From Peptococcaceae bacterium BICA1-7 (GTDB taxonomy: Bacteria; Bacillota; Desulfotomaculia; Desulfotomaculales; Desulfocucumaceae), in assembly GCA_000802095.1 (NCBI GenBank), contig JUEB01000001.1, positions 62,001 to 126,000 of the forward strand: a stretch of 64,000 nucleotides of DNA. Direction: 5' to 3'. The notes beneath the pieces are model-generated. The model was given only the letters and a program-made list of their open reading frames with translations. It ran no database searches and was not told the origin of the DNA. Made by a program: the position numbers and the translations under genes. Positions 1 to 64,000 of the stretch are shown piece after piece (positions within the stretch are counted from its first letter, which is position 1; each line of letters opens with the position of its first letter).

Positions 1-1
1 C

Positions 2-403
2 ATTCTTTATAAAACAGGAAGCCTGTCCGAAGAGGAAACTGCACTGATACAGCAGCACCCGCTGCAGGGAAGCAGCATGCTTAATAAAATTGAGCGCTAC
101 CGGCAATACTCCGACATAGTGCTCTATCACCATGAGTTTTTTAACGGCCAGGGCTACCCACACAGGCTTTCCGGATCTGATATTCCGCTTCTCTCCAGGA
201 TAATAGCAGTTGCCGACGCATACGAGGCCATGACCTCAGACCGCCCGTACAGAAAAGGATTCTCACACAGGGAAGCGGTTAACCGATTTAGGATAAGCCG
301 GCATATACAATGGGACCCGGACATTACGGATTCTTTTTTACGGGCCATTAAAGGCTTTTCGGGCAGCATCGGTATAATAAGCGGAACAATAGACCAGTTG
401 TGA
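2..403 (+). CDS. HD-GYP domain c-di-GMP phosphodiesterase, C-terminal fragment
   Basis: The reading frame is open from the left edge of the window, so the gene begins outside it. The visible 133 residues carry the second half of an HD-GYP domain: an HP..G turn, then HHE followed eight residues on by NGQGYP, the form of the HHExxDGxGYP signature, and then the IIAVADAYEAMTSDRPYR segment typical of the family. HD-GYP proteins hydrolyse the second messenger cyclic di-GMP. The end of the domain looks normal, with a WDPDITDSFL segment that resembles the usual FDP....F. The metal-binding HD pair and any sensor domain lie upstream and cannot be judged. A PilZ c-di-GMP receptor lies about 950 bp downstream, so both are probably part of c-di-GMP signalling, although they are separate transcription units. 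Confidence 0.9.
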   Translation: MLYKTGSLSEEETALIQQHPLQGSSMLNKIERYRQYSDIVLYHHEFFNGQGYPHRLSGSDIPLLSRIIAVADAYEAMTSDRPYRKGFSHREAVNRFRISRHIQWDPDITDSFLRAIKGFSGSIGIISGTIDQL

Positions 404-716
404 TATAAATCGATGTAATGATATCGGTTTCATCTAATGGAGCTGTACTGCAGCCTTATAATAATTACAAAAAACCTTGTCATTCTCCTGGCCCTCAATA
501 GCTAAAAAGCATTACGGCATGGAAGTCTTTGTAGCAACGGAAGGCCGTTAGAATAAAAATCAGGCCGCAGTGTCAGTAAACAATGTTCAAAACCCTTAAA
601 ATGCTATTAATACAGTAAAAAAATGCAAAAATTCGGCTAGATTAATAATTTTAAAGAGTTTGATCAACTGAAGCTATTGATAATCACTTTTTAGTATGTA
701 AATTATTGAAATAGCA
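404..716. other. Intergenic region without recognisable gene
   Basis: This AT-rich stretch between the HD-GYP gene and the next promoter holds only frames of about 20 codons with no ribosome site. No hairpin terminator, repeat family member or RNA gene was recognised in it. Confidence 0.5.
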
Positions 717-745
717 TTGACAATAGTGTTATCTTTGTTTAGAAT
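717..745 (+). promoter_or_regulatory. Sigma-A-type promoter of the 101-aa conserved gene
   Basis: A perfect TTGACA (717-722) is followed after 17 bp by TAGAAT (740-745, one mismatch to TATAAT). It lies 42 bp upstream of the start codon at 788, and an AGGAG ribosome site sits at 775-779. This is one of the best-matching promoters in the window and suggests strong vegetative expression of the small gene behind it. Confidence 0.75.
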
Positions 746-787
746 TAGCAAGTGTAATATTTTTCTTGGATGAAAGGAGTTGATTAT

Positions 788-1093
788 ATGGCCTTTGAAA
801 TCTATAAACCACGTGGCGAAAGACAAGAAAAAGCCCCTATAGTATCTTTATCAAAAACATCTATAGTACTTAATAATGTAGCAAGAGAAAAAATAGGGAC
901 TTCCCGGATTGAACTGGCATATGATAGACATGGAAAGACAGTTCGTATCCGTGGTGTTGAAGAAGGCGGCATGGAGATCAAGAAAACCAAGGTTTTTGGT
1001 AAGGGCTTCTTCAACCAGTTCGGCATTAACAAAAAGGGAAAATTTGAGGCAAGGTACGAGCCTACCGAAAACTCCCTGTACGTTAAGCTATAA
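788..1093 (+). CDS. Conserved hypothetical protein, 101 aa
   Basis: The start ATG at 788 was chosen because AGGAG lies 8 bases upstream; the earlier in-frame ATG at 770 overlaps that ribosome site. The protein begins MAFEIYKPRGER and has a mixed beta-rich pattern (SLSKTSIVLNNVAREKIG, IELAYDRHGKTVRIRG). This resembles small conserved Firmicute proteins of unknown role, with a segment that superficially recalls AbrB/SpoVT swapped-hairpin folds. A near-consensus promoter in front and a strong terminator behind make it a single-gene unit. No catalytic motif or signal peptide is visible. It should be cytoplasmic; function unknown. Confidence 0.85.
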   Translation: MAFEIYKPRGERQEKAPIVSLSKTSIVLNNVAREKIGTSRIELAYDRHGKTVRIRGVEEGGMEIKKTKVFGKGFFNQFGINKKGKFEARYEPTENSLYVKL

Positions 1094-1094
1094 T

Positions 1095-1134
1095 AATATA
1101 ATCCCGCTTTCCTAAATGCGGGATTATATTTTTT
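1095..1134 (+). terminator. Rho-independent terminator
   Basis: A perfect 13-bp stem (1095-1107 with 1118-1130) and a 10-base loop run into a T tract ending at 1134, directly after the stop codon of the 101-aa gene. Confidence 0.9.
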
Positions 1135-1211
1135 CAACCATGTTTATAATATCAACTACTATGCCAGAACCCGCCTACCACACCCCCTACTACAATTCTT
1201 ATAATTCCCCA

Positions 1212-1239
1212 TTGACTATATTTGCTGAAGGACTATTAT
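1212..1239 (+). promoter_or_regulatory. Candidate promoter of the PilZ gene
   Basis: TTGACT (1212-1217) and TATTAT (1234-1239) are separated by 16 bp. They lie about 110 bp upstream of the PilZ start, in a gap bounded on the left by a terminator, so some promoter is required here. Confidence 0.5.
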
Positions 1240-1347
1240 ATTTGTATATAGAATTTGTCAGTGAGGCACAACAACTCCCTGCCTTTATAGCAACGGTGGA
1301 TATGTGTTTTTTGGTCTTCCACAATTCATAACTGGAGGCATAATGGA

Positions 1348-2001
1348 ATGACCCCATTAAAACTGAATCAAAAAATATATGTCTTAAAGCCGGAATACAG
1401 GGAAACTTTTATTTCAGTTATTGAGCAAATAGAAGAAAAAAAGGAAATAACCATCGCCCTCCCCCTGTCCCAGTCCTCTCCGCTGCCTGCAAGGATAGGA
1501 GATCTGCTTACCATAAGGATACCCTCGGAATCTTTTTGCATGGAGTTTACAACATCTGTAAAACAGGTAAAGATGGACAATATACCGCTGTACGTGCTTG
1601 CATACCCCGACCGGTTTAATAGGGTACAGCTTAGAAAGCATGTGCGGATTAAAACACTGTTGGAAATACAATACTGCAGGATGCCCCTTTCAGGAGAGAA
1701 ACCGGACTTTCAGAAGGCTATGGCGCTTGATATTAGCGCCGGGGGAATGAAAATATCGGTGCCCGGTGAAATAGAGGAGGGGGAAACGCTTCTGGTGGCC
1801 TTTGAACTGCCGATTAAGGCCGTGGTTCACAGATTTGAGCTGGAGACCACTGTAATGCGCTCTTTCAAAGTGGAAAAAGTTAAAAGAATTGTTTTCCAGC
1901 TGGGACTTTTATTCAATGACACAACCAGCGCCCAGAGGGATATAATATTTAGCTACATATTCAGCAGGATGGCCGATCTGAGGAAAAGTGGAAAGGCCTG
2001 A
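1348..2001 (+). CDS. PilZ domain protein (YcgR/YpfA-type c-di-GMP receptor)
   Basis: A 217-aa cytoplasmic protein with an N-terminal flagellar-brake-like (YcgR-N) beta domain, about residues 1-90, and a C-terminal PilZ domain. The c-di-GMP binding motifs are both intact: RxxxR at R96-R100 (RKHVR) and DxSxxG at D128-G133 (DISAGG). In Bacillus, the related protein slows flagellar rotation when c-di-GMP is high. Here the target could equally be the Tad pilus system elsewhere in the window, but nothing in the sequence decides this. GGAGG at 1334-1338 supports the ATG at 1348. It converges with udk, whose stop is 14 bp away on the other strand. Confidence 0.88.
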   Translation: MTPLKLNQKIYVLKPEYRETFISVIEQIEEKKEITIALPLSQSSPLPARIGDLLTIRIPSESFCMEFTTSVKQVKMDNIPLYVLAYPDRFNRVQLRKHVRIKTLLEIQYCRMPLSGEKPDFQKAMALDISAGGMKISVPGEIEEGETLLVAFELPIKAVVHRFELETTVMRSFKVEKVKRIVFQLGLLFNDTTSAQRDIIFSYIFSRMADLRKSGKA

Positions 2002-2014
2002 CCAAACTTTAGAC

Positions 2015-2629
2015 CTACATATACCTTATCATTTTTGAGACCTGGGATATAATGGTTTCAACACCCACCACATTAAAACCGCCCTCTGGAATAATTATAT
2101 CGGCATATTGCCTCGAAGGCTCAACATACATTTCATGCATGGGCTTAACGCTTTTTATATACTGGCTGAAAATAGCCCCCAGGGTCCGGCCACGCTCTTC
2201 CAAATCCCTTTTTATCCTTCTCATGAGTCTTATATCGGCGTCTGTCTGTACAAAAACCTTTAGGTCAAGGAGATCCCTCAGCCCTGGGTAATGAAGAATC
2301 AGTATGCCCTCCACCACAATTACCTCAGCGGGCCCCAGGGGAATCAATTGTTTTTTCCTGGTGTGGGTGGTAAAATCATACTGCGGTATCCTTACCTGCT
2401 GGCTGTTCTTAAGGCCCTCCAATGTTTTTATCATCATATCAACATCTAAGGATCCTGGATGGTCAAAATTAAGTCCCTGTCTATCTTTAAAGGGCACATT
2501 GCTCCTGTCTATATAAAAACAATCCTGTTCGATCATTATTGCCCTGTCCAGAAAAGCCCCGGCCACCGCCCTGGCCACTGTTGTTTTTCCCGATCCCGTT
2601 CCCCCTGCAATACCGATTACTATAGGCAA
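2015..2629 (-). CDS. udk: Uridine kinase
   Basis: Phosphorylates uridine and cytidine with GTP or ATP in pyrimidine salvage. The P-loop GIAGGTGSGKTTVAR lies at the N terminus, followed by the family segments DCFYIDRS, FDHPGSLD and VVEGILILH (substrate and Walker B region) and the lid segment RLMRRIKRDLEERGR. The TTG at 2629 is preferred because a GGGGAGGGAG ribosome site lies just upstream; a longer frame from 2668 would place that site inside the gene. The resulting 204 aa matches the family's usual length. It is preceded by a hairpin terminator of the upstream gene, so it probably has its own promoter. Confidence 0.9.
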   Translation of the reverse strand: MPIVIGIAGGTGSGKTTVARAVAGAFLDRAIMIEQDCFYIDRSNVPFKDRQGLNFDHPGSLDVDMMIKTLEGLKNSQQVRIPQYDFTTHTRKKQLIPLGPAEVIVVEGILILHYPGLRDLLDLKVFVQTDADIRLMRRIKRDLEERGRTLGAIFSQYIKSVKPMHEMYVEPSRQYADIIIPEGGFNVVGVETIISQVSKMIRYM

Positions 2630-2693
2630 ATTAATTCTCCCTCCCCATATTTTTTTATTTCTATACAACTGAGGTGTATACCTCTTCCGGGGG

Positions 2694-2722
2694 AAAAAGA
2701 AAAGCCCCTATTACATGGGCTT
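2694..2722 (-). terminator. Rho-independent terminator between the 111-aa gene and udk
   Basis: Read on the minus strand, AAGCCC (2717-2722) pairs with GGGCTT (2702-2707) across a 9-base loop and runs into a T-rich tract. It starts 5 bp after the stop of the 111-aa gene. Confidence 0.65.
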
Positions 2723-2727
2723 GTAAA

Positions 2728-3063
2728 TTATTTGCCTTTTCTGGTCCTTTTACGGCGGGGTCCCTCATCAATAAAAAGAGAGGGCTGGTGCACAGCCTCC
2801 GGATAATAATAATTGTACCCGTTCCCCGGCCTCCTATAAAGCTTTTTTACCTGGCTGTAATTGAACCTGGAACGGCGGCAAATATATTTCAGAAGGTCTT
2901 CACGGTTTGGAAATTTAAACTGCATGGCCCTGTATTTTCTAAGCAGGCCGTGGTATGAAGTAACCACCCTGAGGTCGGTAAGGGTAAGAAAATCTTTTAT
3001 TAAATCGTCCTCATCAGTATAAACCACCCATTCACCGGTGGGCAGCGCCCATATGTCATTCAA
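2728..3063 (-). CDS. Hypothetical protein, 111 aa
   Basis: A small soluble protein I cannot assign to a family. It is acidic and aromatic at the N terminus (NDIWALPTGEWVVYTDEDD), has a central helical part rich in R/K (LLRKYRAMQFKFPNREDLLKYICRR), and ends in a strongly basic tail (RRKRTRKGK). The tail and arginine-rich middle suggest nucleic-acid contact, which is inference only. The TTG at 3063 was chosen because GGGGTGA lies 7 bases upstream; an ATG at 3084 in the same frame has no ribosome site. A terminator follows it. Confidence 0.65.
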   Translation of the reverse strand: MNDIWALPTGEWVVYTDEDDLIKDFLTLTDLRVVTSYHGLLRKYRAMQFKFPNREDLLKYICRRSRFNYSQVKKLYRRPGNGYNYYYPEAVHQPSLFIDEGPRRKRTRKGK

Positions 3064-3304
3064 ATCTGCTTCACCCCAGCCCATAAAAGAATTTAGGGAC
3101 GCAGCGCCTGCACACTGCTATATATATAATAACTGCAGTAATTTAATAAGAACAATGTTTTTTTGGCTACTACCCGGAGTCCTCCCGAATAAGGAAGGAT
3201 AATAAGTGTTTTAAGCAGTATTAAATAAAAAGTAGAAGCTGTAACCATTATATCACGGCCGCCAGGGGATGTCTTAAAGCCGTCAGTGGCCGCAGGAGGT
3301 ATTT

Positions 3305-3964
3305 ATGCTAGATAATGATATTGCCCTACATCTTTTAGGGCGGCATCCCACCATCGTTGACGAATCGGCCTATCTTTTATCAGCGGTGCTGCTTCCTATG
3401 GTTAACAAAGGCGGCAGGGATTATGTGCTGTTTGAGGTAAGGTCAAAGGACCTCAACCGGCAGCCGGGAGAGATTTGCTTTCCCGGCGGGAAAGTGGAGA
3501 ATGGGGAGCGGCCCGACCCCCTGGTGACGGCAATAAGGGAAACCAGTGAGGAACTGGGCATAACATACAAGGAAATAGAGGTTCTGGGACCTCTGGATAT
3601 AATGGTTACTCCCCTGGGAGCCATGGTCTACCCCTATGTGGGCAGAATTGACATCTCCCACATACAGCCCAACCCCAAAGAGGTGGAAAGTGTGTTTCTG
3701 GCGCCCATTGATTTTTTTCTTGAGACCCCTCCCTATGTAACCAATGTAGAGGTGGCCACCAGGTATGACCGGGACTTCCCTCTGGAAAAAGTACCCTCCA
3801 CATACAAAGCGGGCTGGCAGGTCAGAACAGCTTATCCCATGTACTTTTACGAGTACGAAGAACATTTCATATGGGGTCTTACCTGCCGGATTATGCAAAA
3901 TTTCCTGCGCATATGCTGGCCCGGACACCCAATTTTTAAAGAGCCCATGAAAAAATGGAAATAA
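3305..3964 (+). CDS. Nudix hydrolase, CoA pyrophosphatase-like (NudL/YeaB type)
   Basis: A 219-aa Nudix protein. The Nudix box begins GGKVENGE and ends AIRETSEELGI, with the metal-binding glutamates present but one residue more than usual between the GG and RE elements. Just ahead lies RSKDLNRQPGEICFPGG, which fits the LLTxRSxxxRxxxGxxxFPGG pattern of CoA-pyrophosphatases. These cleave CoA or its derivatives to 3',5'-ADP and phosphopantetheine. The substrate here is inferred, not proven. AGGAGGT at 3294-3300 fixes the ATG at 3305. It stands alone, transcribed away from the 111-aa gene. Confidence 0.85.
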   Translation: MLDNDIALHLLGRHPTIVDESAYLLSAVLLPMVNKGGRDYVLFEVRSKDLNRQPGEICFPGGKVENGERPDPLVTAIRETSEELGITYKEIEVLGPLDIMVTPLGAMVYPYVGRIDISHIQPNPKEVESVFLAPIDFFLETPPYVTNVEVATRYDRDFPLEKVPSTYKAGWQVRTAYPMYFYEYEEHFIWGLTCRIMQNFLRICWPGHPIFKEPMKKWK

Positions 3965-4059
3965 CTAGCCGGGGTAAATGCTATACTAATAAAAAAATAG
4001 TGATTTTCTACCTTTTTCATGATATTCTATAGGCAAAATTTGAAATAAGGTGATGAAAT

Positions 4060-4221
4060 ATGAAGAAGAAGACAGATATTAATAAAAATGATGATTTGAG
4101 TCTTGAAGAAATTATTGATAAGCTAAAGGAGCAACTTCTGGTTGAGGGCACCAAAAAAGCAAATGAGGATGATCTGGGAAGTATGGTGAGGCAGTGGCTG
4201 AATGAAGATAAAAGGCACTAA
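4060..4221 (+). CDS. Small hypothetical protein, 53 aa
   Basis: A short frame starting MKKKTDINKNDDLSLEEII with an AAGGTGA ribosome site 4-8 bases upstream of the ATG at 4060. It is highly charged and predicted helical (EIIDKLKEQLLVEGTKK, SMVRQWLNED). A strong terminator follows 28 bp after its stop, which supports a real transcription unit. No family recognised. Confidence 0.6.
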   Translation: MKKKTDINKNDDLSLEEIIDKLKEQLLVEGTKKANEDDLGSMVRQWLNEDKRH

Positions 4222-4249
4222 CCATTGAAAAACCTCCAAGGAAATAATT

Positions 4250-4284
4250 AATAGCATGGGCCTGAGCTGTCCATGCTATTTTTT
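4250..4284 (+). terminator. Rho-independent terminator
   Basis: AATAGCATGG (4250-4259) pairs perfectly with CCATGCTATT (4271-4280), followed by TTTT. It ends the 53-aa gene and may also stop transcripts from the converging HPP gene. Confidence 0.85.
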
Positions 4285-4347
4285 GCCGCCCACAGATTTC
4301 GCCGCAAAATAACCCCCAAAAAAATAGGAGGAAGCCAGCGCCGGTAT

Positions 4348-4911
4348 TTAAAACCAGTAATCGGGATACTTCCGCTCACTGGAAAGGTTGTTCACCAGCA
4401 CCGCTATTACCACCAGACAGAAAATGCCTATGCCCACCGGTGAAAGAATAAATTCAAAGCCCTGACCATTATATACCGCCACAAAGGCCGTGGCCCCCCC
4501 GGGCGGGTGCAGGGTCCGGGTGACTGTCATGGCTATAATGGCGGCAGTGACCCCTAGGGCTATTACCCACCAGGAGTTCCCCAAAAGCTGGAAGGCAGAA
4601 ACCCCGGCCAGGGCCGATATCAAATGGCCCCCTATAACATTTCTGGGCTGTGCCATGGGAACATGGCAGGAGGCATAAAGAAGCACAGCGGTGGCCCCGA
4701 AGGATGGAAGCAAGAGAGGCAGTCTGTAATGGGCAGCCAGAAGGCAGATAAAGCCCAGACCGGCCAGACTCCCGATAGCGGTAACCAAAAGCCCTGACCA
4801 GGAAATGCTGGGCAAATCCTGACACCTTCCGCCCTTCATCTTACAGAAATATTCCTTCACCAGCACCGAGGCGCCAACTGTCTTTTCCGTCTGATTCGAA
4901 GCCTCATCCAT
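4348..4911 (-). CDS. HPP family integral membrane protein
   Basis: A 187-aa protein with a ~40-residue soluble N terminus followed by four predicted transmembrane helices. The signature HPPGGATA lies between helices 3 and 4, and PSFGATAVLLY and PMAQPRNVIGGHL are the other conserved loops. HPP proteins in plants and cyanobacteria have been tied to nitrite transport; the role in Clostridia is unknown. GGGAGGG lies upstream of the ATG at 4911. No partner gene sits next to it; it is divergent from the response regulator at 5180. Confidence 0.85.
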   Translation of the reverse strand: MDEASNQTEKTVGASVLVKEYFCKMKGGRCQDLPSISWSGLLVTAIGSLAGLGFICLLAAHYRLPLLLPSFGATAVLLYASCHVPMAQPRNVIGGHLISALAGVSAFQLLGNSWWVIALGVTAAIIAMTVTRTLHPPGGATAFVAVYNGQGFEFILSPVGIGIFCLVVIAVLVNNLSSERKYPDYWF

Positions 4912-5179
4912 ACAATAATCCCTCCCCGCCTGCTACTACCATTGTACACCCCGAGGCCAGGGGATTCCACCATACTTATCACTCTTTCCCTGTGTTTTTG
5001 ATCACACCTCCAGTCAGCCATATACCTGGCCGGCCCAGGCACTACACTCTCTTAGAAAGGCCTCTCCCCAATTTCACTAAAAATTAAAATATTGCTAACC
5101 CATATTTAACATATACATGTCCTGCTTTTAACAATAATTTTATATCCTTAGGCTAGCAGGAAGGGCGGGAGGTGTCATA

Positions 5180-5899
5180 ATGCCCTTGATACTGGTGGTT
5201 GATGATGAGGCCAATATTGTCGAGCTTTTAAAATTTACCTTGCAAAAAGAGGATTACAGGGTCATTTCGGCACCGGACGGATCCACCGGTCTGTCCATGG
5301 CCGCCGAATACCTTCCGGATCTTATTATTCTCGACATAATGATGACCGGCAGAGATGGCTTCGAGGTCTGCCGCGCTCTGAAGGCCAGACCCGAAACAGC
5401 CGGCATACCGATAATCATGCTGAGCGCCAAAAGTGATGATATTGACAAGATTCTTGGACTGGAGATGGGTGCTGAAGACTATGTGACAAAACCTTTCAGC
5501 CCCAGGGAGCTGCTGGCCCGTATAAAGGCCAGCCTGCGCCGCCGGCAGTATCTGAATGAGAGCTTAAGATCCTCCGGGACACAAAAGGAGCTTGTTTATA
5601 ACAATCTGATTATCCGGCCGGAGAAATACGAAGTGGATCTGCACGGTAAAAGGATCTACCTGTCTCCCAAAGAATTCGAAATACTGGAGGTGCTGGCCTC
5701 CAATCCGGGAAGGGTTTTCAACAGGGAGATGCTTCTGGAAAGGATATGGGGGTTCAATGAGCTGAGGGAAACCAGAACGGTGGATGTGCATATAAGATAT
5801 TTAAGGCAGAAGATAGAAGAGGACCCCTCCCGACCGGTGTATATTGAAACAGTGCGGGGTGTGGGCTACAGGTTCAACGACAAACCGCCCTCCGTCTGA
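5180..5899 (+). CDS. OmpR/PhoP-family response regulator (orphan)
   Basis: A 239-aa two-domain regulator. The receiver domain has the acidic pocket D8-D9, phosphoacceptor D52 (in LIILDIMM) and the conserved lysine in TKPFSPREL. A winged-helix DNA-binding domain follows from about residue 135, ending YIETVRGVGYRF. GGGAGGTG at 5167-5174 fixes the ATG. Genes of this type nearly always have a histidine kinase directly downstream; here the next 270 bp contain only a repeat element and then an opposite-strand gene, so the partner kinase must be elsewhere or was lost. Confidence 0.9.
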   Translation: MPLILVVDDEANIVELLKFTLQKEDYRVISAPDGSTGLSMAAEYLPDLIILDIMMTGRDGFEVCRALKARPETAGIPIIMLSAKSDDIDKILGLEMGAEDYVTKPFSPRELLARIKASLRRRQYLNESLRSSGTQKELVYNNLIIRPEKYEVDLHGKRIYLSPKEFEILEVLASNPGRVFNREMLLERIWGFNELRETRTVDVHIRYLRQKIEEDPSRPVYIETVRGVGYRFNDKPPSV

Positions 5900-5968
5900 A
5901 GAAGCCGGCAGCCTTTATAAGAAATGGCCAAACCATTCTATCCTGAAAACCTCTCGGGTCTCTATCAG

Positions 5969-6135
5969 CCACAGAGGGCACAGAGATCACAGAGAATTAG
6001 CTCACAGGCACTACTCTAAAAGCAAGAAGCCAATAATTCGGGGAAACCTGTCAGCCGTATCCAATTTATTTAAAAATATTTTTTTAAGCATGCAAGCAAG
6101 ACAAAAAACCTCTGTGTCCTCTGTGTGCTCTGTGG
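5969..6135. repeat. Repeat family A, copy 1 (inverted-repeat-bounded element)
   Basis: The left arm starts CCACAGAGGGCACAGAGATC and the right arm, at 6109-6135, is its imperfect reverse complement ending CTCTGTGG. About 110 bp lie between, including CAGGCACTACTC near the left arm and GCATGCAAGCAAGAC near the right. The same arms and internal blocks recur at 21120-21284 and 37397-37565. It is non-coding and lies between convergent genes. Confidence 0.8.
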
Positions 6136-6172
6136 CTTTAAAAAGGACCGGAAAGCTATGCCTGTAAGCATT

Positions 6173-7315
6173 TTATTTGAAGCTCTTATCATCCAGCACT
6201 CTAAACCCGAAGCTTCGGTAAACCAGCTGCAAAAGGGTATCGCCAATCCTCCCGTGGTGGTCCAACTCCTTTACTGCCATTGGGGTGAACCAGTAAGGCA
6301 GGGTGATATCCTGGTATCTGCTTAAAACATCAGCGCCCGCAGCATAATAATCCTGGTATTCCGGATCACCAAGCCCTTTGGAGCGCACGTTTTCCAGGGC
6401 CACCTTGGCCACGAAGAGCCCCATGTAATTAGCCTCGCTGTAAATTCTCCTGGCAAAGCTCAGAGTGTTGTATACCGCATCCTTTATAACCAGATGGTTA
6501 AGAAAAAAAGCTTCCCCTGATGGCATTTTGGTTCTGCTCACCGGAATATCCCTCCGGTACAGTATCATACCGGACCTCAGTATTTCCAGAGCCTGAAAGC
6601 CATGTTCCAGTATGATGCCCTCGGGCTCAAACCTTATTCTGGCCGGCTTGAGGTCCTCCCATGTCTGCAGGGCCTTTTTTTCTATCTGGTCCAGCATAAT
6701 CCCGGTAAAAAAAGGGTGTATTATGTACTGGTTTAAGGGGACAGGGCAGCTGATCACTTTGATGGTGGGAACACCGGTCTCCACCTCGGCCAGCTTCTGG
6801 GCTATCAGGGCTTTTACCTGACCTTTGTTCTGCCTGCTTTTTTCAAAAAGCCTGTCCAGTATATAGCGGTCGGTCTCGGGCGCCGGGTCGGAGCCCTCAC
6901 CGTTGCGGCGGTATATACGCCCGTCCCTGGTAATGTGCGGGGGATAGCTGCTCTCTTCGATACGGGCGACCAGCACCCCCCTGCCCGGACTTTCGGGCAG
7001 ATCAACTATTTTGGAGGTAAACAGCGGCACCGGATTTATACCGTCTCTGCAGATGTGCCTGAGCCTGTCCTTTGGCCCGCCGGTAAGCTCTATGCCGGGG
7101 AAGGCCAGGGGCATGTTCTGAGGGTTTCTGGCATCAACCCCGATCAGTATCCAGCCCCCGAAGGTATTGGCAAAGGAGGCTACAATTTTGGCCAGGTTGT
7201 GGGGAAAGTCCTCCTTGTACTCCATGTAAAGTCCTTCGGCTATCTCGTTCCTGGCCAGCAGGTCCAGGTCGCCTCTCTCCAACTGCTCCACCGGCTTGTT
7301 AAAAAAATTTATCAT
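6173..7315 (-). CDS. AlbA_2 (Schlafen-type) domain protein
   Basis: A 380-aa protein. The N-terminal ~150 residues form an AlbA_2 / divergent AAA-4 domain: EYKEDFPHNLAKIVASFANT, GGWILIGVDAR, then the strand-rich DLPESPGRGVLVARIEES and a YRRNGEGS turn. Such domains occur in nucleic-acid-associated regulators. The remaining ~220 residues are not recognised. The ATG at 7315 starts MINFFNKPVEQL; a longer frame to 7537 would overlap the upstream gene. It follows a helical protein on the same strand at 71 bp, separated by a hairpin. Confidence 0.75.
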   Translation of the reverse strand: MINFFNKPVEQLERGDLDLLARNEIAEGLYMEYKEDFPHNLAKIVASFANTFGGWILIGVDARNPQNMPLAFPGIELTGGPKDRLRHICRDGINPVPLFTSKIVDLPESPGRGVLVARIEESSYPPHITRDGRIYRRNGEGSDPAPETDRYILDRLFEKSRQNKGQVKALIAQKLAEVETGVPTIKVISCPVPLNQYIIHPFFTGIMLDQIEKKALQTWEDLKPARIRFEPEGIILEHGFQALEILRSGMILYRRDIPVSRTKMPSGEAFFLNHLVIKDAVYNTLSFARRIYSEANYMGLFVAKVALENVRSKGLGDPEYQDYYAAGADVLSRYQDITLPYWFTPMAVKELDHHGRIGDTLLQLVYRSFGFRVLDDKSFK

Positions 7316-7354
7316 TGGTTGCAACCCCGTCCGCTTTTGTTTATGTAATGGAAA

Positions 7355-7373
7355 GTGGGCCCAAAAGGCCCAC
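7355..7373 (-). terminator. GC-rich hairpin between two minus-strand genes
   Basis: GTGGGCC pairs with GGCCCAC across a 5-base loop just after the stop of the gene at 7387. The following minus-strand bases are only moderately T-rich, so this may attenuate rather than fully stop transcription. Confidence 0.4.
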
Positions 7374-7386
7374 TGGCGATATCCGT

Positions 7387-7980
7387 TTAATGTCGGTATA
7401 CCTTGACCACACAGGATTTGACATGTCTGAAGATATCCCGGAAGGCATCCAGCATGGACTGGTATATGGCTGAGGATTCCGGTGTGCATATGCCGTTTAT
7501 AAACCTGTCCTCGTGCCGCCTGGTAAATCTGAAACAATCCCCAATGAGCTTGTCTGCCATAGCCTCCAGTCCGGCCTTGTTCTTTTCGCTGCGCTGGCTC
7601 AAGTATCCGGTGAGGTCTTCCAGCAGCTTTTTCCCTCCGCTAAACAGCACGTCCAGTTCCTGCACAGCCCAGTTGCTGAAAAGAACACTCTGGTTAACCT
7701 TGTCATGGGTGGCCCGCATGATGCTCTCAAGCCCCAGCCTTATATATTCAAGATCTCTCATTACTTCATATTTCCCGGCCATTTCTTTGGCGGATGCTCC
7801 ACTGATAAGGGGCATTTTAAGTACTGTCTTTTTCATGGAACTGGCGGTGGAAGCACTTAATTTCTCCACCTCGGAAAGGTATTCCTCCCGGTGGCGGTAG
7901 AAATCATGGGTTATGCCATCCAGCATGTTTTTTAATTCCATGCTTACATTGTAGAGATCCATGCTGCTTTTTTCGTTCAT
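7387..7980 (-). CDS. Hypothetical helical protein, 197 aa
   Basis: Almost entirely predicted alpha-helix with long amphipathic stretches (SMELKNMLDGITHDFYRHRE, EYIRLGLESIMRATHDKVN, LLEDLTGYLSQRSEKNKAGL), loosely recalling PhoU-like helical bundles. No family is claimed. The ATG at 7980 (MNEKSSM) is preferred, because the GGGG ribosome site abuts the ATG at 7989 but lies 9 bases before this one. No membrane segment or signal peptide. Followed by the AlbA_2 gene on the same strand, so the two may be co-transcribed. Confidence 0.7.
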   Translation of the reverse strand: MNEKSSMDLYNVSMELKNMLDGITHDFYRHREEYLSEVEKLSASTASSMKKTVLKMPLISGASAKEMAGKYEVMRDLEYIRLGLESIMRATHDKVNQSVLFSNWAVQELDVLFSGGKKLLEDLTGYLSQRSEKNKAGLEAMADKLIGDCFRFTRRHEDRFINGICTPESSAIYQSMLDAFRDIFRHVKSCVVKVYRH

Positions 7981-8163
7981 GTGGATCATCCCCTTTCACT
8001 CCAGGCTTGGTATTTCTTCTATTATACCTTCGGGCAGTGACTTTTCCAACAATCAACTGGCCACAGACAGAAAATATGTTTGATCTGGCCATTGATTGAG
8101 TGAATTATACAGGTTAAACTTGTAGGGGGGTCAGTCCCCCCTTTAAATACTATACGGAGTTGA

Positions 8164-10089
8164 ATGACTATGGTGGTTTTACAGGCCTCCAATATAATAA
8201 AGTCCTTTGGAGCCAAAACTATACTGGAAGAGGCCTCTATTACCCTTCACGCCGGTGAAAAGGCTGCCGTGGTAGGACCTAACGGCGCCGGCAAGACAAC
8301 TCTTCTAAAAATTATCACCGGTGAAATGAGGCCGGATACCGGGGAAATATTCAGGCCGGGCGGGGCCACCCTGGGCTGTCTGGCCCAGGAGGGGGGCCTT
8401 TCCCCGGAGTTTACTGTAATGGAAGAAATGCTTTCGGTTTTCTCCTCCCTTATTGAACAGGAAGAAGCCATGCGTGAGATGGAAAGACTGATGGGAGAAA
8501 GGGCTGTGCTACAGGACCTACAGGCCTATGAACGTATATCCGGAGAGTATGCCACCCTGACTGAGTCCTTCAGAAACAGCGGAGGCTATGAATTCCGCGC
8601 CGGTATCAAGTCTGTGTTAAACGGCCTCAAATTTGGTGAGGAGTACCATCAAAGAGCCACAAATACTCTCAGCGGGGGCCAGAAAACAAGGCTGGCCATG
8701 GCCAGGCTGCTTCTTTCCCGCCCTGATGTGCTGGTGCTGGACGAGCCTACCAACCACCTGGACATGGAGACCCTATCCTGGCTGGAGAAATACCTGCAAT
8801 CATATCCCGGCTCAATACTGGTGGTGTCTCACGACAGGTATTTCCTGGACTCACTGGCAGATACCGTATACGAGCTGGACAGGGGCAGACTGCACAGGTA
8901 CCCGGGCAATTACAGCAGCTTTATTACCCAAAAGGCTCAGGCCCGGGAAAGGAATGAAAAGCTTTACGAAAAGCAGAAGAAGGAAATAGCCAGAACCGAG
9001 GACTTCATCCGCAAAAATATAGCCCGGGCCTCCACCACCGGCAGGGCTCAGAGCAAAAGAAAGTCCCTGGAAAAAATGGACATTATGGAAAAGCCCGCGG
9101 ATTTAAAAGGAGCCAGTTTCTCCTTTTCCATAGAAAGGCCCAGTGCCCGGGAGGTGCTTACCGCCAAGAGCCTTTCAGTGGGCTACCGGGATAACCTGCT
9201 GTCCTCGGGAATAGATCTGCTTATTGAGCGCGGTGAGAGGGTGGCACTTATAGGGCCAAACGGAGCCGGCAAATCCACCCTGCTAAAGACCGTAGCCGGG
9301 ATTATACAGCCGCTGAAGGGCCATCTGCTCATGGGGTCATACGTGGAAACAGGCTATTACGACCAGGAGCAGGCCAGGCTGGAAGGAACCCACACTGTGC
9401 TGGACGAGTTATGGAACCGCTTCCCCCATATGGATGAGAAGGATGTGCGGGGTCTCCTGGGCAGTTTCCTTTTCAGCGGGGATGCTGTGTTTAAAACGGT
9501 GGACAACTTAAGCGGAGGAGAAAAGGCCAGGCTGGCCCTGGCCGTGATCATGCTGCGCAGGGCCAATTTTCTCCTCATGGACGAGCCCACCAACCACCTG
9601 GACGTATACAGCCGGGAGGTGCTCGAAGAAGCCCTGCAGGGCTATGACGGCACAATACTGTTTGTTTCCCATGACCGATATTTTCTGAACAAGCTGGCCA
9701 CCAGGGTAATTGAAATCACTCCCCGGGGACTGGTGGGCTTTCCCGGCAATTACGATGACTTTCTTGCCAAAAGGGCGATAGACTCCTCCGGCCCACTCAC
9801 GCCAGCCATTTCAGAGGAAAAAGAGGCCGCCCGCCTATCCTACATGAAGGACAAGGAAGCCCGGCGCCTGGCAGAAAAAATGAAGAAAAAGGCTTCCGAC
9901 CTGGAAAGCGCCATAGAAGAAACCGAAAGGCGCATCCGCTCCCTGGAGGAGGAAATATACCTCCCCGAGGTCAACCAGGACCTGGACCTTTTGCTGAAAA
10001 AAAATGCCGACCTGGAACAATGCCGCGAAGAGCTGGATTCCCTTTACTCCCAGTGGGAAACTGTTAGCAGCCACCTTGGGGAGCTTTAG
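8164..10089 (+). CDS. ABC-F family ATPase (Uup/YdiF-like)
   Basis: A 641-aa protein with two fused ABC ATPase modules and no membrane segments, the ABC-F layout. Walker A GPNGAGKTT is at residues 38-46 and GPNGAGKST near 364; the signatures LSGGQKTR near 169 and LSGGEKAR near 449 are each followed by LDEPTNHLD or MDEPTNHLD. A linker between the modules and a C-terminal coiled coil (MKKKASDLESAIEETERRI) match Uup/YdiF. ABC-F proteins act at the ribosomal E site to rescue or tune translation. The RelA/SpoT-like gene follows after about 115 bp on the same strand, so both may respond to translational stress. Confidence 0.92.
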   Translation: MTMVVLQASNIIKSFGAKTILEEASITLHAGEKAAVVGPNGAGKTTLLKIITGEMRPDTGEIFRPGGATLGCLAQEGGLSPEFTVMEEMLSVFSSLIEQEEAMREMERLMGERAVLQDLQAYERISGEYATLTESFRNSGGYEFRAGIKSVLNGLKFGEEYHQRATNTLSGGQKTRLAMARLLLSRPDVLVLDEPTNHLDMETLSWLEKYLQSYPGSILVVSHDRYFLDSLADTVYELDRGRLHRYPGNYSSFITQKAQARERNEKLYEKQKKEIARTEDFIRKNIARASTTGRAQSKRKSLEKMDIMEKPADLKGASFSFSIERPSAREVLTAKSLSVGYRDNLLSSGIDLLIERGERVALIGPNGAGKSTLLKTVAGIIQPLKGHLLMGSYVETGYYDQEQARLEGTHTVLDELWNRFPHMDEKDVRGLLGSFLFSGDAVFKTVDNLSGGEKARLALAVIMLRRANFLLMDEPTNHLDVYSREVLEEALQGYDGTILFVSHDRYFLNKLATRVIEITPRGLVGFPGNYDDFLAKRAIDSSGPLTPAISEEKEAARLSYMKDKEARRLAEKMKKKASDLESAIEETERRIRSLEEEIYLPEVNQDLDLLLKKNADLEQCREELDSLYSQWETVSSHLGEL

Positions 10090-10204
10090 CCTTGAAAAAA
10101 AAACCATGGGCAATTTATTATAATTAATGAGCTATTTAATGTATAATATTGACGGAGATGAGGTACGGGCTGTTAATCAGACTAGTCTCACCGGGGGTTG
10201 GCTT

Positions 10205-11386
10205 ATGAATACCATGGAGCAGATGAAAATTAGCTACTATGAGAATATTTCCAACTTCAGCCTGGCCGCAGAGGCCATTGTGGATGAGCTTAAGGATTTT
10301 ATCGCCATGTTCCGCATCGGCCACAGGCTGCAGGTGAAGCAGTACCCTCTATACCGGTTTGAAACACGGGTGAAATCCTGGGAGAGCATTGCCGACAAGC
10401 TGGCCCGGAAGGATCAGTACAAAAATGCCACTTCCCTGGATGACCTGCCTGACATAATAGGTATTTTTGTAATTGTTGAGCTGGACGAGGATGTGGAAAA
10501 GATGGTCCGGCTGCTGGAAAAGGAAAAGAATGACCTTTTCAGGTTTACCCATATAGTGTCCCTCACCCATTACCTGACCGCCCACGAAAACGGAAAGCAC
10601 TCTCACCATTTCGACGGTATTTACGCCTGGCAGGAAACCAGGTTTAATTTTGAGGTGCAGGTCCGCAGCGAGGTGGAAAACCTCTGGTCCAACATAGAGC
10701 ATATGTCTTTTTATAAAAACAAGGTCAAGAGCCGCAACGACCGGATACTGAACAGGCTCAAGGAGCACTCTTACAACCTTCTCCTGCAGGCCGACGAGGT
10801 ATTGAGCATATTGCGCCGTGAGCGAATGAAAAATGACATGCTGGACCTCAAGGAAAAGATGATGGACGCCCTGGAAGGGCTTTTTGACGGGATAAAAATA
10901 AGGGACGTCGAGGCCATCTCGGGATATATGTACGAGTGCTGGGCCATGCCCTTTGAAAAAATGACAGTGGAGGACTTCGAACACTTTTTTTCCTCTTCGG
11001 TTAAAGTGGATGACCAGGCGATAGCCGGGCTGCTGGAGGCATACAAGCCCGAAAGCACCCACCGGAGGCTGCACAGGTACCTCAAGGACAACATGACACT
11101 GAGCGACAGTGTTATACTAAGGATAGGCATAGCCACCAACGAGCCCGAGGCTGCCGTGGAGTACCTGCTGATGGATATGGAAGAGGCCTGCTGCAAATCC
11201 TGCGGCGAGTGGGTGGACTATAACGATGCCGACTTTTTCGCGGCCAGGGTAGACATGCGGGGAGACTTCTACTGCCGCGACTGCGCGCAAAAACTCCTCA
11301 AATACTGCGAGGTCTGCGGCAATGTGCTGACCAGCGGGAAAATATGCCTTTCCTGCACATCCCGACTGAGCAAAAAGAAAAAATAG
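10205..11386 (+). CDS. RelA/SpoT-like alarmone synthetase-domain protein with C-terminal zinc ribbon
   Basis: The N-terminal half resembles a RelA/SpoT nucleotidyltransferase domain: YRFETRVKSWESIADKLARK, DLPDIIGIFVIVEL, then FNFEVQVRSEVENLWSNIEH, the counterpart of the EIQIRT...W..EH block. A helical middle follows. The last ~50 residues hold four CxxC pairs (CKSCGEW, YCRDCAQK, YCEVCGN, ICLSCTS), a double zinc ribbon. The domain makes or binds (p)ppGpp in other proteins; whether this one is active cannot be told, since several substrate residues are not obvious. The ATG at 10205 has GGGGG 8 bases upstream; a frame start at 10127 (MSYLMY) lacks a ribosome site but cannot be excluded. Confidence 0.78.
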   Translation: MNTMEQMKISYYENISNFSLAAEAIVDELKDFIAMFRIGHRLQVKQYPLYRFETRVKSWESIADKLARKDQYKNATSLDDLPDIIGIFVIVELDEDVEKMVRLLEKEKNDLFRFTHIVSLTHYLTAHENGKHSHHFDGIYAWQETRFNFEVQVRSEVENLWSNIEHMSFYKNKVKSRNDRILNRLKEHSYNLLLQADEVLSILRRERMKNDMLDLKEKMMDALEGLFDGIKIRDVEAISGYMYECWAMPFEKMTVEDFEHFFSSSVKVDDQAIAGLLEAYKPESTHRRLHRYLKDNMTLSDSVILRIGIATNEPEAAVEYLLMDMEEACCKSCGEWVDYNDADFFAARVDMRGDFYCRDCAQKLLKYCEVCGNVLTSGKICLSCTSRLSKKKK

Positions 11387-11399
11387 CCGCCGTTCCTGC

Positions 11400-11587
11400 G
11401 ACGGGAGACGGGAGATGCTATAGGTAATACCTGAGGAAGGAGACGGGAGACGGGAGATTGAGCATGCCTTACAAGCTATATGGCTTTAAATTTCTATGGA
11501 CCCTGTCTGTGGCTAAGTCAGACAGAGAGTCAGTCTTATAAACCAACCTCAAAGTCGGGCTTGCAAAACTCCCGTCTCCCGTCTCCC
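11400..11587. repeat. Repeat family B, copy 1
   Basis: GACGGGAGACGGGAG occurs twice on the left (11400-11414 and 11442-11456), and its reverse complement, as three CCCGTCTC-type units, occurs on the right (11569-11587). The whole can fold into a long hairpin. It contains GGTAATACCT, the inverse of the AGGTATTACC block of the other B copies. The bases just after it, GCAATGCCTGTTAGC, recur after repeat C1 and, in altered form, after A1. Confidence 0.75.
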
Positions 11588-11640
11588 GACCTATAAGCAA
11601 TGCCTGTTAGCCATAAAAGAATATAAAGGAAGTGACAGCC

Positions 11641-12540
11641 TTGTTTAAACCAACCGGTTCCTGGGTAGCCATTCCCACTCCCTTCAACAATGATGATTCG
11701 GTGGATCTGGAGGGCTTTAAAACACTTATCGACTTCCAGGCCGCAAACGGCACCACATCCCTCCTGGCGCTGGGATCGGCCGGCGAAACCACCCTGTTGA
11801 GCATGGAGGAAAAAAGAAATATAATAAGCTCGGTGTCCCGCCAGGCCAGGGGGAAAATACCGGTGTTTTTCGGCACCACCTGCTCCTCCACCAGGGAGAC
11901 CATAGAATTAAGCCGGTATGCAGAGTCCGAGGGGGCGGACGGTGTGGTGCTGACGGTCCCTCCCTATCTCCTCCCTCCCCAGGATGCGGCGCTGGAGCAC
12001 TTTCTGGCGGTGGGAAAATCAATAAAAATACCCTTTGGCCTTTACAACAATCCCAGCCGGGTAGGAGTCTTTGTGGAGCCCGAGACCATTGCAGCCATAT
12101 ACCGCCAGTGCCCCAACTTCGTGGCCGACAAGGAGGCTATGCCCAGGGTTTCACAGCTGGTGGAGGTGCTCCGGCTGACCGAAGGCAATGTTCATGTGCT
12201 GTGCTGCGACTTCCCCAAATACTCCATAGTCATCCCCACCCTGGCCCTGGGCGGTCACGGGACGGCCAACATAGGGGGCAATGTAATCCCCAGGGAAATG
12301 GCCGAAATGTCAAAGCCCTGGGACAGTATTGAGCAGGTGGAAAAGAGCCGGTCACTGTACAATAAATACTATGACCTCTTGAAAATGCTCTACACACTTT
12401 CCAACCCCATAGTGCTAAAGGCTGCCTTAAAGCTCATGGGCCTTCCCTCAGGACGGCCCCGCCGCCCATACCCGGAATTTGCCGGGCCAAAGCTGGAGGA
12501 GCTGAAAAAGGTAATGACAGGGCTGGGAATAATACAATAA
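11641..12540 (+). CDS. DapA-family class I aldolase (dihydrodipicolinate synthase-like)
   Basis: A 299-aa TIM-barrel lyase of the DapA/NanA superfamily. The Schiff-base lysine is K164 (VADKEAMP) and the catalytic tyrosine Y135 (LYNNPSR). The substrate carboxylate loop reads GSAGE (45-49) instead of the GTTGE of true dihydrodipicolinate synthase, so the second threonine is replaced by alanine. This points to a different 2-oxo-acid substrate, which is inference. The TTG at 11641 was chosen: AAGGAAGTGA at 11626-11635 is an almost complete ribosome site 5 bases upstream, whereas a GTG at 11632 lies inside it. The gene is isolated between repeats, with no lysine-pathway neighbours. Confidence 0.85.
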   Translation: MFKPTGSWVAIPTPFNNDDSVDLEGFKTLIDFQAANGTTSLLALGSAGETTLLSMEEKRNIISSVSRQARGKIPVFFGTTCSSTRETIELSRYAESEGADGVVLTVPPYLLPPQDAALEHFLAVGKSIKIPFGLYNNPSRVGVFVEPETIAAIYRQCPNFVADKEAMPRVSQLVEVLRLTEGNVHVLCCDFPKYSIVIPTLALGGHGTANIGGNVIPREMAEMSKPWDSIEQVEKSRSLYNKYYDLLKMLYTLSNPIVLKAALKLMGLPSGRPRRPYPEFAGPKLEELKKVMTGLGIIQ

Positions 12541-12565
12541 AGATAGGCTTATGCTGATAGTACTA

Positions 12566-12600
12566 TGCGGTCGGAATATAGAATTCAGAATCCAGAATAA
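12566..12600. repeat. Repeat family C, copy 1
   Basis: Carries TGCGGTCGGAATA, the inverse of TATTCCGACCGCA found in copies C2 and C3, followed by GAATTCAGAATCCAG, which resembles their tandem ATTCTGA units in reverse. Lies in the gap between the aldolase and the patatin gene. Confidence 0.65.
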
Positions 12601-12637
12601 AATGACCTTACCCGATATCGGCATTTTGTCTCCTGAC

Positions 12638-13897
12638 CTAAAAGCAATGCCTGTTAGCATTCCACTGCCCGATCAGATTCTTTATGACAGGCATCATCCT
12701 GTCGGCTCTTTTTTCTCCCTCCCTGATGAAATGTTTGGCCTCGCGGAAGCTGTAGCCGCTCAGATCGGGCCTCTTTACATCTATGACCACATCTGCCCAC
12801 TGGTTTTTGGCCAGGGCAACCTGTTTTTTGGTAACCAGGTCGAAGGTGCGCATGATGGCCAGCACAATATTCCTGGGCGGCCCCTGCTGGTAGTGAAAGT
12901 CACTGACCGATACCGCGATGACTATGTTTGCCCCCATGGCCCGGCATACGCTGGCCGGAACCATGTTGACGGTGCCCCCGTCCACCAGTGTACGGTTATA
13001 TAGCCTGACCGGCTCAAATATGGCGGGTATGGCAGTGGAGGCCCTGATGGCGTCGGTTATGCTGCCCTCCCTGATGATCACCTCCTCCCCGGTGCCGGAG
13101 TCGGCCGCCACAACAGCCAGTGGTATATCAAGCTCTTGAAAGGTTATGTCCCCTATAAAGCTTTTCACCAGCTGGCCAAGCTTTTCATTGTTTAAAAAAG
13201 CCCTCCCCGGGGGAATTACCGGACTGGCCACCTTTGACCACCTGAGCCTCAAGGCAAAGCTTTCTATTTCCTCAACTGACCGGCCTGCTGCCAGGCACGC
13301 GCCCACCATAGCGCCGGCGCTGGTGCCGGCCACCAGGTCAATGGGTATATTATTTTTTACAAGGGAGCGGATCACACCTATATGGGCCATGCCCCTAACC
13401 ACCCCGGCCCCCAGGGCCAGCCCTATAACAGGCCTCCCTAAGTGGTCCGGGGCTTCTGCGAAAGGCTTCGCCCGGTCCCGGGTCTCCCCTGCCTCAGTTG
13501 CTAAACCGGCGTGGCCGGGGTTTTCTCTTCTGATAATCCGGCAAAGTGTGTCCACCACCTGCTGGTTAAAGTCGGGCAGGTCGGCCATCAGCCTCAACAG
13601 CCCCTCCCTGTCCGTCCTGATAAGCCCGGCGCGGCCCCCGGCGGCATAGGTGGCAGCCGACCCGGACCCGGTGAGGCAGGGCACCTCCCCGAAATACTCC
13701 CCGGCGGACAGGACGGCCAGTACATTTTTCACCGGCCCCTCGGGGTATACCTCTACCCGGCCGGACTTCACAAAGTAGAAAAAGGGGCACTCCTGCCCCT
13801 GGATGATAATTTTTTCTCCGGGCTGGCAGTCTACCCGCTCACCCAGCTCTTCAAGGCGAGATGGAAGATTTTTAAACCTTATTTGCACCGGCCCCAC
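12638..13897 (-). CDS. Patatin-like phospholipase with N-terminal cyclic-nucleotide-binding domain
   Basis: A 419-aa protein resembling bacterial neuropathy-target-esterase-type enzymes. Residues about 10-120 form a cNMP-binding/Crp-like domain (QPGEKIIIQGQECPFFYFVKSG, GEYFGEVPCLTG). A patatin domain follows: oxyanion loop GAGVVRG (163-169), nucleophile S193 in GTSAG and catalytic D306 in DGG. It should hydrolyse phospholipid or lysophospholipid acyl esters, perhaps under nucleotide or other ligand control. No membrane anchor is evident. Start is GTG at 13897 or the in-frame GTG nine bases later, both behind G-rich sequence. Release of fatty acids could feed the nearby fakA-fakB kinase, which is inference. 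Confidence 0.87.
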   Translation of the reverse strand: MGPVQIRFKNLPSRLEELGERVDCQPGEKIIIQGQECPFFYFVKSGRVEVYPEGPVKNVLAVLSAGEYFGEVPCLTGSGSAATYAAGGRAGLIRTDREGLLRLMADLPDFNQQVVDTLCRIIRRENPGHAGLATEAGETRDRAKPFAEAPDHLGRPVIGLALGAGVVRGMAHIGVIRSLVKNNIPIDLVAGTSAGAMVGACLAAGRSVEEIESFALRLRWSKVASPVIPPGRAFLNNEKLGQLVKSFIGDITFQELDIPLAVVAADSGTGEEVIIREGSITDAIRASTAIPAIFEPVRLYNRTLVDGGTVNMVPASVCRAMGANIVIAVSVSDFHYQQGPPRNIVLAIMRTFDLVTKKQVALAKNQWADVVIDVKRPDLSGYSFREAKHFIREGEKRADRMMPVIKNLIGQWNANRHCF

Positions 13898-13975
13898 CCC
13901 GATTCGGTAAACGCCCCGCGGGCTTTTAGCAGTCAGCAGTCAGCCATCTGCAACATGTGGATCTCAATTCTGACT

Positions 13976-14127
13976 CCCGATCGGGGACATTCCTCCGACC
14001 CTAAATTCCAGAATTGGGAATTGGGAGAGAGCAAAAGCCATCCCGATCGGGGACATTCCTGTCCCGAAAGAAATACTTTTTCTTCAGCAGGTGTGTCCCC
14101 ATTCCTTGTTCGGTGTGTCCCCTTTCC
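13976..14127. repeat. Repeat family D, copy 1
   Basis: CCGATCGGGGACATTCCT occurs twice (about 13977 and 14043) and is followed by AGCAGGTGTGTCCCCATTCC and a second GTGTGTCCCC unit that runs right up to the stop codon of the acetoacetyl-CoA synthetase gene. The same blocks recur at 54608-54694 and 55930-56059, and inverted at 20970-21028. Non-coding. Confidence 0.75.
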
Positions 14128-16080
<1,953 letters not shown>

Positions 16081-16144
16081 AACCGACACCCCCTGAAATT
16101 TTTTGTATCTTCCCAAAAGTCAAAATTTTTGTCATAAAAAAATA

Positions 16145-16993
16145 TCAGTCCTTCACCGGAAGACATACGCAGCCCGCCAGGCTTGGCCCCACATGGGTGC
16201 CCACCACTGTGCCCAGCCTGGTATCTATAATCTCGGCGCAGTTAAAATTCTCCCGCAAACCCTTTTTAAGCTCCTCGGCTCCTTCCGGGAAATCACCGTG
16301 GGTGACCAGGCACTGGAGCCTGGCTCCATACCCGAATTTATCTCCCAATATGGATATTATCCTGGCCAGGGCCTTGGATTTACCCCGCACCTTCTCATAG
16401 GGTGAAACCAGCCCCCCGTTTATAGTCAGAAGTGGCTTTACATTTAAAAGAGTCCCCAAGAAGGCCTGGGCCTTCCCTATACGCCCTCCTCTCTGGAGGT
16501 ATTCAAGGGAGTCCACCATGAAATAAACCTCCAGCTCGCTGAGCCACCGGCTTATAAGGCCTTTTATCTCTTCCCCGCTTTTTCCCTCTTCAGCCGCCCG
16601 GGCGGCGTTTAAAACCAGTATGCCAAGGGGCACCCCGGCCATTCCCGAGTCAATTACCTCCAGCCCCGGGTAATTCAGCATGGTCCTGGCCAGGTTGGCA
16701 GACTGGACTGTACCGCTCATGAGGCTGGATATGTGTATAGATATAATTTCATCTCCGCCCTTGACCAGGGGGGTATAGTATTCCACAAATTCCGCCGGAG
16801 AGGGCTGTGAGGTGCTGGAAGTCTCTCCGTTAGTCTGCCGGCGGAAAAACTCTTCAGAGGTAATCTCCACCCTGTCCAGGTATACCTCCTCACCAAAAAA
16901 AACCTTTAGCGGAACAACCGTTATATTGTATCTTTGAACTATATCATCAGGCAGGTCTGCCGTGCTGTCGGTGACAATGCGCAGTTTTCCCAT
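16145..16993 (-). CDS. fakB: DegV-family fatty-acid-binding protein (FakB)
   Basis: A 282-aa DegV/FakB protein: MGKLRIVTDSTADLPDD at the N terminus, TSSTSQPSPAEF (the conserved TSQPS loop that meets the fatty-acid carboxylate) and HISSLMSGT. FakB binds a fatty acid and presents it to FakA for phosphorylation, giving acyl-phosphate for membrane phospholipid synthesis. GGAGGT lies 8 bases before the ATG at 16993. It follows fakA by only 16 bp on the same strand, which strongly supports the functional pairing. It is cytoplasmic with no membrane segment. Confidence 0.92.
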   Translation of the reverse strand: MGKLRIVTDSTADLPDDIVQRYNITVVPLKVFFGEEVYLDRVEITSEEFFRRQTNGETSSTSQPSPAEFVEYYTPLVKGGDEIISIHISSLMSGTVQSANLARTMLNYPGLEVIDSGMAGVPLGILVLNAARAAEEGKSGEEIKGLISRWLSELEVYFMVDSLEYLQRGGRIGKAQAFLGTLLNVKPLLTINGGLVSPYEKVRGKSKALARIISILGDKFGYGARLQCLVTHGDFPEGAEELKKGLRENFNCAEIIDTRLGTVVGTHVGPSLAGCVCLPVKD

Positions 16994-17009
16994 CAATATT
17001 ACCTCCGTG

Positions 17010-18626
17010 CTATTCGGCGGAAATTATAAACTGGTAATGAGGCTGTCCCCCATAGTGCAGTTCAATTTCCAGCTCTCCGAATTCCTTCCCCAGACCTTCG
17101 GCCAACGACTCCGCCTCGCTGCCGGATATACCAGCGCCATAATACAGTGTCACAATTTCAGCGGCCTCTGCTACCAAGGTTTTCACAAGGCCGCTAACCA
17201 CGGGATGCAGCTGGGTTCCCGAGGCCAGTATCCGATCCTCCACCACAGCAATATAGTCCCCTGCGGATATGTTAAGCCCGTCCATCTGTGTATCCCTTAC
17301 AGCCCTGGTTACCTCCCCGCACTTTATGCTTTCGGCGGCTGCAGCCATTTTGCGGGCTATATCGCCTATATCGCCGTATGGGTTGTGAACCAGCATGGCA
17401 GCCAGCCCCTGCGGTATATTAAGGGTTTTTACCATTTCAACTTCTTTGCCGGAGATTTTTTTCGCCTGCTCCACCGCCATTACCACATTGCTGTTGTTTG
17501 GAAGAACTATTACCCTGTCTGCCCTTACCCGGTTTATGGCCTCAAGAATAACCTCTGTGCTGGGATTCATGGTTTGCCCGCCGGGTATAACGGAATCTGC
17601 CCCCAGGCTCTCCATTATATTGATGATTCCCTCACCCTGGCCCACACTCACTATCCCCAGCGGCTTTTCGAGTCCGGAGGGCGAATTGAGCTCCCTGTGC
17701 TGCTCCTCCATGTTACTTATCTGAACATTATTAAGAGCCCCGTACTTGAGGCAGCACTCCAGCACCAGCCCCGGGTGGTTGGAGTGGATATGCACCTTGG
17801 CGGTCTCATCATTGCCCACCACCATCAGACAGTCACCGTAAGGGGCCAGCTCCCTACGCATCTGGTCCAAGGGAAGCCCCCTGCCACCCACTATCATCTC
17901 GGTGCAGTAGGTAAACTGGATGACCTGGTTGACCTCCCGGGCCCTGGCTATGAATTCCTTCTGCTGGCTGGCCGCCAGGTCGAACAATTCAAGCTCCTGC
18001 CTGGCTGCCGCCTTTTTCAGGGCGTGCAGTATGCCCTCCAGGATGACCACCAGCCCCCGGCCACCAGCGTCAACAACACCGGCCTCTTTAAGTATGGGAA
18101 GCATATCCGGTGTTTCGGCCAGGGCCTGCTGGGCCTGCCGGTAGGCGTGAAACATGGCCCTCAGCATGTCGTAATGCCTTCTGACACCCTCGTCGAAGCC
18201 CTCGGCCAGCCTTTTGCAGACCGTCAGTATGGTGCCCTCGGCAGGGTTCATCACCGCCCGGTAGGCAGCCTCCGAGCCTTCACTGAAGCCAGCCGCCACA
18301 TCGGCTGTACATACTCTGCTCTTGCCCTCCAGCGCCTTGGCGAAACCGCTTAGTATCTGTGACAGGATCACCCCTGAGTTACCCCTGGCCCCCAGAAGGC
18401 ACCCCTGGGCCATGGCAGCAGCAATTTCCCCGGCCGCCGCCCCCTTTTTCTCCCTGGCCTCTTTTACACCGGAAAGAAAGGTCAGGTACATGTTGGTCCC
18501 GGTATCCCCATCAGGGACAGGAAAGACATTAAGAGCGTCAATCTCAGATTTGTGCTCGGCCAGCAGGTTAGCACTACCCACCAGCATCATCAGAAACTCC
18601 TTGCCGTTAAATGAATCAAACCCCAT
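17010..18626 (-). CDS. fakA: Fatty acid kinase catalytic subunit (FakA/YloV, DAK2 domain)
   Basis: A 538-aa protein. The N-terminal DAK2 kinase domain carries LNVFPVPDGDTGTNMY (metal and ATP site) and GARGNSGVILSQ. The middle and C-terminal FakA domains include VVDAGGRGL, FTYCTEMIVGG and MGADSVIPGGQTMNPST-like segments (here LGADSVIPGGQTMNPST) plus VLPNNSNVVMAVEQA. FakA phosphorylates fatty acids bound to FakB. ACCGGAGGATGCATA directly before the ATG supports the start. The gene heads a fakA-fakB unit. In many Firmicutes an Asp23-type gene lies upstream of this gene; none is present here. Confidence 0.93.
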   Translation of the reverse strand: MGFDSFNGKEFLMMLVGSANLLAEHKSEIDALNVFPVPDGDTGTNMYLTFLSGVKEAREKKGAAAGEIAAAMAQGCLLGARGNSGVILSQILSGFAKALEGKSRVCTADVAAGFSEGSEAAYRAVMNPAEGTILTVCKRLAEGFDEGVRRHYDMLRAMFHAYRQAQQALAETPDMLPILKEAGVVDAGGRGLVVILEGILHALKKAAARQELELFDLAASQQKEFIARAREVNQVIQFTYCTEMIVGGRGLPLDQMRRELAPYGDCLMVVGNDETAKVHIHSNHPGLVLECCLKYGALNNVQISNMEEQHRELNSPSGLEKPLGIVSVGQGEGIINIMESLGADSVIPGGQTMNPSTEVILEAINRVRADRVIVLPNNSNVVMAVEQAKKISGKEVEMVKTLNIPQGLAAMLVHNPYGDIGDIARKMAAAAESIKCGEVTRAVRDTQMDGLNISAGDYIAVVEDRILASGTQLHPVVSGLVKTLVAEAAEIVTLYYGAGISGSEAESLAEGLGKEFGELEIELHYGGQPHYQFIISAE

Positions 18627-18779
18627 TATGCATCCTCCGGTGAAATAGCTATATGCAGTAGCTAAATTCGCCGTAATAATTTTAAAAACCTTTTTCCGGG
18701 GATTAATTTGATTATTTTAGTTATTAGTCAACAGCATACTCAAAGCAGTTTTCAGCACTCCTCATATGTAGCCGGGCTC

Positions 18780-20045
18780 CTAACAGGAACGTACTGAATT
18801 ACCCGGGTGGCCGCCTCTTTTAATCCCGGCCCTCCATAATACTATAACGATTGCCATAGCCCCGATAATCCCGCTAATCAGAAAGCCTGCCTGCACCCCC
18901 AGGTACTTTGTGGTCAGCCCGCTGAATATGCTGCCCACCGGCATCATGCCGGAGAAGAGCAGTATGAACACGCTCATCACCCTCCCCCTGATCTCATGGG
19001 GTGACCTGAACTGGATAAAGCTATTTACCGAGGCCGTGAAGGTAGCCATGCTCCAGCCCAGGAGGGTCAGGAATACCAGGGAAGGGCCGTAGGCGCTGAT
19101 GCCGGAAAGGGCCAGCTGAAAGACACAGAGTCCGGCTGCGCTTATGTAAATAGTCACCTGGCGGGGGCCATAGCGGCTTAAAAAGGCCAGCAGTCCCGCC
19201 CCCACGAAGGCCCCTATGCCCACCGCCGTCATCATGAAGCCAAAGCCCTGGGCCTCCCGGCCCAGCACCTCTGTGGCGTATACCGGCACCAGCACGTGAA
19301 AATTCATGGCGAAGGCACTGAGAATCCCTGTTAAAAGCAGTGGGTAGAAGACATCAGGGGTATTAAAAATATAGGTCATGCCACTTTTCATTTCCCCGGC
19401 AAAGTCCCTGGCTTTCCGGCCTCCCGGAGGGTCCTTCAGTCGCATAAGCAAAAGCCCCGCCAGTACCGGTAAAAAACTGGCGGAATTTATTAAAAAGCAG
19501 GCGGCGGTGCCGGTCTGGGCTATTATAAGACCTGCCAGAGCCGGGCCGATTATCCTGGCCCCGTTGAAAACAGAAGAATTAAGGGCTATGGCGTTCATCA
19601 AATCTTCTTTTCCCACCATCTCCACCACAAAGGACTGCCGGGCAGGCACATCCAGGGTATTGGAAATACCCAAAAGGAAAGCCAGCACCGCCACGTGCCA
19701 GTACTGCACCGCCCCGGTCAGCACCAGTATCCCCAGCAACAGGGCCAGCAGCATATTGGCCGACTGGGTAAAAAGTATTATTCTCCTCTTGGGAAATCTA
19801 TCGGCCACCACACCGGCAACCAGTGAGAGCAGTAGAGTGGGGCCGAACTGGCAGGCCCAGATAACCCCCAGCAGAAAAGAGGAATCTGTCAGCTCCAGCA
19901 CCAGCCAGGCCTGGGCCATGTACTGCATCCACCCTCCCACCAGGGAGATGCACTGCCCGGTCCAAAAAAGTCTGAAATTCCTGTGTCTTAGGGCCGCCAG
20001 GGCCCCTGTCCCGGTTCTTAACAAACCCCAGTACACTTCGCCCAT
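18780..20045 (-). CDS. MFS transporter (MFS_3, EntS-like exporter family)
   Basis: A 421-aa membrane protein with about 12 predicted helices. The start ATG at 20045 (MGEVYWGLLRTG) was chosen because AGGT lies upstream and the soluble segment ALRHRNFRLFWTGQCISLVG typical of this family's first helix follows closely; a longer open frame to 20198 has no ribosome site. The inter-helix motif VADRFPKRR matches the MFS loop 2-3 signature and LDVPARQSFVVEMV the family-specific loop. The substrate is unknown; relatives export siderophores or drugs. It stands alone between fakA and the coat genes. Confidence 0.88.
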   Translation of the reverse strand: MGEVYWGLLRTGTGALAALRHRNFRLFWTGQCISLVGGWMQYMAQAWLVLELTDSSFLLGVIWACQFGPTLLLSLVAGVVADRFPKRRIILFTQSANMLLALLLGILVLTGAVQYWHVAVLAFLLGISNTLDVPARQSFVVEMVGKEDLMNAIALNSSVFNGARIIGPALAGLIIAQTGTAACFLINSASFLPVLAGLLLMRLKDPPGGRKARDFAGEMKSGMTYIFNTPDVFYPLLLTGILSAFAMNFHVLVPVYATEVLGREAQGFGFMMTAVGIGAFVGAGLLAFLSRYGPRQVTIYISAAGLCVFQLALSGISAYGPSLVFLTLLGWSMATFTASVNSFIQFRSPHEIRGRVMSVFILLFSGMMPVGSIFSGLTTKYLGVQAGFLISGIIGAMAIVIVLWRAGIKRGGHPGNSVRSC

Positions 20046-20194
20046 TTTTAATACCTGCTTTTGTTTGCAAACTTTATATAAATGTTCGCCATAAGAGCAG
20101 GATATCCTCATGCCAAAAGGTAAAAAAAGAAAAATCCGCCTTGTTGGCGGTTGGTAAAATGTAAATATACAGCTGCAGATTATCGGCAAAACAA

Positions 20195-20222
20195 ACAAAC
20201 CCGCGTAAAAAGCCGGGTTTGT
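20195..20222 (-). terminator. Rho-independent terminator of the CotF-type operon
   Basis: ACAAACCCG (20195-20203) pairs with CGGGTTTGT (20214-20222). On the minus strand the stem runs into TTTGTTTTG, 21 bp after the stop at 20243. Confidence 0.75.
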
Positions 20223-20242
20223 CGTTTTATTGGCTTATCATC

Positions 20243-20641
20243 CTACCAGTTTCGGCCCTGGTCCTGCCCGTAGGGCTGCTGAACAGAGCCATAGGGGTAT
20301 GGGCTCATGCCTGACTGGCCCATGCCGATACCCTGACCGGGGCTCATTGTCCCCATGGTATTCCCGGTCACCGCATTAATTGACTGCCCGGGCTGCTGGG
20401 CCTGCATTCCGGCCTGATACATGGTGGAGGTTGGGGTTGCCGGCTGTACCCGGTAGTATCCCCGGGAATTCATCAGGTCGAAAACTGTTCTGTGGGAAGC
20501 CAGCTCATCGTCATGTATCTGTATTAATGTGTTCCTCACCCTGTTGTCGGCAGATTCCAGCAGTGCCTGGTGATACCCGGTGGAAATGTATTTTGCGTCA
20601 ATAAGAAGGTCCATTAATATATCCCGGTCGCTTAAGTTCAT
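20243..20641 (-). CDS. CotF-family spore coat-like protein
   Basis: A 132-aa protein with an N-terminal CotF-like helical pair (MNLSDRDILMDLLIDAKYIS, ALLESADNRVRNTLIQIHDDELASHRTVFDLMNSRGYY) and a ~60-residue low-complexity tail rich in Q, G, M, P and Y, typical of spore coat proteins. The role is presumably structural in the spore outer layers. The ATG at 20641 has GGGAGGTG 6 bases upstream; a GTG at 20650 overlaps that site. It follows the 73-aa partner gene by 22 bp and is closed by a terminator. Confidence 0.85.
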   Translation of the reverse strand: MNLSDRDILMDLLIDAKYISTGYHQALLESADNRVRNTLIQIHDDELASHRTVFDLMNSRGYYRVQPATPTSTMYQAGMQAQQPGQSINAVTGNTMGTMSPGQGIGMGQSGMSPYPYGSVQQPYGQDQGRNW

Positions 20642-20663
20642 CCTTTTCACCTCCCTTTAATTT

Positions 20664-20885
20664 TTAATGCCCCGTTCCGCCGGTCAGCCCAGCCTCCTGC
20701 AGAATGCTGTTCAGAGCTGAAATATGCCGCTGCCCCCTGTCCAGTGTCTGCTGTAGAAGTCCCTGGACAGCTTGATCCCTGGTCTGGCTCAGATAAACCT
20801 GGGCTTTTTTGGCGCATATCTCCTCTGCCCTGATCAGCGACTGGATGTTTAGCTTTTCCATCTCGCCGATGGTCATCATGTGCAT
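20664..20885 (-). CDS. Small CotF-like helical protein, 73 aa
   Basis: Predicted to be almost all helix (MTIGEMEKLNIQSLIRAEEI, QAVQGLLQQTLDRGQRHISAL), the pattern of the short partner proteins that precede CotF-type coat genes in Clostridia. The ATG at 20885 has GGGGGTG 7 bases upstream. It is co-directional with and 22 bp before the CotF-family gene, so the pair most likely forms a spore coat operon. Function by position and resemblance only. Confidence 0.75.
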   Translation of the reverse strand: MHMMTIGEMEKLNIQSLIRAEEICAKKAQVYLSQTRDQAVQGLLQQTLDRGQRHISALNSILQEAGLTGGTGH

Positions 20886-20969
20886 CAACTTTCACCCCCA
20901 GTATTTTCATTCAAAAGATATTATTTAAGAATTATGGCTTTTTTATACAAAAAAAACCGCCTCAAAAGG

Positions 20970-21028
20970 AAAGGGGACACACCTCTCCAGTGTGACTACC
21001 TCTGGGGGCCAGAGGAATGTCCCCGATA
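20970..21028. repeat. Repeat family D, copy 2 (inverted orientation)
   Basis: AAGGGGACACACCT at the left and GGAATGTCCCCGAT at the right are the reverse complements of the family D blocks seen at 13976, 54608 and 55930, so this is a short copy in the opposite orientation. Confidence 0.65.
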
Positions 21029-21119
21029 CATAGGACGGCGGGAGACGGAATAGGCAGGCTTTTGGGCAGCAAAAAGACCTCCAGGTGACGACATTCGAAA
21101 CATTCCGGGTCTTTATTAG

Positions 21120-21284
21120 CCACAGAGGACACAGAGAATTCAACCTTAAGCACTACTCTCAGGTTTCAAAAAAAATTAAAATTAATACTTCAATCCATTT
21201 AATAAACAACTTATAAGGCATTCAAGCAGATCTTAAAAAACTCTGTGTCCTCTGTGTCCTCTGTGTCCTCTGTGTCCTCTGTGG
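21120..21284. repeat. Repeat family A, copy 2, with tandem expansion of the right arm
   Basis: The left arm CCACAGAGGACACAGAGAAT at 21120-21139 pairs with a right arm at 21241-21284 in which the 9-bp unit TCCTCTGTG is repeated four times in tandem. Internal blocks AGCACTACTCTCAGG and GGCATTCAAGCAGATCTTAA match the other A copies. Together with D2 and C2 it fills the 507-bp gap between the coat operon and hflX; no gene was seen there. Confidence 0.8.
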
Positions 21285-21336
21285 CTTTAAAAGGACCGCA
21301 TTTTCATTCCCCTGGTGGAGCTTTTGCAGCCCGGGC

Positions 21337-21378
21337 GAATTCTGACTTCTGACTTCTGACTTCTGTATTCCGACCGCA
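21337..21378. repeat. Repeat family C, copy 2
   Basis: GAATTCTGACT is followed by tandem TCTGACT units and TCTGTATTCCGACCGCA. The final 13 bases equal the end of copy C3. Lies just before the stop of hflX. Confidence 0.7.
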
Positions 21379-21392
21379 CAGTAATTTCTGTA

Positions 21393-22646
21393 TTAGCGGG
21401 TTTTAAGCTCCGCCTCCACCCTCCTGGCCAATAGCTCCTCCAGCTCCACCTCCACAGTTATTCCATCGGGGCCGTGCTCCTGGTTTGTTACCAGTCCCTT
21501 TTCAAAAAGTAGGGGCAGTATTCCGGCCTTGGAAAAGGGCAGGAAATATCTTTTTTTAACCCTTCTGCGCTCAACAGCCACGGTCAGCCTTTCCAGCAAT
21601 TCATCAAGCCCCCTGCCGGTAAGGGCGGAAATAAGCACCGGATCTCCTTCCTCCAGGGGCGGGAGTTCACCACTCAAACGGTCCCACTTGTTATACACGG
21701 TGATCGTCGGCTTATTCCCCGCACCGAGGGAGTTCAGCACTTTTTTAACGGTTTCGGCCTGATTCAGCGCACCGGGATGAGATATGTCTATTACATGCAG
21801 AAGGAGGTCCGACTCCATTACTTCCTCCAGGGTAGCCCTGAAGGCCGCCACCAGGTGATGGGGAAGACTGCTGATAAAGCCCACGGTATCGGTAAGCAAA
21901 ACCGCCTGGTTATTGGGTAGCACCACCTTCCTGGTGGTGGGGTCCAGGGTGGCGAAAAGTTTATCCTCCACCAGCACATCTGCCCCGGTAAGCTTCTTTA
22001 ACAGGGTGGACTTGCCGGCATTTGTATAACCCACAATGGACACCAGGGGAAAGGGCACTTCCTTCCTCCCCCTCCTTAGTACCTGACGGTGTTTCCTTAT
22101 CTCTTCTATATCACTTTTTAAGTCGGAGATGCGCTTCCTTATTCTCCTCCTGTCCACCTCCAGCTTTGTTTCACCGGGCCCTCTGGTGCCTATCCCACCT
22201 CCCAGCCTGGATAGCTCAGACCCTATGCCGGTAAGCCTGGGAAGAAGATAATTCAGCTGGGCCAGCTCCACCTGAAGCTTGCCCTCACTGGTCTTGGCCC
22301 GGCAGGCGAATATATCAAGTATAAGCCGGGACCTGTCTATAACCCTGACACCCAGAATCTTTTCCAGATTTATTGTCTGGGCGGGGGAAAGCTCCCGGTC
22401 AGAAATTACCATGTCAGATTCAACATCCCGGCACAGCTCCGCCAGCTCCAGGGCTTTTCCCCTGCCCAGAAAGGTTGCCCTGTCGGGCCTTTCTTTCTTC
22501 TGCAGCACCCTCCCCACCACCCTTGCACCGGCGGTGCAGGCCAGACTCTCCAGCTCATTGACCGACTCCAAAACATCTTCCCGGCCCTCCCCTGGCAGCT
22601 GGATGCCAACCAGAACAGCTTTTTCCTCATTTTCCCGGTTAATCAT
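21393..22646 (-). CDS. hflX: Ribosome-associated GTPase HflX
   Basis: A 417-aa protein. The N-terminal HflX domain includes GKALELAELCRD and a coiled segment (RRRIRKRISDLKSDIEEIRK) preceded by the family signature GIGTRGPGETKLE. The GTPase domain follows: G1 GYTNAGKST, G3 DTVGF, G4 NKWD. HflX splits stalled or hibernating 70S/100S ribosomes, especially under heat stress. GGGAGGG lies 6 bases before the ATG at 22646. It stands alone on the minus strand with a repeat-filled gap behind it. Confidence 0.95.
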   Translation of the reverse strand: MINRENEEKAVLVGIQLPGEGREDVLESVNELESLACTAGARVVGRVLQKKERPDRATFLGRGKALELAELCRDVESDMVISDRELSPAQTINLEKILGVRVIDRSRLILDIFACRAKTSEGKLQVELAQLNYLLPRLTGIGSELSRLGGGIGTRGPGETKLEVDRRRIRKRISDLKSDIEEIRKHRQVLRRGRKEVPFPLVSIVGYTNAGKSTLLKKLTGADVLVEDKLFATLDPTTRKVVLPNNQAVLLTDTVGFISSLPHHLVAAFRATLEEVMESDLLLHVIDISHPGALNQAETVKKVLNSLGAGNKPTITVYNKWDRLSGELPPLEEGDPVLISALTGRGLDELLERLTVAVERRRVKKRYFLPFSKAGILPLLFEKGLVTNQEHGPDGITVEVELEELLARRVEAELKTR

Positions 22647-22751
22647 GTAACCCTCCCGCCGGCCTCCGGGCCGTTTTTCTCAATTAATTCAAGTTATCCC
22701 GGCTCCTTTGGCCGCATAGTTATGAAAATAAAAACCTTACCTGGAGGTAAT

Positions 22752-23627
22752 ATGCTAAGATCAGCCTTTCTCACACTGGCCACTCTTTTTTTCCTGGCTC
22801 TTACCAGCACCTGGGCCCTGGCCAACTACAGTATTTTAATCAATAAAAGTAGCAACCGCCTCACTCTATACCAAAATGATCAGGCTGTAAAGACGTTTCC
22901 GGTGGCCACCGGAAAGACCCCCCGCCTCACTCCCGAAGGGAACTTTACCATTGTCAACAAACTGATTAACCCGTACTACTCCAAAAAAGGTATACCCGGG
23001 GGCAGCCCCAGGAATCCCCTGGGTCCCCGCTGGCTTGGACTAAGCTATGGTGGTGGCGGGGAGTACGGGATTCACGGCAATAATGACCCCTCTTCTATAG
23101 GTAAATATGTATCCGCGGGCTGTATACGGTTAAGAAATGAGGATATTATATGGCTATTTGACAGGGTGCCGGTGGGTACCCCGGTCAAAATAGGCAGCCT
23201 CCCACAGGCCGAAGCTACTGAGCCTGTAACTAATTATACAGTATTTGTGGACGGCAGGGCACTTTCCCTGAATTCCGGGGCCATGGTTTTCGGGGGAACT
23301 TTACTGGTTCCGGTGCGGCCCGCCATAGAGGCCATGGGATACAGAGGCACATGGGTGGAGAGTGAAGGCAGGTTTGATATAAAGACAGGCAGGTGCACCA
23401 TATCGGTATGGGACAGCTCTAACCGTGTAATGGTGGATAACCGTCCGGCGCTTTTACCCGCCCGGTCTGTAATCCCCAAAGGGGGGCGTCTGTGCGTTCA
23501 CCCCGACTTTTTCAGCGTTATTCTGGGAGGAAAGGTATCCCTTGAGGGGAAGGGATATCTAAAAATTATTTCTCCCGTGGAATTACTGGCCGGGTCCGGG
23601 TTGATCATCCCTCCCCGGGAGCTATAA
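22752..23627 (+). CDS. Secreted L,D-transpeptidase (YkuD) with C-terminal stalk domain
   Basis: A 291-aa exported protein. The signal peptide runs to about residue 24 (FLTLATLFFLALTSTWALA). The YkuD catalytic domain (about 25-165) has H108 in IHGNN and C124 in SAGCIRL, the conserved HxN...SxGCxR arrangement that forms 3-3 peptidoglycan crosslinks. The last ~110 residues resemble a copper-amine-oxidase-N/stalk domain (VFVDGRALSLNSGAMVFGGT, LVPVRPAIEAMGY), common on secreted Firmicute wall proteins. GGAGGT at 22743-22748 supports the ATG at 22752 rather than 22722. It should act in cell-wall or spore-cortex remodelling outside the membrane. Confidence 0.92.
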   Translation: MLRSAFLTLATLFFLALTSTWALANYSILINKSSNRLTLYQNDQAVKTFPVATGKTPRLTPEGNFTIVNKLINPYYSKKGIPGGSPRNPLGPRWLGLSYGGGGEYGIHGNNDPSSIGKYVSAGCIRLRNEDIIWLFDRVPVGTPVKIGSLPQAEATEPVTNYTVFVDGRALSLNSGAMVFGGTLLVPVRPAIEAMGYRGTWVESEGRFDIKTGRCTISVWDSSNRVMVDNRPALLPARSVIPKGGRLCVHPDFFSVILGGKVSLEGKGYLKIISPVELLAGSGLIIPPREL

Positions 23628-23800
23628 AAAAATAACAGAGAGGACCCCCACAAAAACCAGTCTCTATGAGTATAAAGTATATGTATAATTGTGCTAAAAT
23701 AATCTCAATTAATATTTATACATTAAATTCCTTTTGAAATATAGCTAAATATTGAAGGAAATGAAATTTTTCCGAAGAAACTTATTGATAATTGAGAAAA

Positions 23801-23809
23801 ATTGTCGAA
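23801..23809 (+). promoter_or_regulatory. Candidate Spo0A box upstream of degS
   Basis: ATTGTCGAA matches the Spo0A operator TTTGTCRAA at 8 of 9 positions and lies 40 bp before the degS start codon. One short match in an AT-rich gap can easily be chance. Confidence 0.25.
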
Positions 23810-23848
23810 CTGAAATATTGTAAACTGAAAAGTTAAGCGGTGAAGAAA

Positions 23849-24994
23849 ATGCTTTCCAACATAGGCGAGCTGGACACAATAATAACAGAAACCGTTACGG
23901 CCATAGAAAACGGCAAAAGACAGGTTTTTGACATTGCCGAAAATACGCGTATTGAGCACCAGCGTTTGAAAATGGAGCTGGAAGAGGTCCGTATACAGGT
24001 GACCCAACTGGTGGGAGAGGTGGACAGCCTCACCATCGATGAAAAAAAATCACGGCAGAGACTTGCCGAGGTAAGTAAAAACTTTAAGAAATATTCCGAG
24101 GAAAGCATAAAAAAAGCATATGAGGAAGCCCAGGAAAAACAGATCAGGCTGGCCACACTGAGGGGAAGAGAAAGCCTTCTCCGCTACAAAAGAAATAATC
24201 TTGAACAAAGCCTTCGCAGGCTGGATAATATGCTGAACAAGGCTGAAAACCTTGCTTCCCAGCTGGCGGTAGTGACAGGTTTTCTTACCGGAAACCTGAA
24301 GGATTTTTACCAGAAGATAGGTGAAATGCAGCAGGTGCAGCAGCTGGGCATAAGTATAATAAAGGCCCAGGAAGAAGAGCGTCACCGCGTGGCCAGGGAT
24401 ATACACGACGGACCGGCCCAGCTTCTGGCCAATATTGTTATGAGGGCGGAATTCTGCCTTAAGCTTATGGACATTGACAGAACAAAGGTAAAGGAGGAAC
24501 TGCACGCCCTTCAGCACATGGTTCGCCAGAGCCTGCAGGATGTCAGGAAAATAATATTCGACCTGAGGCCCATGGTGCTGGATGACCTTGGGCTGGTGCC
24601 GGCCATAAAGCGCTATATAGAAGATTATCAGGGCCAATATGGCCTGGCGGTAGAGCTGGTGGTAATAGGGACCCCCAGAAGATTTTCCATCGCCATAGAG
24701 GTGGCGGTATTCAGGATCATGCAGGAGTGCCTAAACAATATCAGAAAGCACGCCCAGGCCACCATGGTGGCCATAAAGGTTGAGTTTTTGGACAATAAAA
24801 TAAACGCTGTGGTAAAAGATAATGGTGTGGGCTTTAATCCCGATTCAATGATTAAAACCGGTAAAAAAGAGTGCTTTGGAATTTTGGGAATGAGGGAAAG
24901 AGCACAGATATTAAATGGGGAAATTAATCTGATATCCGCCCCCGGACAGGGGACAACCATCAGTGTATCAGTCCCCCTGGAAGGTGAAGGATGA
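23849..24994 (+). CDS. degS: Cytoplasmic sensor histidine kinase DegS
   Basis: A 381-aa kinase with no membrane segment. The N-terminal ~160 residues are the DegS sensor coiled coil (EVSKNFKKYSEESIKKAYEE closely matches the DegS pattern). The HisKA_3 phosphorylation site is H186 in EEERHRVARDIHDGPAQLL, followed by IIFDLRPMVLDDLGL and an ATPase domain with N box QECLNNIRKHA and G boxes DNGVGF and FGILGMRERA. It phosphorylates DegU. The ATG at 23849 sits 6 bases after GGTGA; a GTG at 23840 overlaps that site. It overlaps the possible ATG start of degU by 4 bases. Its position just upstream of the Tad operon suggests a role in pilus control. Confidence 0.92.
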   Translation: MLSNIGELDTIITETVTAIENGKRQVFDIAENTRIEHQRLKMELEEVRIQVTQLVGEVDSLTIDEKKSRQRLAEVSKNFKKYSEESIKKAYEEAQEKQIRLATLRGRESLLRYKRNNLEQSLRRLDNMLNKAENLASQLAVVTGFLTGNLKDFYQKIGEMQQVQQLGISIIKAQEEERHRVARDIHDGPAQLLANIVMRAEFCLKLMDIDRTKVKEELHALQHMVRQSLQDVRKIIFDLRPMVLDDLGLVPAIKRYIEDYQGQYGLAVELVVIGTPRRFSIAIEVAVFRIMQECLNNIRKHAQATMVAIKVEFLDNKINAVVKDNGVGFNPDSMIKTGKKECFGILGMRERAQILNGEINLISAPGQGTTISVSVPLEGEG

Positions 24995-25032
24995 GCCGGC
25001 AGGCATTTTTACAATGGGAAGGTGAAAAGATA

Positions 25033-25692
25033 TTGTCTCCTATAAAAGTTCTTATTGCGGATGACCATATGCTGGTAAGGGAAGGAATAATTAAAATACT
25101 TTCCCTGGAGCAGGACATAGAGATAGCCGGCGAGGCCGGTGATGGCCAGCAGGCTGTAGCCATCGCCCTGGAGAGATATATCGACATTGCCCTTCTGGAT
25201 GTAAACATGCCGGTTATGGACGGTATAGAGGCCTGCCGGAAAATTAAAACCACAAAGCCGGAGATTGGAGTTATCGCCCTGACCATTCATGACCAGGAGG
25301 AGTATCTGTTTGAATTTATCCGCGCTGGAGCCTCAGCCTACCTGCTTAAAGATGTAAGCCCCGGGCAGCTGGTGGAAACCATCAGGGGGGTAGCCAAAGG
25401 CAGCTCATATATACCGCCAAGGCTGATGTCCAGTGTTTTTCAGGAAATAAACCGCATGTCGGTAAAAAATGAGCCTTCCAGGCGCATTGATGATAACCAG
25501 CTAACCCCTAGGGAAGTCGAGGTGCTGCAGCTGGTGGCCAGAGGTTCCTCCAACCGGTCTATTGCCCAAAAACTGTTCATCAGTGAGAAAACAGTAAAGA
25601 ATCACCTCTACCGTATATTCCAAAAGCTAAATGTTGAGGATCGAACCCAGGCCGCCCTTTATGCATTAAAAAATAAAATTGTGGACTTGTAA
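25033..25692 (+). CDS. degU: NarL/FixJ-family response regulator DegU
   Basis: A 219-aa regulator. The receiver domain starts SPIKVLIADDHMLVREG with phosphoacceptor D56 (LLDVNMP). The LuxR-type helix-turn-helix (about 150-215) includes LTPREVEVLQLVARG and SEKTVKNHLYRIFQKL. The TTG at 25033 is preferred because the protein then begins like DegU homologues and AAGGTGA lies 7 bases upstream; an ATG at 24991, also behind GGAAGGTGAAGG, would add 14 residues. It pairs with DegS. Its receiver domain aligns without gaps to that of the REC-TadZ protein 3 kb downstream. A strong hairpin ends the degSU unit. Confidence 0.92.
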   Translation: MSPIKVLIADDHMLVREGIIKILSLEQDIEIAGEAGDGQQAVAIALERYIDIALLDVNMPVMDGIEACRKIKTTKPEIGVIALTIHDQEEYLFEFIRAGASAYLLKDVSPGQLVETIRGVAKGSSYIPPRLMSSVFQEINRMSVKNEPSRRIDDNQLTPREVEVLQLVARGSSNRSIAQKLFISEKTVKNHLYRIFQKLNVEDRTQAALYALKNKIVDL

Positions 25693-25718
25693 AAATAAAT
25701 AAACCCAATTGGCTTACC

Positions 25719-25759
25719 AATAAACAATGGGACTTTTTTAAAAAGTCCCATTGTTTATT
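25719..25759 (+). terminator. 41-bp near-perfect palindrome, terminator of degSU
   Basis: A 20-bp arm (25719-25738) pairs perfectly with 25740-25759 around a single base. In RNA the inner A-T pairs would open to a small loop, leaving a GGGAC/GTCCC core and a T-containing 3' side. Because it is symmetrical it could stop transcription in both directions or act as a protein site. Confidence 0.7.
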
Positions 25760-25821
25760 TAAGGACTTATGTTCTATAGCTAGGTCCAGGATATAGTCCA
25801 TTTTTTAAGTCTTTTGTAAGA

Positions 25822-25850
25822 TTGTTATCTTTTTTGTAAAATGATAGTAT
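25822..25850 (+). promoter_or_regulatory. Promoter of the Tad/Flp operon
   Basis: TTGTTA (25822-25827) and TAGTAT (25845-25850) at 17-bp spacing lie 28 bp before the pilin start, immediately after the degSU terminator. The -10 and -35 matches are only moderate, consistent with a need for an activator such as DegU, which is inference. Confidence 0.55.
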
Positions 25851-25878
25851 TTAAAAAAATGAAAGGTGGTAAACCATT

Positions 25879-26052
25879 ATGGTAAAACTTTTAATAAGTT
25901 TGTGGAATGAAGAAAGCGGTCAGGGAATGGCAGAGTACGGACTGATCCTGGCGCTGGTGGCTGTAGTTACAATTGCTGCTTTTCAACTTCTCGGTACAGG
26001 CATAAAAGACAAGGTCAACCAGGTAGGCACACAAATTCAAAATGCCAATTAG
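25879..26052 (+). CDS. flp: Flp-type IVb pilin
   Basis: A 57-aa prepilin, MVKLLISLWNEESGQGMAEY at its N terminus. The leader is cut after the glycine in SGQG|MAEYG, giving the E and Y at positions +3 and +4 of the IVb type, followed by a ~20-residue hydrophobic helix (GLILALVAVVTIAAFQLLG). It is the main subunit of the Tad pilus. AAAGGTGG lies 10 bases upstream of the ATG. The first gene of the operon, it is separated from tadV by a strong hairpin that would allow excess pilin messenger. Confidence 0.93.
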   Translation: MVKLLISLWNEESGQGMAEYGLILALVAVVTIAAFQLLGTGIKDKVNQVGTQIQNAN

Positions 26053-26101
26053 CATCACTCCATTAATGGCCGGTATAATACTAATTTTTAACCTAGTTAT
26101 C

Positions 26102-26133
26102 TTTGCCCTACTTAATTCCTTAAGTAGGGCAAA
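26102..26133 (+). promoter_or_regulatory. Intercistronic hairpin between flp and tadV
   Basis: A perfect 14-bp stem (26102-26115 with 26120-26133) with a 4-base loop and no T tract. It could protect the 3' end of the pilin messenger or partly stop transcription, so that pilin outnumbers assembly proteins. Confidence 0.6.
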
Positions 26134-26156
26134 TCATTCCGGAAAGGTAATTAAAT

Positions 26157-26708
26157 ATGAAAGCACTATCTAACCTTGGCTTAAACTATTCTGATTACCT
26201 TCTTTTTCTTTTATTAATTATCTGCATACTAACCGACATAAAAAGTAGACGGGTATACAATAATGTATTACTCCCCTTCCTGATCATCTCCCTGGCAGCC
26301 GGTTTTATAGCAGGAGGATGGGCTCTGTTTCTGGAGGGCGTTAAAGGGTTTATTCTGGGCCTCATTGTTTTTATTATACCTTTCTCAAGGGGTGGAATAG
26401 GGGCCGGTGACGTTAAGCTTATGGCAGTTATCGGAGGTATCAAGGGCCCTGTTTTTGTAGTAAAGGTATTCCTGGCCGGGGCTCTGGCCGGCGGACTGAT
26501 TGCATTGGTTTTCCTGGCTGCAGGCGGGCAGCTGCAGTCAACCCTTTCCAGGCTGCTGCAGACATTCTTAAGCCTGCTGGGCAGGTATGGTATGAGGTTT
26601 CAGGCAGACAGCCGGGAAAATGAGGCCAAACCGGTATACTTCCCCTATACCCTGGCCATAGGAGCGGGGGTTATAGCAGTATACACAGCAGGCTGGAATT
26701 CTTTTTGA
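26157..26708 (+). CDS. tadV: Prepilin peptidase TadV/CpaA (A24 family)
   Basis: A 183-aa membrane aspartyl peptidase with several hydrophobic helices. The two catalytic aspartates are in ILTDIKSRR and GAGDVKLMA, the latter being the GxGD motif. It removes the leader of Flp and of pseudopilins TadE and TadG at the inner face of the membrane. Compared with full-length prepilin peptidases it lacks the N-terminal methylase domain, as is normal for TadV. It ends 9 bp before tadE. Confidence 0.92.
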   Translation: MKALSNLGLNYSDYLLFLLLIICILTDIKSRRVYNNVLLPFLIISLAAGFIAGGWALFLEGVKGFILGLIVFIIPFSRGGIGAGDVKLMAVIGGIKGPVFVVKVFLAGALAGGLIALVFLAAGGQLQSTLSRLLQTFLSLLGRYGMRFQADSRENEAKPVYFPYTLAIGAGVIAVYTAGWNSF

Positions 26709-26717
26709 GGTGGTAGC

Positions 26718-27113
26718 ATGAAAGGACGGTTTTTTAAAAATGACCGCGGCCAGGCCATGGTGGAGCTGGCTCTGGTGCTTCCCATACTGCTGGTTCTCTT
26801 TATGGGGGTAATCGAATTCGGCAGAGTATATCACTCCTACCTGGTAATCACCAATGCCTCCCGGGAGGGAGCCCGGGTGGCTATTCTGGGAGGAACAGAC
26901 CAAGCCGTCAGCGCCAGGGTCGGTGAGGTAACCGGAAACCTTGACCAGACCAAACTCCAAACCGTTGTCACCCCTGTTCCAGCCGGAAGAACATCAGGGA
27001 CTCTGGCGGAGATTGATGTGCAATATCAGGTTTCCCTGGTCTTTCCCCTTTTTGATATTGTTCTGCCCAACCCGCTGCCGCTTTCCTCAAAAACGGTAAT
27101 GAGGGTTGAGTGA
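26718..27113 (+). CDS. tadE: TadE-like pseudopilin
   Basis: A 131-aa protein with DRGQAMVELALVLPILLVLF at the N terminus: the TadE motif, with a prepilin-like glycine before the hydrophobic helix and the conserved E in VEL. The C-terminal ~90 residues are a beta-rich extracellular part with REGARVAILGGT, the usual conserved block. Minor pseudopilin needed for Flp pilus assembly. Tightly packed between tadV and the TadG-like gene. Confidence 0.92.
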   Translation: MKGRFFKNDRGQAMVELALVLPILLVLFMGVIEFGRVYHSYLVITNASREGARVAILGGTDQAVSARVGEVTGNLDQTKLQTVVTPVPAGRTSGTLAEIDVQYQVSLVFPLFDIVLPNPLPLSSKTVMRVE

Positions 27114-27127
27114 AGGAGGTGGTATAG

Positions 27128-28048
27128 GTGCTAAATTACCTTTCCGGGCTTATCAGGGACCAGCGGGGAATGTCATTTTTTATAGTCTGCGTGGGCATGA
27201 CCGCCCTCTTCGGCATGACTGCCCTGGTAACTGATTTTGGACGCATTGCCCTGGCCAGGCAGCGCCTGGTAAACGCTGCAGACAGCGCAGCCATGGCAGG
27301 AGCCAGGGACCTGTGCTTCATATCCGACCCGCTTACCCGTGAGCTGGCTGCCCGGCAGAGAGCTATAGATGTAGCCAAGGCCAACGGCGCCCCGGAGGAA
27401 GGTATAACCGTAAATATAGAAAACAGCAAAGTTTCAGTGGACGCTCAGCAGGACGTCAATCTGATTATGTCCAGAGTATTCGGAATCACCCATAGAAATG
27501 TAAGTGCCCACGCCGCCGCCACTGTGGAAGGAATCAGATCCTACCAGGGCATAGCGCCCCTTAGCATCAAGGAGCAGCCCCTGGAGTTCGGGCAGATGGT
27601 CACACTAAAATACGGCGCCCCGGACTCACCCGGCAACTTCGGGGCACTGGCCCTTACCGGAAGGGGGAGTAGGAATTACAGGTACAACCTGATCTACGGC
27701 TTTGAGGAGCCTGTCTACCTGAATGATACTGTGGATACCGAGCCGGGCAACATGAACGGACCCACCGATGGGATTGACGAGAGGCTGAGCCGCTGTAGCG
27801 ATGGGTGCACCTACGACAACTTCAGGCCGGGATGTCCCAAAATTATTGTTATTCCTATGCACAGGGATGACCTGCAGGGCCGGGACTACATAACTGTGAC
27901 GGGATTTGCAGCCTTTTTTGTGGACAGGGAGGCCACCCTTTCCCAGAGCGACGAGATAAAGGGTTATTTTGTAAGGATGGCCGCCGAGGGCAGCCCTGAC
28001 CCTGATAATCCTATAATCAGCCTTTATGGCGCAAGACTTGTAGAGTAA
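27128..28048 (+). CDS. tadG: TadG-like Flp pilus-assembly protein
   Basis: A 306-aa protein beginning with the Tad N-terminal segment DQRGMSFFIVCVGMTALFGM, then DFGRIALARQRLVNAADSAA, the conserved post-helix region. The remaining ~230 residues form an extracellular beta-rich part without the von Willebrand domain found in longer TadG proteins. GGAGGTGG precedes the GTG at 27128. The cysteines in SRCSDGCTYDNFRPGCPK are unusual for the family and may form disulphides or bind metal. Confidence 0.85.
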   Translation: MLNYLSGLIRDQRGMSFFIVCVGMTALFGMTALVTDFGRIALARQRLVNAADSAAMAGARDLCFISDPLTRELAARQRAIDVAKANGAPEEGITVNIENSKVSVDAQQDVNLIMSRVFGITHRNVSAHAAATVEGIRSYQGIAPLSIKEQPLEFGQMVTLKYGAPDSPGNFGALALTGRGSRNYRYNLIYGFEEPVYLNDTVDTEPGNMNGPTDGIDERLSRCSDGCTYDNFRPGCPKIIVIPMHRDDLQGRDYITVTGFAAFFVDREATLSQSDEIKGYFVRMAAEGSPDPDNPIISLYGARLVE

Positions 28049-28069
28049 GAACAGCCGGGAGATGAAACA

Positions 28070-28771
28070 ATGAGAAAAAGGATAAACCTGATACTTATTG
28101 CCGCCCTGCTATTTGGGCTGGTGGCAGCCTGGGGAACATACCAGTATCTAAGGCAGCTGGAGAATACCTACAAAGCGTCGGGACAGTTTCTGCCCGTGGC
28201 GGTGGCCAGGGTCAACATCCCCGCCAGGCAGGTGATCAGCGAGCAGATGGTGGAATTCACCCAAATGCCCTCCAATTACGCAAACCCTGCCTCCCTGGGC
28301 AAGCCCGAGGATGTGGTGGGTAAAATAACCAGGAGCGATATTTACGCCGGAGAGCAGGTTTTAAAGAATAACATAGCCAACTCCAACGATCCTGGCGAGG
28401 GGCTGGCCATGACGGTGGAGCCCGGCCGGAGGGGCATGACAGTGGCCATAAACGATATTACCGGTGTGGCCGGACTTTTAAGGCCCGGTGATCAGGTGGA
28501 TGTATTAGGCACTTTTCTGGTGGAAAACCAGACTATAACCTCTCTGGTAGTCCAGAATATAAGAGTACTGGCGGTGAATAAGAGCACCTCGTCAGTTTCC
28601 GACAACAAGCCGGCGCAAACCGGAACACTGACCCTTTCCCTGAGCCCCGTAGAGGCCCAGCAGCTTACTCTGGCCGCGGAAAAAGGAAATATCCGGGTCC
28701 TTCTGCGGACTCCCGCCGACAAAGATCCGGTAAATGTTCCGTCCACATATATCAACCATCTGGTCAGGTAA
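28070..28771 (+). CDS. cpaB: Flp pilus assembly protein CpaB/RcpC (SAF domain)
   Basis: A 233-aa protein with one N-terminal membrane helix (LILIAALLFGLVAAWGTYQYL), an SAF domain (VAVARVNIPARQVISEQMVE) and a CpaB/RcpC region with GRRGMTVAINDITGVAGLLR and PGDQVDVLG. CpaB helps assemble and stabilise the pilus machine; in diderms it works with the secretin, which is missing here. In the middle of the Tad operon. Confidence 0.92.
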   Translation: MRKRINLILIAALLFGLVAAWGTYQYLRQLENTYKASGQFLPVAVARVNIPARQVISEQMVEFTQMPSNYANPASLGKPEDVVGKITRSDIYAGEQVLKNNIANSNDPGEGLAMTVEPGRRGMTVAINDITGVAGLLRPGDQVDVLGTFLVENQTITSLVVQNIRVLAVNKSTSSVSDNKPAQTGTLTLSLSPVEAQQLTLAAEKGNIRVLLRTPADKDPVNVPSTYINHLVR

Positions 28772-28787
28772 TTAGGGAGGTAAATTT

Positions 28788-30023
28788 ATGAGCGCCATAA
28801 CAGTTCTTATTGCCGATGATATTGCTGCAACCAGGGAAGACATAAAAAGGCTTTTATACTTCGAGGAGGACATAACAATAATAGGCGAGGCCGGAGACGG
28901 CGACGAGGCGGTAATAATGTCCGACTCTTTAAAGCCCGACGTAATTCTGATGGATGTAAACATGCCCAGGGTTGACGGAATAAAAGCCTCTGAGATGATC
29001 ACAGTGAAGAACCCGGAATCCTCTATCATAATAATTTCCATCCAGGGTGAGCAGGAATACCTCCGCAAGGCCATGGCCGCCGGGGCCAGGGATTACCTGG
29101 TAAAACCCTTCAGCAGCAGTGAGCTGGCGGAAACAATAAGAAAGGTCAGTGATTACTCCCGCAAGCGGCGCCTCAGGCTGGTGGAAGGAGGCGGCCCCAC
29201 TCCGGCTGCCCCCTCCAGAGAGCCCGGAAAGATTATAACCCTCTTCTCCAGTAAGGGTGGGGTGGGAAAGACCACCACCGCCTGCAATCTGGCTATAAGC
29301 ATAGTACAAAGGGCCAGAAAAAAGGTGGCCCTGGTGGACATGGACCTTCAGGGGGGAGATGTCTCGGTATTCTTAAATATCTCCGCCAAGGGAGGGGTCT
29401 CCGATGTGGTCCAGGAGTCAGACTACTCGGACCCTTCCCTGCTGGAAACCTATTTATGCCCGCACATGTCCGGAATAAGGGTGCTGCCCGCGCCGGGCTC
29501 GCCGGAGCAGGCCGAGCTGGTCGCAGCCTCCCACGCCGAGGGCATACTGAAGGCGCTAAAGGATTCTTATGACTATATAATTGTAGATACCGCGGCGGCA
29601 ATAAATGAAATCACCCTGGTCTGCCTGGAAATGTCCGATCAGATACTGGTGCTGTTAAATCAGGAACTTCCCTCTTTGAGGCATGCCAGGGTCAACATGG
29701 AAATACTGGAAAAACTGGGACTAACCTTTAAGAGCAGGCTTATTCTGAACAGGTACCGCAATGACGGCCTCAAGCTAAAAGACCTGGAGAAAAATATAAA
29801 CTCCTCTATAAATGCTACCCTGCCCGATGACGGGGAAACAGTATCAATGTCCATAAACAAGGGGCAGCCCTTTGTGATGACCAGGCCCTCTGCTGAAATA
29901 ACCTCTCAGCTGGGGAATCTGGCCTCCTCCCTGACGCCGGAACAGACCCGGGCGGCCAAGGGCCCTGACGGGGCAGAGGAAACTCCCCGCAAATCATTAA
30001 TAGGCAAAATATTCAGCTTTTAA
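28788..30023 (+). CDS. tadZ: Receiver domain-TadZ/CpaE fusion (MinD-like ATPase)
   Basis: A 411-aa protein. Residues 1-125 are a complete receiver domain: D10-D11, phosphoacceptor D56 (LMDVNMP) and the lysine in YLVKPFSSSEL. A linker precedes a MinD/ParA-type ATPase from about residue 148, with the deviant Walker A SSKGGVGKTTTACNLA and DMDLQGGDVSVFL. TadZ/CpaE marks the cell site for pilus assembly. Many TadZ proteins have a degenerate receiver domain; here all key residues are present, and the domain closely resembles that of DegU. Phosphorylation by DegS is therefore possible (inference). Confidence 0.92.
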   Translation: MSAITVLIADDIAATREDIKRLLYFEEDITIIGEAGDGDEAVIMSDSLKPDVILMDVNMPRVDGIKASEMITVKNPESSIIIISIQGEQEYLRKAMAAGARDYLVKPFSSSELAETIRKVSDYSRKRRLRLVEGGGPTPAAPSREPGKIITLFSSKGGVGKTTTACNLAISIVQRARKKVALVDMDLQGGDVSVFLNISAKGGVSDVVQESDYSDPSLLETYLCPHMSGIRVLPAPGSPEQAELVAASHAEGILKALKDSYDYIIVDTAAAINEITLVCLEMSDQILVLLNQELPSLRHARVNMEILEKLGLTFKSRLILNRYRNDGLKLKDLEKNINSSINATLPDDGETVSMSINKGQPFVMTRPSAEITSQLGNLASSLTPEQTRAAKGPDGAEETPRKSLIGKIFSF

Positions 30024-30041
30024 GCCTGGGGGTAATGGCTA

Positions 30042-31415
30042 ATGTCACTTTTAAAAAGACTGGAGCAGCGATCCGATACTGCAGCTGAAAACAGTGCTGT
30101 CCGGAATAATACCGACAGGCCCCAGGGCCAGGGAACGGTCTCTGTAAAAAGAGACCCCCTGCAGAAGCTTAAAAACGACCTGCATAAGAAGGTTATCTCA
30201 GAGCTGGCCCTGGACAGCAAGGACTGTAACCCTGAAGATACTTCCAAAAAAATTGCCTCCCTGGTAAATGAAATACTGGACAAGGAGGGCGCCCATCTCC
30301 CCCGCCTTGAAAAACAGCGCCTGGCCGAGGAGATTGTGGACGAGGCCATTGGGTTTGGGCCCATCACCCCTCTTTTAAAGGACCCTTCCATTAGCGAGGT
30401 CATGGTAAACGGCCCGCATCAGGTATACATTGAGAGATACGGGCGTCTGGAGAAAACCGATGTCTGCTTCAGGGATAACGACCATGTGCTGCACATAATA
30501 GAAAAAATAGTGGCCCCCATTGGAAGGCGTATAGATGAGAGCATGCCCATGGTGGACGCCAGACTTCCTGACGGCTCCAGGGTTAATGCCATAATCCCTC
30601 CCCTGGCCTTAAGCGGTCCCACCATAACAATACGTAAATTTTTCCGGGAGCCCCTGCAAATTGCCGACTTGGTCAACCTGGGCACCCTCACAGGGCCCAT
30701 GGCCGAATTCATTGACGCCTGCGTAAGAGGCCGCCTGAACATTGTGGTTTCGGGGGGAACCGGGAGCGGCAAAACCACCACCCTAAACGTTCTGTCCTCC
30801 TTCATACCCAGCGACGAGAGGATTGTCACCCTGGAGGACGCGGCTGAGCTGCAGCTGAGGCAGGAACACCTGGTAACACTGGAAAGCCGGCCCCCCAACC
30901 TCGAGGGAAAGGGCGCCATAGCCATCAGGGATCTGGTCAGAAACGCCCTGCGCATGAGGCCTGACCGAATTATTGTAGGGGAGGTAAGAAGCGGTGAGGC
31001 CCTTGACATGCTGCAGGCCATGAACACCGGACATGACGGCTCTCTTACCACCGGTCACGCCAACACTCCCCGGGACATGCTTTCCAGGCTGGAAACCATG
31101 GTGCTGATGGCGGGAATGGACCTGCCCGTGCGGGCCATCAGGGATCAGATCTCCTCGGCCATAGACCTTATCATTCAGCAGAGCCGCTTCCGGGATGGCA
31201 CCAGGAAAGTTACCCATATCACCGAGGTTCAGGGAATGGAGGGGGATGTAATAGTACTTCAGGATATTTTTTCATACCGCCAGGCCGGTGTGGATGAAGA
31301 CGGCAAGGTGACCGGCCAGTTCATAGCCACCGGAATACGTCCCAAGTTCTACTCGCGGCTGGAGGAGGCCGGCATAAAGCTGGATCACAGCATATTCGTC
31401 CCGTCCCTGGTCTGA
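30042..31415 (+). CDS. tadA: Tad secretion ATPase TadA/CpaF
   Basis: A 457-aa hexameric ATPase of the VirB11/GspE type that powers Flp pilus extension, and in some systems retraction. It has the N-terminal FGPITPLLKDPSISEVMVNG block, Walker A GGTGSGKTTT near residues 237-246, an Asp box in ERIVTLEDAAELQL, Walker B RPDRIIVGEVR, and the His box TTGHANTP. All catalytic elements are intact and the length is typical. Follows tadZ by 18 bp. Confidence 0.95.
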   Translation: MSLLKRLEQRSDTAAENSAVRNNTDRPQGQGTVSVKRDPLQKLKNDLHKKVISELALDSKDCNPEDTSKKIASLVNEILDKEGAHLPRLEKQRLAEEIVDEAIGFGPITPLLKDPSISEVMVNGPHQVYIERYGRLEKTDVCFRDNDHVLHIIEKIVAPIGRRIDESMPMVDARLPDGSRVNAIIPPLALSGPTITIRKFFREPLQIADLVNLGTLTGPMAEFIDACVRGRLNIVVSGGTGSGKTTTLNVLSSFIPSDERIVTLEDAAELQLRQEHLVTLESRPPNLEGKGAIAIRDLVRNALRMRPDRIIVGEVRSGEALDMLQAMNTGHDGSLTTGHANTPRDMLSRLETMVLMAGMDLPVRAIRDQISSAIDLIIQQSRFRDGTRKVTHITEVQGMEGDVIVLQDIFSYRQAGVDEDGKVTGQFIATGIRPKFYSRLEEAGIKLDHSIFVPSLV

Positions 31416-31461
31416 CAGGATACAGTGGGAACCAGTAAATCAAAACCAGAGGTGTGTGTTT

Positions 31462-32442
31462 ATGGCATCTGAACTATGGTATCTGATGGCGCTCATATTT
31501 GGGTCCTGCTGCCTGTTCATTATTGGGCTGCACCATGCATTGACGGGCTACCATTCCTACGACTTTAAAAAGCGCCTGAATGATTTGAGCAAAGAAAAGG
31601 ATCACCCGAAAGTCCCGGAGGAAAAAACACTGACTCCCTCTCAGCGGCTTTTATCCAATGTTTCCCGGTCAGCCATCAAAATAAGACTATTCAACAGGCT
31701 GGCCAGAATGGTGGACAAAAACCTGGCCGGGGCCGACATTCCTCTAAAAAGTGAGGAATACATAGTTCTGGCCGCCGGACTGTCTGTGCTGGCGGGTCTT
31801 GTGACCTCCCTCCTTCTTTTAAACCCTGTCCATGGGGTGCTGGCAGGCCTTACCGTAATAATACTTTCCATACTGTGGCTCAGAATGGCCAAGGCAAGGC
31901 GCCTTGGCAGATTCAACTCACAGATAGGCGACGCTCTGGTAATTATGTCCAACGCGCTGAGGTCCGGATTCAGCTTCCTGCAGGCTATGGACATGGTCAG
32001 AAAGGAACTGCCCAATCCCCTTTCCAAAGAGTTTGGCCGCACCTTCCAGGAAATGAGCCTGGGAACTCCCACCGAAGAGGCCCTGGATAACCTCAATGCC
32101 AGGGTTGGCAGTGAGGATCTGGACCTTGTTATCACGGCGGTTTTAATACAGCGGCAGGTAGGGGGCAACCTGGCCGAAATACTGGACAATATAGCCTCTA
32201 CCATCCGGGAAAGGATTCGCATTAAGGGGGAAATTAAAACACTTACCGCTCAGGGAAAAATGTCAGGATTTATTATTGGCCTCCTCCCGGTAGTTCTGGC
32301 CGGGGTTATGTCGCTGATATCTCCGGATTATCTGGGTGTTCTTTTTACCAGCCCCCTTGGCCTGGCCATGCTGATTGGGGCCGTTATACTGGAATTAATA
32401 GGTATTTTACTGATCAGGAAGATTATTGATATTAAGATTTAA
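31462..32442 (+). CDS. tadB: Tad inner-membrane platform protein TadB
   Basis: A 326-aa GspF-like membrane protein. One N-terminal helix, a pair of helices about residues 90-135, the cytoplasmic T2SSF domain (GDALVIMSNALRSGFSFLQAM, RQVGGNLAEILDNIASTIRER) and two C-terminal helices. With TadC it forms the platform that TadA acts on. The ATG at 31462 has GAGGTG 7 bases upstream; a GTG 6 bases earlier overlaps this site. Confidence 0.93.
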   Translation: MASELWYLMALIFGSCCLFIIGLHHALTGYHSYDFKKRLNDLSKEKDHPKVPEEKTLTPSQRLLSNVSRSAIKIRLFNRLARMVDKNLAGADIPLKSEEYIVLAAGLSVLAGLVTSLLLLNPVHGVLAGLTVIILSILWLRMAKARRLGRFNSQIGDALVIMSNALRSGFSFLQAMDMVRKELPNPLSKEFGRTFQEMSLGTPTEEALDNLNARVGSEDLDLVITAVLIQRQVGGNLAEILDNIASTIRERIRIKGEIKTLTAQGKMSGFIIGLLPVVLAGVMSLISPDYLGVLFTSPLGLAMLIGAVILELIGILLIRKIIDIKI

Positions 32443-32458
32443 TGAAGAGGTGATATTG

Positions 32459-33373
32459 ATGCAGCTCATATTGGCATCCATCTTCATGGGGTCTCTTCTC
32501 CTTTTTCTTTCGTTATATCACATGCTTTTCGGCCAGAAGATTGAAATCTCCAAAAGAGCTGTGGAGGTAATGGGTAGAAAAAGCAGCATCAGGGAAAAGG
32601 AGCTTAGCCAGTCCATCGGCAAAAGGGTTTTCAGGCCGGTTCTGAACAGGCTTGTAAAACTGAGCTCCCACCTGCTGCCTTCTGAAAAAGAGGCTCTTCT
32701 GAACAGGAAGATAGCTGCAGCCGGAAAGCCCGGAGGGCACAGCCCCAGGGAGTTTATGGCCATCAAGCTGATCTTTGCGGTATCGGGGCCGGGGCTATTA
32801 ATACTGGCCGATACCTTTTTAAGCATTAATTTCAATCAGTACTTGCTCCTACTGGCGGCAGCCGCCCTGGGAGGCTGGAAGATACCGGACTTTTACCTCT
32901 TCCAGAAGATCAGCGAAAGAAAAAATGAGATAGAAAAGAGCCTTCCCGATGTGCTGGACCTTATAACAGTCAGTGTGGAGGCTGGAACCGGCTTTGACGG
33001 AGCGCTTTTGAAGGTTGTGGAAAAAGGAAAGGGAGCACTGTCAGCCGAGTTTTATATCGTTCTCCAGGAATGCAAAATGGGCAAAAACCGCAAAGATGCC
33101 CTTAGGGACATGGCTGACCGGGTGGGTGTGGACGACCTTTCCTCTTTTGTGGGATCAATAATTATGGCCGAGCAGCTGGGCATAGGCATTGGCAACGTAA
33201 TGCGCCTCCAGTCGGATCAGATGAGGCGTAAAAGAAGGCAGAGGGCTGAGGAAACAGCCATGAAGGCCCCGGTAAAAATGCTGGTGCCCATGGTGACCTG
33301 CATCTTCCCCAGCATATTCGTGGTTCTGCTGGGCCCGGCAGCCATAAGCATCTACAATACATTTGCAATATGA
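32459..33373 (+). CDS. tadC: Tad inner-membrane platform protein TadC
   Basis: A 304-aa partner of TadB with the same plan: an N-terminal helix, a central helix pair, a T2SSF domain (LPDVLDLITVSVEAGTGFDG, DLSSFVGSIIMAEQLGIGIG) and C-terminal helices with MVTCIFPSIFVVLLGPA. The ATG at 32459 follows AAGAGGTGAT; the frame is open further upstream but overlaps tadB. Tight spacing indicates translation coupling. Confidence 0.93.
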   Translation: MQLILASIFMGSLLLFLSLYHMLFGQKIEISKRAVEVMGRKSSIREKELSQSIGKRVFRPVLNRLVKLSSHLLPSEKEALLNRKIAAAGKPGGHSPREFMAIKLIFAVSGPGLLILADTFLSINFNQYLLLLAAAALGGWKIPDFYLFQKISERKNEIEKSLPDVLDLITVSVEAGTGFDGALLKVVEKGKGALSAEFYIVLQECKMGKNRKDALRDMADRVGVDDLSSFVGSIIMAEQLGIGIGNVMRLQSDQMRRKRRQRAEETAMKAPVKMLVPMVTCIFPSIFVVLLGPAAISIYNTFAI

Positions 33374-33384
33374 GGTGAACGGCT

Positions 33385-33726
33385 GTGCAGATATATAACG
33401 CCACCCGGGGTAAAAGCCTGGCCCATAACTCACTCCTGGCAGACAGTTTTTTCAGCCGGCTGGTGGGCCTTTTGGGCAAAAAAAACCTTCCCCGGGGGTG
33501 GTGCCTGGTGATCAGGCCCTGCAGCTCGGTGCACACAATGTTCATGGCCTTCCCCATAGACATACTTTTCCTGGACTGCAGCAAAAGGGTGGCAGCCCTG
33601 CACCATAGCCTGCCTCCCTTCAGGCTTTCCAGGATTATACGACAATCCCGGATGGTTATAGAGTTTCCTCCGGGAACTCTGGCACTGACGGGTACCGCCG
33701 CCGGGGACCTCATAGAGTTCCGCTAA
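33385..33726 (+). CDS. DUF192 family protein
   Basis: A 113-aa protein covering one DUF192 domain and little else; the hallmark VHTMFMAFPIDILFLD is present, followed by a strand-rich C terminus (LALTGTAAGDLIEF). DUF192 proteins usually carry a signal peptide; this one does not show one. Function unknown. It lies 11 bp after tadC and 39 bp before the HAMP gene, so it is part of the Tad operon. GAGGTGA lies 6 bases before the GTG start. Confidence 0.88.
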   Translation: MQIYNATRGKSLAHNSLLADSFFSRLVGLLGKKNLPRGWCLVIRPCSSVHTMFMAFPIDILFLDCSKRVAALHHSLPPFRLSRIIRQSRMVIEFPPGTLALTGTAAGDLIEFR

Positions 33727-33765
33727 AATGACTGTCAAATACTAAAAAACTGCGAGGTGTTTTTT

Positions 33766-34713
33766 ATGTCCAACAGGCTGGGCGTCAGGTCGATAACTTT
33801 TAAGATGAGTCTCTCCATGTCCCTGCTTATTGTCTTTCTAATGGCAGCAGTTGGCTGCGGCAATTATTACAATTCCAGGGAAACAATAAGGATGCAGGTT
33901 CTGGAAAAAGGCTGGGGCATAGTGCGGTCCGGATCAGCCTTTGCTGCAGAACACCTGCAGGCCGGCAATCCCAACCTGCTGCAGGAGCACCTGGAAAACA
34001 TCCAGGCCAATGATGATGTCAGCTTCGCGGCCATAATAAGCGCCTCCGGAAAAATTGTCGCCCACACCAGCAAAAACCAGATTGGGAAGGTCATTACCTT
34101 TGACGGAGGAGCTCCCACCGGACAATTGGCGGTGGGGTACAACTTTCTCTCCCCCATCATCACCAAGGGGGGTAGCACCATCGGTTATTTCCAGCTGGAG
34201 CTGGACAACTCCAGGTACCAGATGCTGCTTAAGGGGATCATAATTAATATGGTGCTTATCTCCTTTGCAGCCCTGGTGGCTGGAATAATGCTGGCCAGGG
34301 TGCTGTCGGGCCGCATTCTCAAAAAGCCCATCGGGGACCTTATGTCTGCCACCGAGCATATTGCCGCCGGTAATTTTGCCCACCAGGTGCCTGTCCACCA
34401 AATGGATGAGCTGGGCAGCCTGGCCACTGCCTTCAACTCCATGACCGGACACCTGGCCAACCTGTTCATGTCGGTGAGAACCAGCGCCAGTGAGCTGACC
34501 AGGTCAAGCCAGGTGATTCTGAGCCGGACAGAGGACTTTAAGCTGGCGGCAGAGGAGGCCTGCCGAAAAGAGGACCCAAAAGAGGGGTGCTCCGGGCCCT
34601 TTGACGGCAGCAAAAAACAGATAGAGGCCCTGGAGGAAATAACTTCTTCCGCCCGGAAAATGGCCAGGCTGGTGGACAGGCTCAACAGTCTCTCGCTTCA
34701 GTTCAAGCTGTAA
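33766..34713 (+). CDS. Cache-like/HAMP membrane sensor without an output domain
   Basis: A 315-aa protein: membrane helix at about 15-35 (LSMSLLIVFLMAAVGCG), an extracellular single-Cache-like domain (FAAIISASGKIVAHTSKNQI), a second helix (IIINMVLISFAALVAGIMLA) and a HAMP domain (LSGRILKKPIGDLMSATEHIAAGNF, VHQMDELGSLATAFNSMT). About 85 predicted helical residues follow, with no kinase, chemotaxis or cyclase domain. GAGGTG lies 6 bases before the ATG at 33766. As last gene of the Tad operon it may sense the surface or a ligand and signal through a partner, perhaps DegS. Partner is inference. Confidence 0.85.
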   Translation: MSNRLGVRSITFKMSLSMSLLIVFLMAAVGCGNYYNSRETIRMQVLEKGWGIVRSGSAFAAEHLQAGNPNLLQEHLENIQANDDVSFAAIISASGKIVAHTSKNQIGKVITFDGGAPTGQLAVGYNFLSPIITKGGSTIGYFQLELDNSRYQMLLKGIIINMVLISFAALVAGIMLARVLSGRILKKPIGDLMSATEHIAAGNFAHQVPVHQMDELGSLATAFNSMTGHLANLFMSVRTSASELTRSSQVILSRTEDFKLAAEEACRKEDPKEGCSGPFDGSKKQIEALEEITSSARKMARLVDRLNSLSLQFKL

Positions 34714-34745
34714 AATAAGTTGTCTGGAAGCTTCTTCTCCCTGCA

Positions 34746-34778
34746 GGAGGCAATTCTACAGACAGTAGAATTGCCTCC
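34746..34778 (+). terminator. Hairpin after the Tad operon
   Basis: A perfect 14-bp stem (34746-34759 with 34765-34778) and a 5-base loop, without a clear T tract. It may stabilise the 3' end of the Tad messenger ahead of the true terminator at 34805. Confidence 0.5.
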
Positions 34779-34804
34779 CTATATTATCCTGTCAATGCCA
34801 TTTA

Positions 34805-34836
34805 AAAAGAATCCTGCCGGAAGGCGGGATTCTTTT
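34805..34836 (+). terminator. Rho-independent terminator of the Tad operon
   Basis: AAAAGAATCC-T-GCC pairs with GGC-G-GGATTCTTTT (one T-G pair) around a GGAA loop, ending in TTTT. It separates the Tad operon from the convergent membrane protein gene. Confidence 0.75.
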
Positions 34837-34849
34837 ATGTCTGGTAAAC

Positions 34850-35311
34850 TTAATATTTTCTTCTGGACAAGGCCACCAGGGGCTCACCCATCCACTCCCC
34901 CAGGTTTTTCCAGAAACCCACGTAGCGTTCCGGAGAGCTGTATTTCAGGTGATAGGGATACAGGAGTAACAGACCGCTGAAAAACAGGTACACCAGCACC
35001 AGGGCAAGGTGAAAAGCGGGCTCTTGTATATAATTGGAGGTTATTAAAAATAGAGTCCCGCCGCCGGTAATTATAAGCAGCCAAACCGATCCATACCTGT
35101 CCCTGGTATAATTGCCTATAGCCCTCCACACACCCTTATAGCTGGAGGGACGGTTGTCCCGCAGATAAAAGGGATACAGCAAAATAAATGCCGCCATGAA
35201 ATTTAGAAAAACAAGCACTAACCACAAAGTCACCAACAACACCACCCAATCTCTATTTCTCTCTTTAAACAAACATAGTATCTTTATATTATTTTTGCAG
35301 ACCAATTTCAA
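34850..35311 (-). CDS. Hypothetical membrane protein, 153 aa
   Basis: Four hydrophobic stretches are visible (VVLLVTLWLVLVFLNFMAAFILLYP, which may make two, VWLLIITGGGTLFLIT, and LALVLVYLFFSGLLLLYPYHL), with two similar loops, PFYLRDNRPSSYKGVWRAIGNY and PYHLKYSSPERYVGFWKNLGEW. The protein is therefore an internal duplication of a ~65-residue unit. No family recognised. The start is uncertain: the TTG at 35311 lacks a clear ribosome site, and GTG codons near residue 24 are alternatives. Two terminators lie between it and ychF, so it has its own promoter. Confidence 0.65.
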   Translation of the reverse strand: MKLVCKNNIKILCLFKERNRDWVVLLVTLWLVLVFLNFMAAFILLYPFYLRDNRPSSYKGVWRAIGNYTRDRYGSVWLLIITGGGTLFLITSNYIQEPAFHLALVLVYLFFSGLLLLYPYHLKYSSPERYVGFWKNLGEWMGEPLVALSRRKY

Positions 35312-35382
35312 CCACTTTTGTCTATAAACCCCTCTCAGATGTCTATCTTATGATATACGATGTTTGAACAGAACAGGTATTG

Positions 35383-35405
35383 AAAAAAAAACCGCCTTCC
35401 GGCGG
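35383..35405 (-). terminator. Rho-independent terminator, minus strand
   Basis: CCGCC and GGCGG pair around a 4-base loop, and on the minus strand run into nine consecutive T. It is the second of two terminators downstream of the YchF-like gene. Confidence 0.85.
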
Positions 35406-35462
35406 ATCAGTCAATAAAGACAGTGGGGAGGCAGGAACTGCCTAAAGGTTACTAGAGAAAAA

Positions 35463-35487
35463 TAAACGGGGCTTTATAGCCCCCGTT
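35463..35487 (-). terminator. Terminator overlapping the stop codon of the YchF-like gene
   Basis: On the minus strand AACGGGGGCT pairs with AGCCCCGTT (one bulged G) and is followed by TTATTTTT. The stop codon TAA at 35486-35488 lies at the foot of the stem. Confidence 0.7.
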
Positions 35488-36577
35488 ATACGTTAAATCT
35501 AAAATTAATTATATCCCCGTCCTGAACTATGTACTCCTTACCCTCAAGCCTGGCCAGCCCTTTTTCCTTAACCCTGGCCATGTTCTCCTGCTCGGTCAGG
35601 TCTTTGTAGCCCACCACCTCGGCCCTTATAAAGCCCCTTTCGATGTCGGAGTGAATCTTTCCGGCCGCCCTCCTGGCATCGGTTCCCTTTTCAATGGTCC
35701 AGGCCTTCACCTCATCTTCACCTACGGTAAAGAAGGATATCAGCCCCATGGCATCATACACTGCCCTGGTCAGCCTTTCTGCCCCCAGTTCCTCCAGCCC
35801 CAGGTCCGCCATAAAAAGTCCCCTGTCTTCAGCGGGAAGCTGGCTTATTTCCATCTCCATAAGCCCACAGACCTCGATAAGTCCTGTACCCCTCCGGCCG
35901 GCCAGCAGAGCCAGCTCTTTCTTCCCGGGATAATCTCCCCCTCTGAACTGGTTTTCATCTGTGTTGACCACAAATATAATGGGCTTATCTGTAAAAAAGC
36001 TGTAATTTACAAGGGCCTGCCTTTCCACCTCGCTGAGATCCTGTTTGACCACCGGTATTTCCTTTTCCAGACCGGCCAGTATCTTTTTCATTATTTCAAG
36101 CTCTTCCAGGCTTTCCTTTTTTACTTTTTTACCGCCCTCAATGCGCTGTATTCTTTTTTCCACAAAATCCATATCCGCCAGGAGCAGCTCGACGTCTATA
36201 GTTTCTATATCCCTGACAGGGTTTACGCTTCCGTCCACATGAAGAACATCAGGATTATCAAAGGCCCTGACCACGTGGACCAGCAGATCCGCCTGCCGTA
36301 TGCCGTCCAGGAAGGTATTGCCCACTCCTTTCCCCTGACTGGCCCCTCTGACCAGCCCCGGGACGTCGCTTACTTTCACCTGGGCGCGAACTGTCTTTTT
36401 GGGCCTGTACATCGTGGTCAAAAAATCAACCCTGCGGTCGGGAACATCGGCCATACTTACATTGGTATCTGATTTCCCGGTGATAAATTTGGAGGTTTCA
36501 ATCCCGGCATTGGTAACCAGATTGAAAACTGTGGTTTTGCCTGCCATGGGCAGTCCTATAAGTCCGGCTGAAAGCAA
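35486..36577 (-). CDS. ychF: YchF-like (Obg family) GTP/ATP-binding protein
   Basis: A 363-aa protein with the YchF plan: G domain, an inserted coiled-coil domain (VEKRIQRIEGGKKVKKESLEE) and a C-terminal TGS domain (DLTEQENMARVKEKGLARLE...YIVQDGDIINFRFNV). The G4 motif is NTDE, the NxxE form that gives YchF its ATP preference. The P-loop reads GLPMAGKTT rather than the usual GLPNVGKST, and the N terminus is a little short, so this may be a divergent paralogue. YchF/OLA1 binds ribosomes and takes part in stress responses. Start is the TTG at 36577, behind GGGGTG. Two terminators follow. Confidence 0.85.
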   Translation of the reverse strand: MLSAGLIGLPMAGKTTVFNLVTNAGIETSKFITGKSDTNVSMADVPDRRVDFLTTMYRPKKTVRAQVKVSDVPGLVRGASQGKGVGNTFLDGIRQADLLVHVVRAFDNPDVLHVDGSVNPVRDIETIDVELLLADMDFVEKRIQRIEGGKKVKKESLEELEIMKKILAGLEKEIPVVKQDLSEVERQALVNYSFFTDKPIIFVVNTDENQFRGGDYPGKKELALLAGRRGTGLIEVCGLMEMEISQLPAEDRGLFMADLGLEELGAERLTRAVYDAMGLISFFTVGEDEVKAWTIEKGTDARRAAGKIHSDIERGFIRAEVVGYKDLTEQENMARVKEKGLARLEGKEYIVQDGDIINFRFNV

Positions 36578-36678
36578 CTAAAACACCCCAATCGCCATAA
36601 TGCCTTTGTCATGCCACCTGCTATATTTTAGCAGACAAAAGGCATTATCACAACAGCCACCCAAATGTATTAAAAAGG

Positions 36679-37317
36679 TCAAACGAACCTTTTAGCCGCC
36701 TGGTGTGCATTTTCCACAGCCTTTGCCTTTATCTCACCGGCCTTGTCGGGCGCATAGGCCATACCCTCAACTATGACCGACTCAATGGTCTCCACTCCCA
36801 GGAAAGTGAGAATAGCCCTGATGTAGCTATCCCCGAATTCAAACTCCTTCATGGGTCCCTGGGAGTATATCCCCCCCCGGGCCTGAATGTGCACTGCCTT
36901 TTTGTTCTTTAAAAGGCCCACCGGGCCCTGATCGGTATATTTGAAGGTTTTTCCCACCACAACAATGGTGTCAATGTACGCCTTCATCTTGGGCGGAATG
37001 CCCAGATTCCACAGGGGGGTCACAAAAATATACCTGTCCGCAGCCATAAACTGGTCGGCCATCTGGTTTATCCTGGCCACCTTGGACTGCTCCTCAGGAT
37101 TTAATTTATCAAAGGCCTCACCATGCTCCAGCTTCCCCCAGCCGCTAAGCACATCCGGGTCAACAAAGGGTATATCGGTTTTGTAAAGGTCTATACTGAC
37201 TATCTCATCCCCGGGGCTTTCCTTCCGGTAGGCCTTAAGAAATTCCTCCGCTACAGACAGGCTGTAAGACTGGTCTGCGGACTTGGGATTAGCTGTTATA
37301 TAAAGAACTGTGGACAC
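36679..37317 (-). CDS. azoR: FMN-dependent NADH-azoreductase
   Basis: A 212-aa flavodoxin-fold enzyme. STVLYITANPKSADQSYSLSVAEEFL binds FMN phosphate, TPLWNLGIPPKMKAYIDTIVVVGKTF is the conserved family core, and ARGGIYSQGP lies over the flavin. AzoR proteins reduce quinones and azo compounds with NADH; the quinone role is likelier in the cell. The GTG at 37317 follows GAAAGGGTG. Single gene, with repeat A3 upstream. Confidence 0.9.
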   Translation of the reverse strand: MSTVLYITANPKSADQSYSLSVAEEFLKAYRKESPGDEIVSIDLYKTDIPFVDPDVLSGWGKLEHGEAFDKLNPEEQSKVARINQMADQFMAADRYIFVTPLWNLGIPPKMKAYIDTIVVVGKTFKYTDQGPVGLLKNKKAVHIQARGGIYSQGPMKEFEFGDSYIRAILTFLGVETIESVIVEGMAYAPDKAGEIKAKAVENAHQAAKRFV

Positions 37318-37396
37318 TTTAAATACACCCTTTCTTTATTTATTCAAGCATTATTTAAAACACTTTTGACAATCACTGATGCATTTTTTTAAAAAA

Positions 37397-37565
37397 CCAA
37401 AGAGGACACAGAGATCACAGAGAATTTGCTATCAGGCATTACCCTCAGGTAGAAACCTAAGTAGAAGATTTAGAGAAGTTGACCTTCTCCAATCATTTTA
37501 AAAACCTCTTAAAGCATTCAAGCAAGGCTTAAAAATCTCTGTGTCCTCTGTGTTCTCTGTGGTTT
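37397..37565. repeat. Repeat family A, copy 3
   Basis: The left arm CCAAAGAGGACACAGAGATC pairs with the right arm TCTCTGTGTCCTCTGTGTTC (37536 onward). Internal blocks CAGGCATTACCCTCAGG and AAAGCATTCAAGCAAGGC match copies A1 and A2. It occupies most of the 364-bp gap between azoR and the permease gene; the rest (37600-37640) holds a decayed family C fragment with GGATTCCGACC. Confidence 0.8.
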
Positions 37566-37681
37566 GAAAAAAACCCCCATTATCTTCTTTTGTGGCAGTT
37601 TTAGGCGGCTCGGGTGTCTGGATTCGGGATTCCGACCACATAGAAATTTCGAATAACCATTTTCAGGACATTATTATATTC

Positions 37682-39013
37682 TTATATGTTTTCCTGAATA
37701 TTATGCGTCTCCGGCTGGGACGGCCCAACCCTGTTCCTGTATATAATGTGCTCCATAATGAGCACCGACAGCACGCCGATCACAAACCCGTTTCCCATTA
37801 CCGGACGCACCGCCGCCGGGAAGGTGGCCAGCACATGAACCGGCAAATAAGAGATTATTATTCCCAGCATAAGGGGCAGGCCCAGAACAAGGCCGCTTTC
37901 CATGCCGAATCCATCGCCTGACCCGAAGGCCACCAGCAGGCCTGCCGCAACCTGGGAGCACATAATATATATGAGAACACTCCCTACCACTGTAGAGGGG
38001 ATACCACCCAGTATAACTATGGCCCCGGGCATAAAAGCAAGCGCCAGCAGGCCAAGGGCCGTGGGCAGCAGGGTAAACCTGGAGGCACAGCCTGTGGAGG
38101 CTATTACACCAGGGCTCATGGAAAAGTTCACCGGCCCTATGACACCCAAGAATCCTGAAAGCACCCCGGCCAGCCCGGTAATGGTAATGCCCCGGGTGAT
38201 CCGCCCCTGCATGTCCTTAAGTCCCAGCATTTCACCAACTGACTGAATAGATCCCAGATCGTTTATGGACAAAGCCAGGTAGCATACCAGAAAGGCAATC
38301 AGAATCCCCGGGTCAATCACAAAATTAAAGTGCAGGTCCTCATAAAAAAACAGCGGCTGCGGGACAATTCCACCGGCGGCAGTTCCGGCGGGAAATATTA
38401 AAAGGTGAGCCAGTGTCCCGGCTACTATGGCCCATACTATAAGAGTGGACTTCCAAATACCCTTAAGTACCCTGTTGGCCGCAAACATGGCCAGCACTAA
38501 AAAGATTGAAAAGGATAGCTTTTTTAGGGGATGCGCGGGTACTTCAGGCCCCAGCACCAGACCGGTAATGGTGGGTGTAAGGGTAAAGGCAATCAATATA
38601 AGAATTGAGGCCACCACCCTGGGGGTGAAAAGCCTTTTCAGACGTCCAAACAGCCCGGCTGCCCCCACCGCCGCCAGGACAGCGCCTCCTATGAGAGCCG
38701 CCGAGTACACGGCATCCGGGGTTCTTCCCAGGCTTGCCGCCACTCCCACCAGCAGCACCGCCGCCGGGCCCATGATCAGGGGCAGCCGGTGGCCCCACAG
38801 AATCTGAATAAAAAGGGCTGCCCCTGACACCAGGAACAGCTTCTGTATATAGGCCACCCGGGCGACGGCCTCAAATGAGTGCAGCCCGGCTACCACATTG
38901 CCTATGATAATGACGGTGGGCACCGATATAGCCAGCCACTGCAGGCCGAAGGCGGCCAACTGTCCCGGAGGGGGCAATTCATCCAGACGGTATCTCAATT
39001 CAAACCTGCTCAT
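37682..39013 (-). CDS. NCS2-family purine/xanthine-type permease
   Basis: A 443-aa membrane transporter with about 14 predicted helices in the two inverted repeats of the NCS2 fold. Recognisable segments are LQWLAISVPTVIIIGN, the PLIMGPAAVLLVG region (first conserved half-helix), FLVCYLALSINDLGSIQSVGEML and the loop FLGVIGPVNFSMSPGVIASTGCASR. Substrate is a nucleobase, probably xanthine or uric acid rather than uracil, by general resemblance only. GGGGG precedes the ATG at 39013. It follows the omega-amidase-like gene by 72 bp on the same strand, so both may belong to nitrogen salvage. No purine riboswitch was found. Confidence 0.85.
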   Translation of the reverse strand: MSRFELRYRLDELPPPGQLAAFGLQWLAISVPTVIIIGNVVAGLHSFEAVARVAYIQKLFLVSGAALFIQILWGHRLPLIMGPAAVLLVGVAASLGRTPDAVYSAALIGGAVLAAVGAAGLFGRLKRLFTPRVVASILILIAFTLTPTITGLVLGPEVPAHPLKKLSFSIFLVLAMFAANRVLKGIWKSTLIVWAIVAGTLAHLLIFPAGTAAGGIVPQPLFFYEDLHFNFVIDPGILIAFLVCYLALSINDLGSIQSVGEMLGLKDMQGRITRGITITGLAGVLSGFLGVIGPVNFSMSPGVIASTGCASRFTLLPTALGLLALAFMPGAIVILGGIPSTVVGSVLIYIMCSQVAAGLLVAFGSGDGFGMESGLVLGLPLMLGIIISYLPVHVLATFPAAVRPVMGNGFVIGVLSVLIMEHIIYRNRVGPSQPETHNIQENI

Positions 39014-39085
39014 ATAAAACCCCCTGCTTTTTAAGACTTTGCCCCTGGTATCGGATAAGGGCCTTACAGATAGAATAAGCCCCGG

Positions 39086-39916
39086 TCAGACTTCAGTAAG
39101 TTTATAAAGATCAGTTCTTCTGTGCCTTAAAAGGGGTAGTTCCCTCCGGACCCTCTCAATTTTCCCAGGGTCGATATCTCCAAGTATAATCTCTTCCTCC
39201 TCACCGGCCCGGGCAACTATCTCACCCCAGGGGTCCACCATCATGGAGTGACCGTAGGCCACGTAGGGCGCCCTGGCATCCCTGGCCGGAGAGGCCGCTA
39301 TCACATACAACTGGTTATCTACCGCCCTGCAGCGGTGGAGCATATCCCAGTGGGCCGGCCCGGTGGTCATGTTGAAGGCGGCCGGGATTACAATAACCTC
39401 AGCCCCCCCGGTAGCCATCAGGCGGATCAGCTCCGGAAACCGGATGTCGTAGCATATGGCCACCCCGATGGCGCAAAGTTCTGTCTTGACAATGGTGATG
39501 TCTCTTCCGGCCCCCAGGGTGCTGGATTCCTTAACCTTTACACCCCCGGGAAGATCAACATCAAAAAGGTGCACCTTCCGGTGCCTGCCCAGAAGATCAC
39601 CACCGGGGCCTATTACAAAGCTGCTGTTATATACAGTCTCTCCGTCCCTTTCCGGAACCGATCCCCCCACCAGGTAAACTTTATTCTCACGGGCGGCTGT
39701 AGAAAGCATCCTGAAAGTCTCCCCGCCCGGATATACTTCTGCGTATTCAGGAAAGGCCCCGGCCACATAAGGGCAGTTAAACATTTCCGGAAGGGCCACC
39801 AGCGCGGCCCCTCCCTCCGCCGCCCGGTCTATCATCCTGCGGGCGGTGTCCAGGTTTTTTTGCTTGCTGCCTGTCACCTTCATCTGGCAGACCGCAGCCC
39901 TGAAAAGTTTATTCAA
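39086..39916 (-). CDS. Carbon-nitrogen hydrolase, omega-amidase/Nit2-like
   Basis: A 276-aa nitrilase-superfamily amidase with the intact triad E44 (ALPEMFNCPY), K114 (GRHRKVHLFD) and C155 (AICYDIRFPE). The FNCPY and YDIRFPE context is that of omega-amidase/Nit2, which hydrolyses 2-oxoglutaramate or related amides (repair of transaminated glutamine). Substrate assignment is by motif resemblance. Starts with TTG at 39916 behind GGAGGAG and overlaps the upstream disordered-protein gene by 4 bases, so translation is coupled. Confidence 0.9.
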   Translation of the reverse strand: MNKLFRAAVCQMKVTGSKQKNLDTARRMIDRAAEGGAALVALPEMFNCPYVAGAFPEYAEVYPGGETFRMLSTAARENKVYLVGGSVPERDGETVYNSSFVIGPGGDLLGRHRKVHLFDVDLPGGVKVKESSTLGAGRDITIVKTELCAIGVAICYDIRFPELIRLMATGGAEVIVIPAAFNMTTGPAHWDMLHRCRAVDNQLYVIAASPARDARAPYVAYGHSMMVDPWGEIVARAGEEEEIILGDIDPGKIERVRRELPLLRHRRTDLYKLTEV

Positions 39917-40422
39917 TAGGGTCTCCTCCTTGATCTGCCTCCCCGGCTGCCAAGTATTTCAGCCATAATGAAACCCTGGTAAATCCCCTTTTGGGTAAAC
40001 AGGTCCGGCATGAGCCTCCTTCTCCGGCCTGTAGGGCAGCTGTCCCGGGCCGGTGCATCGGAAACATCCGGCACATCCGATACACAGGGGGCCAAGACCG
40101 CCACATCCCCGGCAGGCCTAGCGGATTCTTTCACTGAAGCTGTCCGGGGCCTGCCGTCAGGCTCCTGTGGGGCGGGGCGCCTTTTCCTCTCAGTACGGGG
40201 ATACTCCCTCTCCCCTTCCCTGGAAACCGGGTCCTCTCCCCTGCCGGACCAGGGGCCCTGCAGGGGAGATTCTTCAACGCTTTCTTTCTTACCATCCGTT
40301 TCCCGGCCTTCAGTATTGTCCGCGGGCCGGGGCTGGGCAGACCGGGAGGAGTCTTTCCGGCGGGTCCACGGACCCTGGAGGGGTAAATCGTCTTCCACTA
40401 TGCCATATTCTCTTATCTTCAA
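39913..40422 (-). CDS. Disordered protein with two LQGPW repeats
   Basis: A 169-aa, highly charged, proline- and arginine-rich protein predicted to be largely unstructured. It holds two similar peptides, DDLPLQGPWTRRKDSSRS near residue 11 and EESPLQGPWSGRGEDPVS near residue 50. It ends in the only compact-looking part, MPDLFTQKGIYQGFIMAEILGS, followed by a basic tail. No family recognised. The TTG at 40422 follows GGTAAGGGG, 12 bp after floA, and its stop overlaps the amidase start, so it is genuinely inside the operon. It may be a small adaptor that uses the LQGPW peptides to dock on FloA or another partner (inference). Confidence 0.65.
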   Translation of the reverse strand: MKIREYGIVEDDLPLQGPWTRRKDSSRSAQPRPADNTEGRETDGKKESVEESPLQGPWSGRGEDPVSREGEREYPRTERKRRPAPQEPDGRPRTASVKESARPAGDVAVLAPCVSDVPDVSDAPARDSCPTGRRRRLMPDLFTQKGIYQGFIMAEILGSRGGRSRRRPY

Positions 40423-40434
40423 AAAATCAGCCCC

Positions 40435-41442
40435 TTACCGGCTATTTTTATCATCCTGCCTGCCGGGCCTCTCCTCCATCTGACCCACACTGGAAATGCC
40501 CTCACGCATCCGGGTGTCCGCCAGCAGATTCTGCATGTTGTAGTAATCCATAACACCAAGCCTTCCTGCACGCAGCGCATCGGAAAGCGCCCTGGGCACC
40601 TCTGCCTCGGACTCCACCACCTTGGCTCTCATTTCCTCCACCGAGGCCTTCATCTCCTGCTCCCTGGCCACCGCCATGGCCCTTCTCTCCTCGGCCTTGG
40701 CCTGGGCTATGCGCTTGTCGGCCTCGGCCTGATCGGTCTGCAGCTGGGCGCCTATATTTCTTCCCACATCCACATCGGCAATATCTATAGACAGTATCTC
40801 AAAGGCTGTTCCGGCGTCAAGCCCCTTTTCCAGAACAGTTTTAGAGATGGAGTCAGGGTTTTCCAGCACCTGCTTATGGGAGACCGAGCTTCCCACGGTG
40901 GTGACCACTCCCTCTCCCACCCTGGCCAGTATGGTCTCGGTGCCGGCGCCCCCTACCAGACGGTCTATGTTAGCCCTAACGGTAACTCTGGCCATCACCT
41001 TGACCTCTATGCCGTCCTTGGCCACCGCCGAAATAAGCGGGGTCTGAATCACCTTGGGATTGACGCTCATCTGCACGGCCTCCAGCACATCCCTGCCGGC
41101 CAGGTCTATGGCTGCAGCCCTCTCAAAGGGAAGCGGAATGTCGGCCCTTTCGGCGGCAATCAGCGAGTTCACCACCCGGTCAACATTTCCCCCGGCCAGG
41201 TAGTGGGCCTCCAACTGGTTGACCGTTATGTCCACCCCGGCCTTATCCGCCTTGATCAGAGGGTTGACAATCTGGGCCGGCGGCACCCTCCTTAACCTCA
41301 TCCCCACCAGGGTGAATATCCCTATATGTACCCCGGCCGCCAGCGCCGATATCCACAGTCCCACCGGAATAAAGCTCAAAATAATGGCCAGTCCCACCAG
41401 TATTAAGAGCCCCAAAATAATAGTACTCAGTAAAGCTGTCAT
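40435..41442 (-). CDS. floA: Flotillin-like membrane-scaffold protein FloA
   Basis: A 335-aa protein of the FloA (YqfA) family. N-terminal membrane hairpin ([29 protein letters not shown]), then an SPFH-like domain ([41 protein letters not shown]) and a coiled EA-rich oligomerisation region ([23 protein letters not shown]). It organises functional membrane microdomains that support secretion, sporulation signalling and cell-wall synthesis. CAGGAGGTG precedes the ATG. It follows the nfeD gene by 18 bp, the usual partner. Confidence 0.94.
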
Positions 41443-41460
41443 AAAGCACCTCCTGTTTTT

Positions 41461-41967
41461 TTATATCCTATCCTTATTATAACCTTTTACCAACACCCTG
41501 GTTCCCTCAACCCTGACCACCTGCACAGCCGCCCCGGGAGAAATGAAATCCCCCTCGGTGACCACATCCAGCCTCTCCCCGGATATTTCAGCCGTTCCCG
41601 AGGGCCTCAGGGGAGTGAGGGCAACACCAGTTTTACCAACATATGCAGCCAGGCCCTCCCGGGGAGCCACATAGCCCTGATCATTCTTTTGCTTGGTGTC
41701 AAGGGTAAGCCTCTTCCAGAGGTTTAACTTATTAAAAAGCTTAACTCCGGCAAAAATAAGCACAGCTGTAGCCGCCAGGGCCCACACCAGGGCCATGGTA
41801 GCCTGGGTGACATCAACTGCCATGAGGAAAATGCCCCAGCCCACCAGTATTATGCCGGCCAGCCCGGCCACCCCGAAGCCCGGCAGAACAAATATTTCTA
41901 TAACCAGGGCAATTACTCCCAGCAGCAGTGCCAGAACGGCAATCCAGGTGTTTAATTGAGAAAACAT
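41461..41967 (-). CDS. NfeD-like protein (short, FloA partner)
   Basis: A 168-aa short NfeD protein. It lacks the N-terminal ClpP-like protease domain of long NfeD. There are four hydrophobic segments in the first ~85 residues (VLALLLGVIALVIEIFVLPGFGVAGLAGIILVGWG), then a C-terminal OB-fold (GVALTPLRPSGTAEISGERLDVV, GAAVQVVRVEGTRVLVKG). Encoded directly upstream of floA, as in B. subtilis yqeZ-floA. AAGGAGGAGG lies before the ATG. Confidence 0.9.
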   Translation of the reverse strand: MFSQLNTWIAVLALLLGVIALVIEIFVLPGFGVAGLAGIILVGWGIFLMAVDVTQATMALVWALAATAVLIFAGVKLFNKLNLWKRLTLDTKQKNDQGYVAPREGLAAYVGKTGVALTPLRPSGTAEISGERLDVVTEGDFISPGAAVQVVRVEGTRVLVKGYNKDRI

Positions 41968-42104
41968 ATAATCCTCCTCCTTTCCGCGAAAAAAGCTATT
42001 TGAGTTCCGATACCGATATTCTAGACACCCATGCCAATAGAGTTACGGCGTCACACACCTTGCTCTAAGAATAACTATTTCAGTATAAACCTTTTCAGAA
42101 AATA

Positions 42105-42136
42105 TTATTAAAGGCCCGGCGATTGCGCCGGGCCTT
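42105..42136 (-). terminator. Rho-independent terminator of rpsU
   Basis: AAGGCCCGGCG (42111-42121) pairs perfectly with CGCCGGGCCTT (42126-42136) around a 4-base loop; on the minus strand it is followed by TTTAATAATATTTT. It lies 50 bp after the rpsU stop and closes the long heat-shock/translation cluster. Confidence 0.85.
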
Positions 42137-42185
42137 ATTTGCCTGGGTACTTTGCAGTTTTCGGCCTCAGCCCGCCTCTTTAAGC

Positions 42186-42362
42186 TTAGTGAAACTTGCG
42201 TTTTCTGGCCGCTTCCGACTTTTTTTTGCGTTTTACACTCGGTTTTTCATAATGCTCGTGCTTTCTGGCCTCAGCCAGTACACCCGCCTTCTGACAGGTG
42301 CGTTTAAAACGCCGGAGGGCGCTGTCTAGTGTCTCATTCTTACCGACACGTACTTCTGCCAT
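42186..42362 (-). CDS. rpsU: 30S ribosomal protein S21
   Basis: A 58-aa basic protein, too short to be noticed easily, starting [20 protein letters not shown] and ending [10 protein letters not shown], the standard bacterial S21. It binds the 3' end of 16S rRNA in the small subunit and helps start-site selection. GGGAGGG lies upstream of the ATG at 42362. The order HIT protein - rpsU at the end of the dnaK-dnaJ-prmA-rsmE-mtaB cluster is typical for Clostridia. Confidence 0.97.
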
Positions 42363-42465
42363 TTACCATCCCTCCCTCCGCCGTACCATAAACCTTCAAC
42401 ATAAATACACCCCGTTGCCAGATTAAACACCATTTTATTATACATCTACAGAAGTCTGTAGTCAA

Positions 42466-42807
42466 CTAGCCCGGAGGCCAGTGTAGCGGCCTTCCACCCA
42501 TCAGGTGGTAATGTATGTGGAAAACAAGCTGGCCAGCATCCTGGTTGCAGTTGCTGATCAGCCGAAATCCTTTTTCCAGGCCCATTTCACGGGCCACCCG
42601 GCCTGCAGCCAGCTGCAGGTCTCCCATTATGCCGGAATCCTTTTCCTCCAGGTCAAAAAAAGTGGGAATGTGCTTTTTGGGTATGAGCAGGAGGTGAACC
42701 GGAGCAGCCGGCCTGATGTCCTTAAAAACAAGCACGGAATCATTCTCATATACTATCTCGGCCGGTATCTCCTTATTTATTATTTTACAAAAAATACAGT
42801 CCTGCAA
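42466..42807 (-). CDS. HIT-family nucleotide hydrolase (HinT-like)
   Basis: A 113-aa histidine-triad protein beginning with the zinc-binding style CIFCKIINKEIPAEIVYEND and carrying VHLLLIPKKHIP and the triad HIHYHLMGGRPL. HinT enzymes hydrolyse AMP-lysine and similar phosphoramidates. GGGAGGTG lies before the TTG start. Between mtaB and rpsU, its normal position in Firmicutes. Confidence 0.94.
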   Translation of the reverse strand: MQDCIFCKIINKEIPAEIVYENDSVLVFKDIRPAAPVHLLLIPKKHIPTFFDLEEKDSGIMGDLQLAAGRVAREMGLEKGFRLISNCNQDAGQLVFHIHYHLMGGRPLHWPPG

Positions 42808-42889
42808 GACAACACCTCCCCCCGGAGAAAAATGTTAATCCTTTTGGGGATATTCTATTCAACATGCCTTAGTTCAAATCCTTCATGGT

Positions 42890-44197
42890 TTATAATTTTC
42901 TGCCCTGAAGGGTCCCGCCGGACACACTTTCCGCCCTGACCCTGACAAATTGCCCCTTAAGTCTCTCCTCACCAGGGAAAATAACCAGCAAATAATTGGC
43001 AGTATGGCCCTGGAGCATTCCCGGCCTTCCGTCGGCCAGGTCCTCCACCAGCACCTCAACCTCCCTGCCAATATAATGTGAGGCAAATTCCCCGGCCAGG
43101 ACAGAACCCAGTTCAATAAGCATTTTGCTGCGCCTCTCCTTGACCTCCCCGGCCACCTGCCCGGGAAACTCTGCGGCTGCAGTTCCCTTTCTGGGTGAGT
43201 ATTTAAAAACGTGCATGGCTGAAAACTTTATCTCTTCTGCCAGACGGTATGTATTCATAAAGTTTTCCGCGGTTTCTCCCGGGAAGCCCACAATAACATC
43301 GGTGGTAATGGAAACATCCCTTATCTTTTCTTTTATCCCGCCGGCCAGACTTATAAAATCAGCAGCGGTGTAATGCCTCCTCATAGCCGAGAGTATTTGG
43401 TCATCTCCGCTCTGCAGGGGGATGTGAAGGTGCGGGCAGAACGGCAGCCCCCTGGCCATCACCGCTATCAAATCTTCATGCACATCCATGGGCTCCACCG
43501 AGCTGAGCCTTATCCTGTTCAGCCCCTTTATGCCTGAAAGTCTTTCCAGAAGTGAAGCCAGCCCCGGAGTCCCCGGTTTGTCCCTGCCGTATGCGCCGGT
43601 GTGTATACCAGTCAGCACAACCTCCCGGTAACCCGCCTCCACCAGCTTCCCGGCCTCTTCCACTATCCTGCCGGGGTCCCTGCTTCTCAGAGGCCCCCTG
43701 GCATAGGGCACTATGCAGTAAGAGCAGTAGTTATTACAACCCTCCTGTATCTTTAGAAAGGCCCTGGTTCTGCCGGTGGCGGCAACAGCCGGAAGCTCTT
43801 CGTACTCTCCTATCTGCGATGAGTCCAGAACGGCATTTACCTTTTTCCCCTTTTGCAATTCCTCTACCCTGTCCACTATCAGTGATTTTTCGGCTGTGCC
43901 TATAACCAGGTCTACTCCGGGAATCTCCAGCACCTCCCCCGGGGACACCTGGGCATAGCAGCCGGCAACCACCACCAGCCCCTCCGGGTTTGACCGGACG
44001 GCCCTTCTGATAAACTGCCGGGACTTGCGGTCTCCCGCATGGGTAACCGTGCAGGTGTTGATTACATATACATCTGCCCTCTCTCCAAAGTCCACCACCT
44101 CATAGCCCCTGTCCCTGAAGATTCCGGCAATGGAGGAGGATTCGTACTGATTGACCTTACACCCCAGAGTAGCTATGGCCACTTTTTTGGAACTCAT
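42890..44197 (-). CDS. mtaB: tRNA t6A37 methylthiotransferase MtaB
   Basis: A 435-aa radical-SAM methylthiotransferase that turns N6-threonylcarbamoyladenosine 37 of tRNA-Lys-type tRNAs into the 2-methylthio form. The N-terminal UPF0004 domain has three cluster cysteines (TLGCKVNQYES, NTCTVTH, GCYAQ). The radical SAM cluster is CNNYCSYC in EGCNNYCSYCIVPYARG, and the C-terminal TRAM domain starts near VEVLVED. Begins MSSKKVAIATLGCKVNQ. Between rsmE and the HIT gene; the 300-bp gap to rsmE holds repeat B2. Confidence 0.95.
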   Translation of the reverse strand: MSSKKVAIATLGCKVNQYESSSIAGIFRDRGYEVVDFGERADVYVINTCTVTHAGDRKSRQFIRRAVRSNPEGLVVVAGCYAQVSPGEVLEIPGVDLVIGTAEKSLIVDRVEELQKGKKVNAVLDSSQIGEYEELPAVAATGRTRAFLKIQEGCNNYCSYCIVPYARGPLRSRDPGRIVEEAGKLVEAGYREVVLTGIHTGAYGRDKPGTPGLASLLERLSGIKGLNRIRLSSVEPMDVHEDLIAVMARGLPFCPHLHIPLQSGDDQILSAMRRHYTAADFISLAGGIKEKIRDVSITTDVIVGFPGETAENFMNTYRLAEEIKFSAMHVFKYSPRKGTAAAEFPGQVAGEVKERRSKMLIELGSVLAGEFASHYIGREVEVLVEDLADGRPGMLQGHTANYLLVIFPGEERLKGQFVRVRAESVSGGTLQGRKL

Positions 44198-44298
44198 TGC
44201 GGACCCCTGTTTCTAAAATAGATTATTAGTATATTATTGCCAAATCCACTGTTTTACACTGGATCACTGTTGTATATCGCCAATCTTAATAGCTTTCC

Positions 44299-44452
44299 CG
44301 TCAGGAGACAGCTAATACTGAATTTTTTACAGGTCCGGAGACTGCTTACAGGCAATTCTTCCTGTCGGGAGACAGGAGATTGCTATTATATGCCTGGACC
44401 TCCTGTCTCCTGACATCAGGTATTACCTCCGGGCAGTCTCCCGACCCGGGGA
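44299..44452. repeat. Repeat family B, copy 2
   Basis: CAGGAGACAG, CCTGTCGGGAGACAGGAG and their inverse CTCCTGTCTCCTGAC alternate with CAGTCTCCCGACCC; CAGGTATTACCTCC is the family's shared block. Most of the ~300-bp gap between mtaB and rsmE is this element; no gene was seen in it. Confidence 0.75.
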
Positions 44453-44501
44453 GCATTCTTTTAAGCAAACTCCTGACCATAGAGAATTCTTGGAAGCCAT
44501 A

Positions 44502-45239
44502 CTACCCAAGATCTCCCCACTTGTGCATAATGATAGCCAGACAGGCCGGCCCCGCCGTCTCGGTTCTCAGTATCCTTGGCCCCAGCGATACAACAGCCAC
44601 ACCGCTGCTTTGGGCCTCCTCCACCTCGGAGTCCTCAAAGCCCCCCTCAGGCCCCACAAATATGTATATTTTTCCCGGGTTTGTCCCGGGCAGGGCATCC
44701 TTTAAGGAAGTGCTCCTTTCACCCTCCCAGGGGAGTATTGACAAGGCTCCCGGGGGAATATTCCGGAGCACATCTTCCATTTCCCGGGGAGTAAAAACTT
44801 CCGGTATTCTGGACCGGCGGCACTGCTTGGAGGCCTCCAGGGCCACCCGCTGCCACCTGGACTGCCTGGACGCTATCCTCTCCCCCTCCAGGCGGACCAC
44901 CGACCGCCTGGATACCAGGGGTATTATGCCGGACACACCCAGCTCAGTGCATTTCTGAATGATGTATTCCATTTTTTCACCCTTGGCCAGCCCCTGGACC
45001 AGAAAAACATCAATGGGAGGCTCCCCGCCGGGGTTAAAATCATTAACTTTACGGCAGGTAATATGGTCCTTCCCGATCTGCTCAATAACCGCCACTGCCG
45101 CCCTGCCGGTTCCATCCAAAAGCACCACAGAATCCCCCGGGCCCAGCCGCAGCACCCTGGCGGCGTGCTTTACATCAGTCCCCGTGATCAGAGGCCTTTC
45201 ATTATTAAACTGGTCGGAAGTAATAAAAAAGCGGTTCAT
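44502..45239 (-). CDS. rsmE: 16S rRNA m3U1498 methyltransferase RsmE
   Basis: A 245-aa SPOUT-class methyltransferase: N-terminal PUA-like part (MNRFFITSDQF, HAARVLRLGPGD) and the C-terminal knot with YIFVGPEGGFEDSEVE and LGPRILRTETAGPA, the SAM-binding loops. It methylates U1498 of 16S rRNA. The ATG at 45239 was chosen since GGGTGAT lies upstream and the protein begins at the normal position; an in-frame start at 45266 is less likely. Lies between mtaB and prmA with family B repeats on both sides. Confidence 0.95.
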   Translation of the reverse strand: MNRFFITSDQFNNERPLITGTDVKHAARVLRLGPGDSVVLLDGTGRAAVAVIEQIGKDHITCRKVNDFNPGGEPPIDVFLVQGLAKGEKMEYIIQKCTELGVSGIIPLVSRRSVVRLEGERIASRQSRWQRVALEASKQCRRSRIPEVFTPREMEDVLRNIPPGALSILPWEGERSTSLKDALPGTNPGKIYIFVGPEGGFEDSEVEEAQSSGVAVVSLGPRILRTETAGPACLAIIMHKWGDLG

Positions 45240-45274
45240 TGTATCACCCACTATGCTAATAGGCATTACTTTAC

Positions 45275-45490
45275 GGTCAGGAGACTGGAGACTGCTGATA
45301 CTGAATATCTTATAGGTCGGGAGACTGCTTGCGGGTAATTCTTCCCGTCAGGAGACAGGATTTTTGCAAGTCCTTCTTTAAGGCCGGTTTAAAGACTGAC
45401 CTCTAGTTTCTCCCCCGTCTCCCGACCCGAGGTATTACCTCCTGGCAGTCTCCTGACCCGGGGATTGCTCTTGAAAGCAGTCTCCCACCG
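45275..45490. repeat. Repeat family B, copy 3
   Basis: GGTCAGGAGACTGGAGACTG begins the element, GTCGGGAGACTGCTTGCGGG follows, and CCCGTCTCCCGACCCGAGGT with CAGTCTCCTGACCCGGGG forms the opposite arm; GAGGTATTACCTCC occurs near the right end. It fills the 257-bp gap between rsmE and prmA inside an otherwise tight gene cluster. Confidence 0.75.
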
Positions 45491-45496
45491 GAGGTA

Positions 45497-46429
45497 TTAC
45501 TCATATGCCTTTTCTGCCAAAAAGGCGGTCCATTCCCCTTCTCTGAGCACCTTCTTTATGACCAGCCCGTGAGAAGTCAGGGCGTTTTCCAACTCCCCGG
45601 ACCTGCCGGATATTATTCCGGAGGTTATGAAGGCTCCCCCTGTTTTCAGCAGGGAGACGGCCGCCGGAATTAGAGTAAGAATGACATCGGCCACTATATT
45701 GGCCACTATTATATCGGCCCCGGTGTCTATACCCTCCAGAAGGTTGGCCTCCATTACGGTTATGGCTTCTGAAAGCCCATTTATGGAAACATTCTCCCGG
45801 GCTGTCCGCACTGCCCCGGCATCGGTGTCCACCGCCAGGGCCCCGGCGGCGCCCAGCTTCACTGCTGTAATGGCCAGTATGCCTGATCCGGCGCCCACAT
45901 CAATAACGTATTCCCCGCCACTGACAACATCCTCCAGAAGGCGCATACACATGGAGGTGCTGGAGTGGGTGCCGCAGCCAAAGGCCATTCCCGGGTCCAT
46001 CTCAATCACCAGGAAATCTTCACCGGCCTCTACCTTCTCCCAGGTGGGCTTAACCATAAGGCGACTCCCCACCCTGAAGGGGTGGTAGTATTCCCGCCAG
46101 CGGTTCATCCAGTCTTCATCCTCCACTTCCCTCAAGGTCACCCCCTGAGGGTAGGACCGGCTAATGCCGCCCAGGGTGTCCAGAAGACCGGAAAGAGTTT
46201 TGTCAAGACTGCTATCTGCCTGAAGGTAACCCTTTACCAGAGGGGGCGCCTCCGGGTCCACCCCGGATATGTCCATGGCTACAGTTTCCCGGCTGCCCCC
46301 GCTGATCACCTCATAAATTAGGGCGGGGTCCTCTATGACAACCCCGCCTGTACCAAAGCTTTCAAATATTTCACTCACCGCCTCCAGGTCTTCACGGCTC
46401 ACGGTGAGGCTTATTTCCATCCATTTCAA
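45497..46429 (-). CDS. prmA: Ribosomal protein L11 methyltransferase PrmA
   Basis: A 310-aa SAM-dependent enzyme that methylates L11. N-terminal substrate-recognition part (MEISLTVSREDLEAVSEIFESFGTGG), then the catalytic domain with MDPGMAFGCGTHSSTSMCM, VIDVGAGSGILAI (SAM site) and NIVADVI. The TTG at 46429 follows GGGAACGGGA. It lies 39 bp after dnaJ, in its usual Firmicute place. Confidence 0.95.
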   Translation of the reverse strand: MKWMEISLTVSREDLEAVSEIFESFGTGGVVIEDPALIYEVISGGSRETVAMDISGVDPEAPPLVKGYLQADSSLDKTLSGLLDTLGGISRSYPQGVTLREVEDEDWMNRWREYYHPFRVGSRLMVKPTWEKVEAGEDFLVIEMDPGMAFGCGTHSSTSMCMRLLEDVVSGGEYVIDVGAGSGILAITAVKLGAAGALAVDTDAGAVRTARENVSINGLSEAITVMEANLLEGIDTGADIIVANIVADVILTLIPAAVSLLKTGGAFITSGIISGRSGELENALTSHGLVIKKVLREGEWTAFLAEKAYE

Positions 46430-46468
46430 TCCCGTTCCCGCCCGTTATACATATTTTATCTTTTTCGG

Positions 46469-47596
46469 CTAGCCCATAAAGGCGTCCTTTACCTTTCCGA
46501 AGAAGCCCTTTTCCACCCCCGCAGGGTTTTCATTGCCCAGTTTGGCAAATTCCTGGATCAGCTCTTTCTGCTTTTCGGTGAGCCTGGTGGGGGTAACCAC
46601 CTTGACCACAACGTGCTGATCGCCCCGCCCGTGGCCTCCCAGGTGCGGGACGCCCTTTCCCCTCATCCTGAACACTGACCCGGTCTGGGTGCCCTCGGGG
46701 ATTTTAAAGGTTATTTTGCCGTCCAGGGTATCCACTTCCACCTCATCACCCAGGGCTGCCTGGGCAAAGCTCAGAGGATATTCCAACACCACATCGTTGC
46801 CATCCCGGCGGAAATATTTGTGGGGCTTTACATAGATATATACATAAAGATCTCCTCTGGGGCCGCCCCTCAGTCCAGACTCTCCCTCACCGGAAACCCT
46901 AAGCCTGGTTCCATTGTCAACCCCGGCGGGTATCTTTACGTGTATGCTTCTTGTTTTTCTAACCTGACCGGCGCCGTGGCAGGTGGGGCACGGTTTTTCT
47001 ATAACCTTGCCGGCCCCCCGGCAGCGGTCACAGGCTCTGGACTGTACAATCCTCCCAAAGGGAGTGCTCTGGGCAAACTGGACCTGCCCTGCACCATTGC
47101 AGGCTGAACAGGTCTGGGCTTTTGTGCCGGGGGCCGCCCCGGTTCCCCCACAGGTCCCGCACCCCTCATTTCTGGGCACCTTAATGTCCTTCTCCAGGCC
47201 AAAGGCCGCCTCCTCAAAGGCTATCTCCATATCCACCCTGAGGTCGGATCCCTTTTCAGGGCCGCGCCTGCTCCGGCCGCCCCCGCCTCCAAAGAACATG
47301 TCAAATATATCGCCCAGCCCTCCGAAATCTCCTCCTCCGAAGCCTCCAAAACCCCCAAAGCCCTGGCCGTCGGCAGCGGCATGGCCGAAGCGGTCATAGC
47401 CGGCCCTTTTTTCCGGGTCGCTTAAAACCTCATAGGCCTCGGCAGCCTCCTTAAACTTCTCCTCGGAGTTTTCCTTGTTTTCGGGGTTGGCATCGGGGTG
47501 GTACTGGCGTGCCAGCTTTCTGTACGCTTTTTTTATTTCATCTGCAGAAGCCTCCCTGGAAACACCCAGCACTTCGTAATAATCCCGTTTGGACAT
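46469..47596 (-). CDS. dnaJ: Co-chaperone DnaJ (Hsp40)
   Basis: A 375-aa type I Hsp40. J domain (1-70) with the HPD motif in [14 protein letters not shown], a G/F-rich region ([18 protein letters not shown]), four zinc motifs [24 protein letters not shown] and CPTCHGAG, then the two beta substrate-binding domains. It delivers substrates to DnaK and triggers its ATPase. Transcribed after dnaK across a 193-bp gap that contains a long hairpin. Confidence 0.97.
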
Positions 47597-47679
47597 AATT
47601 TACCACCCCCCGGATATAACTTGGGTCCACAAGGGTTTATATTCCTACAAACCCCTGGCGTGAACTTAGCTCAAGCTTT

Positions 47680-47725
47680 ACAGCCTGTCGATCCCTGTCT
47701 TGGAAGACGGGGTCTTACAGGCTGT
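47680..47725 (-). promoter_or_regulatory. Interrupted palindrome between dnaK and dnaJ
   Basis: ACAGCCTGT (47680-47688) pairs with ACAGGCTGT (47717-47725), and inside lies a second stem CCC-GTCTT / AAGAC-GGG. There is no T tract, so it is more likely an mRNA-processing or stabilising structure than a terminator. It is not a CIRCE element. Confidence 0.5.
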
Positions 47726-47789
47726 TAGCGAGATAAAATATCAACAACATACAGAATAGCACATTTTTTGGTGGCCCGGCAAATTAAAA

Positions 47790-49640
47790 TTATTTATCCT
47801 CTTTAGCTTTATCTTCTTTAACCTCGTAGTCGGCATCAACCACATTGTCGTCTTTGTCACCGGCGCCTTCATCGGAGCTGCCGGTGGGACCTCCCCCGGC
47901 CTGCTGCTCATTCTGCTGATACAGCTGGGAGGTAAGCTCATAGAGAGGTTGGGTAACAGCCTCGGTCTTACTTTTAATCAGCTCCAGGTCACTGCCCTTT
48001 AAGGCCTCTTTCAGCTCTTCTACAGCCTTGTTCACACTCTCGGCCTTGGCGCTCTCCACCTTGTCTCCCAGTTCCTTGAGAGTCTTTTCCACCTGATAGA
48101 TGAGGCTGTCGGCCTGGTTGCGCACCTCTACCTCTTCTTTGCGCTTCTTGTCAGCCTCGGCCTGAACCTCGGCCTCCTTGACCATTTTTTCTATATCCTC
48201 ATCCGAGAGACCGCCCCCGCCGCTGATGGTTATGCTCTGTGCCTTCTGAGTGCCCAGATCCTTGGCGGAAACATTGACTATCCCGTTAACATCCAGATCA
48301 AATTTGACCTCTATCTGAGGCACCCCTCTGGGGGCCGGCGGTATTCCGGTCAGGGTGAAGCGTCCCAGAGACTTGTTGTCGGCCGCCATGGCCCGCTCGC
48401 CCTGCAGCACATTTATCTCCACAGTGGTCTGGCCGTCGGCGGCAGTGGAGAATATCTGGCTCTTGGAAGTGGGAATGGTGGTATTCCTTTCAATAAGCTT
48501 TGTAGACACACCACCCAGGGTTTCAATGCCCAGCGAAAGCGGGGTAACATCCAGCAGCAGCACATCCTTAACCTCTCCGGCCAGAACTCCGGCCTGGATG
48601 GCCGCCCCTATGGCCACGCACTCGTCAGGATTGATGCCTTTGTGGGGCTCCTTGCCCAGAAACTTACGAATGGAATCCTGAACAGCGGGGATCCTGGTGG
48701 AGCCCCCCACCATCAGTATCCTGTGAATATCCTTCGGCTCAAGGCCTGAATCGCTCAGAGCCTGCCTGGTGGGACCCATTGTTTTCTCCACCAGGTCGGC
48801 GGTCAGCTCGTCAAATTTGGCCCTGGTCAGATTAAGGTCCAGGTGTTTGGGACCGTTGGCATCAGCAGTCACAAAGGGCAGATTTATATTGGTGCTGGCC
48901 ACACCGCTCAGCTCTATCTTGGCCTTCTCGGCAGCCTCCTTGAGGCGCTGCATGGCCATGCGGTCATTGGCCAGATCAATGCCGGAGTCTTTCTTAAATT
49001 CGGCTACCATCCAGTCAATAACCCTCTCGTCAAAATCGTCCCCGCCCAGGCGGTTATTCCCGCTGGTGGCCTTTACCTCAAAAACGCCTTCCCCCAGCTC
49101 CAGTATGGAGACGTCAAAGGTGCCACCCCCCAGGTCGAAAACCAGAATGGTCTGATCCTCTCCCTTCTCCAGACCGTAAGCCAGGGCGGCGGCGGTGGGC
49201 TCATTGATGATGCGCAGCACCTCCAGCCCGGCTATTTTTCCGGCGTCCTTGGTAGCCTGCCTCTGGGCATCGGTAAAATAGGCCGGCACGGTAATCACTG
49301 CCTGCTCCACCTTCTGTCCCAGATAGCCCTCTGCGTCAGCTTTAAGCTTCTGCAGTATCATGGCCGAAATTTCCTGGGGTGAAAAATTCTTATCGTCTAT
49401 TTCCACCTTGTAGGTGGTTCCCATATGCCTCTTTATTGAGCTTATGGTGCGGTCAGGGTTGCTTACCGCCTGCCTTTTGGCCACCTGGCCCACCAGGCGC
49501 TCCCCGGTCTTGGAAAAGCCAACCACTGAGGGTGTTGTGCGGCCTCCCTCGGCGTTTGGAATGACTACCGCCTCCCCGCCTTCCATTACAGCCACGCACG
49601 AGTTGGTGGTGCCCAGATCTATGCCTATTACCTTGCCCAT
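47790..49640 (-). CDS. dnaK: Molecular chaperone DnaK (Hsp70)
   Basis: A 616-aa Hsp70. The ATPase domain has [33 protein letters not shown] and [12 protein letters not shown]; the substrate-binding domain begins [17 protein letters not shown], and the C-terminal tail is charged. The length is normal for Firmicutes. It acts with DnaJ and GrpE, and probably beside the group III chaperonin encoded two genes upstream. The 177-bp gap to grpE holds repeat C3, so a secondary promoter there is possible. Confidence 0.98.
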
Positions 49641-49754
49641 TGATAACCTTCCTTTCGCTCACATTCTTTTATATTAACTAATACTGACAGAATCACTGCC
49701 AAAAGCAGTCACCAATTAGAATGTATTTATCGACATATCAGAAATGCCCTAACC

Positions 49755-49794
49755 ATTCTGAATTCTGAATTCTGACTCCTGTATTCCGACCGCA
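49755..49794. repeat. Repeat family C, copy 3
   Basis: Three ATTCTGA units in tandem followed by CTCCTGTATTCCGACCGCA, the 3' block shared with C1 (inverted) and C2. It interrupts the hrcA operon between dnaK and grpE. Confidence 0.7.
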
Positions 49795-49817
49795 GAGTAT
49801 GGTCAGAATAAGCGTAT

Positions 49818-50438
49818 TCAGGTTGCCACCTTGACCATGGCCGCACGAATGGTTTTTCCCCTTAAGGAATACCCCTTCCTTAACTCCTCGATAACGGTGT
49901 TTTCCGGGTGCTCCCCTCCCTCTTCCCTCATAACGGCCTCGTGTATTTCGGGGTTAAACTGGGCCCCCACAGCTGGAACGGCCTCCAGTCCTTCTGAGTT
50001 AAGCACGTCCCTTATCTGCCTGCTAATCATTTCAATGCCCTCGTATACCTTATCCACATCATCATGCCTTAGGGACAGCGCTCTTTCCAGATTGTCCAGC
50101 ACCGGCAGCAGCGCCGTTATTATCTGCTCGCCGGCGTATTTCACCAGTTCCTCTCTTTCCCTGGCTACACGCCTGCGATAATTATCAAAGTCAGCCTGCA
50201 TCCTGGCCAGACGGTTAAAATAATCCTCCGCCTTTGCCCTTTCCTGATCCAGTTGCCTGGCCAGACTGTCTCCGTCAGCCTCCCCGGGGCTTTCCCCACT
50301 CCCGGGCTGATCAGTCACGGCCCGGTCCTGGCAGGCTTCCACGGCGTCCTCTTCCGGGGCGTCCATGGAACCATCCCTTTCAGAGGCTACTTTTGTTTCC
50401 CCGCCCGGAATGTCTTCCATTTCCCGCTCATGCTGCAT
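49818..50438 (-). CDS. grpE: Nucleotide exchange factor GrpE
   Basis: A 206-aa protein with an acidic disordered N terminus (about 1-60), a long coiled coil (RAKAEDYFNRLARMQADFDNYRRRVARERE) and the C-terminal beta domain (EGLEAVPAVGAQFNPEIHEAV, TVIEELRKGYSLRGKTIRAAMVKV). It releases ADP from DnaK. The ATG at 50438 has GAGGTGA 8 bases before it; a GTG at 50450 lies in that ribosome site. It follows the chaperonin gene by about 20 bp. Confidence 0.96.
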   Translation of the reverse strand: MQHEREMEDIPGGETKVASERDGSMDAPEEDAVEACQDRAVTDQPGSGESPGEADGDSLARQLDQERAKAEDYFNRLARMQADFDNYRRRVAREREELVKYAGEQIITALLPVLDNLERALSLRHDDVDKVYEGIEMISRQIRDVLNSEGLEAVPAVGAQFNPEIHEAVMREEGGEHPENTVIEELRKGYSLRGKTIRAAMVKVAT

Positions 50439-50459
50439 ATCCGTCCTCACCTCGCCCTT

Positions 50460-52019
50460 TTATTTATCCAGCTCTCTTATGTCTTTTTCCTCACGCTTTT
50501 TTATAATGGTGTCGATCCTCAGTATGGCCTCGGCAATCTCCCCGGCTGCCTTTAAAGCATAGGTCTTAACCAGGGCCGGATCCACCACCCCGGCTACAAA
50601 CATATCAATTATTTCGCCGGTATCACAGTCCACAGCCAGAGCGTCATTGCCTCTTTCCGACTGGGCTGCGGTAACATCCCCCAGTTTCTCCAGTGGATTA
50701 AAGCCGGCATTGCCCGCAATCTGGGCCATTGGCCTCTTTAGTGCCTCCACCACGCAGTCCACCCCATAGACAGCCATGCCCCGCATATCCTTACGGATTT
50801 TTTCCACATCCCCGGCTGCCGCCAGCTCTACAGAGCCTCCGCCGGGCACCACCCCGCCCTTTATTACCGCCTGGACGGCGGCTGCGGCGTCCTTGGCGAT
50901 GCGCTCCCTTTCGCCAACCACCTCAGCAGTGGCCGCCCCCACCAGCACGGTGGCCATTGACTTGCCGCCTCCGTCCTGTATCCATACCTGCTCGAGTTTT
51001 TCGTCATTATATACCCTGCCTGCCCTGCCCAGGTATGCCGCCAGCTGGCCCGGGTCCTTTTTTAAGCCATTTCTCTTAATCATCCTGGCCCCGGTATGAT
51101 CTGCGGCCTTGCGCAGATCAGTGGTTAAAACCCTCTGCACCACCATTGCCCCTGCGTCGGTGAGCATTTCCTCGGCGGCTTCGTTAACCCCCCGGTCCAC
51201 CAGCACCAGGCCTACCTTCATGTCCACCAGCTTCTGTATGTTTTGGCGGAACTGGGCCTGCAGCTCCATGTAGCGGGCAAAGCCGGCCTCGGTGGACAGT
51301 GCCTCATCCTCTATCTCTTCCGGCTCAAGGGAGTCGTCAATCACCAGCACCATAACTCCATCCAGTTCTAACGGCATCTGGCGGTTCATTCTCTCTTTGC
51401 CTATGATTACACCTCTAAAAACCTGGTTATCCGCGCCCTCTTCGGCCACCACGGTATCTGCCAGCCTGAAGGACCGGTCCAGCAGCTTTTCACTGCCCAC
51501 CATGCCGGCGGCACTTACCACCAGGTCGGCTATGTCCTCATAGCCCCTGCCGGCGATCATGGCCACCTGCCGTATTACCGGGTCTGAAACATGGTCAACC
51601 ATCCGGGCCCGGCGGCCTATGGCCTCTACTCCTGCCCTGACACCGGCCCTCAGTCCCTCTATAACCCTCGATACAGGAACCCCCCTGGCAACCTGCTCCA
51701 CCCCGGCGCCCACCAGGGCCCCGGCCAGCACCGTGGCAGTGGTGGTTCCATCACCTATCTCCTCCTGCTGGGCCCTGGCGATGTTGATCATCATTCTGGC
51801 TGCAGGGTGATTGGCCTCCATCATGGTCAGTATGGTGACCCCGTCGTTGGTTATAACCACCTCACCGAACTTATCCACCAGCATGGTGTCAAGCCCCTTG
51901 GGCCCAAGGGTGCCCTCCACCGCCGAGGCGATGGCCCTTATGGCATTGGCGTTGGATACCAGGGCAGCCATTTTTTCGTTTACCTCGGCCCCACCGCTGG
52001 CCTGCTGTTTAAGACTCAT
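50460..52019 (-). CDS. Group III chaperonin (thermosome/TCP-1-like) in the hsp70 operon
   Basis: A 519-aa chaperonin that is clearly of the archaeal/eukaryotic type, not GroEL. Diagnostic segments are GTLGPKGLDTMLVD, ITNDGVTIL (nucleotide contact), IGDGTTTATVLAGALV (catalytic loop with the GDGTT motif) and a C-terminal GGVVPGGGSVELA. The built-in lid of group II chaperonins would replace GroES. The gene lies between hrcA (7 bp) and grpE (about 20 bp), exactly where Carboxydothermus and some related Clostridia carry such genes, named group III chaperonins. CIRCE control is therefore expected. No GroEL or GroES is in this window. Confidence 0.95.
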   Translation of the reverse strand: MSLKQQASGGAEVNEKMAALVSNANAIRAIASAVEGTLGPKGLDTMLVDKFGEVVITNDGVTILTMMEANHPAARMMINIARAQQEEIGDGTTTATVLAGALVGAGVEQVARGVPVSRVIEGLRAGVRAGVEAIGRRARMVDHVSDPVIRQVAMIAGRGYEDIADLVVSAAGMVGSEKLLDRSFRLADTVVAEEGADNQVFRGVIIGKERMNRQMPLELDGVMVLVIDDSLEPEEIEDEALSTEAGFARYMELQAQFRQNIQKLVDMKVGLVLVDRGVNEAAEEMLTDAGAMVVQRVLTTDLRKAADHTGARMIKRNGLKKDPGQLAAYLGRAGRVYNDEKLEQVWIQDGGGKSMATVLVGAATAEVVGERERIAKDAAAAVQAVIKGGVVPGGGSVELAAAGDVEKIRKDMRGMAVYGVDCVVEALKRPMAQIAGNAGFNPLEKLGDVTAAQSERGNDALAVDCDTGEIIDMFVAGVVDPALVKTYALKAAGEIAEAILRIDTIIKKREEKDIRELDK

Positions 52020-52026
52020 ATTTAGG

Positions 52027-53070
52027 TTATCTCCATCCCTTAAACATTTTTTCCAGAGTATCGGAAAGGTTAAGGGTCATGTGCTCTACCACACTGACCA
52101 CCCAGGCGTAGTCCATCCTGGTGGGCCCCAGCACCCCTATCTTTCCTATAGGCTGTCCGTCCAGATGATAGGTGGCCACAACCACGCTGCAGTCTTTTAC
52201 CTCTTCCCTGTTCAGCTCACTGCCTATGCGGACAGTAACGCCCCCTTCCTTATAGTCCCTCTCCAGAAGGTTCCTAAGGAGGTTTTCCTGATCAAGGAGG
52301 CTCAGAAGTGTTTTTACTTTTTCTATATTATGGAATTCCGGCTGGTTTAGTATATTGAAAACCCCGCCCAGATATATCTTATCTTCCTTTTCCATGGACA
52401 GACCCTCCTCCAGGAGGTGTACCGCCAGATCAAGTATGTTTTTATGCTTGGACAGCTCAAAGTATATCTCTTTGATCAGTCCCATTTTTATCTTATCGAT
52501 GGTCAGTCCCTGCAGCCTGGCGTTAAAAACCCCGGAGATAGTATCCAGGTCGGTCTGGTTTACTCCTTCAGGCACCTCTATCATATTGTGCTTTATGGCC
52601 CCGGTGCTTAGCACTACAATAACCATGGCCTGGCCCGGGTTCATAAGCACCAGCTGCATATGCTTCAGGGCGCTCATATCGGTTCTGGGGGTAATTATCA
52701 TAGAGGCGTAGTTGGTTATCTGGGACAGCAGGGAGTTGGTCTGTGCGACCACCTGCCCGACATCCTTTACCTTATTAACGTACCCCTTCCTTATAATCTC
52801 CTCTTCTTTTCTGGAAAGATCCTTTTTCTTCATTAAAAAGTCCACATAGTACCTGTATCCTTTTTGTGAGGGAACCCTTCCGGCGGAGGTGTGGGGCTGC
52901 TCAATATAGCCGAGTTCCTCCAGATCCGACATCTCGTTCCTGATGGTGGCCGGGCTGACTCCCAGATCGAATTTTCTTGCAATGGTGCGTGACCCCACCG
53001 GTTCTGCCGTGGAGATATAATCCATTATTATGGCCATGAGAACCTGCTGCTTTCGGGCATCCATTTTCAT
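52027..53070 (-). CDS. hrcA: Heat-shock repressor HrcA
   Basis: A 347-aa repressor: N-terminal winged helix (DARKQQVLMAIIMDYISTAEP, IARKFDLGVSPATIRNEMSDLEELGYIEQPHTSAGRVPSQKGYR), GAF-like central domain and C-terminal dimer part (GPTRMDYAWVVSVVEHM). It binds CIRCE until heat or unfolded protein titrates the GroE-type chaperonin that keeps it active; here the group III chaperonin might fill that role (inference). The ATG at 53070 has GGTGG upstream. Its own CIRCE site lies 21 bp ahead, so it is autoregulated. Confidence 0.97.
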   Translation of the reverse strand: MKMDARKQQVLMAIIMDYISTAEPVGSRTIARKFDLGVSPATIRNEMSDLEELGYIEQPHTSAGRVPSQKGYRYYVDFLMKKKDLSRKEEEIIRKGYVNKVKDVGQVVAQTNSLLSQITNYASMIITPRTDMSALKHMQLVLMNPGQAMVIVVLSTGAIKHNMIEVPEGVNQTDLDTISGVFNARLQGLTIDKIKMGLIKEIYFELSKHKNILDLAVHLLEEGLSMEKEDKIYLGGVFNILNQPEFHNIEKVKTLLSLLDQENLLRNLLERDYKEGGVTVRIGSELNREEVKDCSVVVATYHLDGQPIGKIGVLGPTRMDYAWVVSVVEHMTLNLSDTLEKMFKGWR

Positions 53071-53090
53071 ACAGGACCACCACCCTTTTG

Positions 53091-53117
53091 TTAGCACTCT
53101 CTTTTGTCGAGTGCTAA
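53091..53117 (-). promoter_or_regulatory. CIRCE operator of the hrcA-chaperonin-dnaK operon
   Basis: A perfect inverted repeat TTAGCACTC - 9 bases - GAGTGCTAA, exactly the consensus CIRCE, lies between the promoter at 53131-53159 and the hrcA start. HrcA should bind here. No second CIRCE was found in the window. Confidence 0.97.
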
Positions 53118-53130
53118 TTCCCATACGTAA

Positions 53131-53159
53131 AAAATAGCACCGGACAATTATTTTGTCAA
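53131..53159 (-). promoter_or_regulatory. Sigma-A promoter of the hrcA operon
   Basis: On the minus strand, TTGACA (53159-53154) and TATTTT (53136-53131) are 17 bp apart. The CIRCE element begins 13 bp after the -10 box, covering the start of transcription, the usual repressing position. Confidence 0.85.
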
Positions 53160-53232
53160 GCGTTAAAGGAATAAAAAAGAAACGCCTATTATTTAGAATA
53201 ACCTTAAAAGGGAATGCTTATAAGCGTTGCTT

Positions 53233-53411
53233 CCCTGTCAGGAGACAGGATACAGGAGACAGAAGTTTTTTCATGCCAAGACATGAAGTTAAACTTCCAG
53301 AGCTCTGTATAAAGCTACTAATGCCCCGCAGTAAAAAATAGTAATCGACAAATCAGGAATGCCCTGAACATTCTGTCTCCTGTCTCCTGTCTCCCGACCA
53401 GAGGTATTACC
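53233..53411. repeat. Repeat family B, copy 4
   Basis: CCCTGTCAGGAGACAGGATA and CAGGAGACAG form the left arm; the right arm (53373-53399) has three TCTCCTG-type units and ends CTCCCGACC followed by GAGGTATTACC. It separates hemW from the hrcA promoter. Confidence 0.75.
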
Positions 53412-53421
53412 CTCAAGCTAT

Positions 53422-54558
53422 CTATACAAACTCTGCAAAAACCCGGTTGCCCAGCATCAGCCCCCTCCTGGTAAGACGTAAAAAGCCGCCCTCCAGATTG
53501 ATCAGCCCCTGCCTCTCCAGTCGTCTTACAGGCTCACCGTAGACGTCTTCTATCTCCCTGCCGAATCTTTCCCTGAATTCCCCGGTATCCATTCCCTCAA
53601 TCAGGCGCAGTCCCAGAAAAACAGCCTCGGACATGGCGGTGCTCAGGTCCACCTCCTCCTCCCAGTCAACAGGAAGCCTGCCTGACTCAATGCTCTCAGT
53701 GTATCCCTTCAGGTCAGGCCGGTTGGAAAAGCGCCTTCCCCCGAGGTAAGAGTGGGCCGAGGGGCCCAGGCCCAGGTAGTCCCCCCCCCGCCAGTACCTC
53801 AGGTTATGGCGGCAGGCCCTTCCGGGCAGTGCGAAATTGGATATCTCATAATGAAGGTACCCCTTTTCTTTCAGAAAATCCATAAGCAGCTCATACATTT
53901 CGGCCTCAGTGTCTTCCGGACACTGCAGCAAAGAACCTCTCCCGACCCGGTCATACAGGGGGGTGCCCCCCTCCAGCTGAAGGCTATAGGCCGATATATG
54001 CTCCGGACGCAGATCCTCCACTGCCTTCAGGCAACTTTCCCATTGGCCGGTGGTCTGGCCTGGAATACCAAAAATAAGGTCTATGTTTATATTGTCAAAA
54101 CCAGCCCTCCGGGCCTCCCCAAAGGCTTCCCGGGCCTGAGAAAAGTTGTGTATCCTGCCCAGGGTGTCCAGCAAATCCTGCTGACAGGACTGGAAGCCCA
54201 TGCTAATCCTGTTGACCCCGGACTTTCTATAAGATATCATTTTTTTAGTGTCTACAGTGCCGGGATTGGCCTCCACGGTTATCTCGGCGCCTGAGGAAAG
54301 GTTAAAGAAGGCCAAAATACTCTCCAGCAAAGCGGTCAGAGAGTCTCCCGGCAGGCAGCTGGGAGTGCCCCCGCCCACGTAAACGCTGTCTAGCACCCTT
54401 TGTTCCGGGATTAGCATCCCGGCCCATATTTGCGCCTCCTTTAACAGCGCACTGACATAATGGGCCGCCTCTTCCTCATTCAGGGGAAGGGAGATAAAAT
54501 CACAGTAATGGCATTTTCTTATACAGAAAGGAATGTGTATATACAGTCCTGTGCTCAA
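53422..54558 (-). CDS. hemW: Heme chaperone HemW (coproporphyrinogen oxidase-like radical SAM protein)
   Basis: A 378-aa radical SAM protein starting MSTGLYIHIPFCIRKCHYCDF; the cluster motif is CIRKCHYC (CxxxCxxC), followed by YVGGGTPSCLP, the VEANPGT and GVNRISMGFQS elements, and a C-terminal HemW domain. It is HemW rather than HemN, as the extra HemN catalytic motif is absent, and would deliver heme to target proteins. In Firmicutes it normally lies between lepA and hrcA, as here, though ~3.3 kb of repeat and two small genes separate it from lepA. Confidence 0.94.
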   Translation of the reverse strand: MSTGLYIHIPFCIRKCHYCDFISLPLNEEEAAHYVSALLKEAQIWAGMLIPEQRVLDSVYVGGGTPSCLPGDSLTALLESILAFFNLSSGAEITVEANPGTVDTKKMISYRKSGVNRISMGFQSCQQDLLDTLGRIHNFSQAREAFGEARRAGFDNINIDLIFGIPGQTTGQWESCLKAVEDLRPEHISAYSLQLEGGTPLYDRVGRGSLLQCPEDTEAEMYELLMDFLKEKGYLHYEISNFALPGRACRHNLRYWRGGDYLGLGPSAHSYLGGRRFSNRPDLKGYTESIESGRLPVDWEEEVDLSTAMSEAVFLGLRLIEGMDTGEFRERFGREIEDVYGEPVRRLERQGLINLEGGFLRLTRRGLMLGNRVFAEFV

Positions 54559-54607
54559 TGCCGTACCCCCAGGCTTTTTTAAAGCACCCTACAATTAAGG
54601 ACATTCC

Positions 54608-54694
54608 AATCGGGGACATTCCTCTGACCCACAAAGCCAATCACGCCGGGGAGGTGTGTCCCCATTCCGCTTTTGGTGTGTCCCCATTCCTTAC
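54608..54694. repeat. Repeat family D, copy 3
   Basis: CAATCGGGGACATTCCTCTG, then GGAGGTGTGTCCCCATTCC, then GGTGTGTCCCCATTCCTTAC. It fills much of the ~300-bp gap between hemW and the secreted-protein gene; nothing else was recognised there. Confidence 0.75.
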
Positions 54695-54856
54695 TTTATA
54701 GCCCCGGGGAAAATAAGTAAAGCATCCCCTGACCCGAAAAAAACTACTGGGATAGTGGCCAGCCAGCCGGCTGGCCATATATTTTTCTTTCAAAAAGCTA
54801 CCAGGGGCATTAGAATATAAAAAATTACTTTAATATTGTTTTCCACGGAGGTAACT

Positions 54857-55540
54857 ATGTATCACACGGCCCGGAGTATAGCTCTGATACTCCTCATGGC
54901 TTTGGCCCTGGCCCCGGGAAACCGGGAAGCCCTCGGGTCCTTTATAGCCATGAGCAGGGAAGAAGTATTTGCCCGGTCGGACCTGGTGGTCCTGGGCAGG
55001 GCCACCCTGGCCGGAACGGTGGAAATAAACCGTCCCGACGGCAATGGAACAATGATATACAGGGACTATAGCTTTAAAATTCAAAAAACCTTTAAGGGGA
55101 ATGGGCCAGTTTCTGATATTACCGTCAGGATACCGGGGGGCACACACAACGGGTCAACAATGGTGGTAACCGTGGCTGTTGAGCTTAATCCGGATAAGGA
55201 TCAGGTGCTTTTCCTTATTAAAAAGCCCGGAGAAAAAATATACAGCACATTTCACCCTCTGGGTGTTTTCACAGTTTCAGGGCATAAAGTGTCCAACCCT
55301 GAAGAAGCTCTGGAAATGGTTGTTTTTGCCGCCCAGATGGATGAATATAAGAATAAGTACGGAAACGGCCTCCTACTTAAGGCGGCTCACCCAAATACCC
55401 CGGCGGCCGCCGAAAATGCTGATGAAGGTATGGACCTGCGCAGGATATTGACAGTGGTGGCCCCGGCCCTTATCTTTCTATCCGGGGCGGCGCTGCGCAG
55501 AAAATATGCCCGGGAAACCGGCGGCCCGGGGCCAATGTAA
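54857..55540 (+). CDS. Secreted, C-terminally anchored hypothetical protein, 227 aa
   Basis: A signal peptide is visible (ARSIALILLMALALAPGNREALG), then a ~130-residue beta-rich domain (ARSDLVVLGRATLAGTVEIN, YSFKIQKTFKGNGPVSDITV, VRIPGGTHNGSTM, DQVLFLIKKPG) and a C-terminal hydrophobic helix (ILTVVAPALIFLSGAALRRKYAR), so it is probably held on the outer face of the membrane. No family claimed with confidence. The ATG at 54857 has GGAGG upstream. It is the only plus-strand gene in a long minus-strand cluster and is flanked by repeats D3 and D4, which suggests insertion. Confidence 0.78.
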   Translation: MYHTARSIALILLMALALAPGNREALGSFIAMSREEVFARSDLVVLGRATLAGTVEINRPDGNGTMIYRDYSFKIQKTFKGNGPVSDITVRIPGGTHNGSTMVVTVAVELNPDKDQVLFLIKKPGEKIYSTFHPLGVFTVSGHKVSNPEEALEMVVFAAQMDEYKNKYGNGLLLKAAHPNTPAAAENADEGMDLRRILTVVAPALIFLSGAALRRKYARETGGPGPM

Positions 55541-55645
55541 AAAGCCGCCCCGATGAGCGGCTAGCAGTCAGCAATCAGACACTTGCGGTAAATAAACAGC
55601 CACCAATGTATTCATTTTTAGCTGATGACTGACAGCTTTTCAGAT

Positions 55646-55876
55646 CTACCCTTTAGCAGAGTCCATTTTATTTTTCAGCTCGGCGGCCAGCCTTTCTTCA
55701 CCGGCCGGCTCCTTAACCCTTTCCTTTACCTTTTTCCACACCTCGCCGCAGGAGATGTCGCCAACCCCGGTCAGCTCCCGAAAGGCACGGTCCACGGCCT
55801 TTCTTTCCTCCTTGTTCTGTGGGGTAACCCCGGCCAGATCCAGCACTCTTTTAAGGTGCCTGAGGTAACAGCTCAT
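55646..55876 (-). CDS. Small hypothetical protein, 76 aa
   Basis: A short helical protein beginning MSCYLRHLKRVLDLAGVTPQ, with GVGDISCGEVWKKVKERVKE in the middle. It resembles small proteins seen scattered in Clostridia, of unknown role. GGGGGGTG lies 6 bases before the ATG at 55876; a GTG 9 bases earlier is in that site. Between repeat D4 and the convergent secreted-protein gene. Confidence 0.6.
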   Translation of the reverse strand: MSCYLRHLKRVLDLAGVTPQNKEERKAVDRAFRELTGVGDISCGEVWKKVKERVKEPAGEERLAAELKNKMDSAKG

Positions 55877-55929
55877 TTTACACACCCCCCGTTGTACGTT
55901 GGTGACACTCCTCCAACCCCAAAACCAGT

Positions 55930-56059
55930 TCCGATCGGGGACACCATACCAATCGTTACCATTCAGTAACCTTGCTCCTTCTCCCAGCCACTCCGATCGG
56001 GGACATTCCTGTCCCCAAAAGAATGCTTCAACATCAGCAGGTGTGTCCCCATTCCTTAA
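55930..56059. repeat. Repeat family D, copy 4
   Basis: CCGATCGGGGACA occurs at 55930 and again near 55993 as CCGATCGGGGACATTCCTGT, then AACATCAGCAGGTGTGTCCC. It abuts the stop codon of lepA, as copy D1 abuts the stop of the acetoacetyl-CoA synthetase gene. Confidence 0.78.
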
Positions 56060-57868
56060 TCAGTCCCTTACATTAAGCACCGCCATAAAGGCCTCCTGGG
56101 GAATTTCCACGCTTCCCACCTGCTTCATGCGCTTTTTGCCTTCCTTCTGCTTTTCCAGGAGCTTTCTTTTCCTGGAAATGTCACCGCCGTAACACTTGGC
56201 CAGAACATCCTTGCGCCTCGCCTTGATGGTCTCCCGGGAAATTATACGGTTTCCTATAGCAGCCTGAATCGGCACATCAAACAGCTGGCGGGGAATGAGC
56301 CCCCTCAGCTTTTCCACCAGCAGGCGGCCACGGGAATAGGCCTTGTCGGCATGGGCTATACAGGTCAGGGCGTCCAGCGGGTCACCGTTGATCATAATAT
56401 CCAGCTTTACCAGCTTGCTTTCCAGGTAGCCTGAAAGGTTATAGTCCAGGGAGGCGTATCCCTTTGTTCTGGACTTCAGATGATCAAAGAAGTCAAATAT
56501 TATCTCACTTAAGGGGAGATTATAGGTCAGCATAACCCTGTTTTCCCCCATATACTCCATGTTGCGGAAAATGCCCCGCCTTTCCTGGGACAGCTCCATG
56601 ACTGCCCCCACATAGTCCTTGGGCACCATTATGGTGGCGTTTACAAAGGGCTCCTCGGTCTTTTCAATCTGTCCTGCAGGAGGCATTTTAGTGGGGTTTT
56701 CAATCTCAAGCACCTCCCCGGCAGTAGTGGTTATCCGGTAAACCACGCTGGGGGCGGTGGTGATCAGATCCAGGCGGTACTCCCTTTCCAGTCTCTCCTG
56801 CACTATTTCCATGTGCAGAAGTCCCAGGAAGCCGCAGCGGAAGCCAAATCCCAGGGCCTCGGAATTCTCAGGCTCGTATACCAGGGAGGCGTCGTTCAGC
56901 TTCAGCTTCTCCAGGGCGTCCCTTACGTCCTCGTACTGAACATTGTCAACCGGGTAAAGCCCGCAGTATACCATGGGGGTCACTTTCCGGTAGCCGGGCA
57001 GCGGATCGGCCGCAGGCCTGGAGGCGCTGGTTACGGTGTCCCCCACACTGCATTCCTTTACATTCTTTATCCCGGCTGCTAAAAAGCCTACACCACCGGT
57101 GTTCAGAACATCCACAGAAGCCATGGAGGGGCGGAATACTCCCACCTCATCCACCTCGAACTCCTTTCCGGTAGACATCATGCGGATGACATCACCCTTT
57201 TGCAGCCTTCCCTCCATAATGCGCAGGTAGGCTATTACACCCTTGTAGGGATCATAGTGGGAGTCAAATATAAGAGCCCTCAGTGGATCATTGGCATTAC
57301 CCCGGGGCGGGGGTATTTTTAAGACCACCTGCTCCAGTACCTCTGTAATGCCCACGCCGGTTTTGGCCGAAATGAGCACGGCCTCCGAGGCATCAAGCCC
57401 GATGACATCCTCTATTTCTTTCTTAACCCTTTCGGGATCTGCGCTGGGAAGATCTATTTTATTGATCACCGGTATAATTTCCAGGTTGTTTTCAATGGCC
57501 ATATATACATTAGCCAGAGTCTGGGCCTCTATTCCCTGAGCGGCATCCACAACCAAAAGGGCCCCCTCGCAGGCAGCCAGACTTCGGGAAACCTCATAGG
57601 AAAAGTCCACATGCCCCGGAGTATCGATAAGGTTAAGCTGGTAGGTCTGCCCATCCCTGGATGTATAGCCAAGGCGGACGGCCTGCATTTTTATAGTGAT
57701 TCCCCGCTCTCTCTCCAGGTCCATCTTGTCAAGCACCTGCTCGGTCATTTCCCGCTGGCTTAAAGCCCCGGTTCGCTCCAGAAGCCTGTCCGCCAGGGTG
57801 GACTTGCCGTGGTCAATATGGGCAATAATACAGAAGTTTCTGATCAGGCTCTGATCTTTGTCCAACAA
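56060..57868 (-). CDS. lepA: Elongation factor 4 (LepA)
   Basis: A 602-aa translational GTPase: G1 [14 protein letters not shown]3 DTPGHVDF, G4 [10 protein letters not shown], then domains II, III and V and the LepA-specific C-terminal domain ([43 protein letters not shown]). It back-translocates or remodels stalled ribosomes and aids 30S biogenesis. AGGAGGT precedes the TTG start. It lies downstream of spoIIP and the YqxA-like gene, as in B. subtilis. Confidence 0.97.
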
Positions 57869-57927
57869 GCTTACCTCCTCTGGGCCCGGTCATTTGTACC
57901 CAATGTGAAATTATATCAAAGCAAGCC

Positions 57928-57967
57928 GAAAAAGTCGAGAGGGGCGGCAGCTCCTCTCGACTTTTTC
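57928..57967 (-). terminator. Rho-independent terminator before lepA
   Basis: A perfect 15-bp stem (57928-57942 with 57953-57967); the minus-strand 3' arm ends GACTTTTTC. It lies about 45 bp after the stop of the YqxA-like gene, so lepA is separated from the spoIIP unit. Confidence 0.75.
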
Positions 57968-58011
57968 AAAAGAGGTTGCCACCCCTTTCGACTAGGCCCT
58001 TCACCCGGTAA

Positions 58012-58383
58012 TTAGGGGGGGGAGCCCACCGCCCGGAAAAGGTCAGCCACAGACTGATAAACATCCCCAGTGAAGGTATATAGTTTTTCCAGGCAGTAAG
58101 ACCCGGATTTGAACGCCTGATCAGATATTTCCCGGACCTCTCCGGCTACAGCCCCCGCGCGCGAGGACAGCTCTCCCGCCCGGGGTATTTGGGCGGTAAA
58201 GCTTTTTCCCAGTAACTGCCCACTTACGCCACCCTCATCCACCTTATCCAGCACCATAACAGCAGCAGCTCTATCGCTGCCCAGGGCAGCATTAAGGGAG
58301 GTGGCCGATATCTGCACCCCCGTCATGATCATACCCAGGCACGCCCCCAGAACTATGGGAATGGTGTACCTTTTTAAAAGCAT
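58012..58383 (-). CDS. YqxA-like hypothetical protein with signal anchor
   Basis: A 123-aa protein with one N-terminal hydrophobic helix (YTIPIVLGACLGMIMTGVQI) and a soluble remainder (ASTSLNAAL-type segment ATSLNAALGSDRAAAVMVLD, then helical). It sits between spoIIP and lepA, the place of yqxA (DUF3679) in B. subtilis, and has a compatible size and layout. Assignment rests on position rather than on a clear motif. GGAAGGGG lies before the ATG. Confidence 0.65.
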   Translation of the reverse strand: MLLKRYTIPIVLGACLGMIMTGVQISATSLNAALGSDRAAAVMVLDKVDEGGVSGQLLGKSFTAQIPRAGELSSRAGAVAGEVREISDQAFKSGSYCLEKLYTFTGDVYQSVADLFRAVGSPP

Positions 58384-58494
58384 AATAACCCCTTCCGGCT
58401 GTATTTACTAACGGCCTCGCACCATTAGCGATAAAAACCCTTCATATTACAATGATGCCAGTTAGAGGGTTGTTTCAAACCATTAATACGGGTA

Positions 58495-59619
58495 TCAAAT
58501 GTTTTTAGGGTTCTGCACGCCCGGTACTATTTCCTCCAGTTCTTCGGCCAGGATACCGGCAAGAAGCCGGACGGACTTTACAGCCTCTTCTGTGGAATTG
58601 TTAACCGACCCAATCTCCACCAGGATAGCCCTGGGATGAAGGAACTGGTTGTACCGTCCCTCTTTTACCCTTACCCCCACACAAAGCCCCGGATACTCCT
58701 TGTTAAGCCTCTCAGAAATTTTAAGGGCAAAGCTGTGATTATTCTTCCAGGAGGGGAAGGGTGACCTGGCGTCAGATCCCACTATAAAAAGTATGGGGGC
58801 CATCAACTCCCCATTTATACTAACCACGCTCTCATTTCTTGACTTCCCGGCATCCCTGTGAATATCCAGCAAAATCTGAACCTCACTGTTATCCTCCAGT
58901 AGCCGGCGTGCCGTTTTTTCCGACTCGGCGTAGGCCAGGCTGTAAACAGCGTCATTTACCCTATCATTGTGAGCCGTCCGGATGCCGTATTTTTTCTCCA
59001 GTTCTTCCTTAAGAGCCCTGCCTGCCTCGGCCACCCCACCCTTCTGACCCTGTAGCCTCTCCACTCCGTCGGTAAGAGCATAGGTTTCCCCGGTATGGGT
59101 GTGGTATATCCCCACCAGGGTGTCTTCCGACAGCTCTATAGGTGCGTCCAGGCCAGACTGGGCCTGTATCGGCAAAGCGGCAGCCGCCGGCTGGCCCGAG
59201 CCTTTTCTGTATTCCGCCAGGGCAGGCACCCCTTTATCAATCAAATCGGAGGGATTACTGAAATTAACCCGGAAAGGGGCCAGTATTGCAGCAACCAGTG
59301 ATGTTGGAGTTATCTCCTCGGGATAGTCCTCATTATTACCTCCCCAGGCCATTACCGGCGCAGCAGACCTGATTAGCCCAGCCGGGTCCCTTTCAGTCCA
59401 GCCGTTGACAATGCCAAATATAGAAAGGTTTGTCCCCAGCATTGATCTGGAGATCAATCCGTTACGGGCCAGAAGATACAGAGCTGCCACTGTCAGAAGA
59501 AGGATCCCCATAAGAGCTGCCTTCATATAAATCCGGGACAACCTATACCGGTGCCTGTACATCAGGTACCTGATATAATAGTTCACCTTGCCGGCCACCC
59601 CCATTCCTGCTGCCAGCAT
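58495..59619 (-). CDS. spoIIP: Stage II sporulation protein P
   Basis: A 374-aa membrane-anchored cell-wall hydrolase. One N-terminal helix (YMKAALMGILLLTVAALYLLA), then the SpoIIP domain with the zinc-site histidines in VGIYHTHTGETY and ILLDIHRDAG and the C-terminal RAILVEIGSVNNSTEEA. With SpoIID and SpoIIM it digests septal peptidoglycan and drives engulfment of the forespore. The start is uncertain: ATG at 59619, or an internal ATG about 18 residues on. The germination protease gene gpr, normally next to it, is missing. Confidence 0.94.
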   Translation of the reverse strand: MLAAGMGVAGKVNYYIRYLMYRHRYRLSRIYMKAALMGILLLTVAALYLLARNGLISRSMLGTNLSIFGIVNGWTERDPAGLIRSAAPVMAWGGNNEDYPEEITPTSLVAAILAPFRVNFSNPSDLIDKGVPALAEYRKGSGQPAAAALPIQAQSGLDAPIELSEDTLVGIYHTHTGETYALTDGVERLQGQKGGVAEAGRALKEELEKKYGIRTAHNDRVNDAVYSLAYAESEKTARRLLEDNSEVQILLDIHRDAGKSRNESVVSINGELMAPILFIVGSDARSPFPSWKNNHSFALKISERLNKEYPGLCVGVRVKEGRYNQFLHPRAILVEIGSVNNSTEEAVKSVRLLAGILAEELEEIVPGVQNPKNI

Positions 59620-59655
59620 TTACTAAACTTTATTCCAGGAAAGGGATGATTATGT

Positions 59656-59678
59656 AAAAAACCGCCCTATTCAGGCGG
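59656..59678 (-). terminator. Rho-independent terminator of the MBL hydrolase gene
   Basis: CCGCC (59662-59666) pairs with GGCGG (59674-59678); on the minus strand the stem runs into TTTTTTAC. It lies downstream of the stop at 59784 and just upstream of spoIIP. Confidence 0.75.
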
Positions 59679-59783
59679 CGGCGTCTAGCTCCGATAACAG
59701 CTCTTTGATTTTAGTAATTCCTGTAGTCTTCTGTCTCAGACCAACCGGAAATACATCTTCGCCTCTCCATCAGAATAAACTAT

Positions 59784-60749
59784 TCAACGGTAAAAAAGAG
59801 ATACCCCCTGATCATCAATATATTCTTCTATCCTTCCCTCATCAGCCAGGTAATCCAGGTGAGAGACCACCTCCACCACCGCAAGCATGATATCAAAGCC
59901 CTTTACATTCGGGTAATAGATACTGGACAGACTGTAAGGCGTAACGGCGCTTTCCTGGCCTTCTGGAACGATATTATATATTTCCTCCAGCCTGCCCCTA
60001 TGAAAATTTATCCTGGACCCGGCCAGGGCCGCCGGCTCGGATACCGGGTCACCGTGTCCGGGCAGGCACAGTGAAGGATTAATAAATCCCACCAGTTCCA
60101 TGCTTTTGAGCATGTGGGCCAGACTCCTGCCCCGCAGATTCTTTTTGCCGGGATCGTAATCTATTAATGTAATGGCGGTTATTTTGGGAAGAAGCAGGTC
60201 ACCGGAAAAGAGCACCCCCTTATCTTCCCAAAAAAGACTGGAATGACCTCCGCTGTGCCCCGGTGTGTGCAGCAATTTAATTCTAAATCCCTCGAATTCA
60301 AGCAGGCAGTCGCCTGAATATGTTTTAATGCTGTCAATAGTATGTGCAAAGGGCGCCTTGCCCCGGTACAGCCCGTCCGTCTTCAGGGCTTCCGCAGTAA
60401 TTCCGGTGGTTAGCATGGTCTTAAGCAAATTTTCTATATAGCCGGGAGGGAGATTTATCTTTTCCAACTCCCTGTCCCTGACCAGCACCTCGGCCCCGGC
60501 CCCCCTTTGTATTTTACCGGCCATGCCGTAGTGATCGGGGTGCCCGTGGGTGATAACTATCCTTTTAATATCCTTTATGTCGAGCCCGGACTCCTTTAGT
60601 GACCTGTTCAGGGAATCCTCCGCAGGCCGGTAGTACGGACCCGGATCTATGATAGTAAGAGGGTCTGAAATAATCAGATAGGCATTGACATCACCAACCG
60701 GAAAAGGAGTGGGAAGAGGTATTCTTTTGATTGGAAGTTTACTAAGCAT
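59784..60749 (-). CDS. MBL-fold metallo-hydrolase
   Basis: A 321-aa protein with the metallo-beta-lactamase fold. The metal motif THGHPDHYG is the HxHxDH site, followed by the further histidine in LLHTPGHSGGHSS, the bridging aspartate in LFSGDLLLP and a late histidine in LPGHGDPV. It has a C-terminal helical extension typical of the glyoxalase II/LACTB2-like branch. Substrate unknown. AAGAGGTG lies before the ATG. It occupies, with the next gene, the place where gpr is usually found. Confidence 0.88.
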   Translation of the reverse strand: MLSKLPIKRIPLPTPFPVGDVNAYLIISDPLTIIDPGPYYRPAEDSLNRSLKESGLDIKDIKRIVITHGHPDHYGMAGKIQRGAGAEVLVRDRELEKINLPPGYIENLLKTMLTTGITAEALKTDGLYRGKAPFAHTIDSIKTYSGDCLLEFEGFRIKLLHTPGHSGGHSSLFWEDKGVLFSGDLLLPKITAITLIDYDPGKKNLRGRSLAHMLKSMELVGFINPSLCLPGHGDPVSEPAALAGSRINFHRGRLEEIYNIVPEGQESAVTPYSLSSIYYPNVKGFDIMLAVVEVVSHLDYLADEGRIEEYIDDQGVSLFYR

Positions 60750-60830
60750 TATGCACCTCTTAAATTAATATTTATTATAATATGATATATTTTGTAAAAT
60801 GGTAAGTCAAAGAAAAACCTCCGCATCACG

Positions 60831-60864
60831 TTTAAGCCCCCGCCGTAACAGGCGGGGGCTTAAA
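60831..60864 (-). terminator. Strong hairpin, probable terminator of the YvlD-like gene
   Basis: TTTAAGCCCCCGCC (60831-60844) pairs perfectly with GGCGGGGGCTTAAA (60851-60864). It lies 38 bp after the stop at 60902. There is no long T tract beyond the stem. Confidence 0.6.
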
Positions 60865-60901
60865 CTATGTAAAGAAATACTTGTTGACGGAATACTTTTT
60901 T

Positions 60902-61240
60902 CTATCGTATAAATGTTGGCACAACAGCATCAATAAGGCCAATAACAAAAGCTGCTATAAGAGCACCGATAATGCTCACGCTGAGCAGCCCAGGAACAAT
61001 GAATTGGGCCAGATAAATAACTACGGCTGCGGTTATAAAGCCTACCAGTCCCCTGCTCTGAGGGGAAACTCGATCACCCAGCAGCGCCTCGGCAATATAG
61101 CCCAGTATAGCGATCACCGCCGCCGCAACCAGTGCGCCTGCAAACCCCCCTTTTACTGCAAAGCCTGGGGAAAGCCAGCTAACCACTATCAGCACCAGCG
61201 CTGAAACAACAAATCTGATAATAGCTTTTATCCAGTTCAC
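60902..61240 (-). CDS. YvlD-like small membrane protein (phage-holin-superfamily 4TM)
   Basis: A 112-aa protein with about four helices (IIRFVVSALVLIVVSWLSPG, GALVAAAVIAILGYIAEALLG, GFITAAVVIYLAQFIVPG, IIGALIAAFVIGLIDAVVP), matching the small 4TM family that includes YvlD. Function unknown; B. subtilis yvlD belongs to a cell-envelope stress operon. GGGAGGTG precedes the GTG start. Divergent from rpsT. Confidence 0.8.
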   Translation of the reverse strand: MNWIKAIIRFVVSALVLIVVSWLSPGFAVKGGFAGALVAAAVIAILGYIAEALLGDRVSPQSRGLVGFITAAVVIYLAQFIVPGLLSVSIIGALIAAFVIGLIDAVVPTFIR

Positions 61241-61312
61241 AAAGATTCACCTCCCTTTTTGTTAAAATTCTTTATTATCATTAACTGAAATAATCAAACC
61301 TATACAGGTTAC

Positions 61313-61341
61313 TTGCATTTTTGTTTTGGCCGTGGTAAAAT
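61313..61341 (+). promoter_or_regulatory. Promoter of rpsT
   Basis: TTGCAT (61313-61318) and TAAAAT (61336-61341), 17 bp apart, lie 24 bp before the S20 start codon. Confidence 0.65.
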
Positions 61342-61365
61342 TGTGGCTGTTGGGAGGTGAGAATG

Positions 61366-61638
61366 TTGCCGAATATCAAATCAGCCGAAAAAAGAGTTGA
61401 TATAATCCGCAGAAAAACCCTGCGCAATACAAGTCTTAGGTCCAACCTGAGAACAGTTGTAAAAAAGTTTGACGAATCGCTTAAAAAGGGGACGGCGGAA
61501 GATACCAGCGCCAAGCTGCATCAGGCACTGGTTGCCATAGACAAGGCTGTGACCAAGGGCATATTACATAAAAACACAGCAGCCCGAAAAAAATCTCGCC
61601 TTACCAAGAGATTAAACAGCCTGAACACCCCGAGCTAA
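61366..61638 (+). CDS. rpsT: 30S ribosomal protein S20
   Basis: A 90-aa basic helical protein beginning MPNIKSAEKRVDIIRRKTLR, the standard start of S20. That fixes the TTG at 61366 as the start, 5 bases after a GGAGGTGA ribosome site; an ATG at 61363 and a GTG at 61357 are in the same frame but lie inside or too near it. S20 binds 16S rRNA early in 30S assembly, and a TTG start in rpsT is known elsewhere to serve autoregulation. Followed by a terminator and holA. Confidence 0.95.
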   Translation: MPNIKSAEKRVDIIRRKTLRNTSLRSNLRTVVKKFDESLKKGTAEDTSAKLHQALVAIDKAVTKGILHKNTAARKKSRLTKRLNSLNTPS

Positions 61639-61645
61639 AGAAATC

Positions 61646-61675
61646 CCACCCATCGAAAGAGGGTGGTTTTCCTTT
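61646..61675 (+). terminator. Rho-independent terminator of rpsT
   Basis: CCACCC (61646-61651) pairs with GGGTGG (61661-61666) and is followed by TTTTCCTTTTT. Confidence 0.85.
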
Positions 61676-61750
61676 TTATACATAAGATATAATTAAGATA
61701 TAATATAGAAGCCGGTAGGGAACAAACTGGGTTATTAAGGAGAAAAAAGA

Positions 61751-62815
61751 TTGCAATACTTCATAAACCTGGTAAAAGACCTTAAAGAGGGCCGGTTTTA
61801 CCCTATTTACCTTTTATACGGCCCGGAAAGCTACCTGCGCAGGGAAGCTGTACGGCGTATAAAGGAGTGCCTGCTGCCCGGGGGAGCTGATGAGTTCAAT
61901 TTTATAACCATAGACGGGGAAGAAAAAGACACCTCCGAATTACTGTCCCTGGCAGTCATGTCACCGCTTTTTGCAGGAAAGAGGCTCTTAGTGGTAAAAA
62001 ATGCCCGGTATTTCTACAGTAAAAAGAGTTCCCCCGACAGTTCGGGCGAAGAGGGGGATAACACACCAAAGGGAGATGAGTTAAAGCTCATCAAATACCT
62101 GTCCGGCCCATCTCCCGATACCTGCATTATTTTTGACGCCGGCGAGGCAGTTGACAGGAGAAAAAAGATTTTTCGGGAGATCTCCAGGGTAGGCAAGGCT
62201 ATTGAATTTTCACTGTTGAAAAATGAAGATCTGTCCGCCTGGCTGGATAAGCAGGCAAGAAGAGCAGGAAAATCACTGGCGCCAGGCACTGCAGCCGGGA
62301 TAATAGCAAGGGCGGGCAACACACTGCAATCCCTTTCGATGGAGATAAACAAACTCATCTGCTATATCGGGGAGAATAAGGTTATAACTGAAAGAGACGT
62401 GGAGGCGGTAACCCCTCCGAACCCTGAGGAAGATATTTTCGCGGTGGTGGACGCCATCGGTGAGCGAAACGCCGCCAGGGCCATGTCTGGAATTAACAGG
62501 CTGGTCCTGCAAAAGCAGCCGCCCCCGGTAATACTTGGCATGGTGGCCAGGCAGATAAGGCTGATACTAAGGGCCGGGGAGGCACTAAAGTCTGGAAAGA
62601 CAGCCGCCGAGCTGGGGACTGTGCTCGGAATTCACCCTTATGTGGCCAGAAAGATGGCCTCCCAGCAAAAAAATTTCAACCGCCGGCAGCTTGTGGGAGC
62701 GGTTATTGAGCTGCACAGGCTGGACCGGCTGGTAAAATCAGGAAGACGGGATTTTCTACCGGGCATGGAGGCTCTTATTCTCGGCATGTGCATCAAAAAA
62801 AATGATGTGGGATAA
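61751..62815 (+). CDS. holA: DNA polymerase III subunit delta
   Basis: A 354-aa clamp-loader subunit. YPIYLLYGPESYLRREAVRRIKE at the N terminus, LLSLAVMSPLFAGKRLLVVKNA in the first domain and the C-terminal collar domain (ILGMVARQIRLILRAGEAL, HPYVARKMASQQKNFNRRQLVGAV). It opens the sliding clamp during replication. Starts at TTG 61751 with AAGGAG 7 bases upstream. The rpsT-holA neighbourhood is conserved in Firmicutes, although here they are co-directional rather than divergent. A two-way terminator follows. Confidence 0.95.
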   Translation: MQYFINLVKDLKEGRFYPIYLLYGPESYLRREAVRRIKECLLPGGADEFNFITIDGEEKDTSELLSLAVMSPLFAGKRLLVVKNARYFYSKKSSPDSSGEEGDNTPKGDELKLIKYLSGPSPDTCIIFDAGEAVDRRKKIFREISRVGKAIEFSLLKNEDLSAWLDKQARRAGKSLAPGTAAGIIARAGNTLQSLSMEINKLICYIGENKVITERDVEAVTPPNPEEDIFAVVDAIGERNAARAMSGINRLVLQKQPPPVILGMVARQIRLILRAGEALKSGKTAAELGTVLGIHPYVARKMASQQKNFNRRQLVGAVIELHRLDRLVKSGRRDFLPGMEALILGMCIKKNDVG

Positions 62816-62830
62816 TAATAACGAAAAGCA

Positions 62831-62865
62831 ATGGGCAGGGCCAATTTGTAGCCCTGCCCATTTTT
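62831..62865. terminator. Bidirectional terminator between holA and spo0F
   Basis: ATGGGCAGGGC (62831-62841) pairs perfectly with GCCCTGCCCAT (62851-62861), with TTTTT on the plus strand and a TTGCTTTT run on the minus strand. It serves both convergent genes. Confidence 0.88.
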
Positions 62866-63281
62866 CACCCAACTACCGCAGGCATTTTTCTTCTTTGACC
62901 CGATAACTTTACGCTAAAATCAATAATAAAAGATTTTATGCCATCAACATCAAAGGGTTTGGTGAGACAGCATAGCGCTCCTTTTTTCAGGGCCATCTGT
63001 ACGGTTTCGTCTGAAACATAGGCTGTCATAAGAACAACTTCTGTTTCCGGTGAGATTATTTTGATCTTCCCCAGTGCCTCTATTCCTCCCATCTGCGGCA
63101 TGCGCACATCCATAATGACAAGGTCAGGCTTTGCTGACTTTACCGCCTCCACCGCCTCAATGCCGTTCCTGGCCAGCCTGACCCGGTGACCCTCCTCGGC
63201 AATTATCACATCCAGCAGATAGCGGACCCCTGGCTGATCATCAACCACCAACACGTCTAATTTTTTTCTCTTTGTCTCCAT
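62865..63281 (-). CDS. spo0F: Single-domain response regulator, Spo0F-type
   Basis: A 138-aa protein consisting of one receiver domain (LDVLVVDDQPGVRYLLDV, phosphoacceptor aspartate in LVIMDVRMPQMGG, MTAY, and LTKPFDVDGIKSFI). The DDQxGxRxLL and KPFD(V/I)D segments match Spo0F of Bacillus. Spo0F relays phosphate from kinases to Spo0B and Spo0A at the onset of sporulation; in Clostridia, which usually lack Spo0B, its role is less clear. The ATG at 63281 follows GGGAGG; a frame start at 63311 is less likely. A sigma-H-like promoter lies upstream, as for B. subtilis spo0F, supporting the assignment. Confidence 0.82.
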   Translation of the reverse strand: METKRKKLDVLVVDDQPGVRYLLDVIIAEEGHRVRLARNGIEAVEAVKSAKPDLVIMDVRMPQMGGIEALGKIKIISPETEVVLMTAYVSDETVQMALKKGALCCLTKPFDVDGIKSFIIDFSVKLSGQRRKMPAVVG

Positions 63282-63341
63282 CTCCAAGCCTCCCGACAGC
63301 ATTAAGCACAACTTAAAAGATAAAACAACACTTTTCTATAA

Positions 63342-63370
63342 AAGTTCTACATTACAACTAAATATCCTTC
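63342..63370 (-). promoter_or_regulatory. Sigma-H-like promoter of spo0F
   Basis: On the minus strand GAAGGATAT (63370-63362) matches the sigma-H -35 consensus RnAGGAwWW at every position. After 11 bp, GTAGAACTT (63350-63342) matches RnnGAATww at 8 of 9. It lies about 60 bp before the chosen start codon. Confidence 0.65.
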
Positions 63371-63490
63371 CAAAATGATTTTATCCATGAAAAAATTTAT
63401 AAATAAGAGCAAAATGCCATTTACTTAGACGATATGCTATCTTCTCCAAAATTTCGACTTTACTTTACCTATTATAATATTATCAAATTA

Positions 63491-64000
63491 CTACAACGAA
63501 CAACAATAATCGCCATTATCATACACAATATGACCCGAGACAATGACATTAATTACCCGGGATCTCACATCAAAAGGGTGACCGTCAAACACCACCACGT
63601 CGGCGTCCTTTCCGGGCACAAGGCTGCCAAGCCGGTGACCCAGGCCGATAATTTCTGCAGCGCCAGCCGTTATAGCCCGCAGCGCCCTTGCCTCATCCAG
63701 CCCTCCCCTGACGGAAAGCCCAGCTGAGATAGCCAGATATTGTATAGGAACCACCGGGTGGTCAGTCATAATGGCAAACTCCACCCCTGCCCCCGCCAGT
63801 ATTTTGCCAGTCTCCAGGGAAATGCCGGCCAGCTCAACCTTGGCCCGGTTTCCTATAACCGGGCCTATAACCGCCCTGATACCGTTTTTAGCCAATTCTC
63901 CGGCAATTTTATAGCCTTCGGTGCAGTGCTCAATAACCAGATTGATGTTGAATTCCCTGGCAATCCGTATGGCCGTGAGTATGTCATCGGCCCTGTGACA
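63491..64000 (-). CDS. Amidohydrolase (imidazolonepropionase-like), C-terminal part
   Basis: The frame stays open to the right edge, so the N terminus lies outside. The visible ~169 residues include HRADDILTAIRIAREFNINL, IEHCTEGYKIA (metal-ligand histidine region), IMTDHPVVP (the D and H of the last metal site) and the C-terminal LGSLVPGKDADVVVFDGHPFD. This fits cyclic amidohydrolases of the imidazolonepropionase-like group found in Clostridia; the substrate is unknown. Confidence 0.88.
   Translation of the reverse strand, partial: CHRADDILTAIRIAREFNINLVIEHCTEGYKIAGELAKNGIRAVIGPVIGNRAKVELAGISLETGKILAGAGVEFAIMTDHPVVPIQYLAISAGLSVRGGLDEARALRAITAGAAEIIGLGHRLGSLVPGKDADVVVFDGHPFDVRSRVINVIVSGHIVYDNGDYCCSL

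Follow-up and report, generated by a model that had tools for sequence, protein, structure and literature searches.

A predicted group III chaperonin encoded between hrcA and grpE in the hsp70 operon of Peptococcaceae bacterium BICA1-7

The hsp70 operon of Peptococcaceae bacterium BICA1-7 contains, between hrcA and grpE, a gene for a chaperonin that scores higher with thermosome profiles than with GroEL profiles. The locus raises three connected questions: to which chaperonin group the protein belongs, whether it stands in place of GroEL or beside it, and whether it acts on the repressor HrcA, which is encoded directly upstream. The first-pass annotation had regarded the protein as a TCP-1/thermosome-like chaperonin of group III and had asked whether HrcA is tuned by it instead of by GroEL. 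Here, these questions are addressed with the window, i.e., the whole stretch of 64,000 nucleotides that was analysed (contig JUEB01000001.1, positions 62,001 to 126,000), and with the genomes of relatives and of a wider phylum sample.

Anatomy of the operon

The features of the locus, all of them on the minus strand, are arranged in the order promoter, CIRCE, hrcA, chaperonin, grpE, dnaK, dnaJ and prmA (positions are those of the window):

53131..53159 (-), sigma-A-type promoter, TTGACA-N17-TATTTT with TG before the -10; consensus scan and position directly upstream of the CIRCE
53091..53117 (-), perfect palindromic CIRCE, TTAGCACTC-N9-GAGTGCTAA; 0 mismatches, 0 expected by chance
52027..53070 (-), hrcA, heat-inducible repressor; TIGR00331, 353 bits, cut-off 197
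50460..52019 (-), predicted group III (thermosome-like) chaperonin subunit, 519 aa; ORF, profiles, structure match, tree and alignment
49818..50438 (-), grpE; PRK14140, 158 bits, cut-off 137
47790..49640 (-), dnaK; ORF translation, conserved operon neighbour in the survey
46469..47596 (-), dnaJ; ORF translation with J domain and zinc-finger repeats
45497..46429 (-), prmA (ribosomal protein L11 methyltransferase), end of the conserved block; ORF translation, conserved neighbour in the survey

No other CIRCE with 3 or fewer mismatches lies in the window, and 0 are expected from shuffled sequences, which confirms the perfect CIRCE described earlier. The promoter and terminator scan of the window returned 5 sites against 5.8 expected by chance from shuffled sequence, and the promoter call therefore rests on position and not on score; its place just upstream of the CIRCE supports the sigma-A promoter that had been proposed. 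The start of hrcA is most likely the ATG at 53070 or 53064. The chaperonin ORF, which includes GTLGPKGLDTMLVD and IGDGTTTATVLAG, is separated by 7 bp from the end of hrcA at 52027 and by 21 bp from the grpE ATG at 50438, or by 9 bp if grpE starts at the GTG at 50450; the spacing of 7 and about 20 bp given in the first-pass annotation was thus accurate. With a CIRCE between the promoter and the first gene, and with hrcA inside the operon, the arrangement is that of a class I heat-shock operon. An Rfam scan of the whole window found no Rfam elements.

A 162-bp stretch at 53237-53398, between the hrcA promoter and hemW, is bounded by 28-nt inverted repeats (GTCAGGAGACAGGATACAGGAGACAGAA / TTCTGTCTCCTGTCTCCTGTCTCCCGAC, 93% complementary) and has 73 full or partial matches genome-wide, and a similar end is found at 45411-45439. 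From these sequence properties, it resembles a short dispersed element of the MITE type.

Identity of the chaperonin

Thermosome profiles gave 279-282 bits on the 519-aa protein and GroEL profiles at most 171 bits, with every score below its cut-off. The archaeal group II threshold is missed with TIGR02339 (thermosome; 282 bits vs cut-off 671) and the group I threshold with TIGR02348 (GroEL; 145 bits vs cut-off 582), and a protein that falls under all curated cut-offs is as expected for a third group. The best match among natural solved structures is Ch-CPN of Carboxydothermus hydrogenoformans (PDB 5x9u; 464 bits, residues 11-516). Among other structures, PDB 9rwq scores 656 bits against the window protein and 9rwp 276, although both were deposited as 'Ancestral Group II Chaperonin (ACII)'; 9rwq is probably mislabelled and would be ACIII, the ancestral group III protein of PMC12696368.

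In a maximum likelihood tree of Cpn60 proteins (53 rows), GroEL is split from groups II and III with support of 100/100, and the window protein lies among group III, where it groups with the group III proteins of its genus, again at 100/100. The split between groups III and II is less clear: group III is recovered as a single clade by the quick tree (SH-aLRT 86) and by 77% of the bootstrap trees of the careful analysis, the best tree of which nests a very long group II branch inside it at 6-12% bootstrap. Alignment revealed that the nucleotide-sensing loop carried by the group II rows is absent from the window protein, in which AGRG occupies positions 156-159 and Arg158 is aligned to Arg155 of Ch-CPN. 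In the lid segment, the window protein and the other group III rows share a 3-residue deletion after EDEA relative to group II. Absence of the loop, the arginine equivalent to Ch-CPN Arg155, and a short lid have been given as the residue signatures of group III (PMC5635000). The ATP-site residues are kept (D59, GDGTTT at 89-94, and D377).

A divergent GroEL paralogue would fit the bacterial host and the Cpn60 fold common to all these proteins, but this reading has practically no probability left: the TIGR02348 score is far under its cut-off, the protein has no GGM tail and no paired groES (its neighbours are hrcA and grpE), its apical segment aligns with the lidded chaperonins, and the 100/100 branch that separates it from GroEL refutes the paralogue outright. 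The phylogeny against GroEL, group II and group III that the first-pass annotation had called for thus places the protein outside GroEL, and the proposed group III identity is borne out by the tree, the 5x9u match, the missing loop, and the CIRCE/hrcA operon. Judged by its sequence and this context, the protein belongs to the group III chaperonins. From its homology to 5x9u, and with the ATP-site residues kept, it would assemble into a double eight-membered ring, that is, a two-ring 16-mer with a built-in lid, and would refold proteins in an ATP-driven manner without GroES.

Distribution and conservation of the gene

Group III chaperonins had been described in the first-pass annotation as known from Carboxydothermus and a few related bacteria, which is too narrow, since 195 members were already counted in the literature (PMC5635000) and the gene is common in the genomes surveyed here. 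It was found in 37 of 41 relatives (a count that includes the genome of the window) and in 86 of the 249 genomes of an even phylum sample, or about a third. In the Paenibacillus thalictri family (Paenibacillaceae, Bacilli), 91 of 104 genomes carry it. The 86 genomes include two with frame-change breaks and two cut by contig ends. Among the matches listed in a scan of named genomes, most of them GroEL, there were at least three named group III loci, including those of Paenibacillus thalictri and an Armatimonadetes MAG. One genome rated 99% complete (G198) has two CIRCEs yet gave no chaperonin match, either to GroEL or to group III, and this absence is probably an assembly gap.

The position of the gene is far more constant than its presence. 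When 71 group III loci, a few of them repeating one genome, were compared with the operon proteins of the window, hrcA preceded the gene in 69 and grpE followed it in 67. Loci that depart from this order are cut by contig ends or belong to a single genome (G266; L161 / L052), where the order is CIRCE-hrcA-cpn-dnaJ with no grpE or dnaK alongside, the one uncut locus with another downstream neighbour. All 26 loci examined in the P. thalictri family have CIRCE-hrcA-cpn-grpE-dnaK with a perfect CIRCE, and wherever the contig allows a look, the group III gene stands directly behind hrcA. Group III genes have been reported to sit in the hsp70 operon with one exception (PMC5635000), and the gene of the window, in hrcA-cpn-grpE-dnaK-dnaJ, lies in the hsp70 (dnaK) operon as well.

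On a tree of HrcA and DnaK, the gene switches between present and absent at least 10 times, and 6 of these switches are forced by well-supported branches; gains and losses are indistinguishable in this count. The P. thalictri operon is placed among large-genome Bacilli, as expected for Paenibacillus. Presence has thus changed repeatedly without relocation of the gene, and its fixed position favours either an ancient hrcA-cpn-grpE order from which the gene was lost several times or an exchange in which the flanking genes served for recombination.

Several individual loci deserve mention. At L060 (genome G207), the group III gene is interrupted behind residue 42 by an insert of about 1 kb and has a frame break near residue 187, while hrcA, grpE, dnaK and the CIRCE are intact around it; the gene is thus naturally knocked out within an operon that is otherwise retained. 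At L061, on a single-contig chromosome (G055), a frame change near residue 346 divides the gene, either as a pseudogene or through a sequencing error. In P. thalictri (L079, 6007-6010), the stop codon of hrcA and the group III start codon overlap in ATGA, as would be expected for translational coupling.

Relation to GroEL and HrcA, and comparison with known systems

The genome of the window (33 contigs, 100% complete) contains one other Cpn60 gene, which encodes a GroEL (about 547 aa, GGM tail present) and lies behind groES on contig C11. A CIRCE with 0 mismatches occurs exactly twice genome-wide, in the window operon and before groES-groEL, and the next matches have 3 mismatches. With only these two CIRCEs, HrcA can control both chaperonins. 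The genome search for groEL/groES and further CIRCE sites, as advised in the first-pass annotation, therefore led to a groES-groEL operon under a second perfect CIRCE, and the group III chaperonin stands beside a normal GroEL system, which it does not appear to replace. The same holds more widely: according to counts made by reading tables, all 86 group III genomes of the phylum sample have a GroEL above the curated cut-off and at least two CIRCEs with no more than one mismatch each, and GroEL was found in 103 of the 104 P. thalictri-family genomes.

In B. subtilis and other bacteria, GroE promotes the DNA binding of HrcA in a titration model, and HrcA is a known chaperonin client (PMC6032397). 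One rival reading is that the group III protein has taken over HrcA maturation from GroEL and thereby sets repressor activity. That its gene always stands beside hrcA in two distant lineages, together with a short gap or stop-start overlap in several genomes (7 bp in the window, the overlap in P. thalictri), speaks for such a takeover; the CIRCE-controlled groES-groEL of the same genome and the co-occurrence of GroEL in 86 of 86 group III genomes speak against it. Natural losers of the gene do so as well. CIRCE-hrcA-grpE-dnaK is kept in 4 genomes of the window's order that are devoid of the gene, and likewise in 12 of 13 such genomes of the P. thalictri family; in the remaining one, a contig end cuts the operon. 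This gives 16 genomes with an uncut operon and no group III gene. Among 72 HrcA sequences (56 with and 16 without the gene), no column separates presence from absence, the best residue-frequency difference being 0.56, so an adaptation of the HrcA sequence to the gene was rejected. Because the operon is kept without the gene, no HrcA column tracks it and GroEL co-occurs, replacement of GroEL is argued against; tuning of HrcA by the group III chaperonin 'instead' of GroEL, the question raised in the first-pass annotation, is very improbable.

A weaker form, in which HrcA is acted on by GroEL as well as by the group III protein, whose level is then a second feedback input on the same repressor, is somewhat less improbable but still unlikely. 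It would agree with the shared regulon of two CIRCE operons, with the client status of HrcA elsewhere (PMC6032397), and with translation adjacent to hrcA; against it, the HrcA residues are indifferent to the presence of the gene in the 72 sequences, and coregulation with DnaK explains the operon position equally well. A further elaboration is, if anything, slightly more doubtful: the group III chaperonin might bind or refold HrcA made next to it, so that the CIRCE operons would read the combined load of two chaperonins, and this coupling might lock the gene behind hrcA through repeated loss or gain.

Very probably, the gene encodes a group III subunit that is co-transcribed with the DnaK system under HrcA/CIRCE control and adds GroES-independent folding capacity beside GroEL. 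From one sigma-A promoter, hrcA, the group III gene, grpE, dnaK and dnaJ would be co-transcribed and repressed by HrcA at the CIRCE. Heat or misfolded protein would inactivate HrcA, the DnaK system and the group III chaperonin would rise together, and groES-groEL, under its own CIRCE, would rise in parallel. HrcA most likely continues to be matured by GroEL, and the group III chaperonin would supply extra folding capacity, probably receiving clients from DnaK. A hand-over between group III chaperonin and DnaK has been proposed (PMC5635000); the window protein has no sequence feature that shows DnaK binding. Protection of E. coli against lethal heat by a group III chaperonin has been reported (Techtmann and Robb, 2010; cited by PMC5220055). 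Counting against this overall reading, several relatives without the gene keep everything else, and the gene is therefore not essential to the work of the operon.

The locus adds one more member to a described group in a known genomic context, as placement in the hsp70 operon was already published as typical of group III (PMC5635000). The comparative picture may be more useful than the protein itself. The gene is much commoner than reputed, including in the Bacilli family Paenibacillaceae, where close relatives without it in an otherwise identical operon make natural with/without pairs. These are probably mesophilic, cultivable bacteria, and they would allow tests of the role that a lidded chaperonin has alongside GroEL and of whether it affects HrcA.

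Among known systems, the closest is Ch-CPN (PDB 5x9u/5x9v; PMC5635000), which is homologous over the full length at about 48% identity, likewise lacks the nucleotide-sensing loop with the same Arg, and has a shortened lid segment. The same or a very close sequence is carried at locus L059, in the same hrcA-cpn-grpE-dnaK slot, and the only difference seen between Ch-CPN and the window protein, compared here at the sequence level, is sequence divergence. The archaeal group II thermosome (e.g., PDB 5w79, 3j1e) is the nearest outside group in the tree and, by homology, would have the lidded, GroES-independent architecture in common with the window protein; at about 30% identity, it differs in possessing the nucleotide-sensing loop, and the window protein, unlike the thermosome, sits in a bacterial operon. 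The GroEL/GroES of the same genome (L002) also belongs to the Cpn60 superfamily and also stands behind a perfect CIRCE, but it lies across the 100/100 branch, works with GroES, and has the GGM tail. The Firmicutes class I operon hrcA-grpE-dnaK-dnaJ has the same CIRCE and otherwise the same gene order, and differs from the operon of the window in having no chaperonin between hrcA and grpE.
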